From: Bacteroidaceae bacterium
GTDB taxonomy: Bacteria > Bacteroidota > Bacteroidia > Bacteroidales > Bacteroidaceae
Assembly: GCA_016280445.1 (NCBI GenBank)
Contig: JAEEGS010000021.1
Coordinates: 1-48,578 of the forward strand
Reading direction: 5' to 3'
DNA: 48,578 bases
Made by a program: the position numbers and the translations under genes. Positions 1 through 48,578 of this stretch are shown here, piece after piece. Every line of letters starts with the position of its first letter. Within the stretch, counting starts at the first letter, position 1. The notes under the pieces are model-generated. The model was not told the DNA's origin, made no database searches, and saw only the letters and a list, made by a program, of their open reading frames with translations.

Positions 1-73
1 GCCTCTTGTCGGATTCGAACCAACGACCCCGAGATTACAAATCACGTGCTCTGGCCAACTGAGCTAAAGAGGC
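1..73 (-). tRNA. tRNA-Thr (anticodon TGT)
   Basis: The minus strand folds as a cloverleaf. The acceptor stem pairs GCCTCTT with AAGAGGC over seven pairs, the T arm is GTTGG-TTCGAAT-CCGAC, and the anticodon loop TTTGTAA contains TGT, which reads threonine codons. The anticodon stem has one T-T mismatch. The discriminator base lies just outside the window. It directly follows the SRP RNA on the same strand, so both probably share one transcript. Confidence 0.92.
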
Positions 74-74
74 G

Positions 75-176
75 GGTGGGTAAGCTGACTACATCGCGCC
101 GCTACAACCAAGTACCCTTGCTGCGGTCAAGCCCTGGGGGATTCCGAGGGAGCTGGCCGTATAGGACTTACCCATT
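75..176 (-). ncRNA. ffs: SRP RNA (small bacterial 4.5S type)
   Basis: This is RNA of the signal recognition particle, which binds Ffh and targets nascent membrane proteins. On the minus strand an 8-bp closing helix pairs TGGGTAAG with CTTACCCA (77-84 with 167-174). The apical part reads CCCCCAGG, a short loop, then AGCAAGGGTA, matching the conserved AGG/AGCA symmetric loop of SRP domain IV. The apical loop is TTGACC rather than the usual GGAA. At about 100 nt it is the usual length of the Alu-less form. It lies between a clear promoter and tRNA-Thr, and ffh is 1.5 kb away on the other strand. Confidence 0.82.
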
Positions 177-191
177 TTTGTTTAGCGGGTG

Positions 192-221
192 CAAAGGTAA
201 GAAATAATTGACAATTGACAA
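192..221 (-). promoter_or_regulatory. Promoter of SRP RNA and tRNA-Thr
   Basis: Minus-strand TACCTTTG (192-199) is the Bacteroidetes -7 box. A TTG lies 19 bp upstream (219-221). It points at the SRP RNA, whose 5' end is about 16 nt downstream. Confidence 0.75.
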
Positions 222-330
222 TTGATATTTGATGTTTTTTTAGTCTTCAGCCATTATTTTCTTCTTTTTCTTCTTTATTTTTCTATTGAAAAGATAATTG
301 TCAATTGTCAATTATCAATTATCAATTAAA
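204..330. repeat. Inverted AATTGACA / TGTCAATT word repeats
   Basis: AATTGACAATTGACAATTG-type words at 204-225 recur in inverted order at about 294-328 (TGTCAATTGTCAATTATCAA). They flank a T-rich stretch and could pair into one long hairpin between the divergent SRP RNA and dedA promoters. Related words recur at 44863-44895. Confidence 0.7.
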
Positions 331-336
331 AATTCG

Positions 337-344
337 TACCTTTG
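337..344 (+). promoter_or_regulatory. -7 box of the dedA gene
   Basis: TACCTTTG lies eight bases before the ATG at 353. With the usual start site a few bases past this box, the mRNA would be almost leaderless. Confidence 0.65.
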
Positions 345-352
345 CACCCATT

Positions 353-988
353 ATGGAAGAAATAATCCTCAATCTTACGAACGGAGCACTCGACAACCTG
401 AATTACGGATGGGTCATCCTGTTCATGGCCATCGAAAGCTCTTTCATTCCTTTTCCATCAGAAGTGGTGATGATTCCGGCGGCATACATGGCTGCCGAAA
501 CGGGCGAAATGACCTACCCGATGATAATCCTGTGCGGCACATTGGGCGCACTGATTGGCGCGTTGGTCAACTATGGACTCTCCTATTGGTTGGGGCGCCC
601 CATCGTCTATGCGTTTGCCAACAGCCGTTTCGGACACATGTGTCTGATTGACGCACAGAAGGTGGAAAAGGCCGAAAAGTATTTCGACAAGCGCGGTGCT
701 GTCTCCACGCTGATTGGCCGCATGATTCCGGCCATCCGCCAACTCATCAGCATCCCTGCAGGACTGGCCAAGATGAACCTGCTGTCGTTCTGCCTCTACA
801 CCAGCATTGGTGCAGGTCTATGGAACAGCATCCTCGTAGGCATCGGAGCGGCGTTCCACAGCACGATGCCGAAACAGGAACTCATCGACATCATCGCACA
901 CTACTCGCACATCATCGGCATCGCTGCCATCATCATCGTGGTGGCCATCGTCGCGTATCTTATATATAAAGGAGTTCGTAAAGTTTAA
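353..988 (+). CDS. DedA-family integral membrane protein
   Basis: A 211-residue polytopic inner-membrane protein of the DedA / SNARE-associated family. Members take part in membrane lipid (undecaprenyl phosphate or phospholipid) translocation and envelope homeostasis. Visible marks are an early hydrophobic segment with ESSFIPFPSE, a second ending in GLSYWLGRP, and the family signature GRMIPAIRQLISIPAG (Arg-x-x-Pro-x-x-Arg) before the last membrane helices. The ATG at 353 is chosen because TACCTTTG lies eight bases upstream. An in-frame ATG at 305 would place the start inside the AATTGTCA repeat and upstream of the promoter. The substrate cannot be read from sequence. Confidence 0.88.
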   Translation: MEEIILNLTNGALDNLNYGWVILFMAIESSFIPFPSEVVMIPAAYMAAETGEMTYPMIILCGTLGALIGALVNYGLSYWLGRPIVYAFANSRFGHMCLIDAQKVEKAEKYFDKRGAVSTLIGRMIPAIRQLISIPAGLAKMNLLSFCLYTSIGAGLWNSILVGIGAAFHSTMPKQELIDIIAHYSHIIGIAAIIIVVAIVAYLIYKGVRKV

Positions 989-1003
989 AGTTTAAGGTTT
1001 AAA

Positions 1004-1026
1004 GTTTAAAGAGGGCTAACGCGATG
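1004..1026 (+). repeat. Direct repeat, left copy
   Basis: The 23-bp sequence from GTTTAAAGAGGGCT to CGCGATG matches 1426-1448 with one mismatch. The two copies bracket the four-helix-bundle gene. This copy ends at the gene's own start codon. Confidence 0.8.
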
Positions 1027-1410
1027 AATGAAGATGCTTTGTTCTCATTTGAGAAATTGAGGGTGTACGAAGTAGCACAAGCATTAGTGAAAGATATATA
1101 TCAACTACAAAAGAAGTTTCCAGATGAAGAAAAATATGGATTAGGCGACCAAGTGCGGCGAGCGGCTGTATCAATCGTTGCAAATATTGCAGAGGGAAGT
1201 GGGCGGACATCTCCCAAAGAGAAAAGTCGTTTCATTGAGATAGCCTTTGGTTCAATGACAGAAGTCTTTTGTGAACTACAATTGGCTTGTGACCTTGGCT
1301 ATATTCCAAAAGAGCAGTTCGAAGAGCTACGCCCCAGATTCACAGAAACAGCCAAACTACTCTCAGGACTCCGAAACTCACTTAGTAAGAGTCTTGAATG
1401 TAAAGGATAA
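1024..1410 (+). CDS. Four helix bundle protein (S23 / 23S IVS family)
   Basis: A 128-residue, mostly helical protein of the family first seen in intervening sequences of 23S rRNA genes (S23-type). These proteins form pentameric four-helix bundles. Their molecular function is not settled. The family pattern is clear: an early FEKLRVYE, the core LGDQVRRAAVSIVANIAEGS, and EIAFGSMTEVFCEL followed by two more helices. Here it is free-standing and not inside an rRNA gene. It lies between two near-identical direct repeats (1004-1026 and 1426-1448), which suggests the gene moves or duplicates as a small cassette. There is no clear TAnnTTTG box in front, so transcription may come through from dedA. 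Confidence 0.85.
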   Translation: MNEDALFSFEKLRVYEVAQALVKDIYQLQKKFPDEEKYGLGDQVRRAAVSIVANIAEGSGRTSPKEKSRFIEIAFGSMTEVFCELQLACDLGYIPKEQFEELRPRFTETAKLLSGLRNSLSKSLECKG

Positions 1411-1425
1411 AGGTTAAAGTTTAGA

Positions 1426-1448
1426 GTTTAAAGAGGGCTGACGCGATG
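1426..1448 (+). repeat. Direct repeat, right copy
   Basis: The 23-bp match to 1004-1026 has one A/G difference. The similarity extends weakly about 10 bp further upstream in the GTTTAAA-rich DNA. Confidence 0.8.
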
Positions 1449-1458
1449 TTGGGAGAAT

Positions 1459-1614
1459 GGCCGCATGGTCTTTAAACTTTAAACTATAAACTGTAAACTT
1501 TACTAAACCACACAGGCCGCATGGTCTTTAAACTTTAAACTATAAACTGTAAACTTTACTAAACCACACAGGCCGCATGGTCTTTAAACTTTAAACTATA
1601 AACTGTAAACTTTA
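1459..1614 (+). repeat. 56-bp tandem repeat, about 2.8 copies
   Basis: Copies lie at 1459-1514, 1515-1570 and 1571-1614 (partial). Each starts GGCCGCATGG and carries TTTAAACTTTAAACTATAAA. The copies are identical as far as they go, and the last ends nine bases before the ffh start codon. The array fills the whole gap between the four-helix-bundle cassette and ffh. Confidence 0.95.
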
Positions 1615-1623
1615 TAAATATAT

Positions 1624-2973
1624 ATGTTTGAAAATCTAAGCGAGAGACTTGAACGGTCTTTCAAGATACTGAAGGGTGAAGGCAAAATCACCGAAATCAA
1701 CGTTGCGGAGACGCTGAAAGATGTGCGCAAGGCACTCTTGGAAGCTGACGTGAACTACAAAGTGGCCAAGACCTTCACGGACACCGTGAAGCAGAAGGCA
1801 CTGGGTCAGAATGTGCTGACCGCCGTGAAGCCTGGCCAGATGATGGTCAAGATTGTACATGACGAACTGGCCGAACTGATGGGTGGTCAGGCAACGGAAC
1901 TGAACCTGACGGGTCGCCCGACGGTCATTCTGATGGCAGGTCTCAACGGTGCCGGTAAGACGACAATGTCGGGCAAGTTGGCGTTGCGTCTGAAGACCCA
2001 GAACCACAAGAAACCACTCCTCGCCGCCTGCGACACCTTCCGTCCAGCCGCTATGGAGCAGTTGCGCGTGTTGGCCGATCAGGTGGAGGTGCCCTGCTAT
2101 CTCGAAGAAGGATCCACCGACCCCATCGCTGTGGCTAAGAACGCCATTCAGGAGGCCAAAGCAAAGGGCTACGACGTGGTGATTGTCGATACCGCTGGTC
2201 GCCAATCGATTGACGAGGAACTGATGGTGCAGATTGAACAAATCAAGGCTGCCGTCAATCCGAACGAGACTCTGCTGGTGGTCGATGCCATGACCGGTCA
2301 GGATGCTGTCAACACCGCCAAGACCTTCAACGAACGTCTGGAAATCGACGGTGTCATCCTCACCAAACTGGACGGTGACACACGTGGTGGTGCCGCACTT
2401 TCCATCCGCACGGTGGTGGACAAGCCCATCAAGTTTGTCGGTACAGGCGAGAAGATGGAAGCCCTCGACGTGTTCCATCCCGAGCGTATGGCCGACCGCA
2501 TCCTCGGCATGGGCGACATCGTGTCGTTCGTGGAACGTGCCCAGCAGCAGTTCGACGAGGAAGAGGCCAAGCGTCTGGAAAAGAAGATTGCCAAGAACAA
2601 GTTCGACTACAACGACTTCCTCGGACAAATCGGACAAATCAAGAAGATGGGCAACATCAAAGACCTCGCCTCCATGATTCCAGGAGTCGGCAAAGCCCTC
2701 AAGGATGTGGACATCGACGACAACGCCTTCAAGTCGGTCGAGGCCATGATTGGCTCGATGACCCCCTACGAACGCGAACACCCCGATTGCATCAACATGT
2801 CGCGCAAGCAACGCATTGCCAAAGGCTCTGGCGTTTCCATCGACGAGGTGAACCGCATCACCAAACAGTTTGAGCAGATGCGCAAGATGATGCGTCAGAT
2901 GACCAGCCCCAAGATGGCACAGGCAATGGCGCAGATGCAACGGATGAAAGGCGGAATGCCAAGATTTAAATAA
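1624..2973 (+). CDS. ffh: Signal recognition particle protein Ffh (SRP54)
   Basis: The GTPase subunit of SRP binds SRP RNA and signal sequences and docks with FtsY at the membrane. The N domain is residues 1-95. The G domain has the P-loop GLNGAGKTT (106-114), DTAGR (189-193) and TKLD (247-250). The methionine-rich M domain fills the last 130 residues, with [11 protein letters not shown] for RNA binding and an [10 protein letters not shown] tail. The length of 449 residues is normal. The gene begins directly after the 56-bp tandem repeats and is followed 19 bp later by folD. Its RNA partner is encoded at 75-176 on the opposite strand. Confidence 0.98.
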
Positions 2974-2992
2974 TAAACCTTACACAAATAAA

Positions 2993-3871
2993 ATGCAACT
3001 GATAGACGGAAAAGCAACCGCAGCAGCGATTAAGGCTGAGATAGCGGAAGAAGTAAAGAATATTGTGGCATCGGGGGGCAAGCGCCCCCACCTTGCCGCC
3101 ATCCTCGTGGGCCACGACGGAGGCAGCGAGACCTATGTGAAGAACAAAGTGCTTGCATGTGAGGCGTGTGGCTTCACTTCTACCCTGCTCCGCTTCGAGG
3201 ACGACATCACCGAAGAGTTCCTCCTTCAGCAAGTGGACAAACTTAACAACGATGACGATGTGGATGGCTTCATCGTGCAACTCCCGCTTCCCAAGCATAT
3301 CTCTGAGCAGAAAATCATCGAGGCCATCGACTACCGCAAGGACGTGGACGGTTTCCACCCCATCAATGTGGGACGCATGGCCATCGGACTTCCCTGCTAC
3401 ATCTCCGCCACTCCCCTCGGCATCATCACCCTCTTGCGCCGCTACAACATCGAGACCAGCGGCAAGAAGTGCGTCATTCTCGGTCGTTCCAACATCGTCG
3501 GAAAGCCTATGGCACAACTGATGATGCAGAAACAATATGGCGACAGCACCGTGACCGTCTGCCACAGCCGCTCAAAGACGCTGAAAGAGGAATGCCAGCA
3601 GGCAGACATCATCATCGCAGCTATCGGCAGTCCCAACTTCGTTACTGCCGATATGGTGAAGTCTGGTGCCGTCATCATCGACGTGGGCACCACACGCGTA
3701 CCAGATGCCACTCGCAAGTCGGGCTTCCGTCTCAATGGCGATGTCGATTTTGAGCATGTCGCACCCAAATGTTCCTTCATTACACCAGTGCCAGGTGGCG
3801 TAGGTCCCATGACCATCTGCTCCCTGATGAAGAACACGCTCAGCGCTGGTCGCAAGGAATTTTACAAATAA
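2993..3871 (+). CDS. folD: Bifunctional methylene-THF dehydrogenase / methenyl-THF cyclohydrolase
   Basis: FolD interconverts 5,10-methylene-THF, methenyl-THF and 10-formyl-THF with NADP, supplying one-carbon units for purines and formyl-Met. Family marks in order are TYVKNK with the catalytic Lys, QLPLPKH, the dinucleotide-binding [13 protein letters not shown], and [15 protein letters not shown] near the C terminus. The length of 292 residues is usual. It follows ffh by 19 bp and is probably cotranscribed with it. A hairpin at 3901-3944 ends the unit. glyA, the main source of methylene-THF, is also in this window. Confidence 0.97.
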
Positions 3872-3900
3872 CGAGAAGGTGAAAATCTCGTCCCCTCTCT

Positions 3901-3950
3901 AAAAGTGAAGAAAAAGAGGCTTTCGCTGAATTTTCTTCACTTTTTATTTG
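3901..3950 (+). terminator. Terminator after folD
   Basis: AAAAGTGAAGAAAA (3901-3914) pairs with TTTTCTTCACTTTT (3931-3944) in a 14-bp stem, followed by a T-rich tail. Confidence 0.7.
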
Positions 3951-3978
3951 GTCAATCCAAGAAAACTCCCTACCTTTG
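3947..3978 (+). promoter_or_regulatory. Promoter of tRNA-His
   Basis: TTTG at 3947-3950, 20 bp, then TACCTTTG at 3971-3978, ahead of the tRNA at 4008. Confidence 0.75.
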
Positions 3979-4007
3979 CACTCGCAAAACGGGAACAACC
4001 CCTACAT

Positions 4008-4082
4008 GGTGGATGTAGTTCAGTTGGTTAGAGCGTCAGATTGTGGTTCTGAATGTCGTGGGTTCGAGTCCCACCCTCCACC
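4008..4082 (+). tRNA. tRNA-His (anticodon GTG)
   Basis: The cloverleaf has acceptor GTGGATG / CCTCCAC, with one T-C mismatch, plus the extra 5' G (G-1) opposite the discriminator C that marks histidine tRNAs. The anticodon loop is TTGTGGT with GTG, and the T arm is GTGGG-TTCGAGT-CCCAC. It has its own promoter and terminator. Confidence 0.93.
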
Positions 4083-4093
4083 CTTCCAAAAGC

Positions 4094-4135
4094 AAGCGGA
4101 AACTCTTCAAACAAAGAGTTTCCGCTTATTTTTTT
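4094..4135 (+). terminator. Terminator after tRNA-His
   Basis: A 14-bp stem (AAGCGGAAACTCTT, 4094-4107, with its complement at 4114-4127) is followed by a run of T. Confidence 0.88.
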
Positions 4136-4142
4136 CTGATTG

Positions 4143-4454
4143 TCAGATGACGTGGCAGTATAAGAGGTATCCCGCAAGAGCCAGTTGTATCACGATGATG
4201 GCAGGTATGCCATATTTGAATTTTTTGTGCATCGTCTTGTGATGCCACACACTCATGCCCAACCACGCCCCCACACTGCCTCCCACAACGGCCAAACCCA
4301 ATAGCGTAGCCTCCGAGACACGCCATTTGGACTTCTTTGCCTTCCATTTGTCAATGCCATACACGCAGAATGTGACCGCGTTTATGACAACGAGGAAGAT
4401 GACCACCACCATGAAGAATGCCTCATTGGGGTTGGACGTGTTGAGGAAATTCAT
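4143..4454 (-). CDS. DUF1294 family membrane protein
   Basis: A small inner-membrane protein of about 103 residues. The family pattern is YGIDKWKAKKSKWRVSE, then LLGLAVVGGSVGAWLGM, then HKTMHKKFKYGIP before a final hydrophobic helix. This is the DUF1294 domain, whose role is unknown. I place the start at the Met before NFLNTSNPNE. An upstream in-frame Met would lie upstream of the TACATTTG promoter box (4523-4530). The first 15-20 residues of the mature part form one membrane helix, and two or three more follow. It is divergent from the phosphatase gene to its right. Confidence 0.8.
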   Translation of the reverse strand: MNFLNTSNPNEAFFMVVVIFLVVINAVTFCVYGIDKWKAKKSKWRVSEATLLGLAVVGGSVGAWLGMSVWHHKTMHKKFKYGIPAIIVIQLALAGYLLYCHVI

Positions 4455-4520
4455 CAGCCCATTCACAATGCAGGAAGCCCGTTTCTTTTGATATTGAATC
4501 TTGTTACCACAAGTAATCGT

Positions 4521-4562
4521 TGCAAATGTATGAATAATCATGAAATTATCCCTACATTTGCA
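4521..4562. promoter_or_regulatory. Divergent promoter pair with mirrored -7 boxes
   Basis: TGCAAATGTA (4521-4530) and TACATTTGCA (4553-4562) are exact reverse complements. Each contains a TAnnTTTG box: the left one fires minus toward the DUF1294 gene, the right one fires plus toward the phosphatase lipoprotein gene. The start sites would lie within or beyond each other's promoter. Confidence 0.6.
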
Positions 4563-4662
4563 GCACATTTATGAAACTTTATCATCCACACACTCAAAAG
4601 ATATGATCAATATGCAATCAAGAAGTTTATCACCCTCTGCATTATGACAGAGCGGTTGGAGA

Positions 4663-5775
4663 TTGGTTCTCCTCGTTGTTCTTGTAAGTTCACTCACTCT
4701 GGTGACCTCTTGCTCTGACGATGACCACACCGTCAATGAGCCGATGCTGAAGGGCATCCTCTCCGAGTATAACGAGTTCGACGGAGCTATGTTTAATTTT
4801 ACGAAAGAAGACATGGAGAAGGCTGGATTCACACTCGGCGACGTCATCAGCATCACCATTGACGGCAAAGAGATCATCGCACCTTACTACGATGGCTACT
4901 ACGGCCTTAATGGAGACTACCTGTGCGTGGCTTATCCCACCTATCCCAGCATCTGCTTCACGGCCAACAACACCGGACTTCCCCAAGAACTCATGGGACT
5001 AGAGGGGCATGCCGTCACCATCAGAATGAAGGAAAAGGGTGGCAAGCTCGATGTGCAACAGGCCCTGAGCATGAAATATACCAACATCCGCAATGAATAC
5101 CCCACTCTCTCCGACGCGGAGTTTGCCAATGCACGTGCCGTGAATGTTGGCAACATTGCAAGTGGCGTGCTGTACCGCAGTTCTTCGCCGTTCACCAACG
5201 AAAACAACCGCGCCGTCTATGTGTCGGCATTTCTGGAACAAGAACAGGTGAAGACCGTGCTCAACCTCGCTGACAGCGAGGACAAGATACTGATCTACGA
5301 CATGCCCCCATACAGCCGCACGCTCTGGGAGTCAGGCAACGTGATATTGTGCCCGGTGAAGACCGACCATACATCAGTTGACTACAACAACAGTCTGGTA
5401 GCAGCGCTGAAGGAACTCCCGTCGCACCCTGCCCCCTATGTCGTGCATTGCCTGGAGGGAAAAGATCGCACCGGATACGTGTGCGCACTGCTCGAGGGAT
5501 TATGCGGAGCAACGTATGAGGAGATGGCGGCCGACTATCTGACTACCTACATGAACTATTATCTTATCACCCCTGAAAACGACCCCAATATATGCAATAC
5601 ATTGCTGACGTGGAGACTTAACCCGTGCCTGATGTTTTATGCCGGCGTTAATGACGAATCACAACTGTCAAATGTTGACTACGTTCAAGCATTCTCCAAC
5701 TATCTGCTCTCTCACGGCATGAGCCAGCAGCAAATTGACGCTCTGATTCAGGCTCTGACAGTGAGTCCACAATAA
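4663..5775 (+). CDS. Lipoprotein of the tyrosine/dual-specificity phosphatase family
   Basis: A secreted phosphatase with a hydrophobic leader and lipobox (LVTSC, Cys17 counted from the TTG). The N-terminal half, about 25-130, is a beta-rich domain I cannot name. The C-terminal half carries GVLYRSSSPF and the CX5R catalytic loop HCLEGKDRTG (Cys263, Arg269), as in the Y_phosphatase3 family, probably acting on phosphoproteins or phospholipids outside the cytoplasm. The start is uncertain. The open frame begins with TTG at 4663, and the leader lacks the usual positively charged N-region. Upstream in-frame ATGs (4603, 4612) are cut off by a TGA at 4645. An ATG at 4644 in another frame would join well only through a one-base shift. 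A second phosphatase of this type follows at 6288. Confidence 0.82.
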   Translation: MVLLVVLVSSLTLVTSCSDDDHTVNEPMLKGILSEYNEFDGAMFNFTKEDMEKAGFTLGDVISITIDGKEIIAPYYDGYYGLNGDYLCVAYPTYPSICFTANNTGLPQELMGLEGHAVTIRMKEKGGKLDVQQALSMKYTNIRNEYPTLSDAEFANARAVNVGNIASGVLYRSSSPFTNENNRAVYVSAFLEQEQVKTVLNLADSEDKILIYDMPPYSRTLWESGNVILCPVKTDHTSVDYNNSLVAALKELPSHPAPYVVHCLEGKDRTGYVCALLEGLCGATYEEMAADYLTTYMNYYLITPENDPNICNTLLTWRLNPCLMFYAGVNDESQLSNVDYVQAFSNYLLSHGMSQQQIDALIQALTVSPQ

Positions 5776-5812
5776 GACTCACTTCATCGCGAGCGACAGA
5801 AACGGAACAGAC

Positions 5813-5842
5813 AAAAAAAACGGTGCTCCATTGTGAGCACCG
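5813..5842 (-). terminator. Terminator of the 57-aa gene
   Basis: On the minus strand CGGTGCTC / GAGCACCG (5821-5828 with 5835-5842) is followed by eight T. This orientation fits the small minus-strand gene ending at 5880. There is no T run on the plus side for the phosphatase gene. Confidence 0.75.
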
Positions 5843-5879
5843 CTAAGGGGAGGGGGAGCATGTCGTGCTCTCCTCTCAT

Positions 5880-6053
5880 TTAATTCCAAATCCAAATTCC
5901 TTTTTCATTTTTTTGATCGCTTGCGACCTTTTCGTTACCTGAAGCATAGTTCGAGCGCACGGACTGCACGCCCTGTCCGCTCTTCATGATCATTTGTGAG
6001 TGTTGAATCTCTATGACCTGCATCGTCGGTGCCTCATAACTTCTTCTTTGCAT
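5880..6053 (-). CDS. Small 57-aa protein, function unknown
   Basis: A short gene that length cut-offs would miss. The product begins MQRRSYEAPTMQVIEIQHSQ and ends NEKGIWIWN. It is soluble-looking, with no signal peptide. The pattern YEAPTMQVIEI...  near the start resembles the many short Bacteroidales proteins of the type YxxPxMxVxEI, whose role is unknown. The gene is a complete transcription unit: TACCTTTA at 6109-6116 lies upstream on the same strand, and a strong hairpin with eight T lies 37 bp after the stop. It is convergent with the first phosphatase gene and divergent from the second. Confidence 0.68.
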   Translation of the reverse strand: MQRRSYEAPTMQVIEIQHSQMIMKSGQGVQSVRSNYASGNEKVASDQKNEKGIWIWN

Positions 6054-6108
6054 TGTGTTTTGATTTTGAATTGTATTATAATATCCCTAAGTTGTTACGT
6101 TTCGGCTG

Positions 6109-6116
6109 TAAAGGTA
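6109..6116 (-). promoter_or_regulatory. -7 box of the 57-aa gene
   Basis: Minus-strand TACCTTTA, with a TTG about 23 bp further upstream (6140-6142). Confidence 0.5.
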
Positions 6117-6252
6117 CGAAAACTGTCTGGATTACCTCACAATTGCCTCACCTTTTTTATCTATAAACGTGAATCGACGAGAATTCCACATCAACCCTCT
6201 CCCAAAAAATCCTTTTAACACGAAAAAGGCGTGAAATCTTGAAAATTTTCAC

Positions 6253-6260
6253 TACCTTTG
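6253..6260 (+). promoter_or_regulatory. -7 box of the second phosphatase operon
   Basis: TACCTTTG, 27 bp ahead of the ATG at 6288. No good TTTG is seen at the expected distance upstream. Confidence 0.6.
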
Positions 6261-6287
6261 CAGCCTGAAAATCAAAAAAATCAACGA

Positions 6288-7487
6288 ATGAAGAAAATCA
6301 TCAGCTCTATCTTGGCCCTGTTAGTGATTGTTCAGTTATGGGGCCAAGACAATCTTGAGGTCATCAATATAGAAAATCAGGCGGTGCAGGACTACATGGC
6401 GGATGCAAAGAAAACTTACGAGGAGAATCCTGACTTCCGCGTCAGTGTGGTGACAAAATACAACAACACCGCAAAATATGGCAAGAAGTTATATTGGCCG
6501 CAAGGAAAACTGGTGAAATGGACACCGACAACGGTGGCGAGCAACATAGCAGAGGTGCGCATCACGGTGAGTGAGCACAGCAACTACGGCGAGGCTTACA
6601 CGTTCCATCCTGATGAGAAGGGAGACAGTTCCTTCGTCATCCGGAATTTGCTGCCCAACTGCATCTACTATTACAAGGTGGAAGAGTTTCGGACAAATGG
6701 GGACACGACGCTGATGGCAAGCGGAAAGTTCCGCACCGTGGGACAGGTGAGAATGATTCAAGTGCGCAACTGCAGCAACATCCGTGACTTGGGCGGATGG
6801 CCCACGCAGTATGGTGTGCCCGTGAAGTACGGCCGCCTGTATCGCAGCGCCAGCCTTGACCGCATCAGCAAGGAGGGTCGCCACGACTTCGTGAACAATC
6901 TGGGAGTGCTGGCCGAACTGGACTTGCGACATGAAACAAAACGCACCACCTCATGCCTGGGCGACGACAAGGATTATCTGCGTCTGGCACACGGTTCTTA
7001 CACGAGCGGCATGAAGGAGCGGAACAGGGTGTATGTGCAAGACCTGAAATGGATTATCGCCCGAATGAAGGAGCACAAGAATGTGGATTGGCATTGTGCC
7101 ATCGGATGCGACCGTTGCGGAACGCTGAGTTTCCTGATTGAAGGACTGTTGGGACTTAGTGAATTAGACTTGTGCCGCGACTTTGAGTTGTCAACGTTCA
7201 GCCTTACAGAGCGGAACAGACGTGTGCGCAGCCCGCTGAAGAGCATGCTTTCCTACATCAGAACACATGGCCCTGCCGACGACCTTGCCAAATGCTTCTA
7301 CAACTACTGGCTGAGCATCGGTATGGGAGAAAAAGAACTGAACTATTTTCTGACAGAGATGCTGGACATCCACTCCAAGAACTCTCTGCAGAGACGAATC
7401 GGCATATCAGACATTGAAGGCCACACGAGAGAACAAGAACCAAACCCAACCCTCAACACGGAAGTAAAAGACAATGTTCAAAAATAA
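6288..7487 (+). CDS. Secreted tyrosine-phosphatase-family protein
   Basis: A 399-residue exported protein. The signal peptide is MKKIISSILALLVIVQLWGQ. A fibronectin-like or purple-acid-phosphatase-N-like beta domain (about 65-150, ending FRTVGQVR) comes next. The phosphatase domain has NIRDLGGWPT, YGRLYRSASL and the CX5R loop HCAIGCDRCG (Cys270, Arg276). The usual GKDRTG reads GCDRCG here, so the loop holds three cysteines and lacks the Lys and Thr, while the catalytic Cys, Asp and Arg remain. The ATG at 6288 is preferred because an earlier in-frame ATG (6258) lies inside the promoter box. The 3' end overlaps the CotH gene by 14 bp, so the two are probably translated together. Confidence 0.85.
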   Translation: MKKIISSILALLVIVQLWGQDNLEVINIENQAVQDYMADAKKTYEENPDFRVSVVTKYNNTAKYGKKLYWPQGKLVKWTPTTVASNIAEVRITVSEHSNYGEAYTFHPDEKGDSSFVIRNLLPNCIYYYKVEEFRTNGDTTLMASGKFRTVGQVRMIQVRNCSNIRDLGGWPTQYGVPVKYGRLYRSASLDRISKEGRHDFVNNLGVLAELDLRHETKRTTSCLGDDKDYLRLAHGSYTSGMKERNRVYVQDLKWIIARMKEHKNVDWHCAIGCDRCGTLSFLIEGLLGLSELDLCRDFELSTFSLTERNRRVRSPLKSMLSYIRTHGPADDLAKCFYNYWLSIGMGEKELNYFLTEMLDIHSKNSLQRRIGISDIEGHTREQEPNPTLNTEVKDNVQK

Positions 7488-10020
7488 ATTCAAAACCATA
7501 TCATCTATGATGAAGCGTGAAGGCTGCGGCCTTTGTGTTATGACGGCACTGATGCTGCTGGCACTCAACTCCTGTACCGACAGCACGACCGAAACGAAGG
7601 TTGCGGGGAATTTCATCATCACCGAAGTGATGCCTGCCAACCATACCGGATTGCTCGCTGAAGATGGCGAGTTGTACGATTGGATTGAGGTGGAGAACAT
7701 CTCGGCCGAAGCAACATCGCTCAAGGATTACTCGCTGGCTTTTGCGAAGAATGGAAAGAAAAGCAGCAAGAAGAGTGAGAAGAAAAGCGATGAGAAAGGA
7801 GATGAGAAAGATGACGAGAAAAGTGACGAAGAAGAGGCTCCAAAGGTCAAGACCTGGGAGTTTCCCGATGTAGAGGTGAAACCTGGTGAGCGCATCATCG
7901 TGTTCGCATCAAAGAAAGCCGCTGACACAGAGGGCAAGGCACAACAAAAAGAACTGCATGCCAGTTTCAAACTGTCTGCTTCGGGAGGAACATTGAAGTT
8001 GCTGAGAGATGGTGGTGTGGTGTCGGAGGTGTGCTACGGCCCGTTGGACGACGATATGTGCTACCGCCTCAATGCCGACAGCATCTTCGAAGCCAGTTAT
8101 GAGCAGACACCTGGGTTTGAAAACACCAACGAGGGATTTGAGTCCTACTGCACCTTGATGGAACAGCAGCGCAAGGATGCCGCCCTGAAGATATGGGAAG
8201 TGCACTCCAAGGGACACAAGAAAGGAAGGGCTTGGATTGAAGTGAAGAACGTGTCGGATCAACCTGTCGATTTGGAAGACTACCGACTCACCACCAGCAA
8301 GAAGAAAGCACCCAAGTGGAACTTCCCTGCCGTGCAGATTCAACCAGGCGCGCGGTTCGTGATGGATTGCCGGAAAGAGGATTTCAAGATAGGCAGCACC
8401 AAATCGGTCGTGCTCACCAAGAAGAACAAGTTTGTGGATGGTGTATGCCCTGCTGCTACCCCTTATGGCGTGTCGACAGGTCGAGTGGAGGGGAAGGACG
8501 GTTTCTTCTATTTCGCATCGCCCACACGCAATGCTGAGAACAAAACCACATCCTACCGCCACATTGCTCAGCAACCCTCGTTCAATCCCACACCCAACGT
8601 CTATTCGGGCAGGGAGAGTATGAATGTGTGCCTCGCCACCTACGGATACACTGTCCACTACACCACCGACGGCAGTATGCCCACGGCGGCATCTCCTGTC
8701 TATACAGATTCCATCACCATCAAGAAGACCACCACCATCCGTGCATTCTGCGAGGGCGACTCCACCACTATGCGCAGCAACACTGCAACCGCCACATTCA
8801 TTTTCGCAAAGGAGCACACCCTGCCTGTGATGAACATCACCGTGCCGGAAGCCGACCTCTACGACTTCAATCGGGGCATCTATATGGCAGGTCCTGGTGC
8901 ATCGCCCGAATACCCCCATCAGGGTGCCAACTACTGGAAGCCGTGGTGGAAGAGAGCCCATGTGGAGTTCTTCGACAGCATCAACGGCGGTTTCTCTGCC
9001 GGTTGCGAGATGGCCATTTTCGGAGGTTTCTCGCGAGCCCTCGCCAAGAAGTCGTTCAAGATACGCTTCAGAGACGATTGCGGCCCTGCACACCTCGACT
9101 ACGACCTCTACAACGAGGGGAAGGTGGAGGAAGTGAAAAACTTCGTCCTTCGTTCTGGTTCGCAAGACATATCGGGGGTGATGGTGCGCGATGAGTTCTT
9201 CACCAGCCTAATGAAACAACACAGCCCCACCCTGCTCATTCAGGCCTACCGACCTGTGGCACTCTACATCAACGGCGAATACTTCGGTCTCTACTACCTG
9301 CGCGAGAAAATCGACAAGCGTTTTGTGGCTCGACACCTCGATGTTTCTACCGACTCCATCTCCATCATTATGTCGGGCATGTACTGCGAGGAAGGAACCA
9401 AGAAGGACTTTACGGATATCATGACATACGCATCGACCCACAATCTGGCCGACAAGGAATGTTACGAATACGTGAAAAAACGCGTTGACCTCACGGGACT
9501 TATCGACTTCAAATTGGGACAGATGTATTCCAGCAACACCGACTTAGGAAATGTGCGTTACGTGCTATCCAAAGACCCCAAGGGTGACCAGAAATGGCAC
9601 ATCGTCTTCTACGACCTCGATGCCACATGGGCAACCAACTGCACTTCAGCCTCGTATTTCCTCGTCAGTGGCGACAACCGGGTGAAGCGGATTCAGAACC
9701 AGTTGGTGCAGGAACTCCTGAAGAATCAGGAATTCCGCCAACTCCTTCTGCAACGGCTTTCTCTCCACATGCACAAGACGTTCTCCACCAAGAACACAAC
9801 GGCTGTCTTCGATGACCTCATCAACACCATCAAGCCCGAGATGCAGCGCAACTGCCAACGATGGCCAGCCATACTCACCTACCCGAGATGGGAGAACCGT
9901 GTGAAGGAATTCCGCGAGAAATTCAAGGAGAGAAACAAAATTATGCTCGACGACCTGCGTCAGTATCTCAACGTCACCGAGGAGGAAGAGAAGAAATATT
10001 TCTCCGACCTCGGATATTGA
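7474..10020 (+). CDS. CotH kinase family lipoprotein with lamin-tail and chitobiase C-terminal domains
   Basis: A large surface or periplasmic lipoprotein (lipobox LALNSC, Cys34). Domains are: lamin-tail domain (about 45-200) interrupted by a Lys/Ser/Asp/Glu-rich low-complexity stretch at 92-124; a second lamin-tail-like domain (about 235-345); a CHB_HEX_C-type beta domain with VHYTTDGSMPT (about 370-445); and the CotH domain from about 450, with FGGFSRALAKKSFKIRF, ALYINGEYFGLYYLREKID and HIVFYDLDATWA. CotH proteins are atypical protein kinases. The start may instead be the Met at 7510, which gives a compact 22-residue lipoprotein signal and no overlap. The gene shares an operon with the phosphatase at 6288, suggesting opposed phosphorylation of surface proteins. 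The substrate is unknown. Confidence 0.87.
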   Translation: MFKNKFKTISSMMKREGCGLCVMTALMLLALNSCTDSTTETKVAGNFIITEVMPANHTGLLAEDGELYDWIEVENISAEATSLKDYSLAFAKNGKKSSKKSEKKSDEKGDEKDDEKSDEEEAPKVKTWEFPDVEVKPGERIIVFASKKAADTEGKAQQKELHASFKLSASGGTLKLLRDGGVVSEVCYGPLDDDMCYRLNADSIFEASYEQTPGFENTNEGFESYCTLMEQQRKDAALKIWEVHSKGHKKGRAWIEVKNVSDQPVDLEDYRLTTSKKKAPKWNFPAVQIQPGARFVMDCRKEDFKIGSTKSVVLTKKNKFVDGVCPAATPYGVSTGRVEGKDGFFYFASPTRNAENKTTSYRHIAQQPSFNPTPNVYSGRESMNVCLATYGYTVHYTTDGSMPTAASPVYTDSITIKKTTTIRAFCEGDSTTMRSNTATATFIFAKEHTLPVMNITVPEADLYDFNRGIYMAGPGASPEYPHQGANYWKPWWKRAHVEFFDSINGGFSAGCEMAIFGGFSRALAKKSFKIRFRDDCGPAHLDYDLYNEGKVEEVKNFVLRSGSQDISGVMVRDEFFTSLMKQHSPTLLIQAYRPVALYINGEYFGLYYLREKIDKRFVARHLDVSTDSISIIMSGMYCEEGTKKDFTDIMTYASTHNLADKECYEYVKKRVDLTGLIDFKLGQMYSSNTDLGNVRYVLSKDPKGDQKWHIVFYDLDATWATNCTSASYFLVSGDNRVKRIQNQLVQELLKNQEFRQLLLQRLSLHMHKTFSTKNTTAVFDDLINTIKPEMQRNCQRWPAILTYPRWENRVKEFREKFKERNKIMLDDLRQYLNVTEEEEKKYFSDLGY

Positions 10021-10062
10021 AACAAAGCGTTTTTCCGACCTCGGATATTGAAACAAAGCGTT
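10001..10062 (+). repeat. 31-bp duplication across the CotH stop codon
   Basis: CCGACCTCGGATATTGAAAC recurs 31 bp downstream (10004 and 10035). A third, more diverged copy follows from about 10063. The second copy lies after the stop and is not translated. Confidence 0.85.
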
Positions 10063-10093
10063 TCTCTGACTTCGAACATTGAGAAAGAAACAC

Positions 10094-10128
10094 AAAAAAA
10101 CTCCTGCCAATCAGCAGGAGTTTTTTTT
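10094..10128. terminator. Bidirectional terminator
   Basis: CTCCTGC / GCAGGAG (10101-10107 with 10114-10120) is flanked by seven A on the left and eight T on the right. It serves both the CotH gene and the convergent gene at 10149. Confidence 0.88.
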
Positions 10129-10148
10129 GTTCTCGATGTGTGATGTTA

Positions 10149-10583
10149 TCACAAAGAAGCAGTAGCAGTGTAATTTCTCATGACACGACGGTAGTAACCC
10201 TCTGTACGCGCTTTGCGCTGCATGCACTTCAGGTCGCCAGAGTTCCAAAGACGGATGGCTTTCTCCATGTTGCCTTCTGGATTATAACGCTCCTGATAAG
10301 TGATGAACATGTCAATACTCTTCTGCTTGTCATAACGGTCGGCATAGGTGAACTTCTTGTACCCGACGATTCTGTTACACTCGCGCACCAAAATTTGCGC
10401 AATCTGCAGATAACCCACATAAAGTCCGTTCTTCGATACTGCCTTAGCATTACCTCTGCTTTCCACTTGTGCGATAGCGAGGATAACGGCTCCCCACTTT
10501 TTCTCGAGGTCAACTTTTGGTTCTGTCTGTGCAGTAGCACTCAACGAAATGGCCATCACGGCTAATAGCAATAATTTTTTCAT
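10149..10583 (-). CDS. Small secreted lysozyme/transglycosylase-like protein
   Basis: A 144-residue exported protein: signal peptide MKKLLLLAVMAISLSATAQ, then a compact helical domain. ILAIAQVESRGNAKAVS, with the Glu of the SLT-type ES motif, GYLQIAQILVRECNRI, TYADRYDKQKSIDMF and AIRLWNSG match the small goose-type or SLT lysozyme fold found in many Bacteroidales secreted proteins. Peptidoglycan cleavage is therefore likely but not proven: the domain is shorter than standard Slt domains. It has its own strong promoter (10693-10724) with a leader of about 100 nt, and a shared terminator behind it. Confidence 0.72.
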   Translation of the reverse strand: MKKLLLLAVMAISLSATAQTEPKVDLEKKWGAVILAIAQVESRGNAKAVSKNGLYVGYLQIAQILVRECNRIVGYKKFTYADRYDKQKSIDMFITYQERYNPEGNMEKAIRLWNSGDLKCMQRKARTEGYYRRVMRNYTATASL

Positions 10584-10692
10584 ACAATTCTTACTTTTTA
10601 AATTTCCGCTACGATTCTATAGTCGCAGCTCTGGTTCTTTCAAACAAGTCTTTACGAGACCTTTTGGCTTCGTTTTCCAACGAAAACCACTG

Positions 10693-10724
10693 CAAAGGTA
10701 TGGCTATTTTTTGAATTTGCCAAA
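10693..10724 (-). promoter_or_regulatory. Promoter of the lysozyme-like gene
   Basis: Minus-strand TTTG (10721-10724), 20 bp, TACCTTTG (10693-10700). Confidence 0.8.
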
Positions 10725-10730
10725 GAAAAT

Positions 10731-10782
10731 ATGCTAAAAAACATATTTTTATGTATAAAAACACGTTTTTAGCATATTTTTA
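10731..10782 (-). terminator. AT-rich hairpin after the C10 protease gene
   Basis: ATGCTAAAAA (10731-10740) pairs with TTTTTAGCAT (10766-10775). Lying 13 bp after the protease stop and just upstream of the next promoter, it is a plausible terminator. Confidence 0.45.
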
Positions 10783-10794
10783 GATTTCCGGAGA

Positions 10795-13700
10795 CTATTT
10801 CACACGCTTCTCGCCATCAATGATATAGATGCCTGGTTGAGTGGCTGAAGGCACGCGAACACCTTGCAAAGTGTAGATGCCCTTACGTACACCGGTTCGC
10901 ACTTCTGGCAGATTTTCGATGCCAGTTGCAGGGTCTTCCGACTCCTCCAACATACCCACATAGGTGAGCGTGAAATCGTCCACTTTATACCAGCGGCCTT
11001 CCTTCACACCGATGGTGAGCGAACCCGTTGCTTCACCTTCGTCGGCTGTCACCTTGATGTTGTCGATGACTGCCTGTGTGAGGTAGAGAGGACCGAACGG
11101 ATGTCCTGCAACAGTTGCAGTAGCCTCATCGGCAAACATCGTGACAGAAGATTTCTCATCGGTTCCCAACATCGCGGTAAGACGGTAGTAGCCAGGAGTA
11201 AGTCCCTTGACCACCTGCGAGATGCTGACGGATGAAGAGTCGTCGGCGGCAATCAGGCTTCGGTAGTAATAGATGCCATCAAGCCCTACGGCACGTTTGT
11301 CGTTGGCGGCAGTGCCATCATTCACTGACCCGACAGACGTGAAGCCTTCCTTCTTTGCGACCGTCCATCCACGAGGAGAAGTCTTGGATTGTTCGAAAGA
11401 CGGGTTGACGATGCTGCTGGTGAAGTCAATCTCCTTGTTGTCGAGATGGGCAATCTGTTTCATGTAGGTTTCGCCATCGGCAATCAACTGGGCAGCATAT
11501 TCTTTCACCAAGCTGATCGTGTTGAGCGTCGAACCATCTCCACGATTAGAGAATTCCTTCTCGGCAAACGCGATTTCCTGTTCGTAGGCATCGTATGCTG
11601 ATGCTTGAGCGATGTCCTTGTATTTTGCCAACATCTGACGTGCCTCGTTGATGCTTTGAGCCAGAGTGACGAATGGAGGATCCTGTGTCACGCTTGGGTA
11701 GGCGCGCACATCACTTGGCGTGTCGCTGGCATTCCAATATCCCCTCAAGGCTTCCACTACACTACCTTCCTGCACCACCACGAAATTCTGTTTCTCCTCA
11801 GCATTGAGCAGATGCGCCTTCGCTGGGGTTGTGGTGTTGGTGTAAGTGCCGATGAGCGCATTATCGGTATTATCCACAGGAGAGGCCACGACAGTCACAT
11901 TTTCGCCCGTCAAGGTCATGTTGCCGACTGATGAAGCCATCACCAGATAGGTCTTTCCTGCCTCCAGCGTCTTGACATCGGCCGTGCGAACAGATGTGCT
12001 TAGGTGTTCCGTGATGTCGCGGGCAATGATGCCATCAGGAACGGTTGCGACAAAAGGTGTGGTGATGAGATACCAACGTGCGGGTTCAACCGCCAAGTTC
12101 AGTTCTGCCTTCTCGGCAATGAAATCCTCGCGTGGCGTGAAGTTATACCCTGAGACAAGCGAGAGTTCTTTGCAGCGGCCATCGCACACCACGTTCTTTC
12201 CTGTCGCCTGACTGCCAGCGGCCACATAGACAAGGGCGTTGGGGTTCACCGACTGAGTGACTTCGCCCACCCCTGTACATTGTGTCAAATCATACACGGT
12301 GGCGGTGTTGTATCTCTTGCTTGCAGAAATCGAGGAGGATTTGAACACCGTAGCGTCGAAGTGTCCCTGCACGGTCAGGCAGTTATCCTCGAAACTCACC
12401 ACCGATATATCCTTCTTCTGGGGGGTGAAATAGATGTCGCTGTTCTCTGCTTCGTCAAAACTGATGGGGTCTTTCGACAGTTGGGTTGTGTTGAGCACCT
12501 GCAGTTTGTAGTGCTTACCCTCCACCAGCGGACGTGAAGCGGTGCTGAACACCGTCACCACGGCATCGGCTTCCTCGTTTGCATTCACAGTCAGCGAACC
12601 CGTGTAGGTGGCACCAGTGAGCACCCAAGCCTGAGCCACTTCGTCGTATTCCGACAACTCCATCACCAGTGTGCCTCCGTATGGTGCAGCAGCCTTATTC
12701 TCCACTGTCACGTTCACAGGAACCTGGGTGTTGTAAACAAGATGGCACGTCTGTCCATCAAAGGTTTCCGTGTCGCTGCCGTTCGTCATCGTGACCTTCT
12801 TCAGCGAGAGTGCCGTTTCGCCCTTTTCGGGTGTGAACGATATCTGTGCCAACACGTTGAGGTCAGCATCAGTCAGCGTGGCATAGGTGACCCTGTCACT
12901 TGCTGTCGGCTTGCCTTTCAGCGTGATTTCCTTCACACTGCCTGTGCTGAAGACGGTTTCCGTGTCGCTCGATTGGGCATTTTGCAGTTTCGAGGGCTTT
13001 GTTTTCGAGGTGGACACGAAGAGATAAACACCGCTGAAGTCGAGCGTAGAGTTGTTAGCCACTTTCACCGTAAAGTCATTCTCCACATTGCTATACACAT
13101 GCGTAGAATGAGTGATGGTGGCTGTGCGGTTCCAAGTCTTCGGATAGGCACCAATCAGGGCACTCTGCCCATCGTAGAAACCATTCATGCCGTCGGTTGT
13201 AGTGGTCGTGTAGTAGCCATCGGCTTGACCACCCCATCCGAAGTTGAAGTAAAACTTGTCGTCGGAAGCACGATAGCCATGAATGAATACAGCATGTCCA
13301 CCCTGATCGGGATGAACACCCGTGTACATGACTGGATGTCCTGCCGCCAATTCTTTATAAAGCAGGTTTGTCCAACCCTCCTGTCCATAACTGGCACGAT
13401 AATGCACTGTGCCGCCATTCATGCCGAAATAGGTGGAGAACGTATAAGGAATCTTTTCGATATTGCCAGAGGTCGACTCTCCGTAGGTGAGCCATGTGGC
13501 TGCTCCTGTAGCAAAGACGAACTCAGCAACGGGTTGCTTGTAATCTGCCGATTGCGACCCATAGGAGTCGAGCATCAAATCCCACTTGAGGGGTGTTCCC
13601 TTGGGCACACTACGAGTGACGGGGGCATCGCCGTAACCATAAGTCGGTGTGGTTGCCTGAAGGGTTGAAGGGAGGTCTTTGCGCCAGTAGTAGAGAATCT

Positions 13701-14241
13701 GGCTGGCAGCGGTGGCCACACAACCCGTCACCGCCCTGTTTCCATTCTTGGTAAGCGTGGGGCAATTGTCGTTGTAGGGGCTTGACTGGTGCCAATGCGA
13801 GGTGACGAACGGAGGGATGTCCACCCGTGTGGTGGAAGCACGTTGTGCTCTCCTTGTCCTGGCCATCGCCACATTGGAGCCATCTGCCTGTGCCAGTTCC
13901 ACGATTTTCTGCCAACCGTCCAGCATGTCGAGCAATGCAGGAGGCATGTTGTTGGGGTCGAAATCGCCCTGTTCTGCCACACCCAGCACTTCGGGCAGGC
14001 AATCGTCGCCACTCACGATGACGAAGCCTTGATTGGCACCTCGGCTGATGATGTAGTAAGGGGCATATTCGCTGGATACGGATGACCTCCGTTTGGCTTG
14101 TGCCTGAGTGACGATAGACATTTGATGTCCAGGCAACATATACTCCTGTGCTATCTGCAATGCCTCTGTGCGGCTGATGGGGTCGGCATTGATGCCCAAA
14201 GCAGAGAACAACGCCAATGTTGAAACAAGTAACTTTTTCAT
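10795..14241 (-). CDS. Secreted C10-family cysteine protease (streptopain type) with large C-terminal region
   Basis: A 1148-residue exported protease. The signal peptide is MKKLLVSTLALFSALGINA. A Spi/propeptide-like segment (20-115) with PYYIISRGANQGFVIVSGDD precedes the papain-like C10 domain: catalytic Cys174 in AVTGCVATAASQILYYW, His316 in GGHAVFIHGY, and FNFGWGG (333-339). Residues 370-1060 are beta-rich repeats without a clear name, probably adhesion or substrate binding. The end (IYTLQGVRVPSATQPGIYII, then GEKRVK) is the LQG...GIY tail common in secreted Prevotella proteins. The ATG at 14241 is chosen over an upstream TTG. No promoter box is seen in the 73 bp behind lepA, so readthrough from lepA is possible. 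Confidence 0.9.
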   Translation of the reverse strand: MKKLLVSTLALFSALGINADPISRTEALQIAQEYMLPGHQMSIVTQAQAKRRSSVSSEYAPYYIISRGANQGFVIVSGDDCLPEVLGVAEQGDFDPNNMPPALLDMLDGWQKIVELAQADGSNVAMARTRRAQRASTTRVDIPPFVTSHWHQSSPYNDNCPTLTKNGNRAVTGCVATAASQILYYWRKDLPSTLQATTPTYGYGDAPVTRSVPKGTPLKWDLMLDSYGSQSADYKQPVAEFVFATGAATWLTYGESTSGNIEKIPYTFSTYFGMNGGTVHYRASYGQEGWTNLLYKELAAGHPVMYTGVHPDQGGHAVFIHGYRASDDKFYFNFGWGGQADGYYTTTTTDGMNGFYDGQSALIGAYPKTWNRTATITHSTHVYSNVENDFTVKVANNSTLDFSGVYLFVSTSKTKPSKLQNAQSSDTETVFSTGSVKEITLKGKPTASDRVTYATLTDADLNVLAQISFTPEKGETALSLKKVTMTNGSDTETFDGQTCHLVYNTQVPVNVTVENKAAAPYGGTLVMELSEYDEVAQAWVLTGATYTGSLTVNANEEADAVVTVFSTASRPLVEGKHYKLQVLNTTQLSKDPISFDEAENSDIYFTPQKKDISVVSFEDNCLTVQGHFDATVFKSSSISASKRYNTATVYDLTQCTGVGEVTQSVNPNALVYVAAGSQATGKNVVCDGRCKELSLVSGYNFTPREDFIAEKAELNLAVEPARWYLITTPFVATVPDGIIARDITEHLSTSVRTADVKTLEAGKTYLVMASSVGNMTLTGENVTVVASPVDNTDNALIGTYTNTTTPAKAHLLNAEEKQNFVVVQEGSVVEALRGYWNASDTPSDVRAYPSVTQDPPFVTLAQSINEARQMLAKYKDIAQASAYDAYEQEIAFAEKEFSNRGDGSTLNTISLVKEYAAQLIADGETYMKQIAHLDNKEIDFTSSIVNPSFEQSKTSPRGWTVAKKEGFTSVGSVNDGTAANDKRAVGLDGIYYYRSLIAADDSSSVSISQVVKGLTPGYYRLTAMLGTDEKSSVTMFADEATATVAGHPFGPLYLTQAVIDNIKVTADEGEATGSLTIGVKEGRWYKVDDFTLTYVGMLEESEDPATGIENLPEVRTGVRKGIYTLQGVRVPSATQPGIYIIDGEKRVK

Positions 14242-14314
14242 TGTCAATAGGTATGTATTAGTTAATTAGATTCTTAGTTTGAGTGATTCATTCGTTGTTG
14301 GATGGGGGGCCGCA

Positions 14315-16123
14315 TCAATCGTCATCGAGTTTCAGCACAGCCAAGAAGGCTTTCTGCGGCACACTCACGTTGCCGATTTGCTTCATGCGCTTCTTGCCTC
14401 GCTTCTGCTTTTCGAGGAGTTTGCGCTTACGCGAAACGTCGCCTCCGTAGCACTTGGCCAACACATCCTTTCGTACCTGCTTCACCGTCTCTCTTGCCAC
14501 AATCTTGCCACCGATGGCTGCCTGGATGGCGATGTCGAACTGCTGACGAGGCAGCAACTCTTTCAGGCGTTCGCACATGCGGCGACCGAGGGTGACAGCA
14601 TTATCGACATGAGTCAGCGTGGAGAGTGCATCGACCGATTCGCCGTTCAGCAGAATGTCGAGTTTCACCAACTTGCTTTCGCGGAAACCTGCAGGATGAT
14701 AGTCGAAGGAAGCGTATCCACGCGACACACTCTTCAATTTGTCGTAGAAGTCTATCACTATCTCGCCCAGAGGCATCAAGAACTCAATCTCCACACGGTT
14801 GCCGGCAATGAAGTCCTGCTTCACCAGTTCGGCTCGCTTGCCGAGACAGAGCGTCATGATGGGGCCGATGTAGGTGGCCGTGGTGATGACGGTGGCACGG
14901 ATGTAGGGTTCCTCCACATGGTCAATCAGGGTCGGGTCAGGCATGCCGCTGGGATTGTGCACCTCTTGTGCCTCTCCGTGCTTGTCGTACACCATGTAAC
15001 TCACGTTCGGCACCGTGGTGATGACATCCATATCGAACTCGCGGTCGAGGCGTTCCTGCACAATCTCCATGTGGAGCAAGCCGAGGAATCCGCATCGGAA
15101 ACCGAATCCCAGTGCTGCCGAACTCTCGTGCTGGAAGGTGAGCGAGGCATCGTTCAGTTGCAGTTTCTCCAGCGAGGTGCGCAGGTTCTCGTAGTCTTCC
15201 GTCTCAATGGGGTAGATGCCTGCAAACACCATCGGTTTCACCTCTTGGAATCCCTTGATGGCCTCGGTGGTGGGGCGTGACAGCGACGTGATGGTGTCGC
15301 CCACTTTTACCTCGGTGGCGTTCTTGATGCCCGTCACGATGTATCCCACATCGCCTGTACGCAGTTCCTTCTTGGGCACCATATCCATTTTCAGCGTACC
15401 GATTTCCTCGGCCAGATATTCTTTCTTCGTGTTGATGAACCGCACCTTCTCGCCCGGGTGCATCACGCCGTTGATGATTTTGAAGTAGGCAATCACACCG
15501 CGGTAGGAGTTGAACACCGAGTCGAAAATAAGTGCCTGCAAGGGAGCATCCTCTTCACCTACTGGATGGGGAACTCTTTCCACCACCGCATTCAGTATCT
15601 CCCCCACTCCTTCGCCTGTCTTGCCGCTGGCGTAGATGATGTCCTCCAAGTCGCAACCTATCAGGTCGATAATCTCGTCGGCCACCTCTTCGGGCATCGC
15701 GTTGGGCATATCAATCTTGTTGATGACGGGAATGATTTCGAGGTCGTGGTCGATAGCCATGTAGAGGTTCGAGATGGTCTGTGCCTGCACACCCTGTGTG
15801 GCATCCACCACGAGCAGGGCACCCTCGCATGCCGCAATCGAACGGCTCACCTCGTAGGAGAAGTCCACGTGTCCCGGTGTGTCAATCAAGTTCAGCACAA
15901 ACTTTTGTCCCTGATACTCCGCTTTCTCCCCGTCATATTCATGCTCCATCTGGATGGCGTGACTCTTGATGGTGATTCCACGCTCCTGCTCCAAATCCAT
16001 GTCGTCCAGCATCTGACCCTGCGTAATCTCAATCGTCTTCGTGCGCTCCAGCAATCTGTCTGCCAGCGTCGACTTCCCGTGGTCAATATGTGCGATAATG
16101 CAAAAATTCCTGATATTCTTCAT
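14315..16123 (-). CDS. lepA: Elongation factor 4 (back-translocating GTPase LepA)
   Basis: LepA is a translational GTPase that acts on the ribosome at translocation or initiation and assembly. The product has 602 residues. G motifs are AHIDHGKST (near residue 9), DTPGHVDF and NKIDMPNA; later come [12 protein letters not shown]-type EF-G domain V and the LepA-specific C-terminal domain ending [13 protein letters not shown]. The start at 16123 matches the family ([16 protein letters not shown]). The frame stays open upstream but is not LepA-like there. The leader appears long: the nearest promoter box is TATCTTTG at 16355-16362, with a 23-bp tandem repeat between. Confidence 0.97.
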
Positions 16124-16237
16124 GCGTTCTGCAATTGATATGTTCAATGTGTCAAATAAAATGCAAAGAAACAAAAAAAATCCCATTTCGCAAAATAAAA
16201 CCGCAGAAAGTTCATCTCCGTAAACGTTCACGCCGCC

Positions 16238-16329
16238 CCCACTCGCTCGTTCACGCCGTCGCCACTCATGCCTGCACGGCATCGCCGACCATTCCTGCAC
16301 GCCATCGCCGACCATTCCTGCACGCCGTC
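16238..16329. repeat. 23-bp tandem repeat, about four copies
   Basis: The unit GCCGACCATTCCTGCACGCC plus three bases is cleanest at 16284-16306 and 16307-16329. It is diverged at 16261-16283 and at 16238-16260. It lies in the probable lepA leader. Confidence 0.85.
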
Positions 16330-16354
16330 ACCACCCGTTCTTTTTTCGACGCTG

Positions 16355-16362
16355 CAAAGATA
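16355..16362 (-). promoter_or_regulatory. Probable -7 box of lepA
   Basis: Minus-strand TATCTTTG followed by GCAGC. No clear TTTG lies 20 bp upstream. The leader to lepA would be about 225 nt. Confidence 0.45.
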
Positions 16363-16433
16363 CAACATCCACCATGCGGTCTACGAACATTCTGCACTTT
16401 TTTTTGAAAAGACAGCGGAAAATTTTTCTTGCC

Positions 16434-16572
16434 GTTACACTTGTTACAGTGTTACAGTTCTCGAAAAGCCTTTTCCAACCCTAAAAATACTTCTATATTT
16501 ATATATAAATATAGAGTTTATTTTTGACTTTCCTTGATTGTTTTTGGAACTGTAACACTGTAACACTGTAAC
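16434..16572. repeat. Inverted arms of 8-bp TGTTACAG repeats
   Basis: The left arm 16434-16460 carries TGTTACAG units. The right arm 16547-16572 carries three CTGTAACA-type units with an 8-bp period. The arms are near-perfect reverse complements, about 85 bp apart. Confidence 0.8.
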
Positions 16573-16584
16573 GCTTTCAGAAAA

Positions 16585-16622
16585 CAAAAATGCGCTACTC
16601 AAAAAGAGCAACGCATTTTTTA
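16585..16622. terminator. Bidirectional terminator
   Basis: AAAAATGCG and CGCATTTTT enclose a second short stem (CTC/GAG), with T runs on both strands. It is placed to end the winged-helix gene. Confidence 0.72.
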
Positions 16623-16658
16623 TAGTCTTGCAACTATTGCTTGTAGATTCAGCGCTAA

Positions 16659-16871
16659 TTACTTGAGAGAGTAAGCGTATGGATCCTTCTCGTCACCAGT
16701 CTCAACGGCGTTCACCTTGTCCTCGCGGAGCAACCAGCCAAGGCCGAGGTTGAAATCTTTTTCAGCAAGCTTAGTTGCTTTCTTAATCTGTTTGAATGTC
16801 TGTGCTGACTCTGCGCCAGAAAGGGCGTTCCAAATGAGTCCGGCAATGTTGCCTGCTTTTTCCTGTAACAT
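16659..16871 (-). CDS. Winged helix-turn-helix protein (DUF2582)
   Basis: A 70-residue protein beginning MLQEKAGNIAGLIWNALSGA. The sequence runs helix - LIWNAL - SAQTFKQIKKATKL - LGLGWLLREDKV - short strand, the pattern of the DUF2582 winged-helix family. That family is common in Bacteroidales and presumably DNA-binding. Its target is unknown. I start at the Met that leaves 80 nt behind the promoter TTTG-N21-TAACTTTG (16951-16983). An upstream extension has no family similarity. The gene is monocistronic, with a terminator 37 bp behind. Confidence 0.82.
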   Translation of the reverse strand: MLQEKAGNIAGLIWNALSGAESAQTFKQIKKATKLAEKDFNLGLGWLLREDKVNAVETGDEKDPYAYSLK

Positions 16872-16950
16872 AACAATTTTTACATTTAAATGTGTTAAAC
16901 TTTTCTTGTTGGGTTGAGGATTCCTAAACAATCTTTTCCCAAATCCGATA

Positions 16951-16983
16951 CAAAGTTACAACCTTTTTGTGAAAAAAAGCAAA
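16951..16983 (-). promoter_or_regulatory. Promoter of the winged-helix gene
   Basis: Minus-strand TTTG (16980-16983), 21 bp, TAACTTTG (16951-16958). Confidence 0.72.
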
Positions 16984-17058
16984 GAAAATGAAGAAAAAAT
17001 GCTGAAAATATCGCTATTTTGGAGAATTTTGCGGGAAATAAGGCTTGTGGAGGTCAAT

Positions 17059-17082
17059 TTTTCTGTGTGCGCACACAGAAAA
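17059..17082 (-). terminator. Perfect 24-bp palindrome after the pheT operon
   Basis: TTTTCTGTGTGC followed by its reverse complement, without a loop, 4 bp past the last stop of the pheT-yebC operon. It is A/T-flanked and a likely terminator, though a binding site cannot be excluded. Confidence 0.6.
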
Positions 17083-17086
17083 GATT

Positions 17087-17500
17087 TTATCGGTAGTCCT
17101 CGGGGGTGAAATGATATTCCACAAAATTGTCGCCACGAACAGCATCGTAATAGATGTAAGTGAAGGTGACACCCGCCTCCTTCTGCTTGGTGAAGAGGAC
17201 CGAATTACGTACATTTTTCAGGTGACTGTCACCCAACTCTCCCAGATGATCCATCATCAGGGTGCGCAGAGTGTCCTCCGCAAAGGTGACGGAGTAGTAG
17301 AAACGCAGGTCGCCTGCCTCTTCATTCTTCACATACACGACGCTGTCCACCCGCGTGAACTCATCCAACTGCTGCGGGCAATGCTTGGCCGTGTACGCCT
17401 TGGCCTCACGCTCGAAAAAGTCGGCCTTCTTCTCCTGGCAGGAAGAGAAAGCCACGATGGCGAACAGGAATAATATAATATAATGTATGCGCATGTACAT
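17087..17500 (-). CDS. Small lipoprotein, function unknown
   Basis: A 137-residue protein. The N-terminal leader MYMRIHYIILFLFAIVAFSS is followed by Cys21 (lipobox AFSSC), so it is probably anchored in the outer or inner membrane facing the periplasm. The rest is a soluble alpha/beta domain, rich in charged residues, with FYYSVTFAEDTLRTLM and TFTYIYYDAVRGDNFVEYHF. I do not recognise a named family. It is the last gene of the pheT-yebC-TSCPD series, six bp behind the TSCPD gene. The start may be the third codon (Met). Confidence 0.72.
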   Translation of the reverse strand: MYMRIHYIILFLFAIVAFSSCQEKKADFFEREAKAYTAKHCPQQLDEFTRVDSVVYVKNEEAGDLRFYYSVTFAEDTLRTLMMDHLGELGDSHLKNVRNSVLFTKQKEAGVTFTYIYYDAVRGDNFVEYHFTPEDYR

Positions 17501-17506
17501 ATATTA

Positions 17507-17761
17507 TTATTTACCAATGGCCTGCCGCAAGGCATGAGCCAACTGGTCGGGACAACTGGTGGGTTTCAATCCGCAAGTGATGCCCTCGAGCCTGCTGATG
17601 ACATCCTCTGCCTTCTGCCCACGCACCAACTGAGCAATGCCAGCCGTATTGCCTGCACATCCGCCATAGAACTGAACGGAGTTGATGATGCCCGTAGCAT
17701 CATCAACATCCAGTTCTATCGCTTTGGAGCAAGTGCCCCTTGTTTCGTAAACAGTCTTCAT
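17507..17761 (-). CDS. TSCPD domain protein (TIGR03905 type)
   Basis: An 84-residue protein with the family's fixed points: YETRGTCSKAIELDVDD near the start, VQFYGGCAGNTAGIAQLV in the middle, and the motif CGLKPTSCPDQLAHAL near the end. The TSCPD domain also occurs at the C terminus of some ribonucleotide reductases, and its cysteines may bind metal. The role of the free-standing form is unknown. It lies two bp behind yebC and is surely cotranscribed with it. Confidence 0.88.
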   Translation of the reverse strand: MKTVYETRGTCSKAIELDVDDATGIINSVQFYGGCAGNTAGIAQLVRGQKAEDVISRLEGITCGLKPTSCPDQLAHALRQAIGK

Positions 17762-17763
17762 GC

Positions 17764-18495
17764 TTACTTCATGTTGGTGTACACATTCTGCACATCGTCA
17801 AACTCTTCGAGACGCTCCACCATTTTTTCGATGGTTTCACGCTGCTCGTCGGTCACTTCCTTCAGGTCGTTGGGCACGTAAGTGAACTCGGCACCTGTGA
17901 TTTCGAAGCCATTGTCCTCGAGGTACTTCTGAATCTGAGCGAACGACTTCGGGTCACCATAAATGGTGATGGTCGTCTCGTCCTTCTCCTCGTCGTACTC
18001 CTCATCAAACTCGTCATTCACACCATACTCGATGGCCTCCAGAATGAACTCGTCCATATCCATGTCGTCCTTCTTCTTGAAAGTGAACTGGCTGTAGTGG
18101 TCGAAGAGGAAAGAGAGCGAACCCGTCGTGCCCATGTTGCCGCTGAACTTGTTGAACACCGAACGAACGTCAGCCACAGTGCGGGTGGTGTTGTCGGTCA
18201 ACGTATCGACAAACACAGCCACTCCGTGAGGGCCATATCCTTCGTAAGTCACACTCTTCCAAGCCGACTTGTCCTTGCCGATGGCGTTCTTGATGGCACG
18301 GTCGATGTTGTCCTTCGGCATGTTCTCGTGACGGCAGGTCGCGATGACAGCACGAAGGTGTGCGTTGTTGTCGGGGTCTGGACCACCTTCAGCCACAGCG
18401 ATGGCAATCTGCTTGCCAAGACGTGTGAAAGTCTTTGCCATATTACCCCATCTCTTCAGTTTTCTTGCTTTGCGGAATTCAAATGCTCTTCCCAT
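17764..18495 (-). CDS. yebC: YebC/PmpR family protein (ribosome-rescue or transcription factor)
   Basis: A 243-residue YebC-family protein, historically called a transcriptional regulator. More recent work links the family to translation of difficult stretches. Family marks: MGRAFEFRKARKLKRWGNMA at the N terminus, AIAVAEGGPDPDNNAHLRAV, MPKDNIDRAIKNA, YEGYGPHGVAVFVD and NTTRTVADVRSVFNKFSGNM. It lies 37 bp behind pheT in an operon with two small genes. The gap holds AT-rich words (ACGATTTACAATTTACGATT) that recur before rlmN. Confidence 0.95.
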   Translation of the reverse strand: MGRAFEFRKARKLKRWGNMAKTFTRLGKQIAIAVAEGGPDPDNNAHLRAVIATCRHENMPKDNIDRAIKNAIGKDKSAWKSVTYEGYGPHGVAVFVDTLTDNTTRTVADVRSVFNKFSGNMGTTGSLSFLFDHYSQFTFKKKDDMDMDEFILEAIEYGVNDEFDEEYDEEKDETTITIYGDPKSFAQIQKYLEDNGFEITGAEFTYVPNDLKEVTDEQRETIEKMVERLEEFDDVQNVYTNMK

Positions 18496-18532
18496 AATGA
18501 TATTTGTTATTTTACGATTTACAATTTACGAT

Positions 18533-21052
18533 TTATTTACCACGAACGGTTGCACCCGTCGCCTTGCAGATGCTCTGTTCAATCTTGCTCATGATGGCTT
18601 CGATGGCCTTGTCGTTGAGCGTCTTCTCCTCGCTCTGGAGGGTGAAGTTGACGGCATACGACTTCTTGCCAGCCTCGAGGTTCTTGCCCTCATACACATC
18701 GAAGAGTTTCACCTCCTTCAGGAGCTTCTTCTCTGCCTGATAAGCAGCAGCCTCAATCTGAGCGAACTCAACACCCTCATCCACGAGCAATGCCAAGTCA
18801 CGGCTCACAGCTGGGAACTTCGACAGGTCGTAGTAAGTAACGGTCACCTTCTTGATAAGCTTCATGAGGTTTGTCCAGTTGATGTCTGCGAAATACACAG
18901 GTGCTTCCACATCAAGCTTCTTTGCCATCTTCTTGGTCACGATACCAAACTCGGCAATCTTTTTGCCGCCACGCTGAGTGATGGTGGTTGCCAAAGAGAA
19001 GATGTCGTTCTTCTCTTCGCCGAACACCAGCGCACCGAATGGCACACCGAGACGCTTGAAGATGTTGAGCACGTAGGCCTTCATCTCATACACGGTGCTG
19101 TCCTCGTCAGCATGTGCCCAGTTGCCGTTCACACGCTTGCCCGTCTGCCACAATCCCAAGTGATAATCTTCGCTGTAGGCAGCCAGAATCTTCTTCGACG
19201 ACTCGGCACTGGCCTTCAAGGTCTCTCCGTTCTCGTCCACCTTCTCCTGATTCCTTTCAGGCGAGAAATAGTAGCAGTTGCCAAACTCGAAGAACTTCAA
19301 GTCGGGCATACGGCGGTTCGCATTGCGGGCGATGGATTCCAAACCACCGAAGAGCAACGTCTGACGCAACACAGCCAAGTCCTGACTCAGCGGATTCATC
19401 AGTTTCACGCAGTTCTCCAGTTTGTAGGTCTCGCCCTCTTCATAGTAAGACACCTTCGTCAGCGAGTTGTTCAAGATTTCGTTGAAACCGCAACCCACCA
19501 GCTGCTCAGCCACGTGGTTCTGCAGTTTGTTGCTCTTGTCGAGTTCGCCCTTCGTAGTGAGCGATGAGCGCACCTGAGAAGGAATCTCGATATTGTTGTA
19601 GCCATAGATGCGCAGAATCTCTTCCACCACATCGCAAGGCTTCTTCACATCCACACGGAAAGCAGGAGCTTTCACCTGCATCATCTTCTCGTCACTCTTC
19701 AGAATCTCAAAGCCGAGGTTCTTCAAGATGCTCTGCTGGGTCTCCACAGGCAGTTCTTTACCGATGAGGTCAGCCACATACTGATATTCCACGTCGATGA
19801 TGGCATCCTGTGGCAGGGTGTCGTTCTTCACATCGACAATCTCCATGCTGATTTCGCCACCAGCCAATTCCTGTGCCAACATCGCAGCACGTTTGATGGC
19901 ATAAATCTGACCTGCCGGGTCGATGCCTCTTTCGAAACGGAAGCTGGCATCTGTCTGCAAGCCGTGACGACGTGCACTCTTGCGAATCCAAGTTGGGTGG
20001 AAGTAGGCACTCTCGAAGAGCACGTTCTTCGTCGTCTCGTATGTGCCACTACCCTTTCCGCCAAACACACCGGCGATACACATCGGCTCCTCCGCATTGC
20101 AGATGGCCAAATCGCGGTCGCTCAACTTGTGCTCCTCACCATCGAGGGTGACAAACGGAGTGCCCTCCGGAAGGGTCTTCACCACCACCTTGTTGCCCTT
20201 CACCATGTCAGCATCGAAGCAGTGCAAAGGCTGTCCGTAAGCCATCATGATGTAGTTGGTGATATCGACGATATTATTGATAGGACGCTGTCCGATTGCT
20301 GTCAAGCGGTCCTTCAGCCACTTCGGACTTTCTTTCACCTCGCAACCTTTCACCGACACAGCACAGTAGCGTGGGCAAGCCTCCTCGGCCTCCACCACCA
20401 CGTCCATCTTCAGGTCGTTGTTCTGCACCTTGAAGTCATCCACCGAAGGACGATGCAACGAAGTCTCATAACCGTTCTGCTTCAGATAAGCATAGAAGTC
20501 GCGCGCCACACCCCAGTGAGAACAAGCGTCAGAGTGATTAGGGGTGATGTCCACCTCAATCACATAGTCGCTCTCCAAACCGTAGTACTCAGCAGCAGGA
20601 GTGCCCACCACTGCATCCTCGGGCAGCACAATGATGCCATCGTGACTGGTGCCAATGCCGATTTCGTCTTCTGCACAAATCATACCGTTCGACTCGATGC
20701 CGCGCAACTTGCTCTTCTTGATGACAAACTCTTGGTCGCCATCGTACAACTTGCAACCCAACTGAGCCACAATCACCTTCTGGCCAGCAGCCACGTTCGG
20801 TGCACCGCAGACAATCTGCTCCACCACGCCGTTGCCCTCATCAACCGTCGTCACGTGCATGTGGTCGCTGTTCGGATGTGCCTCGCAAGTGAGCACCTGA
20901 CCCACCACAAGACCTTGCAAACCACCTTTGATGCTCTGCACTTCCTCAACAGCCTCAACCTCCAAGCCCATGCTGGTGAGCGCCTTGCCCACCTCCTCGG
21001 CCGTCATGTCGAAGTCAACATATTCCTTCAACCATTTGTAAGAAATGTTCAT
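18533..21052 (-). CDS. pheT: Phenylalanine--tRNA ligase beta subunit
   Basis: PheT forms an alpha2-beta2 enzyme with PheS, which is not in this window, and charges tRNA-Phe. The product has 839 residues: start MNISYKWLKEYVDFD; EMAP-like tRNA-binding fold with GQVLTCEAHPNSDHMHV (about 50-75); B3/4 editing domain with DITNYIMMAYGQPLHCFDAD; B5 with the catalytic-core-like region after it; and a C-terminal ferredoxin-like anticodon-binding domain starting near YYDLSKFPAVSRDLALLVDE. The promoter lies at 21137-21168 with a leader of about 75 nt. yebC follows. Confidence 0.98.
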   Translation of the reverse strand: MNISYKWLKEYVDFDMTAEEVGKALTSMGLEVEAVEEVQSIKGGLQGLVVGQVLTCEAHPNSDHMHVTTVDEGNGVVEQIVCGAPNVAAGQKVIVAQLGCKLYDGDQEFVIKKSKLRGIESNGMICAEDEIGIGTSHDGIIVLPEDAVVGTPAAEYYGLESDYVIEVDITPNHSDACSHWGVARDFYAYLKQNGYETSLHRPSVDDFKVQNNDLKMDVVVEAEEACPRYCAVSVKGCEVKESPKWLKDRLTAIGQRPINNIVDITNYIMMAYGQPLHCFDADMVKGNKVVVKTLPEGTPFVTLDGEEHKLSDRDLAICNAEEPMCIAGVFGGKGSGTYETTKNVLFESAYFHPTWIRKSARRHGLQTDASFRFERGIDPAGQIYAIKRAAMLAQELAGGEISMEIVDVKNDTLPQDAIIDVEYQYVADLIGKELPVETQQSILKNLGFEILKSDEKMMQVKAPAFRVDVKKPCDVVEEILRIYGYNNIEIPSQVRSSLTTKGELDKSNKLQNHVAEQLVGCGFNEILNNSLTKVSYYEEGETYKLENCVKLMNPLSQDLAVLRQTLLFGGLESIARNANRRMPDLKFFEFGNCYYFSPERNQEKVDENGETLKASAESSKKILAAYSEDYHLGLWQTGKRVNGNWAHADEDSTVYEMKAYVLNIFKRLGVPFGALVFGEEKNDIFSLATTITQRGGKKIAEFGIVTKKMAKKLDVEAPVYFADINWTNLMKLIKKVTVTYYDLSKFPAVSRDLALLVDEGVEFAQIEAAAYQAEKKLLKEVKLFDVYEGKNLEAGKKSYAVNFTLQSEEKTLNDKAIEAIMSKIEQSICKATGATVRGK

Positions 21053-21136
21053 ATCGTAGATTTTTTAGTTGTTCTCTTTTTACCTAAAACATAATATTTT
21101 CGTGCATGCTTACACGCACATGCGCGAAAAACGGTG

Positions 21137-21168
21137 CAAAGGTACGAATAAGTGAGAGAAAAACCAAA
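21137..21168 (-). promoter_or_regulatory. Promoter of pheT
   Basis: Minus-strand TTTG (21165-21168), 20 bp, TACCTTTG (21137-21144). Confidence 0.82.
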
Positions 21169-21286
21169 TTTATTTGAGTTTTTCAGAACGTGAGTACCTT
21201 CGGCGGAGCCAGCGATACGAATAAGTGAGAGAAAAACCAAATTTATTTGAGTTTTTCCGAACGAGAGTACTTTCGGCAGAGCCAAC
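21143..21286. repeat. 73-bp tandem duplication carrying the pheT promoter region
   Basis: TACGAATAAGTGAGAGAAAA starts both copies (21143 and 21216). They differ at a few positions. Both contain the TTTG -33 element. Only the copy next to pheT is followed by an intact -7 box; the other reads TATCGCTG there. Confidence 0.9.
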
Positions 21287-21310
21287 GTCACCACAAAATC
21301 CGCAAACCAC

Positions 21311-21367
21311 AAAAAAAAGACGGATAATTTTGGCAAATGCATCATCTGCAAGCCTCCATTATCCGCC
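21311..21367 (-). terminator. Terminator of ftsZ
   Basis: On the minus strand CGGATAAT and ATTATCCG close a hairpin that has an inner GGCTTGCA / TGCATTTGCC stem, followed by eight T. Confidence 0.85.
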
Positions 21368-21392
21368 ATCCTTTTCACTCTTCGGCAGGATT

Positions 21393-22631
21393 TCACTCTT
21401 CAGCAAATTTTTCCAGTTTATCCATGAAGATTTTGAAGATAGAGGGTTTCGGCTTCTTCATTTCCTCTTCCGGTTCATCCTCCTCATCCTCTATTTCCAC
21501 CTCTACGTCGGCGGTGTTCTCATCAGGAGCAGGAAGGGACTGTTCCTCCTCTTTGGGAGTCTCTTCTTCCTCCTTATCGAAGCGATAATATTTGTCACGC
21601 AGTTTCCTGGTGTACTCGCTCTCATTCGTCTGCGCCTTTTCCTCTTCCTCATCGTCCGAATCAAAACCCGTGGCAATGATGGACACCTTGATTTCATCCT
21701 CCAGCGTATCGTCCTGATAGTGTCCCCACAGCACCTCGATGTTCTCGTCCAACCCTTCCATGAACTTATTGATTTCGAGCAGTTCAGACATCTTGGCAGG
21801 CGATTTCGTTCCGCCATACACGATATAGAGCAAACGCTTGATTTTCTGCTTGTCCACATTCGCAATCAACGGAGAATTCAACGCACTCTCCATCGCTTTG
21901 AAAATGCGCTTCTCTCCACTTGCTTTCGCCACCGAAACCACAGCCGCTCCACTCCCCTTCATCACAGCGCTCACATCGTTGAAGTCTCGGTTCACGATTC
22001 CTCTCACCGTAATGATTTCGGCAATCGTCTTCGTCGCAATGGTCAACACCTCATCGGCCTTCTTCATCCCCTCTTCCAAATCAAGACCCGCATATTGGTC
22101 TTCTTCCAGCAGACGCTCGTTGTTGATGACAATCAGCGAATCCACATGCTTCTTCAACTCTTCCATTCCCTTCAACGCCTTGTCAATGCGCTTTTTGCCT
22201 TCCATCAGGAAAGGCAGCGTCACCACACCGACCGTCAAGATGCCCATCTCCTTCGCCACACGAGCAATCACGGGAGCCACACCCGTTCCGGTGCCTCCTC
22301 CCATACCTGCCGTAATGAACACCATCTTCGTGTCGGCATCAAACATCGATTTGATTTTGTCCGTACTCGCCTCGGCAATCTCACGACCCAACACAGGATT
22401 TCCACCTGTACCAAGCCCGTCGCCCAACTGAATCTTGTTAGGCACCATGTTTGCCTTCAGCACCTGGCTGTCAGTGTTAACCACCATAAACGTCACGTTT
22501 CTGACGTTATCTTCCCACATGTGGTGCACAGCGTTGCCACCTCCGCCTCCTACACCAATCACTTTGATAATCTTTTCAGACATGTCCACAATAGGAAAAT
22601 TAAACGGGGCAATTTCCTCTTCTTTCATCAT
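21393..22631 (-). CDS. ftsZ: FtsZ, cell-division tubulin homologue (divergent, orphan locus)
   Basis: FtsZ is the GTP-driven polymer that forms the division ring. This protein has 412 residues. The nucleotide site shows VIGVGGGGGNAV (25-36), VVNTDSQVL (51-59) and the tubulin signature GGGTGTG (112-118). The T7 loop NRDFND (215-220) keeps both catalytic Asp. A disordered, strongly acidic linker (about 330-390) leads to a short C-terminal peptide (KPSIFKIFMDKLEKF), the likely FtsA/ZipA contact. The GTP pocket is intact, so it should polymerise. No ftsQ, ftsA or mur genes are nearby. The TTG one codon upstream is not preferred over the ATG at 22631. The promoter TATCTTTG is at 22716-22723. Confidence 0.93.
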   Translation of the reverse strand: MMKEEEIAPFNFPIVDMSEKIIKVIGVGGGGGNAVHHMWEDNVRNVTFMVVNTDSQVLKANMVPNKIQLGDGLGTGGNPVLGREIAEASTDKIKSMFDADTKMVFITAGMGGGTGTGVAPVIARVAKEMGILTVGVVTLPFLMEGKKRIDKALKGMEELKKHVDSLIVINNERLLEEDQYAGLDLEEGMKKADEVLTIATKTIAEIITVRGIVNRDFNDVSAVMKGSGAAVVSVAKASGEKRIFKAMESALNSPLIANVDKQKIKRLLYIVYGGTKSPAKMSELLEINKFMEGLDENIEVLWGHYQDDTLEDEIKVSIIATGFDSDDEEEEKAQTNESEYTRKLRDKYYRFDKEEEETPKEEEQSLPAPDENTADVEVEIEDEEDEPEEEMKKPKPSIFKIFMDKLEKFAEE

Positions 22632-22715
22632 CAATTCTTTGATTTTAAAAAGTTAAACAAACATTTTGACCAACTCTCACAAGTCGGCTTCTCACTTTAT
22701 CATATATTCTCGCCA

Positions 22716-22748
22716 CAAAGATAAGAAAACCAATCCATTCCCTCCCAA
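22716..22748 (-). promoter_or_regulatory. Promoter of ftsZ
   Basis: Minus-strand TATCTTTG (22716-22723), with a TTG 22 bp upstream (22746-22748). The leader is about 80 nt. Confidence 0.6.
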
Positions 22749-22882
22749 TTTTTCCCGTAACTTTTTTCAGAAAAAATTAAATTTTCAGACAAAACACCCG
22801 TATTTTTGTAAAATTCTTTACTTTTGTAAACAAAAAACTGCCGCTATCCACCCCACATGACAAAAAAAGAAAAAAACAAAAG

Positions 22883-23140
22883 GGCCTCTATTTCGGCACC
22901 TGCAACCCATTCTATAGCGGACAACTCTACCTGCTGAGCGAGGACGAAGACAAGGCACCTTCTGCCATCGCCGCCCGCATGCCTGCCGACAACCCCACCG
23001 ACATTGTCGATATGAAGGATGGAGCGTGGAAGAAGGCATCCAACGAGTGGTATGACCTCCAGGGGCGCCGCATCAACGCGGCCTCTGCATTGCAGAAGGG
23101 TTTCTATCTCCATCAGAACAAGAAGATTTACGTGAAGTGA
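22883..23140 (+). pseudogene. Orphan C-terminal fragment of a secreted protein
   Basis: Eighty-five codons of well-biased coding DNA start GLYFGTCNPFYSGQLYLLSE and end with EWYDLQGRRINAASALQKGF, then YLHQNKKIYVK, the LQG...GxY tail typical of secreted Prevotella proteins. No proper start exists in this frame. The only internal ATG is at 22979. An ATG at 22857 opens a different frame across the A-rich tract ACAAAAAAAGAAAAAAAC, so a shift there would be needed to join them. A TACTTTTG box lies upstream at 22820-22827 and a perfect terminator downstream. I judge it the remnant of a larger gene cut by a deletion. Slippage on the A tracts is a less likely alternative. Confidence 0.62.
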
Positions 23141-23176
23141 TAGAGTTGGCGACAAGGCCAATGTGAAGACAAAATG

Positions 23177-23220
23177 AATCCCCGTCCAGATGTTTCAAGG
23201 CATCTGGACGGGGATTTTTG
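23177..23220 (+). terminator. Strong terminator after the gene fragment
   Basis: A 16-bp perfect stem (AATCCCCGTCCAGATG, 23177-23192, with 23201-23216) with an 8-nt loop is followed by TTTT. Confidence 0.88.
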
Positions 23221-23256
23221 ATGGGGATTGTTCGTGGGATTGTCAAGCGGGGATTC

Positions 23257-24525
23257 TCAATCAAATCGCTCGCCCCACAACTGCTTCATGCGCTCGTGAA
23301 GTTTGGCTTCAGAGGGGTTTTCCTGCGGATGCCAGAAGCGGGCATCGGTGGCGCCATCGGGCAAGAATTGCTGCTGCACGAAGTTGCCTTCATAGGCATG
23401 AGCATATTTGTAATCCTTCGCATAACCCAGTTGCTGCATCAGTTTGGTGGGCGCGTTGCGCAGATGTAGCGGAACGGGAAGGTTGCCACTTTCTCCCACA
23501 TATTGCAGGGCAGAATTGATGGCCTCATAAGCGGAATTGCTCTTGGGAGAGGTGGCGAGATAGACGGTGGCCTCAGCCAACGGGATGCGTCCTTCTGGAA
23601 GGCCGATTTTCGAAACAGCATCGAAAGCCGCGTTTGCCAACAGCAGCGCATTGGGGTTTGCCAACCCGATGTCCTCGCTGGCAGAAATGACCAATCGGCG
23701 AGCGATGAAGATGGGGTCTTCGCCTCCCTCAATCATACGTGCCAGATAGTAGATGGCGGCATCAGGGTCGCTTCCTCGGATGCTCTTGATGAAGGCCGAA
23801 ATGATGTCGTAGTGCATCTCTCCGTCCTTGTCATACGCCAACGGATTCTGTTGAAGCGTTTCTGTAACAATATCATCGTTAATAACTGATGATGATTCTG
23901 TTACCAATTCGAGAATATTCAAGAACTTGCGAGCATCACCACCGCTGTAACGCATCATGGCGCTCGTCTCCTGTACATCAATTTTCTTTTCCTTCAGAAA
24001 GATATCCGTCTTCAAAGCGTGGTCGAGCAAACTGAGCAAATCCTCCACTTCGAGGCTCTTCAACACATACACCTGACAACGGCTCAAGAGCGGACGAATG
24101 ACCTCGAACGAAGGGTTCTCCGTCGTAGCGCCTATCAAGGTGACCACACCCTGCTCCACCGCTCCCAGAAGACTATCTTGCTGCGATTTGGAAAAACGGT
24201 GGATTTCATCGATGAACAGAATCGGCGACACCCCACCCCGCACATTGCCGAAGAAGGAGGAAGCCTTTGCCTTCTCTATCACCTCACGCACATCCTTCAC
24301 GCCCGACGTGACCGCACTCAGCGTGAAGAAAGGCACATCGAGCGTCTTGGCGATGATGCCCGCCAGCGTGGTCTTCCCCACTCCCGGGGGTCCCCACAGT
24401 ATGAAGGAGGAGATACGCTTCTGCTCAATCATCCGACGTATCACCGCCCCCTCACCCACGAGGTGCTTCTGTCCTATGTAGTCGTCCAACGTCTGCGGAC
24501 GCAATCTCTCGGCTAACGGTTGCAT
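23257..24525 (-). CDS. rarA: Replication-associated recombination protein A (RarA/MgsA AAA+ ATPase)
   Basis: A 422-residue AAA+ ATPase related to clamp loaders that acts at stalled replication forks with SSB. Marks: the N terminus MQPLAERLRPQTLDDYIGQ, Walker A GPPGVGKTT (45-53), Walker B LFIDEIHRF, sensor-1 GATTENPSFE, and the C-terminal tetramerisation domain with MIEGGEDPIFIARRLVISAS. The gene is full length. Its first 76 bp occur again at 30414-30489 with three substitutions, so it sits at one boundary of an inserted segment. The 60 bp upstream, before the Fic stop, show no good promoter box. The gene may now depend on the island for transcription. Confidence 0.96.
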   Translation of the reverse strand: MQPLAERLRPQTLDDYIGQKHLVGEGAVIRRMIEQKRISSFILWGPPGVGKTTLAGIIAKTLDVPFFTLSAVTSGVKDVREVIEKAKASSFFGNVRGGVSPILFIDEIHRFSKSQQDSLLGAVEQGVVTLIGATTENPSFEVIRPLLSRCQVYVLKSLEVEDLLSLLDHALKTDIFLKEKKIDVQETSAMMRYSGGDARKFLNILELVTESSSVINDDIVTETLQQNPLAYDKDGEMHYDIISAFIKSIRGSDPDAAIYYLARMIEGGEDPIFIARRLVISASEDIGLANPNALLLANAAFDAVSKIGLPEGRIPLAEATVYLATSPKSNSAYEAINSALQYVGESGNLPVPLHLRNAPTKLMQQLGYAKDYKYAHAYEGNFVQQQFLPDGATDARFWHPQENPSEAKLHERMKQLWGERFD

Positions 24526-24526
24526 A
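24451..24526. repeat. Island-flanking direct repeat, left (5' end of intact rarA)
   Basis: 76 bp match 30414-30489 with three mismatches. Two of these are silent in rarA codons and one changes Gly to Asp. Confidence 0.92.
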
Positions 24527-24585
24527 GTGTCAATATAAAAGTCCTTTTTCGTATATAATATCTCCCCTCATTCCACATCAGTCTT

Positions 24586-25326
24586 TCAAACATATTGAAT
24601 ACGGAAATAGTCAAGACTGGCTTTGAACTGGTCTTGTGCTATTAGGCAGGTGTCAGTAAGATAGCCGTTGAGGTGTCCCCACTCACGCAAGCCACGATAG
24701 TAAAACATCTTCAGTTCGTCGGTGATAATGAAAGGGACAACACCGCTACGCAAACATTCTTTGAATATCACAAGACGCCCAATACGCCCGTTCCCATCTT
24801 GGAATGGGTGAATCTTCTCGAAACGGACATGAAAATCGAGGATGTCTTCCAATGTATGCACTTCTTTGGCATTGCAATCCCTGATGAGTCGTTGCATGCT
24901 GTCGTGAACCAACTCTGGCTCACACGTCTTTTCACCGCCAACTTCATTAGGAAGACGCTTGTAGTCACCCACAGCAAACCAATCCTTGCCGCTATCCGAA
25001 GTACCTGCCTTCAGGATGCCGTGCAGCGTCTTTATCAAGTCTTCCGAAAGCGGCTCTTGAGCCCTGTCAATGATCATGTCAATACAACGAAAGTGATTCA
25101 CCGTCTCAACAATGTCATTCACATTCACAGTCTCTTCCGCAGTCACTCCAATGGTGTTCGTTTCGAAGATGTATCGTGTCTGTTCGTGCGTCAGACGGCT
25201 ACCTTCCATATGATTCGAGTTGTAAGTTAGGTCTATCTGCGTTTTGTGATAGATACCTCCCTTCATCTTCATTTCTTTTTGCTCGCGGAGTGCTGCGAGC
25301 AATGGAGTTATATTGTTTGCCATCAT
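24586..25326 (-). CDS. Fic domain protein (self-inhibited class)
   Basis: A 246-residue Fic enzyme. Fic proteins transfer AMP or other nucleotide parts to target hydroxyls. The active-site loop HPFQDGNGRIGR (173-184) matches HxFx(D/E)GNGRxxR completely. The inhibitory helix motif (S/T)xxxE(G/N) is present upstream as SNHMEG (37-42), so autoinhibition comes from the same chain and the protein may not need a separate antitoxin. It has its own promoter (TTG, 20 bp, TAACTTTG, 25346-25376), which overlaps the end of the preceding Bro-N-Fic gene. It is the island gene closest to rarA. Confidence 0.9.
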   Translation of the reverse strand: MMANNITPLLAALREQKEMKMKGGIYHKTQIDLTYNSNHMEGSRLTHEQTRYIFETNTIGVTAEETVNVNDIVETVNHFRCIDMIIDRAQEPLSEDLIKTLHGILKAGTSDSGKDWFAVGDYKRLPNEVGGEKTCEPELVHDSMQRLIRDCNAKEVHTLEDILDFHVRFEKIHPFQDGNGRIGRLVIFKECLRSGVVPFIITDELKMFYYRGLREWGHLNGYLTDTCLIAQDQFKASLDYFRIQYV

Positions 25327-25345
25327 TCCTGTTTCTATTTTTGTG

Positions 25346-25376
25346 CAAAGTTAATCATTTTATTTGTCTTCCACAA
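25346..25376 (-). promoter_or_regulatory. Promoter of the self-inhibited fic gene
   Basis: Minus-strand TTG (25374-25376), 20 bp, TAACTTTG (25346-25353), about 20 bp before the ATG. Confidence 0.7.
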
Positions 25377-26259
25377 CCTCTGCACCATCTTCTTGCTCAT
25401 AATAATAGGAATAGTCGATGCCCTTCATGAACAGCTCGCGGTCGTCAATGCGGTCAGTCAGGGCATGTTGGAGCAAATGCTTGATGGCGTTGGCATCAGT
25501 CACACTTCTGCGCATCGCTTCAAGGTACTCCTTCTTGTCTATCTTGCTCCAATCCACACACATCTTCAAACGTTTCTTAAACATCAAATCAAGCCAGATG
25601 CGTGTAGAGCGTCCATTTCCCTCCATGAAGGGATGAGCCACATTCATCTCCACATACTTGTTGACAATCTCCTCGAAAGTATTCTCTGGCATCTGCTCAA
25701 TAGCATTTAGATTTCTTGGCAGCAATTCCGCACGACAGAACAGCGTACCATCTTTCCAAATCGTCTTTGTCCGTATCTGACCTGCAAAGTCATAAAGCCC
25801 ACCAAAGAGGTAGGCATGTATCTGTTGCAGAGCCTTTACCGTCCCAGGTTCCATGCTGTCAAGTATTCCACTCTCTATCAGAGTATATGCCTTCTTCTTG
25901 CTCTGTCCGTCAATACTATTGTCGCTATAAACAAACCAGTCGAGGAAGGCAGTTGCACGATGATTGGGATAGTGCTTCGCCAGCGTCTGCACACACTCCG
26001 CATCCAGCGTATCAGCCACACGTTGCTTGCCATCAGGAGCCTCAAATTTGAAGTCGTGAGTGATGCTCACGAGTTGAACGCCATTAGCCTTGAGTTTCTT
26101 TTTCAACCATCGCCAATAGTTACCCGCTTTCACATAGTCATCTTCGTCATTGATGGCACGCACAATGTCTGTAGCCGAGAACCACCACTTGCTGTGTTCC
26201 TCGTCCCATACGGCTCGTACCTCATAGTCCTTATAGAAACGAATAGACTGTTTACTCAT
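25360..26259 (-). CDS. Bro-N / Fic fusion protein
   Basis: A 299-residue two-domain protein. Residues 1-110 resemble the Bro-N (viral/phage DNA-binding) domain: YEVRAVWDEEHSKWWFSATD, NYWRWLKKKLKANG, then ADTLDAECVQTLAKHYP. Residues 125-260 form a Doc-like Fic domain with LFGGLYDFAGQIRTKTI and the full active loop HPFMEGNGRSTR (209-220). No (S/T)xxxE(G/N) inhibitory helix is evident, unlike the neighbouring Fic. It starts five bp after the rhuM stop, so the two form a pair. RhuM or the Bro-N domain may control activity. Phage sensing or toxin function is inference. Confidence 0.83.
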   Translation of the reverse strand: MSKQSIRFYKDYEVRAVWDEEHSKWWFSATDIVRAINDEDDYVKAGNYWRWLKKKLKANGVQLVSITHDFKFEAPDGKQRVADTLDAECVQTLAKHYPNHRATAFLDWFVYSDNSIDGQSKKKAYTLIESGILDSMEPGTVKALQQIHAYLFGGLYDFAGQIRTKTIWKDGTLFCRAELLPRNLNAIEQMPENTFEEIVNKYVEMNVAHPFMEGNGRSTRIWLDLMFKKRLKMCVDWSKIDKKEYLEAMRRSVTDANAIKHLLQHALTDRIDDRELFMKGIDYSYYYEQEDGAEVVEDK

Positions 26260-26264
26260 ATTTC

Positions 26265-27269
26265 CTACCGTTTTGTATCACTCAGTTTCTTTTGTTCCCT
26301 CTCAAATTGCTCCAAGAAATGAATCTCAACAGGTGTCAGTTCATTGTTCGTCCGCTCCTTGAACTTGTCGTATTCGGCATCAGCCTTCGCTTTTGCCAGT
26401 TGTGCAGAGACACGTCCTGCGTGGGTCAGAATGTCTTTCCGGGAGATACGCAAGAAATCATCGAGAATGGCAATCCAGTCTTTCATATACATAGGACGAT
26501 GCTCCTCTGCTTGAAGTTCCGCAAAATCGAGATACAGGCTGACAATACGATTTAGCGTCGTTATTTCTTCCTGCGATAGATAGTTCTTAGCAATCTCTGC
26601 GTCCGTTTTCTTGGGCAGAGCACCAGTCCATGTAGTTAACCCCATAAAATCCTTCTGTGCATCAGCCCGTTCATAGATAATCTCTGCTGCCGTATGCCCA
26701 TGCACAGAATAATGCATCTTGTTCTGCACCGTTTTGAAGAACTCCTGCGTCATCTCCACACGTGGGTCATAGTCAATGCTAAGTGCATAGATTTCAAGCA
26801 CCTTCCTATAGAACACCTTCTCCGAAGAACGGATGTCGCGGATGCGAGCCAACAGCTCATCGAAATAGTTTCCACCACCAGCTCGCTTCAGCAGGTCATC
26901 GTTCAGAGCAAACCCCTTCACGATATATTCTTTCAGCACACCCGTTGCCCACATACGGAACTGCACACCACGATAGGAATGTACACGATAGCCCACGCTG
27001 ATAATCATATCGAGGTTGAAGTACTCTACATTATAATTTTTACCATCTCGGGCAGTTGTTGCAAAAAACGCAACAACTGAATGTTCGTCCAGTTCTCCCT
27101 CCTCAAACACATTCTTAATATGCCTTGATATGGTGGATTTATTGCGTTGAAACAACTCCGCCATCTGGTCAAGGTTGAGCCACACCGTCTCACCTTGCAA
27201 CCTCACCTCAATACGAGAATCCCCATCAGGAGTTTGATATAACAATATTTGTCCTTTATCTTCGTTCAT
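26265..27269 (-). CDS. rhuM: RhuM family protein
   Basis: A 334-residue RhuM-family protein, first named in a Salmonella pathogenicity island and often found beside Fic/Doc genes. Visible: QILLYQTPDGDSRIEVRLQG, a helix-turn-helix-like LDQMAELFQRNKSTISRHI (DNA binding), VVAFFATTARDGKNYNVEYF, GYRVHSYRGVQFRMWATGVL, and a helical C-terminal half. The ATG at 27269 is preferred. It lies about 17 nt after TACCTTTG (27287-27294), so the leader is very short. The upstream in-frame ATG at 27299 would precede the promoter. It is followed five bp later by the Bro-N-Fic gene, so RhuM may be its regulator or partner. Confidence 0.87.
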   Translation of the reverse strand: MNEDKGQILLYQTPDGDSRIEVRLQGETVWLNLDQMAELFQRNKSTISRHIKNVFEEGELDEHSVVAFFATTARDGKNYNVEYFNLDMIISVGYRVHSYRGVQFRMWATGVLKEYIVKGFALNDDLLKRAGGGNYFDELLARIRDIRSSEKVFYRKVLEIYALSIDYDPRVEMTQEFFKTVQNKMHYSVHGHTAAEIIYERADAQKDFMGLTTWTGALPKKTDAEIAKNYLSQEEITTLNRIVSLYLDFAELQAEEHRPMYMKDWIAILDDFLRISRKDILTHAGRVSAQLAKAKADAEYDKFKERTNNELTPVEIHFLEQFEREQKKLSDTKR

Positions 27270-27286
27270 AATTCTCCTATTTTTTG

Positions 27287-27294
27287 CAAAGGTA
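27287..27294 (-). promoter_or_regulatory. -7 box of the rhuM-fic pair
   Basis: Minus-strand TACCTTTG, 17 nt ahead of the rhuM ATG. There is no clear -33 TTTG. Confidence 0.6.
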
Positions 27295-27390
27295 ATCAAC
27301 TATTTTCATTTTCGACACTCCCTGATTCAATATTGTTTATGACTGCTATCACATTTGACTGTAAGTCAGCAATAATCTCATCCTTCAGAC

Positions 27391-27927
27391 TTAAAGCATG
27401 TAAATATTTTCTTCATTAAGACCTTGATTCATTTCTATATTAGTATGAACAATATCTATAGCTAATTGCAAAGAACGTACTTTACGTCTAACGATATCGC
27501 TTTTGCCGAAATCAAAATAATTGAAATCAGTATCAAGGAATCGTTTCAGATACTCAGATGCATAAGACCTAACTTTCCCCCGATCCTCCTTCAAATACTT
27601 ATTATCAAAATACTGGTTCATGACTTGGCAAAATGACTCAATAGCTTGTCTCTTCAATTGTATGAGCAGTAAGTCCTTCTGAGCTTTTACCTCAGCTTTC
27701 GAACGATTTTCATTTATCCTTGAAATAGCTATTGTTAATTCAACTAAGATAACGATATTGATAATTGCCAACAATGGCATCAGCAATCCATTGATATATG
27801 TACCAAAGTCGCTCCAATCCTTTGCTTGGCAACTAAAATCTCCATGGAAATTCCCAAAATAGAAACCGATGACTAAGGTCGTACATAAGGCTATTGCTAA
27901 ATAGATAATTATTTTAAATCGTTTCAT
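27391..27927 (-). CDS. Two-TM membrane protein with coiled coil, abortive-infection-like
   Basis: A 178-residue protein with one N-terminal membrane helix (about 5-24), a short loop, a second helix (about 47-68), then a long charged helical region. The loop and second helix read DWSDFGTYINGLLMPLLAII, a pattern (FGxYxxGxxxPxL) I associate with putAbiC-type membrane proteins of phage-defence loci. That assignment is by eye and tentative. The protein is shorter than full putAbiC members and could be truncated. Codons are AT-rich compared with the rarA side. The promoter TTTG-N19-TAACTTTG is at 27969-27999. It lies between the rhuM-fic pair and the CRISPR array. Confidence 0.6.
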   Translation of the reverse strand: MKRFKIIIYLAIALCTTLVIGFYFGNFHGDFSCQAKDWSDFGTYINGLLMPLLAIINIVILVELTIAISRINENRSKAEVKAQKDLLLIQLKRQAIESFCQVMNQYFDNKYLKEDRGKVRSYASEYLKRFLDTDFNYFDFGKSDIVRRKVRSLQLAIDIVHTNIEMNQGLNEENIYML

Positions 27928-27968
27928 ATATCTCTCTAATATTTGTTGACTTACTCATATTCTGCTTA

Positions 27969-27999
27969 CAAAGTTAGAATTATTTTCACATCGGCCAAA
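27969..27999 (-). promoter_or_regulatory. Promoter of the two-TM gene
   Basis: Minus-strand TTTG (27996-27999), 19 bp, TAACTTTG (27969-27976), with a leader of about 40 nt. Confidence 0.7.
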
Positions 28000-28099
28000 C
28001 AAACTCCTTCATCCAACTTTTAGGAAGGGATATTGCATAGGCACTAGGATTACCTTTCTTGAATTCACCTCTCGAAGTATATTTCTTTTCTCTATTCAC
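27986..28099 (-). pseudogene. Short AbrB/MazE-like remnant next to the CRISPR array
   Basis: Thirty-seven codons from a GTG give a product containing KKGNPSAYAISLPKSWMKEF. This looks like the swapped-hairpin DNA-binding domain of SpoVT/AbrB-type antitoxins (pattern xGNSxAxxLPKxWxxxxG), but it stops right after that core. It begins inside the degenerate terminal CRISPR repeat and overlaps the promoter of the two-TM gene. It is probably a decayed antitoxin or regulator gene; chance coding cannot be excluded. Confidence 0.35.
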
Positions 28100-28514
28100 A
28101 AGCAGAGGTTAACCACAACTTTAATGATTGCCTTGATCTCCGGCACGCTCTTGTATCTACCATCTTTATTGGGGTTAACCACAACACAAGACGGGTGAAG
28201 CATCATTCACCTGACCTTGTATCTACCATCATTATTGGGGTTAACCACAACACGCCAGAAGGAATACTATTTTGGTCTATCTTGTATCTACCATCATTAT
28301 TGGGGTTAACCACAACTATGAAGGAGAGTTAAAGTAACCAGAAGGTCTTGTATCTACCATCATTATTGGGGTTAACCACAACAACGACAGATGAACGAGT
28401 ACGAGATGCTTCCTTGTATCTACCATCATTATTGGGGTTAACCACAACTTTTGTATCCAAATACTTGCATATCTTTTGCTTGTATCTACCATCATTATTG
28501 GGGTTAACCACAAC
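28084..28514 (-). CRISPR. CRISPR array: six 36-bp repeats plus one degenerate repeat, six spacers
   Basis: Repeats start at 28150, 28216, 28281, 28347, 28413 and 28479, each 36 bp. On the plus strand they begin CTTGTATCTACCATC and end GGGGTTAACCACAAC. The repeat at 28150 has one substitution (CTTTATT for CATTATT). A seventh copy at 28084-28119 keeps only its last 13 bp. Such decay marks the leader-distal end, so the array is transcribed on the minus strand, like the nuclease gene to its right. Spacers are at 28120-28149, 28186-28215, 28252-28280, 28317-28346, 28383-28412 and 28449-28478 (30, 30, 29, 30, 30, 30 bp), and all differ. The repeat ends are partly complementary (TTGT/ACAA). No Cas1 or Cas2 gene is in the window. 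Confidence 0.96.
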
Positions 28515-28701
28515 AATTTCCTGACAATATATTAGTCATCAAGAGGATGGCATCCATTTGGTACTTTCAGAACTTGCGCTATACTCTCACGAACGAATCC
28601 GCTACCTGTTATTTTGCATTTCTGATTCCCATTTGATATTAGCAGCCAACGCTCCTACGAGCGATTAACGACTGCAAGGCTTTACAACACCTTATTATCT
28701 T
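28515..28701 (-). other. Spacer between nuclease gene and array: possible leader or guide scaffold RNA
   Basis: A 187-bp stretch with no gene and no TAnnTTTG box. On the minus strand it contains a stem-loop with outer GCAG/CTGC pairs and inner CGCTC-GTAG-GAGCG (28642-28675), and a small GGATG/CATCC stem nearer the array. I found no stretch clearly complementary to the repeat, so a classical tracrRNA is not shown. A leader or an omega-RNA-like scaffold is possible. Confidence 0.4.
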
Positions 28702-30309
28702 TTATTTGAATGCGCCTATTGTTGTGCGCTCATTTTTCTTTTTCCCTTGCAAATATAAATCCATTTCTTCCCGTTCCAAACGACAGAAGGTTGGATAATC
28801 TTTCTGCATGGTTGCAACATCATAGTCTTTCGTTGAGTTGCCATCAGCGTTGAGGTGTTGTAGGTTAAATGCTGCCAACAAATCTCGCTGATGCTTATCA
28901 CCATTTGACAAGGCTATCACTCTCTCTCCTAATCCGTGCTCTGTGAACTCTCCATTGGTGAAATCAAACCTGCTGGCTGCATTTTTCACCTCCACTTTTC
29001 GGAATTCTCCTCCTAACGATTCCACCTTATTCTGCAAGATGGTTGCAAACATCGAAGGTGCATGATTCGCCACAGACTTTCCGAATCTCTTTTTGCTTTG
29101 AATCTTGCCTTTCTTGTTGATTTTGGTCTCTTTGCTCTTTCGTGTCCAACTACTAACAGGGTTGTTCTCCACAATGAAGGTGTCACCTAATGGCAGCAAG
29201 GCATTGGCAGTCTCAATGTGTTGTGCCTTACGAATGGCTGCCTGCTTGCGCAACAATTCCTTTCGTTCTTCACGGAGTTTCTTGTATCGTTTGGAATCGT
29301 GCCATACTCTACGTTCTCCGCTTTTGCGAGAAATGGGCTTGATTGTCCCATCTTCGTTGAAATTCTGCGGATTATTGGCTCTTCGGCTTCTATCCATTTT
29401 TCTACTAACACGATTCAAGTTTCTTTGTATGTCGTCACACTTATTAGCAAGTTTGTCAATGGATACTTTTTGAAGAGACGATACAGCAATAGTGGATGGA
29501 CCCAAATCAATACCCACACATCCTTCTCCCAAAGTCCTTCCCTTCTGTGGTTTTTCACCTTCAATCGTCATCTGCAAATAGTATTTGTTGTTGCCACGTA
29601 TCTGCTTTCTGACCACATTCAATATTTTAATGCTATCAAAGCCACTCTTCAAAGCGTACATTTCATATTCAGTCAACGGCTTCCCTGTCCCGATAGGCAA
29701 AGTGATGTATTTTGCAAATTGACCATTTCTACCATTGGTCTTGATAACCAATTCCATCGTATCAAGATGAATGGCCATTCCTATAAAACTAATATTGTTT
29801 TTCTTTCTGCTTCCAAACGTATTCAGTTCACCATATTTCTTAAATGCCACTCTTTTAGCATCTCTATCATAGAGGAACTTGTTCCATGCTGACCACATGC
29901 TGCTTGCAAGTCTTTCAAGCATGAATGAGTTTATGCCTAAATCCGCATACGTTTTGTTCGCTCCAGCAGGCAATTTCCCCAACTTGGAGATGTAACCATT
30001 GAAACCATCCAATTTGGCCCCATTGCTTTCGCTCATGGAATAAGGGAATTTGATGGCAAAGGGTTCTCCATTCCGACCTACCACCTCATTGTAATAGAAG
30101 GGATGATTTCTGAAAAACTCCCTTTTATCCCTATATGTAGTACATTGTCTGAACTCATTCATCTGCTCAAAATACTTGTATTGACGAATGAGTTTCTTTT
30201 GTACATAATTATAGATTTGGCGAAGATACTCGTATCGCTTGTCGAGAATATCTGCTTGCCATTTCTCGACCTTCAAAGGAAGCTCCAATACGAATGTCTC
30301 TTGTGCCAT
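28702..30309 (-). CDS. Compact TnpB/Cas12-like RuvC nuclease (candidate type V CRISPR effector)
   Basis: A 535-residue protein with a split RuvC nuclease: GIDLG with Asp268 (RuvC-I), FIVENN with Glu381 (RuvC-II) and HQRDLLAAFNL with Asp476 (RuvC-III). An Arg/Lys-rich helical stretch (290-365) lies between I and II, as in TnpB and small Cas12 proteins. Residues 1-250 form the recognition and wedge part. The segment where TnpB carries a CxxC...CxxC zinc ribbon (about 440-475) has no cysteine; it reads NAASRFDFTNGEFTEHGLGE instead. The size is near Cas12f. It has its own promoter (30338-30367). A 36-bp-repeat CRISPR array lies 187 bp behind on the same strand. No TnpA or transposon ends are seen. 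RNA-guided DNA cleavage is inferred. A free TnpB with a chance neighbour array is the alternative. Confidence 0.82.
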   Translation of the reverse strand: MAQETFVLELPLKVEKWQADILDKRYEYLRQIYNYVQKKLIRQYKYFEQMNEFRQCTTYRDKREFFRNHPFYYNEVVGRNGEPFAIKFPYSMSESNGAKLDGFNGYISKLGKLPAGANKTYADLGINSFMLERLASSMWSAWNKFLYDRDAKRVAFKKYGELNTFGSRKKNNISFIGMAIHLDTMELVIKTNGRNGQFAKYITLPIGTGKPLTEYEMYALKSGFDSIKILNVVRKQIRGNNKYYLQMTIEGEKPQKGRTLGEGCVGIDLGPSTIAVSSLQKVSIDKLANKCDDIQRNLNRVSRKMDRSRRANNPQNFNEDGTIKPISRKSGERRVWHDSKRYKKLREERKELLRKQAAIRKAQHIETANALLPLGDTFIVENNPVSSWTRKSKETKINKKGKIQSKKRFGKSVANHAPSMFATILQNKVESLGGEFRKVEVKNAASRFDFTNGEFTEHGLGERVIALSNGDKHQRDLLAAFNLQHLNADGNSTKDYDVATMQKDYPTFCRLEREEMDLYLQGKKKNERTTIGAFK

Positions 30310-30337
30310 CTTATTCTTAGGTTTTAGTTTTCAATCG

Positions 30338-30367
30338 CAAAGTTACGAATAACTATGCATTCCACAA
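30338..30367 (-). promoter_or_regulatory. Promoter of the Cas12-like gene
   Basis: Minus-strand TTG (30365-30367), 19 bp, TAACTTTG (30338-30345), about 28 bp before the ATG. Confidence 0.75.
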
Positions 30368-30404
30368 AATAAGAGAAGTTTTTTCTTGGCTTCTTCTGAG
30401 AAAC

Positions 30405-30488
30405 TTATGCATCCTCATCCACGAGGTGCTTCTGTCCTATGTAGTCGTCCAACGTCTGCGGACGCAATCTCTCGGCTAATGGCTGCAT
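30405..30488 (-). pseudogene. rarA 5' remnant at the island edge
   Basis: Twenty-seven codons beginning MQPLAERLRPQTLDDYIGQ continue KHLVDEDA and stop. They match the start of the intact rarA at 24525, with silent codon differences at residues 2 and 3 and Gly to Asp near the end. The remnant begins 11 bp behind the DUF6078 gene, the spacing expected for an operon neighbour. This copy therefore probably marks the original place of rarA before the island entered. The silent differences mean it is not a fresh duplication. Confidence 0.88.
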
Positions 30489-30489
30489 A
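30414..30489. repeat. Island-flanking direct repeat, right
   Basis: 76 bp match 24451-24526 with three mismatches. Confidence 0.92.
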
Positions 30490-30499
30490 TCAATCGGAT

Positions 30500-30943
30500 T
30501 TAGAGGTCAACCTCATATGCATCACATTCGAGGGGCACAGACACGCCGTTCTCCTGCAGCAGCGCATCAATCTCCGCCTTCCGTTCGGGCGAGATGCGCA
30601 ACACCCCTGAGCGGTAGCGCCCGTACTGGGTGCGGCTGTTGAAATACGCCTGCAACACAGCATAAGCAGCCTTCGCCTCCTTGTAGGAAAGAAGGTCGAA
30701 ATATTTCTCGAAGCCAACCCCATAAATGGTGCCAAACGAATCCTTGAAGAACTGGCACTTGTCGCCTTCCATCGCGATGGCATCAGGATTCACCATCTGC
30801 ACGGTTTCCAAACTCTTGCTGCACTTCCTGCGCACAATCTGGCGCAGACACACTTCAGCCGACGGGCAGTCAGCACGCATACATTGCACCACCTTCTTCT
30901 GAAGTTTCTCGATATTCATTGTTGGTTTTTCCATATCACTCAT
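30500..30943 (-). CDS. DUF6078 family protein
   Basis: A 147-residue soluble protein that I place in DUF6078, a Bacteroidales family of unknown role. It has a cysteine pattern CMRADCPSAEVCLRQ followed by RRKCSKSLETVQMVNP, and CQFFKDSFGTIYGVGFEKYF. YRSGVLRISPERKAEIDALL follows in the C-terminal third. The four early cysteines could bind metal. The start could also be the Met at codon 4 or 9. The promoter is at 30960-30990. Before the island came in, rarA probably followed this gene in one operon. Confidence 0.75.
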   Translation of the reverse strand: MSDMEKPTMNIEKLQKKVVQCMRADCPSAEVCLRQIVRRKCSKSLETVQMVNPDAIAMEGDKCQFFKDSFGTIYGVGFEKYFDLLSYKEAKAAYAVLQAYFNSRTQYGRYRSGVLRISPERKAEIDALLQENGVSVPLECDAYEVDL

Positions 30944-30959
30944 TATTTACATTCAACGG

Positions 30960-30990
30960 CAAAGGTACAAATTTCTTTTCAATCCACCAA
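30960..30990 (-). promoter_or_regulatory. Promoter of the DUF6078 gene
   Basis: Minus-strand TTG (30988-30990), 20 bp, TACCTTTG (30960-30967). Confidence 0.75.
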
Positions 30991-31062
30991 GCATTTCAGC
31001 ATTTCTTCACACGAGCATCTTCTTTTTCCCCACACAAACACCCTCGTTTGAAACCCCTATTT

Positions 31063-31147
31063 TGTAACATTTGTAACACACGCAGTGTTACATCTGTAAC
31101 ATACCCACTGTTACATTTGTAACACTGGCACTGTTACAAGTGTAACA
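31063..31147. repeat. Four 16-bp palindromes spaced 23 bp
   Basis: TGTTACA-NN-TGTAACA occurs at 31086, 31109 and 31132. A fourth unit at 31063 has TGTAACA in both halves. Start-to-start spacing is exactly 23 bp, about two helical turns. The same words occur at 16434-16572. Confidence 0.88.
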
Positions 31148-31273
31148 CAACAGCATCCTCAAAAGCAACATTTCCTGTCACACTTCTACGCTTCTTCCAT
31201 CTGCCTTTTGACAAAGATGCGGCACAACGCTCCTGATTTATCTGTAGCCAACAATAATAAAAACCTTAAAAAC

Positions 31274-31305
31274 TTGGTTTGATTCAAAAAGAATCACTAC
31301 CTTTG
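31274..31305 (+). promoter_or_regulatory. Promoter of the secreted protein gene
   Basis: TTG (31274-31276), 21 bp, TACCTTTG (31298-31305), ahead of the ATG at 31342. Confidence 0.7.
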
Positions 31306-31341
31306 CCCTGAAAACGTTTCACCCACAAAACCGACAAGAAC

Positions 31342-32052
31342 ATGAAAACGACCAAGGAACTCCTCACACAACTCGCATTCGTCATCATCGTTGTACTGTG
31401 CTCCCTCCCAACCGCCCAAGCACAGAGCCAGGAGAACCTTGTGGACAGGGTCAGCAAGGCGGTGGGGGTGACGCTACCAGATGGGTATCAGGGAAAGGTG
31501 AAGGAATATGTGAATAGCAGCAAGGTGCTGGAAGGAAGCGGTGGCGAGTTCACGGAGCAGTTCATCAAGGGACAAATGAAGGAAAACTGGGGCATCAGCA
31601 AGCAGAACCAGTTGCTCTTCATCTGGGATGCCATCTACGAGCAAGTCACCAAGAAGAACTTCTACGACGGAGAGGACGGAAACAAGCAACGGCTTGACGA
31701 TTTCGAGAACGCTTTGGACAATGTCGAAGCATGCGGAAAGAAATACAAGCAGGGGTATATGGAGTATATGCAGAGGAGGTCGGAAGAGGCAAAGAGGAGG
31801 TCGGAAGAGGCAAAGAAACAGTCGGCAGAGTGTGCTACAGATGGCTTAAATCAAATCATTCGTTACTATCTCCTTTGTGTAAATTACCCGAGTGCTGTGG
31901 TATCCAATGAAGTAAAAGAAACGGCAGAGTATGCAAAGCATGTCATCGGAAGATGCAAAGAATACAACATCGACTACAAAGCCATCTTATGCAAGGAACT
32001 TGGAGAAGAGAAGAAAGTCAACGAACTGCTCAAGTTCTACGGAATAGAATAA
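31342..32052 (+). CDS. Secreted helical protein, function unknown
   Basis: A 236-residue exported protein. The signal peptide ends with SLPTAQAQ, and cleavage is probably after AQA. The mature part is mainly helical, with a short internal duplication RRSEEAK-RRSEEAK (about 150-163) that looks recent at DNA level. There are a few cysteines, and the C terminus is EKKVNELLKFYGIE. I do not recognise a family. It is preceded by its own promoter and, 200 bp further up, by the palindrome array. The toxin-antitoxin operon follows with a separate promoter. Confidence 0.75.
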   Translation: MKTTKELLTQLAFVIIVVLCSLPTAQAQSQENLVDRVSKAVGVTLPDGYQGKVKEYVNSSKVLEGSGGEFTEQFIKGQMKENWGISKQNQLLFIWDAIYEQVTKKNFYDGEDGNKQRLDDFENALDNVEACGKKYKQGYMEYMQRRSEEAKRRSEEAKKQSAECATDGLNQIIRYYLLCVNYPSAVVSNEVKETAEYAKHVIGRCKEYNIDYKAILCKELGEEKKVNELLKFYGIE

Positions 32053-32065
32053 TTCTTCTGCAACA

Positions 32066-32097
32066 TTTGGTGAAAGAAAGAAAAAGTATTACCTTTG
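32066..32097 (+). promoter_or_regulatory. Promoter of the DUF3791-DUF3990 operon
   Basis: TTTG (32066-32069), 20 bp, TACCTTTG (32090-32097), 24 bp before the ATG. Confidence 0.82.
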
Positions 32098-32121
32098 TAG
32101 CCCAATAATGAAAATGAAGAT

Positions 32122-32346
32122 ATGAGTACTGAGCAGAAAAACAAGCTGACATATATCATCTACTGCATCAACGCTTTCGGTGAAAAATATGGTTTGTTGC
32201 CCAAACAAGCCTATGCTTACTTGAAACGATATGGTGGGCTCTCTTTCGTTGACGAATGTTATCCAGCGGAACACACCCTCTCTTTGGACGACGCCGTCAC
32301 CGACATGTCTGTCGTATGCAAAAGAAATGGAGGAGGTTTGTCATGA
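32122..32346 (+). CDS. DUF3791 protein (probable antitoxin-side partner)
   Basis: A 74-residue helical protein with the DUF3791 pattern KLTYIIYCINAFGEKYGL, AYAYLKRYGGLSFVDECY and HTLSLDDAVTDM. DUF3791 genes usually precede a DUF3990 gene, as here. The stop overlaps the DUF3990 start by four bases (ATGA), so the two are translationally coupled. By position and size it is the likely antitoxin or regulatory partner. This is inference from the pairing. Confidence 0.85.
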   Translation: MSTEQKNKLTYIIYCINAFGEKYGLLPKQAYAYLKRYGGLSFVDECYPAEHTLSLDDAVTDMSVVCKRNGGGLS

Positions 32347-32825
32347 TACTTTACCACGGTTCTGACATCGCGATAGACAAGATTGACCTAAGCAAATGTA
32401 ACCCAAACAAAGACTTTGGTCAAGGGTTTTATTTGACCGACTTGAAACAACAAGCCCAAGATATGGCTATACGTCGAACCAGAATGACTGGACAGGGAGC
32501 ACCCACCATCTCCATGTTTGAGTTTGACGAAGCAGTGCTCAAAGAGAATACGCTCAATATAAAAGTTTTCCCCTCTGTATCAGTGGAATGGGCACAATTT
32601 GTGCTGAACAATCGTGACATACAACGAGCAGGGTTTTCACACAACTACGATATAGTCGTTGGCCCCGTTGCGGATGACACTGTAGCGTTCCAACTTCGCC
32701 GTTATCTTTTAGGCGTCATATCTTTAGAGAATTTAGTGAAAGAATTGACATACAAAAAACTAAGCAACCAGTATTTTTTCGGCACAGAAAAGGCCATCTC
32801 AAAACTTCGACGGACACATGAATAA
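32343..32825 (+). CDS. DUF3990 protein (ADP-ribosyltransferase-like toxin)
   Basis: A 160-residue protein with the DUF3990 hallmarks of an ADP-ribosyltransferase fold: LYHGSDIAIDKIDLSKCNPN, the glycine turn DFGQGFYLTDLKQQAQ (NAD binding), SVEWAQFVLNNRD, and NYDIVVGPVADDTVAFQLRR toward the C terminus. Modification of a host target with NAD is inferred from the fold. I take the ATG at 32343, overlapping the DUF3791 stop. The in-frame ATG at 32256 would add unrelated residues inside DUF3791. The last eight bases overlap the third gene. The DNA is AT-richer than the glyA region. Confidence 0.86.
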   Translation: MILYHGSDIAIDKIDLSKCNPNKDFGQGFYLTDLKQQAQDMAIRRTRMTGQGAPTISMFEFDEAVLKENTLNIKVFPSVSVEWAQFVLNNRDIQRAGFSHNYDIVVGPVADDTVAFQLRRYLLGVISLENLVKELTYKKLSNQYFFGTEKAISKLRRTHE

Positions 32826-33039
32826 CGAACAGAAATTCCTGATTGACTGTATTATAGATGACATTGCCAATTACTTGATTGAAGACCGAGGCATATCCAT
32901 CATGGAAGCTTTGGACATCATCTACAACTCTCAATTCTATGACAAACTCACAGATTTGGAGACAGGTCTATATTACCAAAGTTCGGGGTACAACTATGAG
33001 TTTCTGAAACATGAGTTGAAGTATGGGAAGATTGCGTAG
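32818..33039 (+). CDS. Third gene of the DUF3990 operon, small helical protein
   Basis: A 73-residue acidic protein: LIDCIIDDIANYLIEDRGIS, MEALDIIYNSQFYDKLTD, ETGLYYQSSGYNYEFLKHEL. Proteins of this kind are common directly behind DUF3990 genes in Bacteroidales and may be the real neutralising partner or a second antitoxin. It overlaps the DUF3990 gene by eight bases, so it is cotranslated with it. Its function is not established. Confidence 0.78.
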   Translation: MNNEQKFLIDCIIDDIANYLIEDRGISIMEALDIIYNSQFYDKLTDLETGLYYQSSGYNYEFLKHELKYGKIA

Positions 33040-33096
33040 CCAACTGCACATGACTTTACAAGAACACTATAAGCAAATTGCGATTATCACACCCTC

Positions 33097-33762
33097 CTAT
33101 TTGTAAATAAAGTATGTGCCGCCATCACTTTGTGCGTATTTCTTGAGTAGGGTTTGGATGTATTCGGCATTCTCTCGGACACGCTGCTCGTTGCCGTCGT
33201 AGCCATTGATGAGCACCAACAGATGGCGGGTTTCGAGGGACATCTTGGTGCGTTCATTATCGCTGGTCGGGGTGCCGACTCCTCCTAAAGAATCACGATA
33301 CACAGGCAGCCCCTGGATGTTAATCATGCCACGACCGATGCCTTCGTAGGGTTCGCCTTCACGACCGATGCCCAGGGCGAGCGTGTCGCCCACAAACTTG
33401 GCGGCATCAAAGCCACCGATGCTGTAGCCGAAGGCTATCGAGGCCAGATTGACCAAATCGACCAGCGTGTCGCGCTGATACAGTTCCTTTCCCTGCAACA
33501 TCCGACGTATCAGCGCCTCTGAAGCGGGGCGGTATCTTGAGGGGTCTTTACCGCAAGCACGATACACTTTTCTCGTTGCAGAGATGCTGGTCAGTTCCTT
33601 GAGCGATTCTGTGGTCAATGTGCCACGAAACTTTGCTGCAAGTGTCTCGATTTCTGCCCATAAGGCTTCGTTGTACGGAGTGTTGACGACCTCCGCCTCC
33701 AAGCATGCCCCAACAAATTCGGGACATATCTGTTCTATCTCATTGGATACTATTACTTTCAT
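33097..33762 (-). CDS. B3/B4 tRNA-binding domain protein
   Basis: A 221-residue protein consisting of one B3/4 domain, the fold that forms the editing site of PheT. Marks: TSISATRKVYRACGKDPSRYRP, shortened here to the core ACGKDPSRYRPASEAL; LVDLVNLASIAFGYSIGGFD; GRGMINIQGLPVYRD; and NERTKMSLETRHLLVLINGY. Free-standing members are thought to edit or hydrolyse mischarged tRNA or related amino acid adducts. The substrate is unknown. The promoter TACTTTTG is at 33811-33818. The full PheT is also in this window. Confidence 0.87.
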   Translation of the reverse strand: MKVIVSNEIEQICPEFVGACLEAEVVNTPYNEALWAEIETLAAKFRGTLTTESLKELTSISATRKVYRACGKDPSRYRPASEALIRRMLQGKELYQRDTLVDLVNLASIAFGYSIGGFDAAKFVGDTLALGIGREGEPYEGIGRGMINIQGLPVYRDSLGGVGTPTSDNERTKMSLETRHLLVLINGYDGNEQRVRENAEYIQTLLKKYAQSDGGTYFIYK

Positions 33763-33810
33763 TTGCTATGCTATGAACACCGTTTTTAGTTACCTATCGC
33801 TATTTTGCCA

Positions 33811-33839
33811 CAAAAGTACAAAAATTCCATCAAAAACAA
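33811..33839 (-). promoter_or_regulatory. Promoter of the B3/B4 gene
   Basis: Minus-strand TACTTTTG (33811-33818), with a TTG 18 bp upstream (33837-33839). Confidence 0.6.
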
Positions 33840-33919
33840 TCCTTCCTCGAACTTTTTCATTCTTTTACTCCCAAAACTCATCTATTCTGCTGCAGAATTA
33901 TCTGAATATTTCTTAATAG

Positions 33920-33951
33920 TTTGCCCATATCAGGATTTCTTCGTACTTTTG
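33920..33951 (+). promoter_or_regulatory. Promoter of glyA
   Basis: TTTG (33920-33923), 20 bp, TACTTTTG (33944-33951), 48 bp before the ATG. Confidence 0.8.
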
Positions 33952-33999
33952 CATGCTTTTTAAGGTAAAAACAAAAATCATCAACACATATTACAAAAA

Positions 34000-35280
34000 A
34001 TGGAAAGAGACAACGTTATTTTCTCTCTCATTGAGAAAGAGCATCAGCGTCAGCTGAAAGGTATTGAATTGATTGCATCGGAGAACTTCGTGAGCGACCA
34101 GGTGATGGAAGCCATGGGCAGTTACTGCACGAACAAGTATGCCGAGGGTTATCCTGGTCATCGCTACTATGGCGGATGCCAAGTGGTGGACGAGATTGAG
34201 CAACTCGCCATCGACCGCGCTTGCCAACTCTTCGGTGCTGAATTTGCCAACGTGCAGCCTCACTCTGGTGCTCAGGCAAACGCTGCCGTGCTGTTAGCCG
34301 TGCTGAAGCCAGGTGACGTGTTCATGGGTCTTAACCTCGATCACGGTGGTCACCTTTCTCACGGTTCATTGGTGAACACTTCTGGTATTCTCTATAAGCC
34401 TGTAGGCTACAACCTCAACAAGGAGACAGGTCGTGTGGATTACGACGAGATGGAGGCTTTGGCAAAGGAGCACAAACCAAAACTCATCATCGGTGGCGGT
34501 TCTGCCTACAGCCGCGAGTGGGATTATGCCCGCATGCGCAAGATTGCTGATGAGGTGGGTGCCCTCCTGATGATTGATATGGCTCACCCTGCCGGCCTCA
34601 TCGCTGCAGGTCTGCTGGAGAACCCTGTGAAGTATGCACACATCGTGACAACCACTACTCATAAGACCCTGCGCGGTCCTCGTGGCGGTCTCATCCTGCT
34701 GGGCAAGGACTTTGACAATCCTTGGGGCTACAAGACTCCGAAGGGTGTGGTGAAGAAGATGTCTCAGCTCATCAACTCGGCTGTGTTCCCAGGACAGCAA
34801 GGCGGTCCTCTGGAGCACGTGATTGCTGCGAAGGCTGTGGCTTTCGGCGAGGCTTTGAAGCCTGAGTTCAAGGAGTATCAGAAGCAGGTGAAGAAGAACG
34901 CTGCCGTGCTGGCCGACGAACTGACCAAGCGTGGTTTCGCCATCGTGAGCGGTGGCACCGACAACCACTCGATGCTGGTTGACCTCCGCACGAAGTACCC
35001 AGAACTGACAGGTAAGGTGGCTGAGAATGCACTCGTGGCTGCCGACATCACCATCAACAAGAACATGGTGCCGTTCGACACTCGTTCTGCTTTCCAGACT
35101 TCCGGTTTCCGTCTTGGCACTCCTGCCATCACCACCCGTGGTGCAAAGGAAGACCTCATGGTGAAGATTGCCGCATGGATTGAGGAAGTGCTGAACGACC
35201 CAGAAAACGAGGCTGTCATCGCAAAGGTACGTGGCGAGGTGAACGAGACCATGAAGAACTACCCACTCTTTGCATGGTGA
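34000..35280 (+). CDS. glyA: Serine hydroxymethyltransferase
   Basis: A PLP enzyme converting serine and THF to glycine and 5,10-methylene-THF, the main one-carbon source and the substrate of FolD encoded earlier. It has 426 residues. Marks: [10 protein letters not shown] (N terminus), [39 protein letters not shown], and the PLP lysine in [14 protein letters not shown] (Lys222). Codon use is that of a highly expressed gene (GGT, CGT and AAG rich). The promoter is at 33920-33951. A weak GC hairpin follows at 35284-35298. Confidence 0.98.
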
Positions 35281-35283
35281 TCA

Positions 35284-35302
35284 GCCCACGCGCTGGGCGA
35301 TT
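35284..35302 (+). terminator. Possible weak terminator after glyA
   Basis: GCCCA / TGGGC with a CGCGC loop is followed by GATTTT. The stem is short and the T run poor. Confidence 0.4.
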
Positions 35303-35363
35303 TTCACCATTCGGCCAGTAAGCCTGCGGGAAAAATTGTACATTGCAAATCGTCAAATTGTAA

Positions 35364-36410
35364 ATGACTAAGTCTCCCCTTTTAGGTATGACATTGGAAG
35401 AGTTGCAGGACGTGTGCCTGCAACTCTCCATGCCTAAATTCACCGCCAAGCAAATGGCGCAGTGGATTTATGGCAAGCATGTGCACAGCATCGACGAAAT
35501 GACCAACCTCTCAAAGGCCAACCGCGAGAAGTTGGACGCTTCGTTTTGTGTGGGGTGCATGCCTCCTGTCGAAACCTGCAAGAGCAAGGACGGCACAGTG
35601 AAGTACCTCTTCCCGACGGAAAGCGGGAAGTTTGTGGAGACAGTATACATCCCTGAGGGCGACCGTGCCACCCTGTGTGTGAGTTGCCAAGTGGGATGCA
35701 AGATGAACTGCCTGTTCTGTCAGACAGGCAAGCAGGGATGGCAAGGTGACTTGACGGTGACGGACATCCTCAACCAAATCTACACCGTCGACCAACTCAT
35801 GGCCGAAGAAGGCGGAACACCGCTGAGCAACATTGTCTTCATGGGACAGGGCGAACCGCTCGACAACTTCGACAACGTGCTGAAGGCAACGGAGATTCTG
35901 ACGGCCGAGTACGGTTGGGCATGGAGTCCCCGACGCATCACCATCTCGACGGTAGGACTGAAGAAGAACATGCGCCGATTGCTCGACGAAACCGAGTGCC
36001 ACATCGCCGTGTCGCTCCACTCGCCCATTCATGAGCAACGTCTGCAACTGATGCCTGCCGAAAAGCAGTTCCCTATTGCCGACCTCATCGAGATGTTGCG
36101 GGAATATGACTGGAGCCATCAACGACGCATCACGTTCGAGTACACGATGTTTGGCGGCACCAACGACTCACCGCTCCATGCCAAAGAACTGACCAAACTC
36201 CTGCGCGAACTCTTTTGTCGCGTGAACCTCATCCGCTGGCATCGGGTGCCCGATGTGCCACTCAACGAAGTGAAGATGGAGACGATGGAGCATTTCCGCG
36301 ACTATCTGAACAACCACGGCATCATCACCACCATCCGCGCATCGAGAGGACAAGACATCTGGGCAGCATGCGGACTTTTATCATCAAATCGTACAGTATA
36401 TGAAGTTTAG
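35364..36410 (+). CDS. rlmN: 23S rRNA A2503 / tRNA A37 C2-methyltransferase RlmN
   Basis: A radical-SAM enzyme that methylates C2 of A2503 in 23S rRNA and A37 in some tRNAs. The 4Fe-4S cluster motif is Cys112, Cys116 and Cys119 in VGCKMNCLFCQTG. FMGQGEPLDNFDNV and RRITISTVGL follow. The second essential cysteine is Cys336 in RGQDIWAACGLL. The length of 348 residues is normal. It begins 83 bp after glyA and overlaps the DUF4837 gene by 11 bp, heading the packed plus-strand series. The upstream AT-rich words (CAAATCGTCAAATTGTAAAT) resemble those before yebC. Confidence 0.97.
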   Translation: MTKSPLLGMTLEELQDVCLQLSMPKFTAKQMAQWIYGKHVHSIDEMTNLSKANREKLDASFCVGCMPPVETCKSKDGTVKYLFPTESGKFVETVYIPEGDRATLCVSCQVGCKMNCLFCQTGKQGWQGDLTVTDILNQIYTVDQLMAEEGGTPLSNIVFMGQGEPLDNFDNVLKATEILTAEYGWAWSPRRITISTVGLKKNMRRLLDETECHIAVSLHSPIHEQRLQLMPAEKQFPIADLIEMLREYDWSHQRRITFEYTMFGGTNDSPLHAKELTKLLRELFCRVNLIRWHRVPDVPLNEVKMETMEHFRDYLNNHGIITTIRASRGQDIWAACGLLSSNRTVYEV

Positions 36411-37434
36411 AATTATCGCCATATTTTTACTCGTCGCCTGCGTTTTCTCTGCATGCGATGAGCCGACAAAGAACGGACGCCGACGCAGAAGCGCCAGTTT
36501 GCTCACTCCTGTCTCCTCGGGCAATCCATACGAGGTGATGGTGGTGGCCGACGACAGCGTGTGGAATGGTTATGCAGGCAAAGCCATCCAAGCCATTCTC
36601 GACAAGCCACTGCGAGGACTTCCGCAAGATGAGCCTCAATTCCACAAGAGCCACATCACGGAAAAGCACTACGACAACATCACCAACCTGTTCCGCAACA
36701 TCTTCCGCATCGAGATTGGCAAGGAATACACCAAGGCGAAGATGATTGTGGAGAAGGACGTGCACTCCACTCCGCAGATGGTGATGACCCTGCATGCACC
36801 CAACCAGTTCGAAGCGTCTGTCTACATCACCGAACACACAAAGGGCATCGAGAGCCTCATCACCAGCGAAGAAATCAACCGCGAGGCCAACGACCTCTAC
36901 TTCGAGCACAACATGAAGTTTGCCAAGCAAGTGAAGGAAATGTTCGACTGCGAGTTCTACATTCCTGTGGACATCAAAAAGATGAAAGTGGGCGAAGACT
37001 TCATCTGGGCAAGCGACGACGGGCTTTCCTCCATCCAGAACATCTGCATCTACTCCCTGCCATACGTCAGCGAAAAGATGTTCACCAAGAAACCCTACAT
37101 CGCCCTGCGCGACACCATCATGAAACGCAACATCCCTGGAGGCAAACCTAATCAGTGGATGCAGACAAACCCCGAGTTTGTTTGGACAAAGAACATCAGC
37201 GTGAACGGTCAGTTTGCGATGGAAGCACGTGGTCTCTGGGAGATGCGTAACGACGCGATGGGCGGTCCCTTTATCAGCCACTCCCGAATCGACGAGAAGA
37301 ACGGACGCGTCATTGTGGTCGAAGGATTCGTCTATGCTCCCGATAAGATGAAACGTACCATGCTGCGACGACTCGAAGCAGCACTCTATACATTAGAAAC
37401 ACCTAAAGTTGAAGAAGAAAATGGAAAAGATTAA
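36400..37434 (+). CDS. DUF4837 family lipoprotein
   Basis: A 344-residue lipoprotein: signal MKFRIIAIFLLVACVFSA with Cys19, then an Arg-rich NGRRRRSAS and the DUF4837 body with SSGNPYEVMVVADDSVW, HKSHITEKHYDNITNLFRNI and GGKPNQWMQTNPEFVWTKNI. DUF4837 is a Bacteroidetes envelope family of unknown role. It is often found between rlmN and pdxA, as here. It overlaps both neighbours and is cotranscribed with them. Confidence 0.9.
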   Translation: MKFRIIAIFLLVACVFSACDEPTKNGRRRRSASLLTPVSSGNPYEVMVVADDSVWNGYAGKAIQAILDKPLRGLPQDEPQFHKSHITEKHYDNITNLFRNIFRIEIGKEYTKAKMIVEKDVHSTPQMVMTLHAPNQFEASVYITEHTKGIESLITSEEINREANDLYFEHNMKFAKQVKEMFDCEFYIPVDIKKMKVGEDFIWASDDGLSSIQNICIYSLPYVSEKMFTKKPYIALRDTIMKRNIPGGKPNQWMQTNPEFVWTKNISVNGQFAMEARGLWEMRNDAMGGPFISHSRIDEKNGRVIVVEGFVYAPDKMKRTMLRRLEAALYTLETPKVEEENGKD

Positions 37435-38506
37435 AATAGGTATCACACAAGGAGATATTAACGGTATTGGTTACGAACTGATACTCAACACTTTTGAAAC
37501 AGAGGAAATGGCGACCATCTGCACGCCTATCATCTATGGTTCCCCCAAAGTGGCCACCTACCACCGCAAAGCCCTGGGCAACCAAACCAGTTTTGTGGTC
37601 ATCGACGATGCTGAACAAGCCAAAGAAGGCATGGTCAGCATGATTAACTGCTTTGGCGAAGAGGAGCACAAGATAGAGTTTGGACAAGCTACCGAAAGTG
37701 CCGGACAGGCAGCACTCACCGCACTGGACAGGGCACTCGCCGACCTGAAAGAAGGCAAGATTGCCGCACTTGTCACCTCACCGCTCAACAACAGCACCAT
37801 CCGCATGGAGAATGGAGAACCCTTCACGGGACAAACGCGTTACATTGAACAAGTCGTCGGCGACGGTGCCAAAGCCCTCAAAATCTTCATCTCCGGTAAC
37901 CTCCGCATCGCATTGGCCACCGACAAGATGCCTGTGGCAGACATTCCTGCCAACGTCACAAAAGAGACCATTGCCGAACGGCTCGTCATCCTCCACAACA
38001 CGCTGAAGCGCGACTTCTTCATCGACAACCCACGCATTGCCGTGCTGGCGCTCAATCCGCAAGCCAACGGGAAGGAAGAGGCCGAAATCATCAGCCCCGT
38101 CATCGACGAACTCTTCAAGCGTGGCGTGCGTTGCATGGGTCCTTACGCTGCCGAAGAGTTCTTTGGCACAGGCAACCACACCCACTTCGATGGCATCCTC
38201 GCCATGTACTATGACCAAGGTGTTTCAGCCTTTAAGGCCCTGTCCCTCTACGAAGGCGTCAACTACACGGCAGGCCTGTCCGTTCTGCGCACAGCACCAG
38301 CCATCAATGTCAACTACAGCATTGCCGGCAAGAGCATGCTTGAAGATGAGCAGCCGTTCCGACAAGCCATCTACACCGCCATCGACGCTGTTCGGAACCG
38401 TGCCCGTTTCGAGAATGAGCATAAGAATCCGCTCAAGAAACAATATTTTGAGAAGCGTGACGACTCCGACAAACTGAAACTCGACCAAGAGACAGACGCG
38501 GATTGA
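37421..38506 (+). CDS. pdxA: 4-hydroxythreonine-4-phosphate dehydrogenase PdxA
   Basis: PdxA performs the NAD-dependent oxidation in the DXP-dependent pathway of pyridoxal phosphate synthesis. GlyA and other PLP enzymes use the product. Marks: KIGITQGDINGIGYELI at the start, VTSPLNNSTIRMENGEPFTG, AVLALNPQANGKEEAEI, and GNHTHFDGILAMYYDQGVSA with the metal-binding His/Asp region. The length is 361 residues from the Met at 37421; a start at 37409 is also possible. It overlaps the preceding lipoprotein gene, and its stop overlaps the next start. Confidence 0.95.
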   Translation: MEKIKIGITQGDINGIGYELILNTFETEEMATICTPIIYGSPKVATYHRKALGNQTSFVVIDDAEQAKEGMVSMINCFGEEEHKIEFGQATESAGQAALTALDRALADLKEGKIAALVTSPLNNSTIRMENGEPFTGQTRYIEQVVGDGAKALKIFISGNLRIALATDKMPVADIPANVTKETIAERLVILHNTLKRDFFIDNPRIAVLALNPQANGKEEAEIISPVIDELFKRGVRCMGPYAAEEFFGTGNHTHFDGILAMYYDQGVSAFKALSLYEGVNYTAGLSVLRTAPAINVNYSIAGKSMLEDEQPFRQAIYTAIDAVRNRARFENEHKNPLKKQYFEKRDDSDKLKLDQETDAD

Positions 38507-39564
38507 AGAACAAAACCCGAAACATCTTCTTCACCTTCGGACTCATCGCCGTCATCGTGATGCTGTTCACGTTCAAGGTGTCGTTTGCCCAACTCTGGGC
38601 AGACATCTGCCATGCTGGCTATTGGCTCATTGCCATCCTCGGGATTTGGATATTCCTCTACCTCATGAACGCATGGACGTGGCGCATCATCATACGCGGT
38701 TCAGGCCCCTGCCCCATTCCCTTCTGGAAAATTCTCAAACTCACCATCACCGGGTTTGCCCTCAACTATGCCACCCCTGCAGGGTTGATGGGTGGAGAGC
38801 CTTATAAAATCATGGAGTTGAAGCCCTACATCGGCACCCAACGAGCCACCTCCAGCGTGTTGCTCTTTGCCATGATGCACATCTTCTCCCACTTTTGGTT
38901 TTGGACCAGCAGCATTGCTGTCTATCTGGTGCTCGTCTGGTGCGGATTCCTTCCCCTCGACACCGGCATGGGCATCGTGCTCCTCTTCATGGCCGCCTTT
39001 TGTGGTGCGGGCATCTACCTTTTCATCCGCGGCTACAAGAACGGAATGGTGGTGAAACTCATTCGTTTTCTGAGTCATATTCCAGGGCTAAAGAACTGGT
39101 CAAGGAACTTTGCGGAAAATCATCACGAAGACTTGCAGAAGATTGACCGCCAAATCTCCGAACTCCAGTCGCAGAACAAGAAGAGTTTCTATGCCAGTTT
39201 TGCACTTGAATACATCGGGCGCGTCCTCCAGAGTTTTGAAATCTATTTCATGCTGCTGCTTTTCGAAGCAGGTACAGGCGGTGGGCTCAGTTTTGTGTAT
39301 GCCTTCCTGATATTGTCCTTCACCAGCCTCTTCGCCAATCTCCTTTTCTTCATGCCCCTCCAGTTGGGAGGCCGCGAAGGAGGTTTCGCCATGTCCGTGG
39401 CACAGATGGGCATGACTGCCGACATCGGCATGTTCGTCAGCATCATCTGCCGTGTCCGCGAACTCGTCTGGACAGCCATTGGGCTGCTCCTCATGAAAGT
39501 GGGCAATCATGTTCCCGTTCTTGAAACACCAGCAAATCAACCCCATCAATCAACGTCAGCATGA
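38503..39564 (+). CDS. Flippase-like membrane protein (lysylphosphatidylglycerol synthase TM family)
   Basis: A 353-residue inner-membrane protein with about eight helices, of the UPF0104 / LPG-synthase-TM / YbhN group. It shows FALNYATPAGLMGGEPYKIM (the family's AxPAxxGGE-type core), FSHFWFWTSSIAVYLVLVW, and LLFFMPLQLGGREGGFAMSV near the end. Many members move lipids or lipid-linked groups across the membrane. The start is a TTG at 38503 overlapping the pdxA stop (TTGA). There is no better ATG nearby. It is joined by a four-base ATGA overlap to the ATP-grasp gene, so the two likely work in one pathway. Confidence 0.85.
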   Translation: MKNKTRNIFFTFGLIAVIVMLFTFKVSFAQLWADICHAGYWLIAILGIWIFLYLMNAWTWRIIIRGSGPCPIPFWKILKLTITGFALNYATPAGLMGGEPYKIMELKPYIGTQRATSSVLLFAMMHIFSHFWFWTSSIAVYLVLVWCGFLPLDTGMGIVLLFMAAFCGAGIYLFIRGYKNGMVVKLIRFLSHIPGLKNWSRNFAENHHEDLQKIDRQISELQSQNKKSFYASFALEYIGRVLQSFEIYFMLLLFEAGTGGGLSFVYAFLILSFTSLFANLLFFMPLQLGGREGGFAMSVAQMGMTADIGMFVSIICRVRELVWTAIGLLLMKVGNHVPVLETPANQPHQSTSA

Positions 39565-40424
39565 GAATTCTAGGCATCAGCAGAGGTACAGAATATTCGC
39601 CCAACTTGGCAGGAAATGATGCCGCCATCTTCACGGCGGTGGCAGACGAACTGCGAGGCATGGGGCATATCGTTTCGTGCATCGGCGAAAACGAGATGGT
39701 GGGGTTCGACTATACACCCTACGAGCGTGTGGTGACAATGGCAAGGGATGTGTTCTCGCTGGTTATGCTGGAAAAGGAGACGGACACAGCAACGCAGCAG
39801 AAGTTCATCAACAGCATCAACGGCATCCTGACCTGCACGAACAAGGCGAAGGTGGCGACGCTGATGCTGGAAGAGGGCGTCCCTCAACCAGAGTTTCTGG
39901 TGGGCGAACACCGCAACGTGCTGTTCTGTTCGGCAGGGAGCAAAGATGAGATTGTCAAACCGCTGTGGCTGAAAAACTGTGAAGGCAGTGCCACAGTGGC
40001 TGAAGACACAGTGTTCTGTCCAACAAAGGAATCGTTCGACGCGGCTTTCAGACATCTGGAAGAACGGGATGTGTCGCTTTGGATGGTGCAGGAGCACCAA
40101 GAGGGCGACCTCGTGAAATTCTATGGTGTGGAAGGTACAGACTTTTTCCGATGGAACTATGCCAGCAAAGGACATTCCAAGTTCGGGCTAGAGGCCGTGA
40201 ATGGCAAGGAGAAGGGTTTTCCGTTCGATGCCCAACGCATCAAGCGGTATGCCGACATGGTGGCGAAACGGCTCCATGTACCCATCTACGGCGGCGATGT
40301 CATCATCGACGAGAAGGGAGGGTTCTGGTTCATCGACTTCAACGACTTTCCCAGTTTCTCCAGTTGTCGAGAGGAAGCGGCAAAAGCAATCGCTCAAAGA
40401 ATTGATCAATCGGATAACCTTTAG
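39561..40424 (+). CDS. ATP-grasp domain protein
   Basis: A 287-residue protein with an ATP-grasp core. The N-terminal ISRGTEYSPNLAGNDAAIF is a pre-ATP-grasp-like part. GILTCTNKAKVATLMLEEG, IVKPLWLKNCEGSATVA and WMVQEHQEGDLVKFYGVEG form the ATP-binding folds. GGDVIIDEKGGFWFIDFND carries the metal-binding Asp/Asn. ATP-grasp enzymes ligate a carboxylate to an amine or similar group through an acyl phosphate. The substrate here is unknown. It overlaps the flippase-like gene by four bases and precedes the CDP-alcohol transferase gene by 31 bp. Confidence 0.82.
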   Translation: MRILGISRGTEYSPNLAGNDAAIFTAVADELRGMGHIVSCIGENEMVGFDYTPYERVVTMARDVFSLVMLEKETDTATQQKFINSINGILTCTNKAKVATLMLEEGVPQPEFLVGEHRNVLFCSAGSKDEIVKPLWLKNCEGSATVAEDTVFCPTKESFDAAFRHLEERDVSLWMVQEHQEGDLVKFYGVEGTDFFRWNYASKGHSKFGLEAVNGKEKGFPFDAQRIKRYADMVAKRLHVPIYGGDVIIDEKGGFWFIDFNDFPSFSSCREEAAKAIAQRIDQSDNL

Positions 40425-40455
40425 TTCGGCATAGCCAATTGAAGAATCACAGACA

Positions 40456-41439
40456 ATGAATAAGGAACAATTACAACAGACTTTCAAATCGGGCGACACG
40501 GAAGAGTGGCTGGATGTGGTGTGGACACGCCCCATCGGCTACCAGTGGGCACGCCTGTTCAATTATTTTGATGTGCATCCCAACACGGTGACGGTGCTCT
40601 CCATCTTCATCGGGGTGGCGGCAGCCTATTTCTTCACTTTCGGCAGTTGGCGCATGGCAGGCACGGAAGGGCTCATCCTCAACATCGTGGGTGTGCTGCT
40701 GCTGGCATGGGCGAACTTCTACGACAGTGCTGACGGGCAACTGGCGCGCATGACGGGGAAGAAGACGCAGTTGGGACGCATCCTCGACGGTGCGGCAGGA
40801 GATGTGTGGTTCTCTTTCCTCTATCACTCGCTGTTCTTCCGCTTCTATCAGTACCACGATGCGGAGTTTGCATGGTTGGGCATCGAGAACAACGAACGCA
40901 ACACGCTCATCGCCGACAGCATCTTCTATGTGGCCATCTGGGTGTCGGGCATAGGCTTCCACGCCCGTCAGTGCGGACTTTCCGACTACTACCGCCAGAT
41001 TCACCTCTTCTTCCTGAATGGCAAGGCAGGTAGCGAACTGGACTCTTCCGTGCAACAAAAACAAATCTACAAGGAGACCCCCTGGAAGGGAAACGTCATC
41101 TACAAACTTTTCCTGCTCACCTACATCAACTACACGAAGGGACAGGAGAAGCAGACGCCCCAATTCCAGCGGCTCAAGCAGAAACTCAAGGAAAAGTATG
41201 GCACGACGGAAAACATTCCGCAGACGTTTCGGGATGAGTTCAGGAGACGGAGTTTGCCGATGATGAAGTGGGCCAACATCCTGACGTTCAACACCCGCGC
41301 CATCACCTTCTATGTGTCGTGTCTGCTCGACCTTCCGTGGCTCTATCTGGTGGTGGAGTTGACGCTATTGACCTGGCTCTACCTCTATATGCGCCACACG
41401 CATGAGAAGTTCTGCCGAGAGTTATCCAACCAATTATAA
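40456..41439 (+). CDS. CDP-alcohol phosphotransferase family membrane protein
   Basis: A 327-residue integral membrane enzyme of the CDP-alcohol phosphatidyltransferase superfamily, which joins a CDP-activated group to an alcohol. The signature D-x2-DG-x2-AR-x8-G-x3-D is present as DSADGQLAR (90-98), GRIL (107-110) and D111. The fourth Asp, normally three residues on, appears one residue later (Asp116 in DGAAGD). Hydrophobic segments lie at about 45-65 and 73-90 and in the C-terminal half. The extended loop around 190-270 is large for the family. Its position between ATP-grasp and HAD genes suggests a special phosphodiester headgroup, not a standard phospholipid. Confidence 0.85.
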   Translation: MNKEQLQQTFKSGDTEEWLDVVWTRPIGYQWARLFNYFDVHPNTVTVLSIFIGVAAAYFFTFGSWRMAGTEGLILNIVGVLLLAWANFYDSADGQLARMTGKKTQLGRILDGAAGDVWFSFLYHSLFFRFYQYHDAEFAWLGIENNERNTLIADSIFYVAIWVSGIGFHARQCGLSDYYRQIHLFFLNGKAGSELDSSVQQKQIYKETPWKGNVIYKLFLLTYINYTKGQEKQTPQFQRLKQKLKEKYGTTENIPQTFRDEFRRRSLPMMKWANILTFNTRAITFYVSCLLDLPWLYLVVELTLLTWLYLYMRHTHEKFCRELSNQL

Positions 41440-41463
41440 ACCATTTCACCTGCAAACAACATC

Positions 41464-42195
41464 GTGATTCAAGGCATCATATTTGACTACGGAGGCACCA
41501 TCGACACCAACTCCACACACTGGAGCGAGGTGCTTTGGGAGGGCTATCAGCACACGGGCATTCCTGTGAGCAAGGAAGAGTTCCGCCAAAGTTATGTGGC
41601 CGCTGAGCGGGCACTGGCCAAGCATCCCTACATCCGTCCGGAGCACAACTTTCTGAACCTGCTCACCATCAAGTGTGACATCGAGACAAAAGACTTGGTG
41701 GAGAGAGGCATCTGGCAAGTGTGCGAAGCCGAAAGGAAGGAGAAGAGTGACGCGGTAGCGACTTACTGCTACGAGTATGTGTTGAAAGTGCTGGAAGTGA
41801 GCCGACCCGTCATCTCGGCACTGGCGGAGAAGTATCCGCTGGTGCTGGTCAGCAACTTCTACGGCAACATCGAGACCATCTTGAAGGATTTCCGTCTGGA
41901 GTTCTTCAAGCACATTGTGGAGAGTGCCGTGGTGGGTGTTCGCAAGCCCGACCCGCAGATTTTCCAGTTGGGAGTTGATGCGCTGAGAGCATACACGGGA
42001 AAGACGGCGACGGAACTGCCAGCCAACGACATCCTCGTCGTGGGCGACAGTTTTTCCAAAGACATTGTGCCTGCCACCAAGATTGGTTGTCAGACGGTGT
42101 GGGTGAAAGGCGTCGGATGGGGTGACGAGGAAGTGGACGAGTCGGTTCCGACACACATCATCCATAACATTGCGGACTTGCCTGCGGTGCTCTGA
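41464..42195 (+). CDS. HAD-superfamily hydrolase
   Basis: A 243-residue HAD-fold protein. Motif I is FDYGGTID: the nucleophile Asp is present, but the second Asp of DxDGT is Gly, as in a minority of HADs, which may change the reaction from a classical phosphatase. Motif II is VSNFYGN (Ser), motif III lies in GVRKPDPQIFQL (Lys), and motif IV is VVGDSFSKDIVPA. The start is a GTG at 41464; no ATG is near. It lies 24 bp behind the CDP-alcohol transferase gene and may dephosphorylate its product. Confidence 0.87.
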   Translation: MIQGIIFDYGGTIDTNSTHWSEVLWEGYQHTGIPVSKEEFRQSYVAAERALAKHPYIRPEHNFLNLLTIKCDIETKDLVERGIWQVCEAERKEKSDAVATYCYEYVLKVLEVSRPVISALAEKYPLVLVSNFYGNIETILKDFRLEFFKHIVESAVVGVRKPDPQIFQLGVDALRAYTGKTATELPANDILVVGDSFSKDIVPATKIGCQTVWVKGVGWGDEEVDESVPTHIIHNIADLPAVL

Positions 42196-42239
42196 GAGAC
42201 ATCGGGCAGCCCAATCATGATTCAACAGAAAAGAAGACA

Positions 42240-44852
42240 ATGACGAAACGACAGATACTCATATTCCTCATCAGCATCCTCGCAACGGTTGGTGCCAAAG
42301 CGCAGGTGACTGGAAAAGTCATCGACAGCAAGACCCGCGAGGTGCTCGACTATGTGAATGTCTATTATGAGGGGAAGAACGTGGGCGACCTAACCGACGA
42401 GAATGGGCAATTCGTCATCAAGGAGGATAGCCTCTGGAAAGAACTGAGCATCTCGTCCATGGGCTATCAGACACAGAAGGTGAAACTGAAAGACTTTGGC
42501 CAGAACAAAAACCTCGTCATCAAACTGGTGCCCGATGCCCAAACGCTGACAGGCGTAACGGTGTCTGCCAAGAGGAAGCGCTACAGCCGCAAGAACAATC
42601 CGGCGGTGGAACTGATGAGGAAGGTGATTGCCAACAAGAAACAGAGTGACCTCCGCTCCAAGGATTTCTACACCTACACAAAATATGAGAAGATGACCTT
42701 CTCGCTCAACGAGGTGAGCGACAAAGTGTTTGAGGAAGGCGAGTACAAGCGTTTCGCCTTCTTGAAAGACCACGTGGAGACATCGCCCCAGACGGGCAAA
42801 CTGATTCTGCCACTCACGGTGGACGAAACCCTCTCCGAAATCTACTACCGTAAAGACCCGAAGTCGGAGAAGCAAGTCATCAAGGGCGAAAGCAATAAGG
42901 GTGTGACCGAACTGGTGAACACGGGCGAAATCCTGACCACCACGCTGAAGGATGTCTTCACCGATGTGGACATCTACGAGAACGAGTGCCGCCTGTTGCA
43001 GTATCCCTTCAAGTCGCCCATTGCCGACGGTGCCATCTCGTTCTACCGCTACTACCTGCAAGACACCCTCTACTTCGACAAGGACAAAGTGGTGGATGTC
43101 GGTTTCCTGCCCAACAATCAGCAGGACTTCGGCTTCTCAGGTCATCTGTTCATCCTGCTCGACCCCGACTCCACCTATCAGGTGCGACGAGTCGAACTGA
43201 CCATTCCGCGTCGCAGCGACGTGAACTTTGTGGAGAACATGGTGATTGCCCAAGACTTTGTCCAACTGGAGACGGGCGACCGCATCGCCGCCACCAACGA
43301 CATGCTGGTGGAACTGCAACTGACAAAGTGGCTCGGAAAGTTCCAGGTGCAACGGGTGACCCGTCTGAACAATGTGAGTTTCGAACCGATTCCGCGTTCC
43401 CTCTTCAAAAACATCAGAGGCAACACCCTGAGAGAACCCGATGCCTCTATGCAGGACGAATCCTTCTGGAAGGAGTACCGCCAAGTGGAACTCACCAAAT
43501 CGGAGGGGAAGATGGACAGTTTCCTCGACCGTCTCACACACATCAAGGGCTTCAAGTATGTGCTCTTCGGATTCAGGGCATTGGTGGAGAACTTCGTGGA
43601 GACAGGCGACTCGCTCCATCCCAACTATGTGGACATCGGCCCTGTGAACACCATCATCACGGCCAACCACTACGACGGGCTCCGATTCCGCGCATCGGCA
43701 CTCACCACCGCCAACCTCTCCCCTCACCTCTTTGCCAATGGCTATGTGGCTTATGGAACGAAGACCCGCAACGTCTATTGGAAAGGGCAACTCACCTATG
43801 CCTTCAACAAGAAAGCCTATCTGCCCCGCGAGTTTCCGCAGCACAACCTGTCCGTCTACTGGTGGGACGACATCATTTCGCCGTTTGACAAGTTTGTGCC
43901 GACCGACAAGGACAACATGTTCGTCGCTCTCCATGCCACGAAGGTCGACCAATACCACCACACCCGCGAACTGCACATCGACTACACACGCGAGTTTGAG
44001 GAAGGCATCAAGATCAACGCGCAATACACCAGCACGCGCAATCACCCAGTCGATGCACTCTTCTACCAGCGACTGGACGGTGTGGGCAAACCTGTCAACG
44101 ACCCCTCAAAATGGGTGTCAGGCATCACCACCTCCGAGTTCAAGGTGGGCATTTCGTACGAGCCACACGTCACCTACATCAACACCAAACAGCGCCGCGT
44201 GAAAGTGAACCACGATGCCCCCATCCTCTCGTTCAATTACACACGCGGAATCAACGGATTCCTGGGTGGGCAATACAACTACAATGTGACCGAGTTGGGA
44301 GTGTATAAACGCTTCTGGCTGGGGCAGTTCGGAAAGTTCGATGCCACTGTGAAGGCAGGTGTACAATGGAACAAAGTGCCCTTCCCGCTCCTCATCCATC
44401 CGGCAGCCAACACCTCCTACATCATCGAGGACAACACTTTCTATCTCATCTCCAACTTGGAGTTTCTCAACGACCGCTATGCCTCCCTCATCTCCGAATG
44501 GGACCTGAACGGATGGCTCTTCAACCGCATTCCACTGCTCAAGCGGCTCAAGTGGCGCGAGTGCATCGGTATCAATGTGCTCTGGGGGCAGTTGACCGAC
44601 AAGAACAACCCTGCCACACTCAACTACACCGACTCCGACCTCTTCTACTTCCCCGGACATTTCCATGCTGACGGAAGTTACGAGCAGAATACGGTCCGCA
44701 TGAACGAGCGCAAGCCCTATGCGGAGTGGCGAGTGGGCATCCACAACATCTTCAAACTCATCGAGATTGACTATGTGCGACGCATCACCTATCTCAACAA
44801 CCCCAACACCAACAAGTGGGGCATCCGCTTCAAGGTGCGAATGACGTTTTAA
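42240..44852 (+). CDS. DUF5686 outer-membrane protein with carboxypeptidase-like regulatory domain
   Basis: An 870-residue exported protein. The signal is MTKRQILIFLISILATVGAKA. A beta-sandwich CarboxypepD_reg domain (22-105) has GKVIDSKTREVLDYVNVYYE. The DUF5686 body follows, with the conserved RKNNPAVELMRKVIANKK (about 115-135). A C-terminal half of alternating strands ends in Phe (RFKVRMTF), typical of an outer-membrane beta barrel. The family is Bacteroidetes-specific and its role is unknown; transport or assembly at the outer membrane is likely. It lies 44 bp behind the HAD gene and is probably part of the same series. Confidence 0.88.
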   Translation: MTKRQILIFLISILATVGAKAQVTGKVIDSKTREVLDYVNVYYEGKNVGDLTDENGQFVIKEDSLWKELSISSMGYQTQKVKLKDFGQNKNLVIKLVPDAQTLTGVTVSAKRKRYSRKNNPAVELMRKVIANKKQSDLRSKDFYTYTKYEKMTFSLNEVSDKVFEEGEYKRFAFLKDHVETSPQTGKLILPLTVDETLSEIYYRKDPKSEKQVIKGESNKGVTELVNTGEILTTTLKDVFTDVDIYENECRLLQYPFKSPIADGAISFYRYYLQDTLYFDKDKVVDVGFLPNNQQDFGFSGHLFILLDPDSTYQVRRVELTIPRRSDVNFVENMVIAQDFVQLETGDRIAATNDMLVELQLTKWLGKFQVQRVTRLNNVSFEPIPRSLFKNIRGNTLREPDASMQDESFWKEYRQVELTKSEGKMDSFLDRLTHIKGFKYVLFGFRALVENFVETGDSLHPNYVDIGPVNTIITANHYDGLRFRASALTTANLSPHLFANGYVAYGTKTRNVYWKGQLTYAFNKKAYLPREFPQHNLSVYWWDDIISPFDKFVPTDKDNMFVALHATKVDQYHHTRELHIDYTREFEEGIKINAQYTSTRNHPVDALFYQRLDGVGKPVNDPSKWVSGITTSEFKVGISYEPHVTYINTKQRRVKVNHDAPILSFNYTRGINGFLGGQYNYNVTELGVYKRFWLGQFGKFDATVKAGVQWNKVPFPLLIHPAANTSYIIEDNTFYLISNLEFLNDRYASLISEWDLNGWLFNRIPLLKRLKWRECIGINVLWGQLTDKNNPATLNYTDSDLFYFPGHFHADGSYEQNTVRMNERKPYAEWRVGIHNIFKLIEIDYVRRITYLNNPNTNKWGIRFKVRMTF

Positions 44853-44862
44853 GCGATCATCG

Positions 44863-44895
44863 ATAATTGATAATTGACTATTGATAATTGATAAT
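44863..44895 (+). repeat. ATTGATAATTGA word repeats before trmD
   Basis: ATAATTGATAATTGACTATT and further ATTGATAATT words fill the gap between the DUF5686 gene and trmD. They are related to the words at 204-330. Confidence 0.75.
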
Positions 44896-44928
44896 TTAGT
44901 TCCTAACTCATAACTCACATTCTTCGCC

Positions 44929-45630
44929 ATGCGAATCGACATCATCACCGTACTGCCCGAACTGATAGAACCGTTCACCCAAGAGAGCATCCTCGGACGG
45001 GCACAAAAGAAAGGACTGGCAGAGATACATGTACATAACCTCAGGGACTACACGACAGACAAGCATCGCCGTGTGGACGACTACCCCTTTGGCGGAGCGG
45101 CCGGCATGCTGATTCAATGCCAACCGCTGGATGCCTGCATCTCGGCACTGAAGGCCGAGCGCAACTACGATGAAATCATCTTCACGGCTCCCGACGGAGA
45201 GAAGTTCGACCAACCGATGGCGAACGAACTGTCGCTGAAGGAGAACATCATCATCATCTGCGGCCACTACAAGGGCATCGACTACCGCATCCGCGAGCAT
45301 CTCATCACCCGCGAGGTCAGCATCGGCGACTATGTGCTGACTGGCGGCGAACTGGCAGCCGCGGTGATGGCCGACTCCATCGTGCGGGTCATTCCCGGTG
45401 TCATCGGCGATGTGGAAAGTGCGCTCTCCGACTCGTTCCAGGACAATCTGCTCGAGCCACCGGTATATACACGTCCGGCGGAGTATCACCCTGTGTCCAA
45501 TCCCGACGAGACATGGAGCGTGCCCGAGATTCTGCTCTCGGGGCATGAGGCGAAAATCAGGGAATGGGAATATGAGCAGGCTTTAGCACGCACCAAAGCC
45601 TTACGCCCAGACCTGCTGGAAGAGCAATAG
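44929..45630 (+). CDS. trmD: tRNA (guanine-37-N1)-methyltransferase
   Basis: A trefoil-knot SPOUT enzyme that methylates G37 next to the anticodon and keeps the reading frame. The product has 233 residues. Marks: [48 protein letters not shown], and the SAM knot [19 protein letters not shown], followed by the helical C-terminal domain. It has normal length and is followed by a 24-bp tandem repeat and a strong terminator. Confidence 0.97.
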
Positions 45631-45667
45631 GCTGACCTCCAACACCCTCCTTCCACTACCACAAAAA

Positions 45668-45734
45668 CGGTGTGACTCAGACCGGCACCCCCGGTGTGAC
45701 TCAGACCGACCCTACCGGTGTGAGTCACACCGCC
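45668..45734 (+). repeat. 24-bp tandem repeat, 2.8 copies
   Basis: CGGTGTGACTCAGACCG starts at 45668 and 45692. The third copy (45716) reads CGGTGTGAGTCACACCG, a perfect palindrome. It lies between trmD and its terminator. Confidence 0.88.
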
Positions 45735-45762
45735 AAAGAGGCTACGGAACTGACCCAACAGA

Positions 45763-45805
45763 GAGAGCGGGTTGCACCCCATCGGATGCAACCCGCTCTC
45801 TTTTT
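45763..45805 (+). terminator. Terminator after trmD
   Basis: GAGAGCGGGTTGCA (45763-45776) pairs with 45787-45800 and is followed by five T. The hairpin also lies behind the convergent Na/Pi gene but has no T run on that side. Confidence 0.88.
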
Positions 45806-45815
45806 GTCGGTCATG

Positions 45816-47588
45816 TCAAGCCCCCTTCAAACGTGTACCCATACGTGCCTCAACCACGTTGACCACATAGTCGCCGAGTTTCTCGCACTCGTTGATGATG
45901 TCCATATAGATGGTGCCGACCGCATAGGTGTACTTGTGGTTGTTCACATCATAGATGTTCTGCGACTTGAGTTGGTTGCGGAAATTATTGATTTCGTTCT
46001 CAGTGTTGAACGTGCGGTTCACGTCGAACGCCTCTTTGCGACCACTCATCAGCGCATTCATCTGGGAAAGTGCCGTATCGGTGAGATCCATCATCTGGTA
46101 AATGTTGTCATATTGCTGCTCGTCGAAGTGGTCCTGCTTGCCGTTGTACTTGCGATTAATGGTGCGGGCGAGATTGTAGCAGGAGTCACCGATGCTCTCC
46201 AGTTCGGAGATTTCACGCAACATGGCACGAATCTTCGCCTTCGTCTCGTCAGACAGGTGAGCGTCACTGACTTGGTCAAGATATTTGGCAATCTCCAATT
46301 CCATGTTGTCCGAGATGTCCTCATACTTCTCAATACGCGAGAAGAGTGCGCTGAAATCCTTGTTTTGCGACCCTCCCCTCTTGGTGGTAGTGGTAGAACT
46401 GGAGAGCACGAGCAATTCACGAACCATACCGAACATACGCTGCATTCGGTCTGAAAAGGCCTGGATTTCCTTCTGTGCCTCGAACACCGAGAGTTCGGGT
46501 GTTTTCATGAAGCCCGCCGTGATGAAATGCAAACGGAAATCTTCTTCCTCGTCCACCTTCTTTGGCTTGATGACCCAGCATACAAACTTCTCAATCTGAG
46601 GAATGAACCAGATGAGAATCATCGTGTTGACCACATTGAACGTTGTATGGAACGCTGCCAGTACAAAGTTCAACTTGGCAGCGTTGGCAAGGAATGCGGC
46701 ACTGCTGGCACCTCCTTTCGTCATCTCCACATCATAGCCAACCCATCCGCACACCATGTCGATGAAATAGCGGAAGACAAACAGAATCCACAGCACGCCA
46801 AACACATTGAAGAACATGTGGGCAAGTGCGGCACGACGGGCTTGCGTGTTAGCCGACAGGGCGGCAAGGTTTGACGTGATGGTTGTTCCGATATTCTCAC
46901 CCAGCACCAAGGCGATACCCTGATAGATAGGCATGGCGCCTGTGGAACACAGCAACATCGTGATGGCCATCACGGCTGCCGACGACTGCACACAGAAGGT
47001 CATGACACCGCCCAGCAGCAGGAAAACAAGTGTCGTCAGGAAAGAGTCGGGGTCAAACGACTTGAAGAATGAGGTGACGGCCTCATTGTTGGCCAAGTCC
47101 ATCGACATGCCCGTGGCCTTCAAGGTGGTCAAACCCAACAACAACAGGCCGATGCCAAAGAGGAAATCACCAATATACCGATGCTTCTTCATGTAGATGA
47201 GCACAATTCCGATGAAGAAACCAATATAGGACACGATGCTGATGTCGAACGGAGAGACTTCGCTGCCCGATGTGCCCACCGCCATAATCCACGCCGTCAG
47301 CGTCGTACCGATGTTGGCACCCATAATGACTGAGATGGCTTGTGCCAACGTGAGCAAACCTGCATTGACAAACGAAACCGTCATCACCGTCGTGGCAGTG
47401 GAAGATTGCACTGAAGCAGTGACCACCGTACCCGTCAGCATACCTGTGAAACGGTTGGTGGTCATGGCGCCCAACACATGGCGCAGTTGCGGACCTGCCA
47501 TCTTCTGGAGGGCTTCGCTCATGGCTTTCATACCAAACATGAGCAGCGCCAGCGAACCCAGCAACTTAAAGATAATCCAAATAGACAT
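45816..47588 (-). CDS. Na/Pi cotransporter family protein with PhoU-like C-terminal domain
   Basis: A 590-residue membrane transporter. The two inverted Na/Pi repeats each carry a QSS signature: VTASVQSSTATTVMTVSF (about 56-73) and FCVQSSAAVMAITML (about 198-212), after GSLALLMFGMKAMSEAL and GENIGTT. About eight or nine helices fill residues 5-340. The C-terminal 200 residues form a helical PhoU-like domain (LESIGDSCYNLARTINRKY). Sodium-coupled phosphate movement is the family role. The PhoU-like part probably couples it to phosphate status. The promoter TTG-N20-TACCTTTG is at 47625-47655. It is divergent from the GH35 gene. Confidence 0.93.
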   Translation of the reverse strand: MSIWIIFKLLGSLALLMFGMKAMSEALQKMAGPQLRHVLGAMTTNRFTGMLTGTVVTASVQSSTATTVMTVSFVNAGLLTLAQAISVIMGANIGTTLTAWIMAVGTSGSEVSPFDISIVSYIGFFIGIVLIYMKKHRYIGDFLFGIGLLLLGLTTLKATGMSMDLANNEAVTSFFKSFDPDSFLTTLVFLLLGGVMTFCVQSSAAVMAITMLLCSTGAMPIYQGIALVLGENIGTTITSNLAALSANTQARRAALAHMFFNVFGVLWILFVFRYFIDMVCGWVGYDVEMTKGGASSAAFLANAAKLNFVLAAFHTTFNVVNTMILIWFIPQIEKFVCWVIKPKKVDEEEDFRLHFITAGFMKTPELSVFEAQKEIQAFSDRMQRMFGMVRELLVLSSSTTTTKRGGSQNKDFSALFSRIEKYEDISDNMELEIAKYLDQVSDAHLSDETKAKIRAMLREISELESIGDSCYNLARTINRKYNGKQDHFDEQQYDNIYQMMDLTDTALSQMNALMSGRKEAFDVNRTFNTENEINNFRNQLKSQNIYDVNNHKYTYAVGTIYMDIINECEKLGDYVVNVVEARMGTRLKGA

Positions 47589-47624
47589 GATAGGAAAAGA
47601 TAGAAATAATTAACGTTTCTCTGA

Positions 47625-47655
47625 CAAAGGTATGACAATTTTTATTGTATCACAA
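47625..47655 (-). promoter_or_regulatory. Promoter of the Na/Pi transporter gene
   Basis: Minus-strand TTG (47653-47655), 20 bp, TACCTTTG (47625-47632). Confidence 0.78.
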
Positions 47656-47671
47656 GATTTCAATCAAAAAG

Positions 47672-47703
47672 TTTGCAGAAGAAAGAAAGATACTATACCT
47701 TTG
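47672..47703 (+). promoter_or_regulatory. Promoter of the GH35 gene
   Basis: TTTG (47672-47675), 20 bp, TACCTTTG (47696-47703), 33 bp before the ATG. Confidence 0.82.
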
Positions 47704-47736
47704 TAGAAAGAATCTAATCATAAACCTATTTATACA

Positions 47737-48578
47737 ATGAAGAAAATCCTATGTTTTCTCTCCCTGGTAGTTGCCTTGATGATGGCAACACCCGCTTTCG
47801 CTCAGAAGGCCAAGGGAACATTCGAGGCAGGCGAAGGTTCGTTCATGCTCAACGGAAAGCCTTTCATCGTGAAGGCAGCCGAGATTCACTACCCACGTAT
47901 TCCAAAGGCTTATTGGGATCATCGAATTAAAATGTGTAAAGCATTGGGCATGAACACCGTATGCATCTACATTTTCTGGAACATCCACGAGCAGCGTGAG
48001 GGACAATTCGACTTCACGGGCAACAACGATGTGGCAGAATTTTGTCGTTTGGCACAGAAGAACGGCATGTACGTCATCGTGCGTCCAGGCCCCTACGTTT
48101 GTGCCGAATGGGAGATGGGTGGTCTGCCTTGGTGGCTGCTGAAGAAGAAGGACATCCGCCTGCGCGAGCGCGATCCTTATTTTATGGAACGCGTGAAGAT
48201 ATTCGAACAGAAGGTGGGCGAGCAACTGGCTGGTTTGACCATTCAGAAAGGCGGCCCCATCATCATGGTGCAGGTGGAAAACGAGTACGGCTCTTACGGC
48301 GAGGACAAGCCATACGTGTCTGAGATTCGCGACTGTCTGCGTGGCATCTACGGCAAGGAATTGGCGCTTTTCCAGTGCGACTGGTCTTCCAACTTCGAGA
48401 AGAACGGCCTCGACGAACTCACGTGGATGATGAACTTCGGCACAGGCGCCAACATCAACGACGTGTTCCGTCGTCTCGGCGAACTCCGTCCCAATGCCCG
48501 TAACATCTGCTCTGCGTTTTGGCGCGGCTGCTTCGACAAATGGGGTGCCCGCCATGACCCCCGCCCAGCCAACGATAA
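47737..48578 (+). CDS. GH35 beta-galactosidase, 5' part (runs off the window)
   Basis: The first 280 residues of a secreted glycoside hydrolase family 35 enzyme. The signal is MKKILCFLSLVVALMMATPA followed by FAQ. Family marks: AAEIHYPRIPKAYWDHRI, MNTVCIYIFWNIHE, RPGPYVCAEWEMGGLPWW, and GGPIIMVQVENEYGSYG with the acid/base Glu183. The nucleophile region, normally SEFWxGWFDxWG, reads SAFWRGCFDKWG (259-270), so the nucleophile position is Ala260 and the conserved Trp of GW is Cys. This lies within the last 65 bases, where sequence error is also possible. GH35 enzymes release terminal galactose from plant or host glycans. Confidence 0.9.
   Translation, partial: MKKILCFLSLVVALMMATPAFAQKAKGTFEAGEGSFMLNGKPFIVKAAEIHYPRIPKAYWDHRIKMCKALGMNTVCIYIFWNIHEQREGQFDFTGNNDVAEFCRLAQKNGMYVIVRPGPYVCAEWEMGGLPWWLLKKKDIRLRERDPYFMERVKIFEQKVGEQLAGLTIQKGGPIIMVQVENEYGSYGEDKPYVSEIRDCLRGIYGKELALFQCDWSSNFEKNGLDELTWMMNFGTGANINDVFRRLGELRPNARNICSAFWRGCFDKWGARHDPRPAND

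What the first reader, a model, noticed from the sequence alone, without database searches (positions are those of the whole stretch)
28084..30309. Candidate minimal type V CRISPR system: array plus compact cysteine-free TnpB/Cas12-like nuclease
Seen: six 36-bp repeats with 29-30-bp spacers and a decayed seventh repeat, and 187 bp away on the same strand a 535-aa protein with all three RuvC acidic residues (Asp268, Glu381, Asp476). The zinc-ribbon cysteines of TnpB and Cas12f are absent; that segment is rewritten. No cas1, cas2, cas4 or tnpA is in the window. Known: small Cas12 types arose repeatedly from TnpB by pairing with CRISPR arrays. Inference: this is such an event in a Bacteroidales lineage, possibly an undescribed type V-U-like subtype.
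Basis: partly seen in the sequence, partly recalled or inferred. Interest (0 to 1): 0.88.

Follow-up and report, generated by a model that had tools for sequence, protein, structure and literature searches.

The report
TnpB-derived CRISPR system in Prevotella
A small RNA-guided nuclease of jumping-gene origin, a guide-RNA scaffold and a CRISPR array sit together in this Prevotella-like gut bacterium and in more than twenty relatives, and probably form a minimal anti-phage immune system.

Summary
In detail: six 36-nt repeats plus a truncated seventh, 187 nt from a 535-aa TnpB/Cas12-like protein with intact RuvC D-E-D. The unit is conserved: of 22 fetched loci encoding relatives, 19 have an array beside the gene, 2 have repeats 6 kb on, and one (an IS605 TnpB) has none. 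Its anti-repeat co-varies with the repeat (70 of 72 pairs; 0 of 100,000 shuffles as good), so it is a tracrRNA-like scaffold. No cas1, cas2, cas4 or tnpA was found in 31 family loci. The nearest array-less relatives are IS200/IS605 TnpBs, mostly of Bacillota and their phages; seven of eight also lack zinc-ribbon cysteine pairs, so that loss predates the array. One shares a stem-loop motif with the window's scaffold. Three of six spacers tested match viral contigs, but neither of the window's own two did. Verdict: a candidate V-U-like type V subtype, apparently of one origin, seen here only in the Prevotella group; activity is inferred, not shown. About 50 TnpB-to-CRISPR events are already inferred in print; whether this is one could not be checked.

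The parts
28702..30309 (-). TnpB/Cas12-like effector, 535 aa; RuvC D268, E381, D476; no cysteine in the zinc-ribbon segment
   Evidence: NCBIfam guided_TnpB 70.7 bits, below its cut-off of 100; dN/dS about 0.05 against the 95% identical L017
28515..28697 (-). conserved structured RNA directly upstream of the array: tracrRNA-like scaffold
   Evidence: nhmmer profile matches window 28694-28479 (-) at 6.7e-41, but the window is one of its training rows
28642..28675 (-). stem-loop H2 of the scaffold (GCAGTCGTTAAT..TTGGCTGC); the same motif follows tnpB in a Pontibacillus IS605 element
   Evidence: outer stem 54 of 55 pairs in 11 haplotypes, 0 of 100,000 shuffles; pattern match in L056
28546..28552 (-). 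anti-repeat (TGCCATC) that can pair with GATGGTA of the repeat
   Evidence: position read; covariation
28150..28514 (-). CRISPR array: six 36-nt repeats, 29-30-nt spacers; leader end inferred to be the scaffold side
   Evidence: decayed last repeats lie at the far end in most relatives
28107..28119 (-). truncated terminal repeat, in register after a 30-nt spacer
30338..30368 (-). promoter-like TTTG-N19-TAACTTTG upstream of the effector (Bacteroidetes consensus recalled, from no call)
   Evidence: read from the sequence; not tested

Best explanation
A minimal class 2, type V (V-U-like) CRISPR system of three parts: a TnpB-derived RuvC nuclease, a scaffold RNA probably descended from a transposon omegaRNA, and a CRISPR array. 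Shown by computation: the parts travel together, the scaffold abuts the array, and its anti-repeat co-varies with the 3' half of the repeat. Inferred: effector, scaffold and array form one transcript in the window; the scaffold folds onto the effector as omegaRNA does on TnpB; its anti-repeat captures each repeat to form a dual guide, while the first unit (scaffold + repeat 1 + spacer 1) could act in cis as a natural single guide; RNase III or the effector matures the crRNA; the ~30-nt spacer directs RuvC cleavage of phage DNA beside a 5' PAM; spacers are supplied in trans by Cas1-Cas2 of other CRISPR systems of the cell (a type II, II-C-like locus here). My split of certainty: array-guided CRISPR effector 0.9; scaffold acting as tracrRNA 0.85; active DNA cleavage 0.7; adaptation in trans 0.5.
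Against: No expression, cleavage or interference data. The window's own spacers found no target: two in IMG/VR, two in INPHARED, two in 45 genomes of the genus apart from the array itself. A spacer of L031 also found none. The three protospacer flanks (..GGTTCA..GTTGCC..GTGCCC) give no common PAM. The AF2 model is poor (pLDDT 68.7, pTM 0.48). The MFE z-score of scaffold plus first repeat is only -1.84. One relative (L096) has no array, one (L097) is a remnant of about 56 aa and one (L034) has an early stop. The shuffle tests ignore relatedness of the rows.
Confidence: 0.83

Rival explanations
1. An immobile TnpB remnant of an IS605 element lies by chance beside an orphan array that serves the host's type II system.
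For: The nearest array-less relatives are IS605 TnpBs; the genome has a type II locus with Cas1, Cas2 and a Cas9 RuvC_III domain.
Against: Gene and repeats recur in 21 of 22 loci; the type II repeat is 47 nt and of other sequence; cognate anti-repeat covariation; no tnpA found in 31 loci.
Confidence: 0.04
2. The effector binds but does not cut (roadblock or transcription control, as in Cas12m or TnpB-derived repressors).
For: Type V effectors have lost cleavage repeatedly (PMC12669027, section 9 read); no activity data here.
Against: All three RuvC acidic residues are invariant in the 20-row alignment, and a motif scan finds D, E and D in each array-bearing effector it was given. Three spacers match viral contigs; host promoters were not searched.
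Confidence: 0.2
3. It is a type V clade already catalogued (one of about 50 TnpB-to-CRISPR events of Altae-Tran 2023, a variant of Tordoff 2025, or a TranC clade), so real but not new.
For: PMC12669027 passages state about 50 such events and that V-U collects them; TranC structures are in PDB.
Against: No PDB chain matches by sequence apart from chance hits; NCBIfam hits are below cut-off and PADLOC hits partial; six library searches listed no Prevotella case, but the key papers are not held.
Confidence: 0.4
4. The scaffold is only an omegaRNA that uses spacer 1 in cis; the rest of the array is passive.
For: The scaffold abuts repeat 1; L096 has a scaffold-like RNA and a single repeat-like end without an array.
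Against: 39 perfect repeats of 41 in L023; all six repeats of the window carry the anti-repeat partner GATGGTA.
Confidence: 0.12

Closest known systems
IS200/IS605 TnpB with omegaRNA (L038 Erysipelotrichaceae, L052 Geobacillus virus E3, L053 Clostridioides phage, L054 Cetobacterium, L055 Mycoplasmatota, L056 Pontibacillus, L057 Acidithiobacillus, L058 Finegoldia)
   Same: 27-35% identity in a full-length alignment; RuvC D-E-D; NNPxNFNEDGT-like motif; seven of eight without a zinc-ribbon cysteine pair; L056 shares the H2 motif
   Different: tnpA directly upstream in six of eight (L053 and L054: none annotated); IS605-type right end in 8 of 10 flanks parsed; no array
Type V-U / TranC-like systems (LaTranC in PDB; concept recalled)
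   Different: No sequence match to LaTranC at E up to 10; other TranC clades not available to me
Cas12f (V-F)
   Different: Zinc-ribbon cysteines absent; Pfam Cas12f1-like_TNB E 0.11, under cut-off; PADLOC Cas12f models hit some plain IS605 TnpBs as well or better
Cas12m (V-M)
   Same: Small single effector (adaptation genes absent, recalled)
   Different: RuvC residues intact here; Cas12m protects by binding, not cutting (abstract of PMC11013384 seen in search listing)

Membership tests
Type V CRISPR-Cas (class 2) | Single RuvC-domain effector of TnpB/Cas12 fold | tested here: met
Type V CRISPR-Cas (class 2) | Evolutionarily stable association with a CRISPR array | tested here: met
   repeats in 21 of 22 loci; in nine of the ten genomes
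Type V CRISPR-Cas (class 2) | crRNA (and tracrRNA where used) guides the effector | not testable with these tools
   anti-repeat covariation is indirect support
Type V-U (TnpB-like candidate systems) | TnpB-like effector with array but no cas1/cas2/cas4 in the locus | tested here: met
   0 hits in 31 loci, 396,542 bases; loci are 3.7 to 48.6 kb, and the controls were the query sources or close copies, so a divergent Cas1 could be missed
Cas12f (V-F) | Zinc-binding cysteines of the TNB/zinc-ribbon segment | tested here: not met
   no Cys between RuvC-II GKS and QRD in the window protein; Pfam TNB E 0.11
IS200/IS605 transposon | tnpA beside tnpB | tested here: not met
   no tnpA in 31 family loci, while the queries find six IS605 loci
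IS200/IS605 transposon | terminal hairpins | tested here: inconclusive
   a right-end pattern is found in none of 25 family loci but in only 3 of 5 positive controls
Cas12m (V-M) | Inactivated RuvC site | tested here: not met
   D268, E381, D476 invariant
Known V-U/TranC clade | Falls inside a published clade in a Cas12/TnpB tree | not tested
   reference sequences and papers not held

The most novel reading that the evidence does not exclude
One family preserves successive states of the change from transposon omegaRNA to CRISPR tracrRNA: IS605 TnpB followed by an RNA with the same H2 motif (L056); a scaffold-like RNA with a single repeat-like end and no array (L096); a scaffold overlapping the effector ORF with an array after it (L012, L013, L107); a scaffold just after the stop (window, L017, L018); scaffold and array moved upstream of the gene (L011, L019-L035). 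In L036/L037 a DdmDE-like plasmid-defence pair lies between effector and scaffold, possibly making one composite defence operon. On the rooted tree L096 is more likely a reduction than an ancestor.
Probability: 0.3. Interest if true: 0.82.

Novelty: new variant of a known kind. Interest (0 to 1): 0.64.

Why it matters
It gives a CRISPR subtype candidate, apparently of one origin, whose transposon relatives can be named for the protein and perhaps for the guide RNA, so the splitting of omegaRNA into tracrRNA plus repeat could be tested by swapping parts between relatives. It is also a compact effector family (about 490-610 aa) without a zinc ribbon, found in rumen and gut bacteria.

Tried and rejected
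Chance array beside a gene: rejected by recurrence. Array of the host's type II system: rejected, different repeat. Conserved accessory gene: the 178-aa membrane protein next to the array has a relative in only one other locus searched (L106), RhuM and Fic genes in a few, so none is a core part. Conserved Cas1 partner: related genomes differ (type II here; a Cas1-Cas2-Cas4-Cas3 locus with another repeat in G141 and Cas1-Cas2-Cas4 in G302; no Cas1 found in G113 or G187). Relatives in viral contigs: none confirmed. Relatives in 395 sampled genomes of the class: own genome plus one weak partial hit. Rfam: no meaningful match. Blind sequence detection of the scaffold in eight IS605 flanks was weak: nhmmer best E 0.034, and Smith-Waterman was reached by 7 of 500 (L056) and 8 of 500 (L038) shuffles, not significant after eight tests; the L056 claim rests on a two-part H2 pattern written after seeing it. 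RNAalifold on the whole alignment gave a poor consensus, because strands are offset between clades in my alignments, so I counted two helices in columns set by hand. A covariance model was not built. PAM: undecided. Structural families absent from the VIA list are not excluded.

Full report
What is there. On the minus strand the window carries, in order, a 535-aa effector gene (30309-28702), a 187-nt intergenic stretch and a CRISPR array (28514-28150, six 36-nt repeats, spacers 29-30 nt; truncated seventh repeat at 28119-28107). The own-genome search finds one copy of the gene and only these six repeats. The genome also has a type II locus on another contig, with Cas1, Cas2, a partial Cas9-like ORF (Pfam RuvC_III 1.1e-16) and 47-nt repeats of other sequence; 'II-C' is my reading.

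The unit is conserved. A scan of GTDB genome contigs returned 22 loci encoding relatives. In 19 (L017-L035) an array of the same ~66-nt period lies beside the gene; in L036 and L037 two repeats were recovered about 6 kb on (one copy is cut by the contig end in L036). L038 (Erysipelotrichaceae, 30-31% identity) has none and is an IS605 TnpB with tnpA directly upstream. A count over 25 loci gives 139 spacers, 107 of 30 nt and 28 of 29 nt. Prevalence is low: 8 of 399 sampled genomes of the same family, own included, one of them a remnant and one array-less; 10 of 200 of one related genus; in the class, own plus one weak partial hit among 395. Of the ten loci-bearing genomes, nine have repeats beside the gene (in L103 and L108 only two copies lie in the DNA held) and one (L096/L100) has none. 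Some of these are the same genomes as, as their sequences show.

The missing third part. The intergenic stretch is a conserved RNA. It abuts the array in every array-bearing locus whose sequence reaches that far; in L019 and L032 the contig starts inside it and in L027 its 5' part differs. Decayed last repeats lie at the other end in most loci, so the RNA is on the leader side. In the window, L017 and L018 the order is gene, RNA, array; in L012, L013 and L107 the RNA overlaps the 3' end of a longer ORF; in L011 and L019-L035 the order is RNA, array, gene, with a promoter-like TAnnTTTG before the RNA in many (recalled consensus). An anti-repeat in the RNA matches the 3' half of the repeat and co-varies with it: window ATGGTA/TGCCAT, L018 GTGGTA/TGCCAC, L022 AGGTCA/TGACTT, L035 AAGCCA/TGGCTT, L036 CAGCCA/TGGCTG, L109 GGGGTA/TACCCC. 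Twelve haplotypes from 24 loci form 70 of 72 pairs, and 0 of 100,000 re-pairings do as well. An automatic parse of 29 loci, with three rows misplaced and kept, gives 79 of 90, again 0 of 100,000. The outer stem of hairpin H2 gives 54 of 55 in 11 haplotypes. These shuffles do not allow for shared ancestry. Folding the window's RNA with its first repeat gives only z -1.84.

Origin. The nearest array-less relatives are IS200/IS605 TnpBs, 27-35% identical in alignment, in an Erysipelotrichaceae genome and in phages and plasmids of Geobacillus, Clostridioides, Cetobacterium, Mycoplasmatota, Pontibacillus, Acidithiobacillus and Finegoldia. tnpA adjoins L038, L052, L055, L056, L057 and L058; none is annotated at L053 or L054. 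A hairpin-like right end of 32-42 nt follows 8 of the 10 flanks parsed. In the alignment seven of these eight show no cysteine pair in the zinc-ribbon segment; L057 keeps CxC..CxC. A maximum-likelihood tree puts 24 array-bearing effectors on one side of a 100/100 branch and 16 array-less TnpBs on the other; long branches were flagged. With L108, L109 and L096 added, array-bearing L108/L109 branch first and array-less L096 falls inside the next clade, which needs two changes of state: one gain and one loss is my simplest reading. L096 keeps the scaffold start (nhmmer E 6.8e-4) and a single repeat-like end ATAAGGTAATGACAAG preceded by TACCTT, one base off the fixed offset used.

RNA homology. 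The pattern TGCAGTCGTTAAT-N(10-24)-TTGGCTGCNAATAT occurs, among 66 loci, only in the window's own copies and in L056, the Pontibacillus IS605 element, just after tnpB; L017 and L018 differ from it by one or more bases. Blind sequence tests were weak, so this homology is suggestive, not proved.

Targets. Six spacers were tested in IMG/VR with 25-27 nt of each, two of them the window's own. Three hit, all from relatives: L017's (L062, L063 exact; L061, L064 one mismatch), L032's (L065, two mismatches near the 3' end) and L021's (L066 exact). The L066 protospacer lies in an ORF with a tail-fibre PHROG match; the L061 contig encodes a DNA primase; the 193-aa ORF over the L065 site has no PHROG match. 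One of L031's and the window's two found nothing, nor did two window spacers in INPHARED or in 45 genomes of the genus beyond the array itself.

No adaptation genes. tblastn with two Cas1, two Cas2, one Cas4 and four TnpA queries finds nothing in 31 family loci (396,542 bases) while finding the control loci; the Cas controls are the query sources or close copies, so a divergent Cas1 could be missed, but the Pfam Cas1 search rings only once in the window's genome, on another contig. Cas1 rings in 5 of 7 related genomes, one match being a fragment with a stop.

Literature. PMC12669027 (section 9 and passages read) says about 50 TnpB-to-CRISPR events are inferred and that unassigned ones are called V-U. 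Altae-Tran 2023 and Tordoff 2025 are not held. Searches (listings seen) show no Prevotella case by title or abstract. TranC is known to me from memory and from PDB titles.

Verdict. A real, recurring, V-U-like type V system of the Prevotella group, apparently of one origin; function inferred, novelty of the clade unproved.

Noticed in passing
L036 and L037, about 8000-15950: Between the effector and its scaffold/array L037 has a 1234-aa DdmD-like helicase (PADLOC DdmD E 9.1e-28) and a 744-aa protein in the DdmE position with no Pfam or PADLOC hit, all on one strand; L036 begins the same way. A DdmDE-like pair inside a type V locus.
   Followed up: partly
L096 8516-9994 and downstream (G233): Array-less relative (40% identity) with scaffold-like RNA and one repeat-like end: a single-guide state, by reduction or by ancestry.
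   Followed up: partly
L108 and L109: Deep-branching array-bearing relatives (34% identity to L096), repeat GGTGTTTATCACCTTAA..GGGGTAAATACA and a perfect 6-nt anti-repeat; in L109 the complementarity extends to 11 nt (read by eye).
   Followed up: partly
window 24586-27927: Defence-island-like neighbours: two Fic proteins (one PADLOC PDC-S04), RhuM (PDC-S05), and a 178-aa protein with a relative just downstream of the effector in L106.
   Followed up: partly
L097 9600-9860 (G113): Only the first ~56 codons of the effector remain in this genome.
   Followed up: no
window 30500-30943: DUF6078 protein (Pfam 6.4e-26) upstream of the effector; a distant relative occurs near L013.
   Followed up: no
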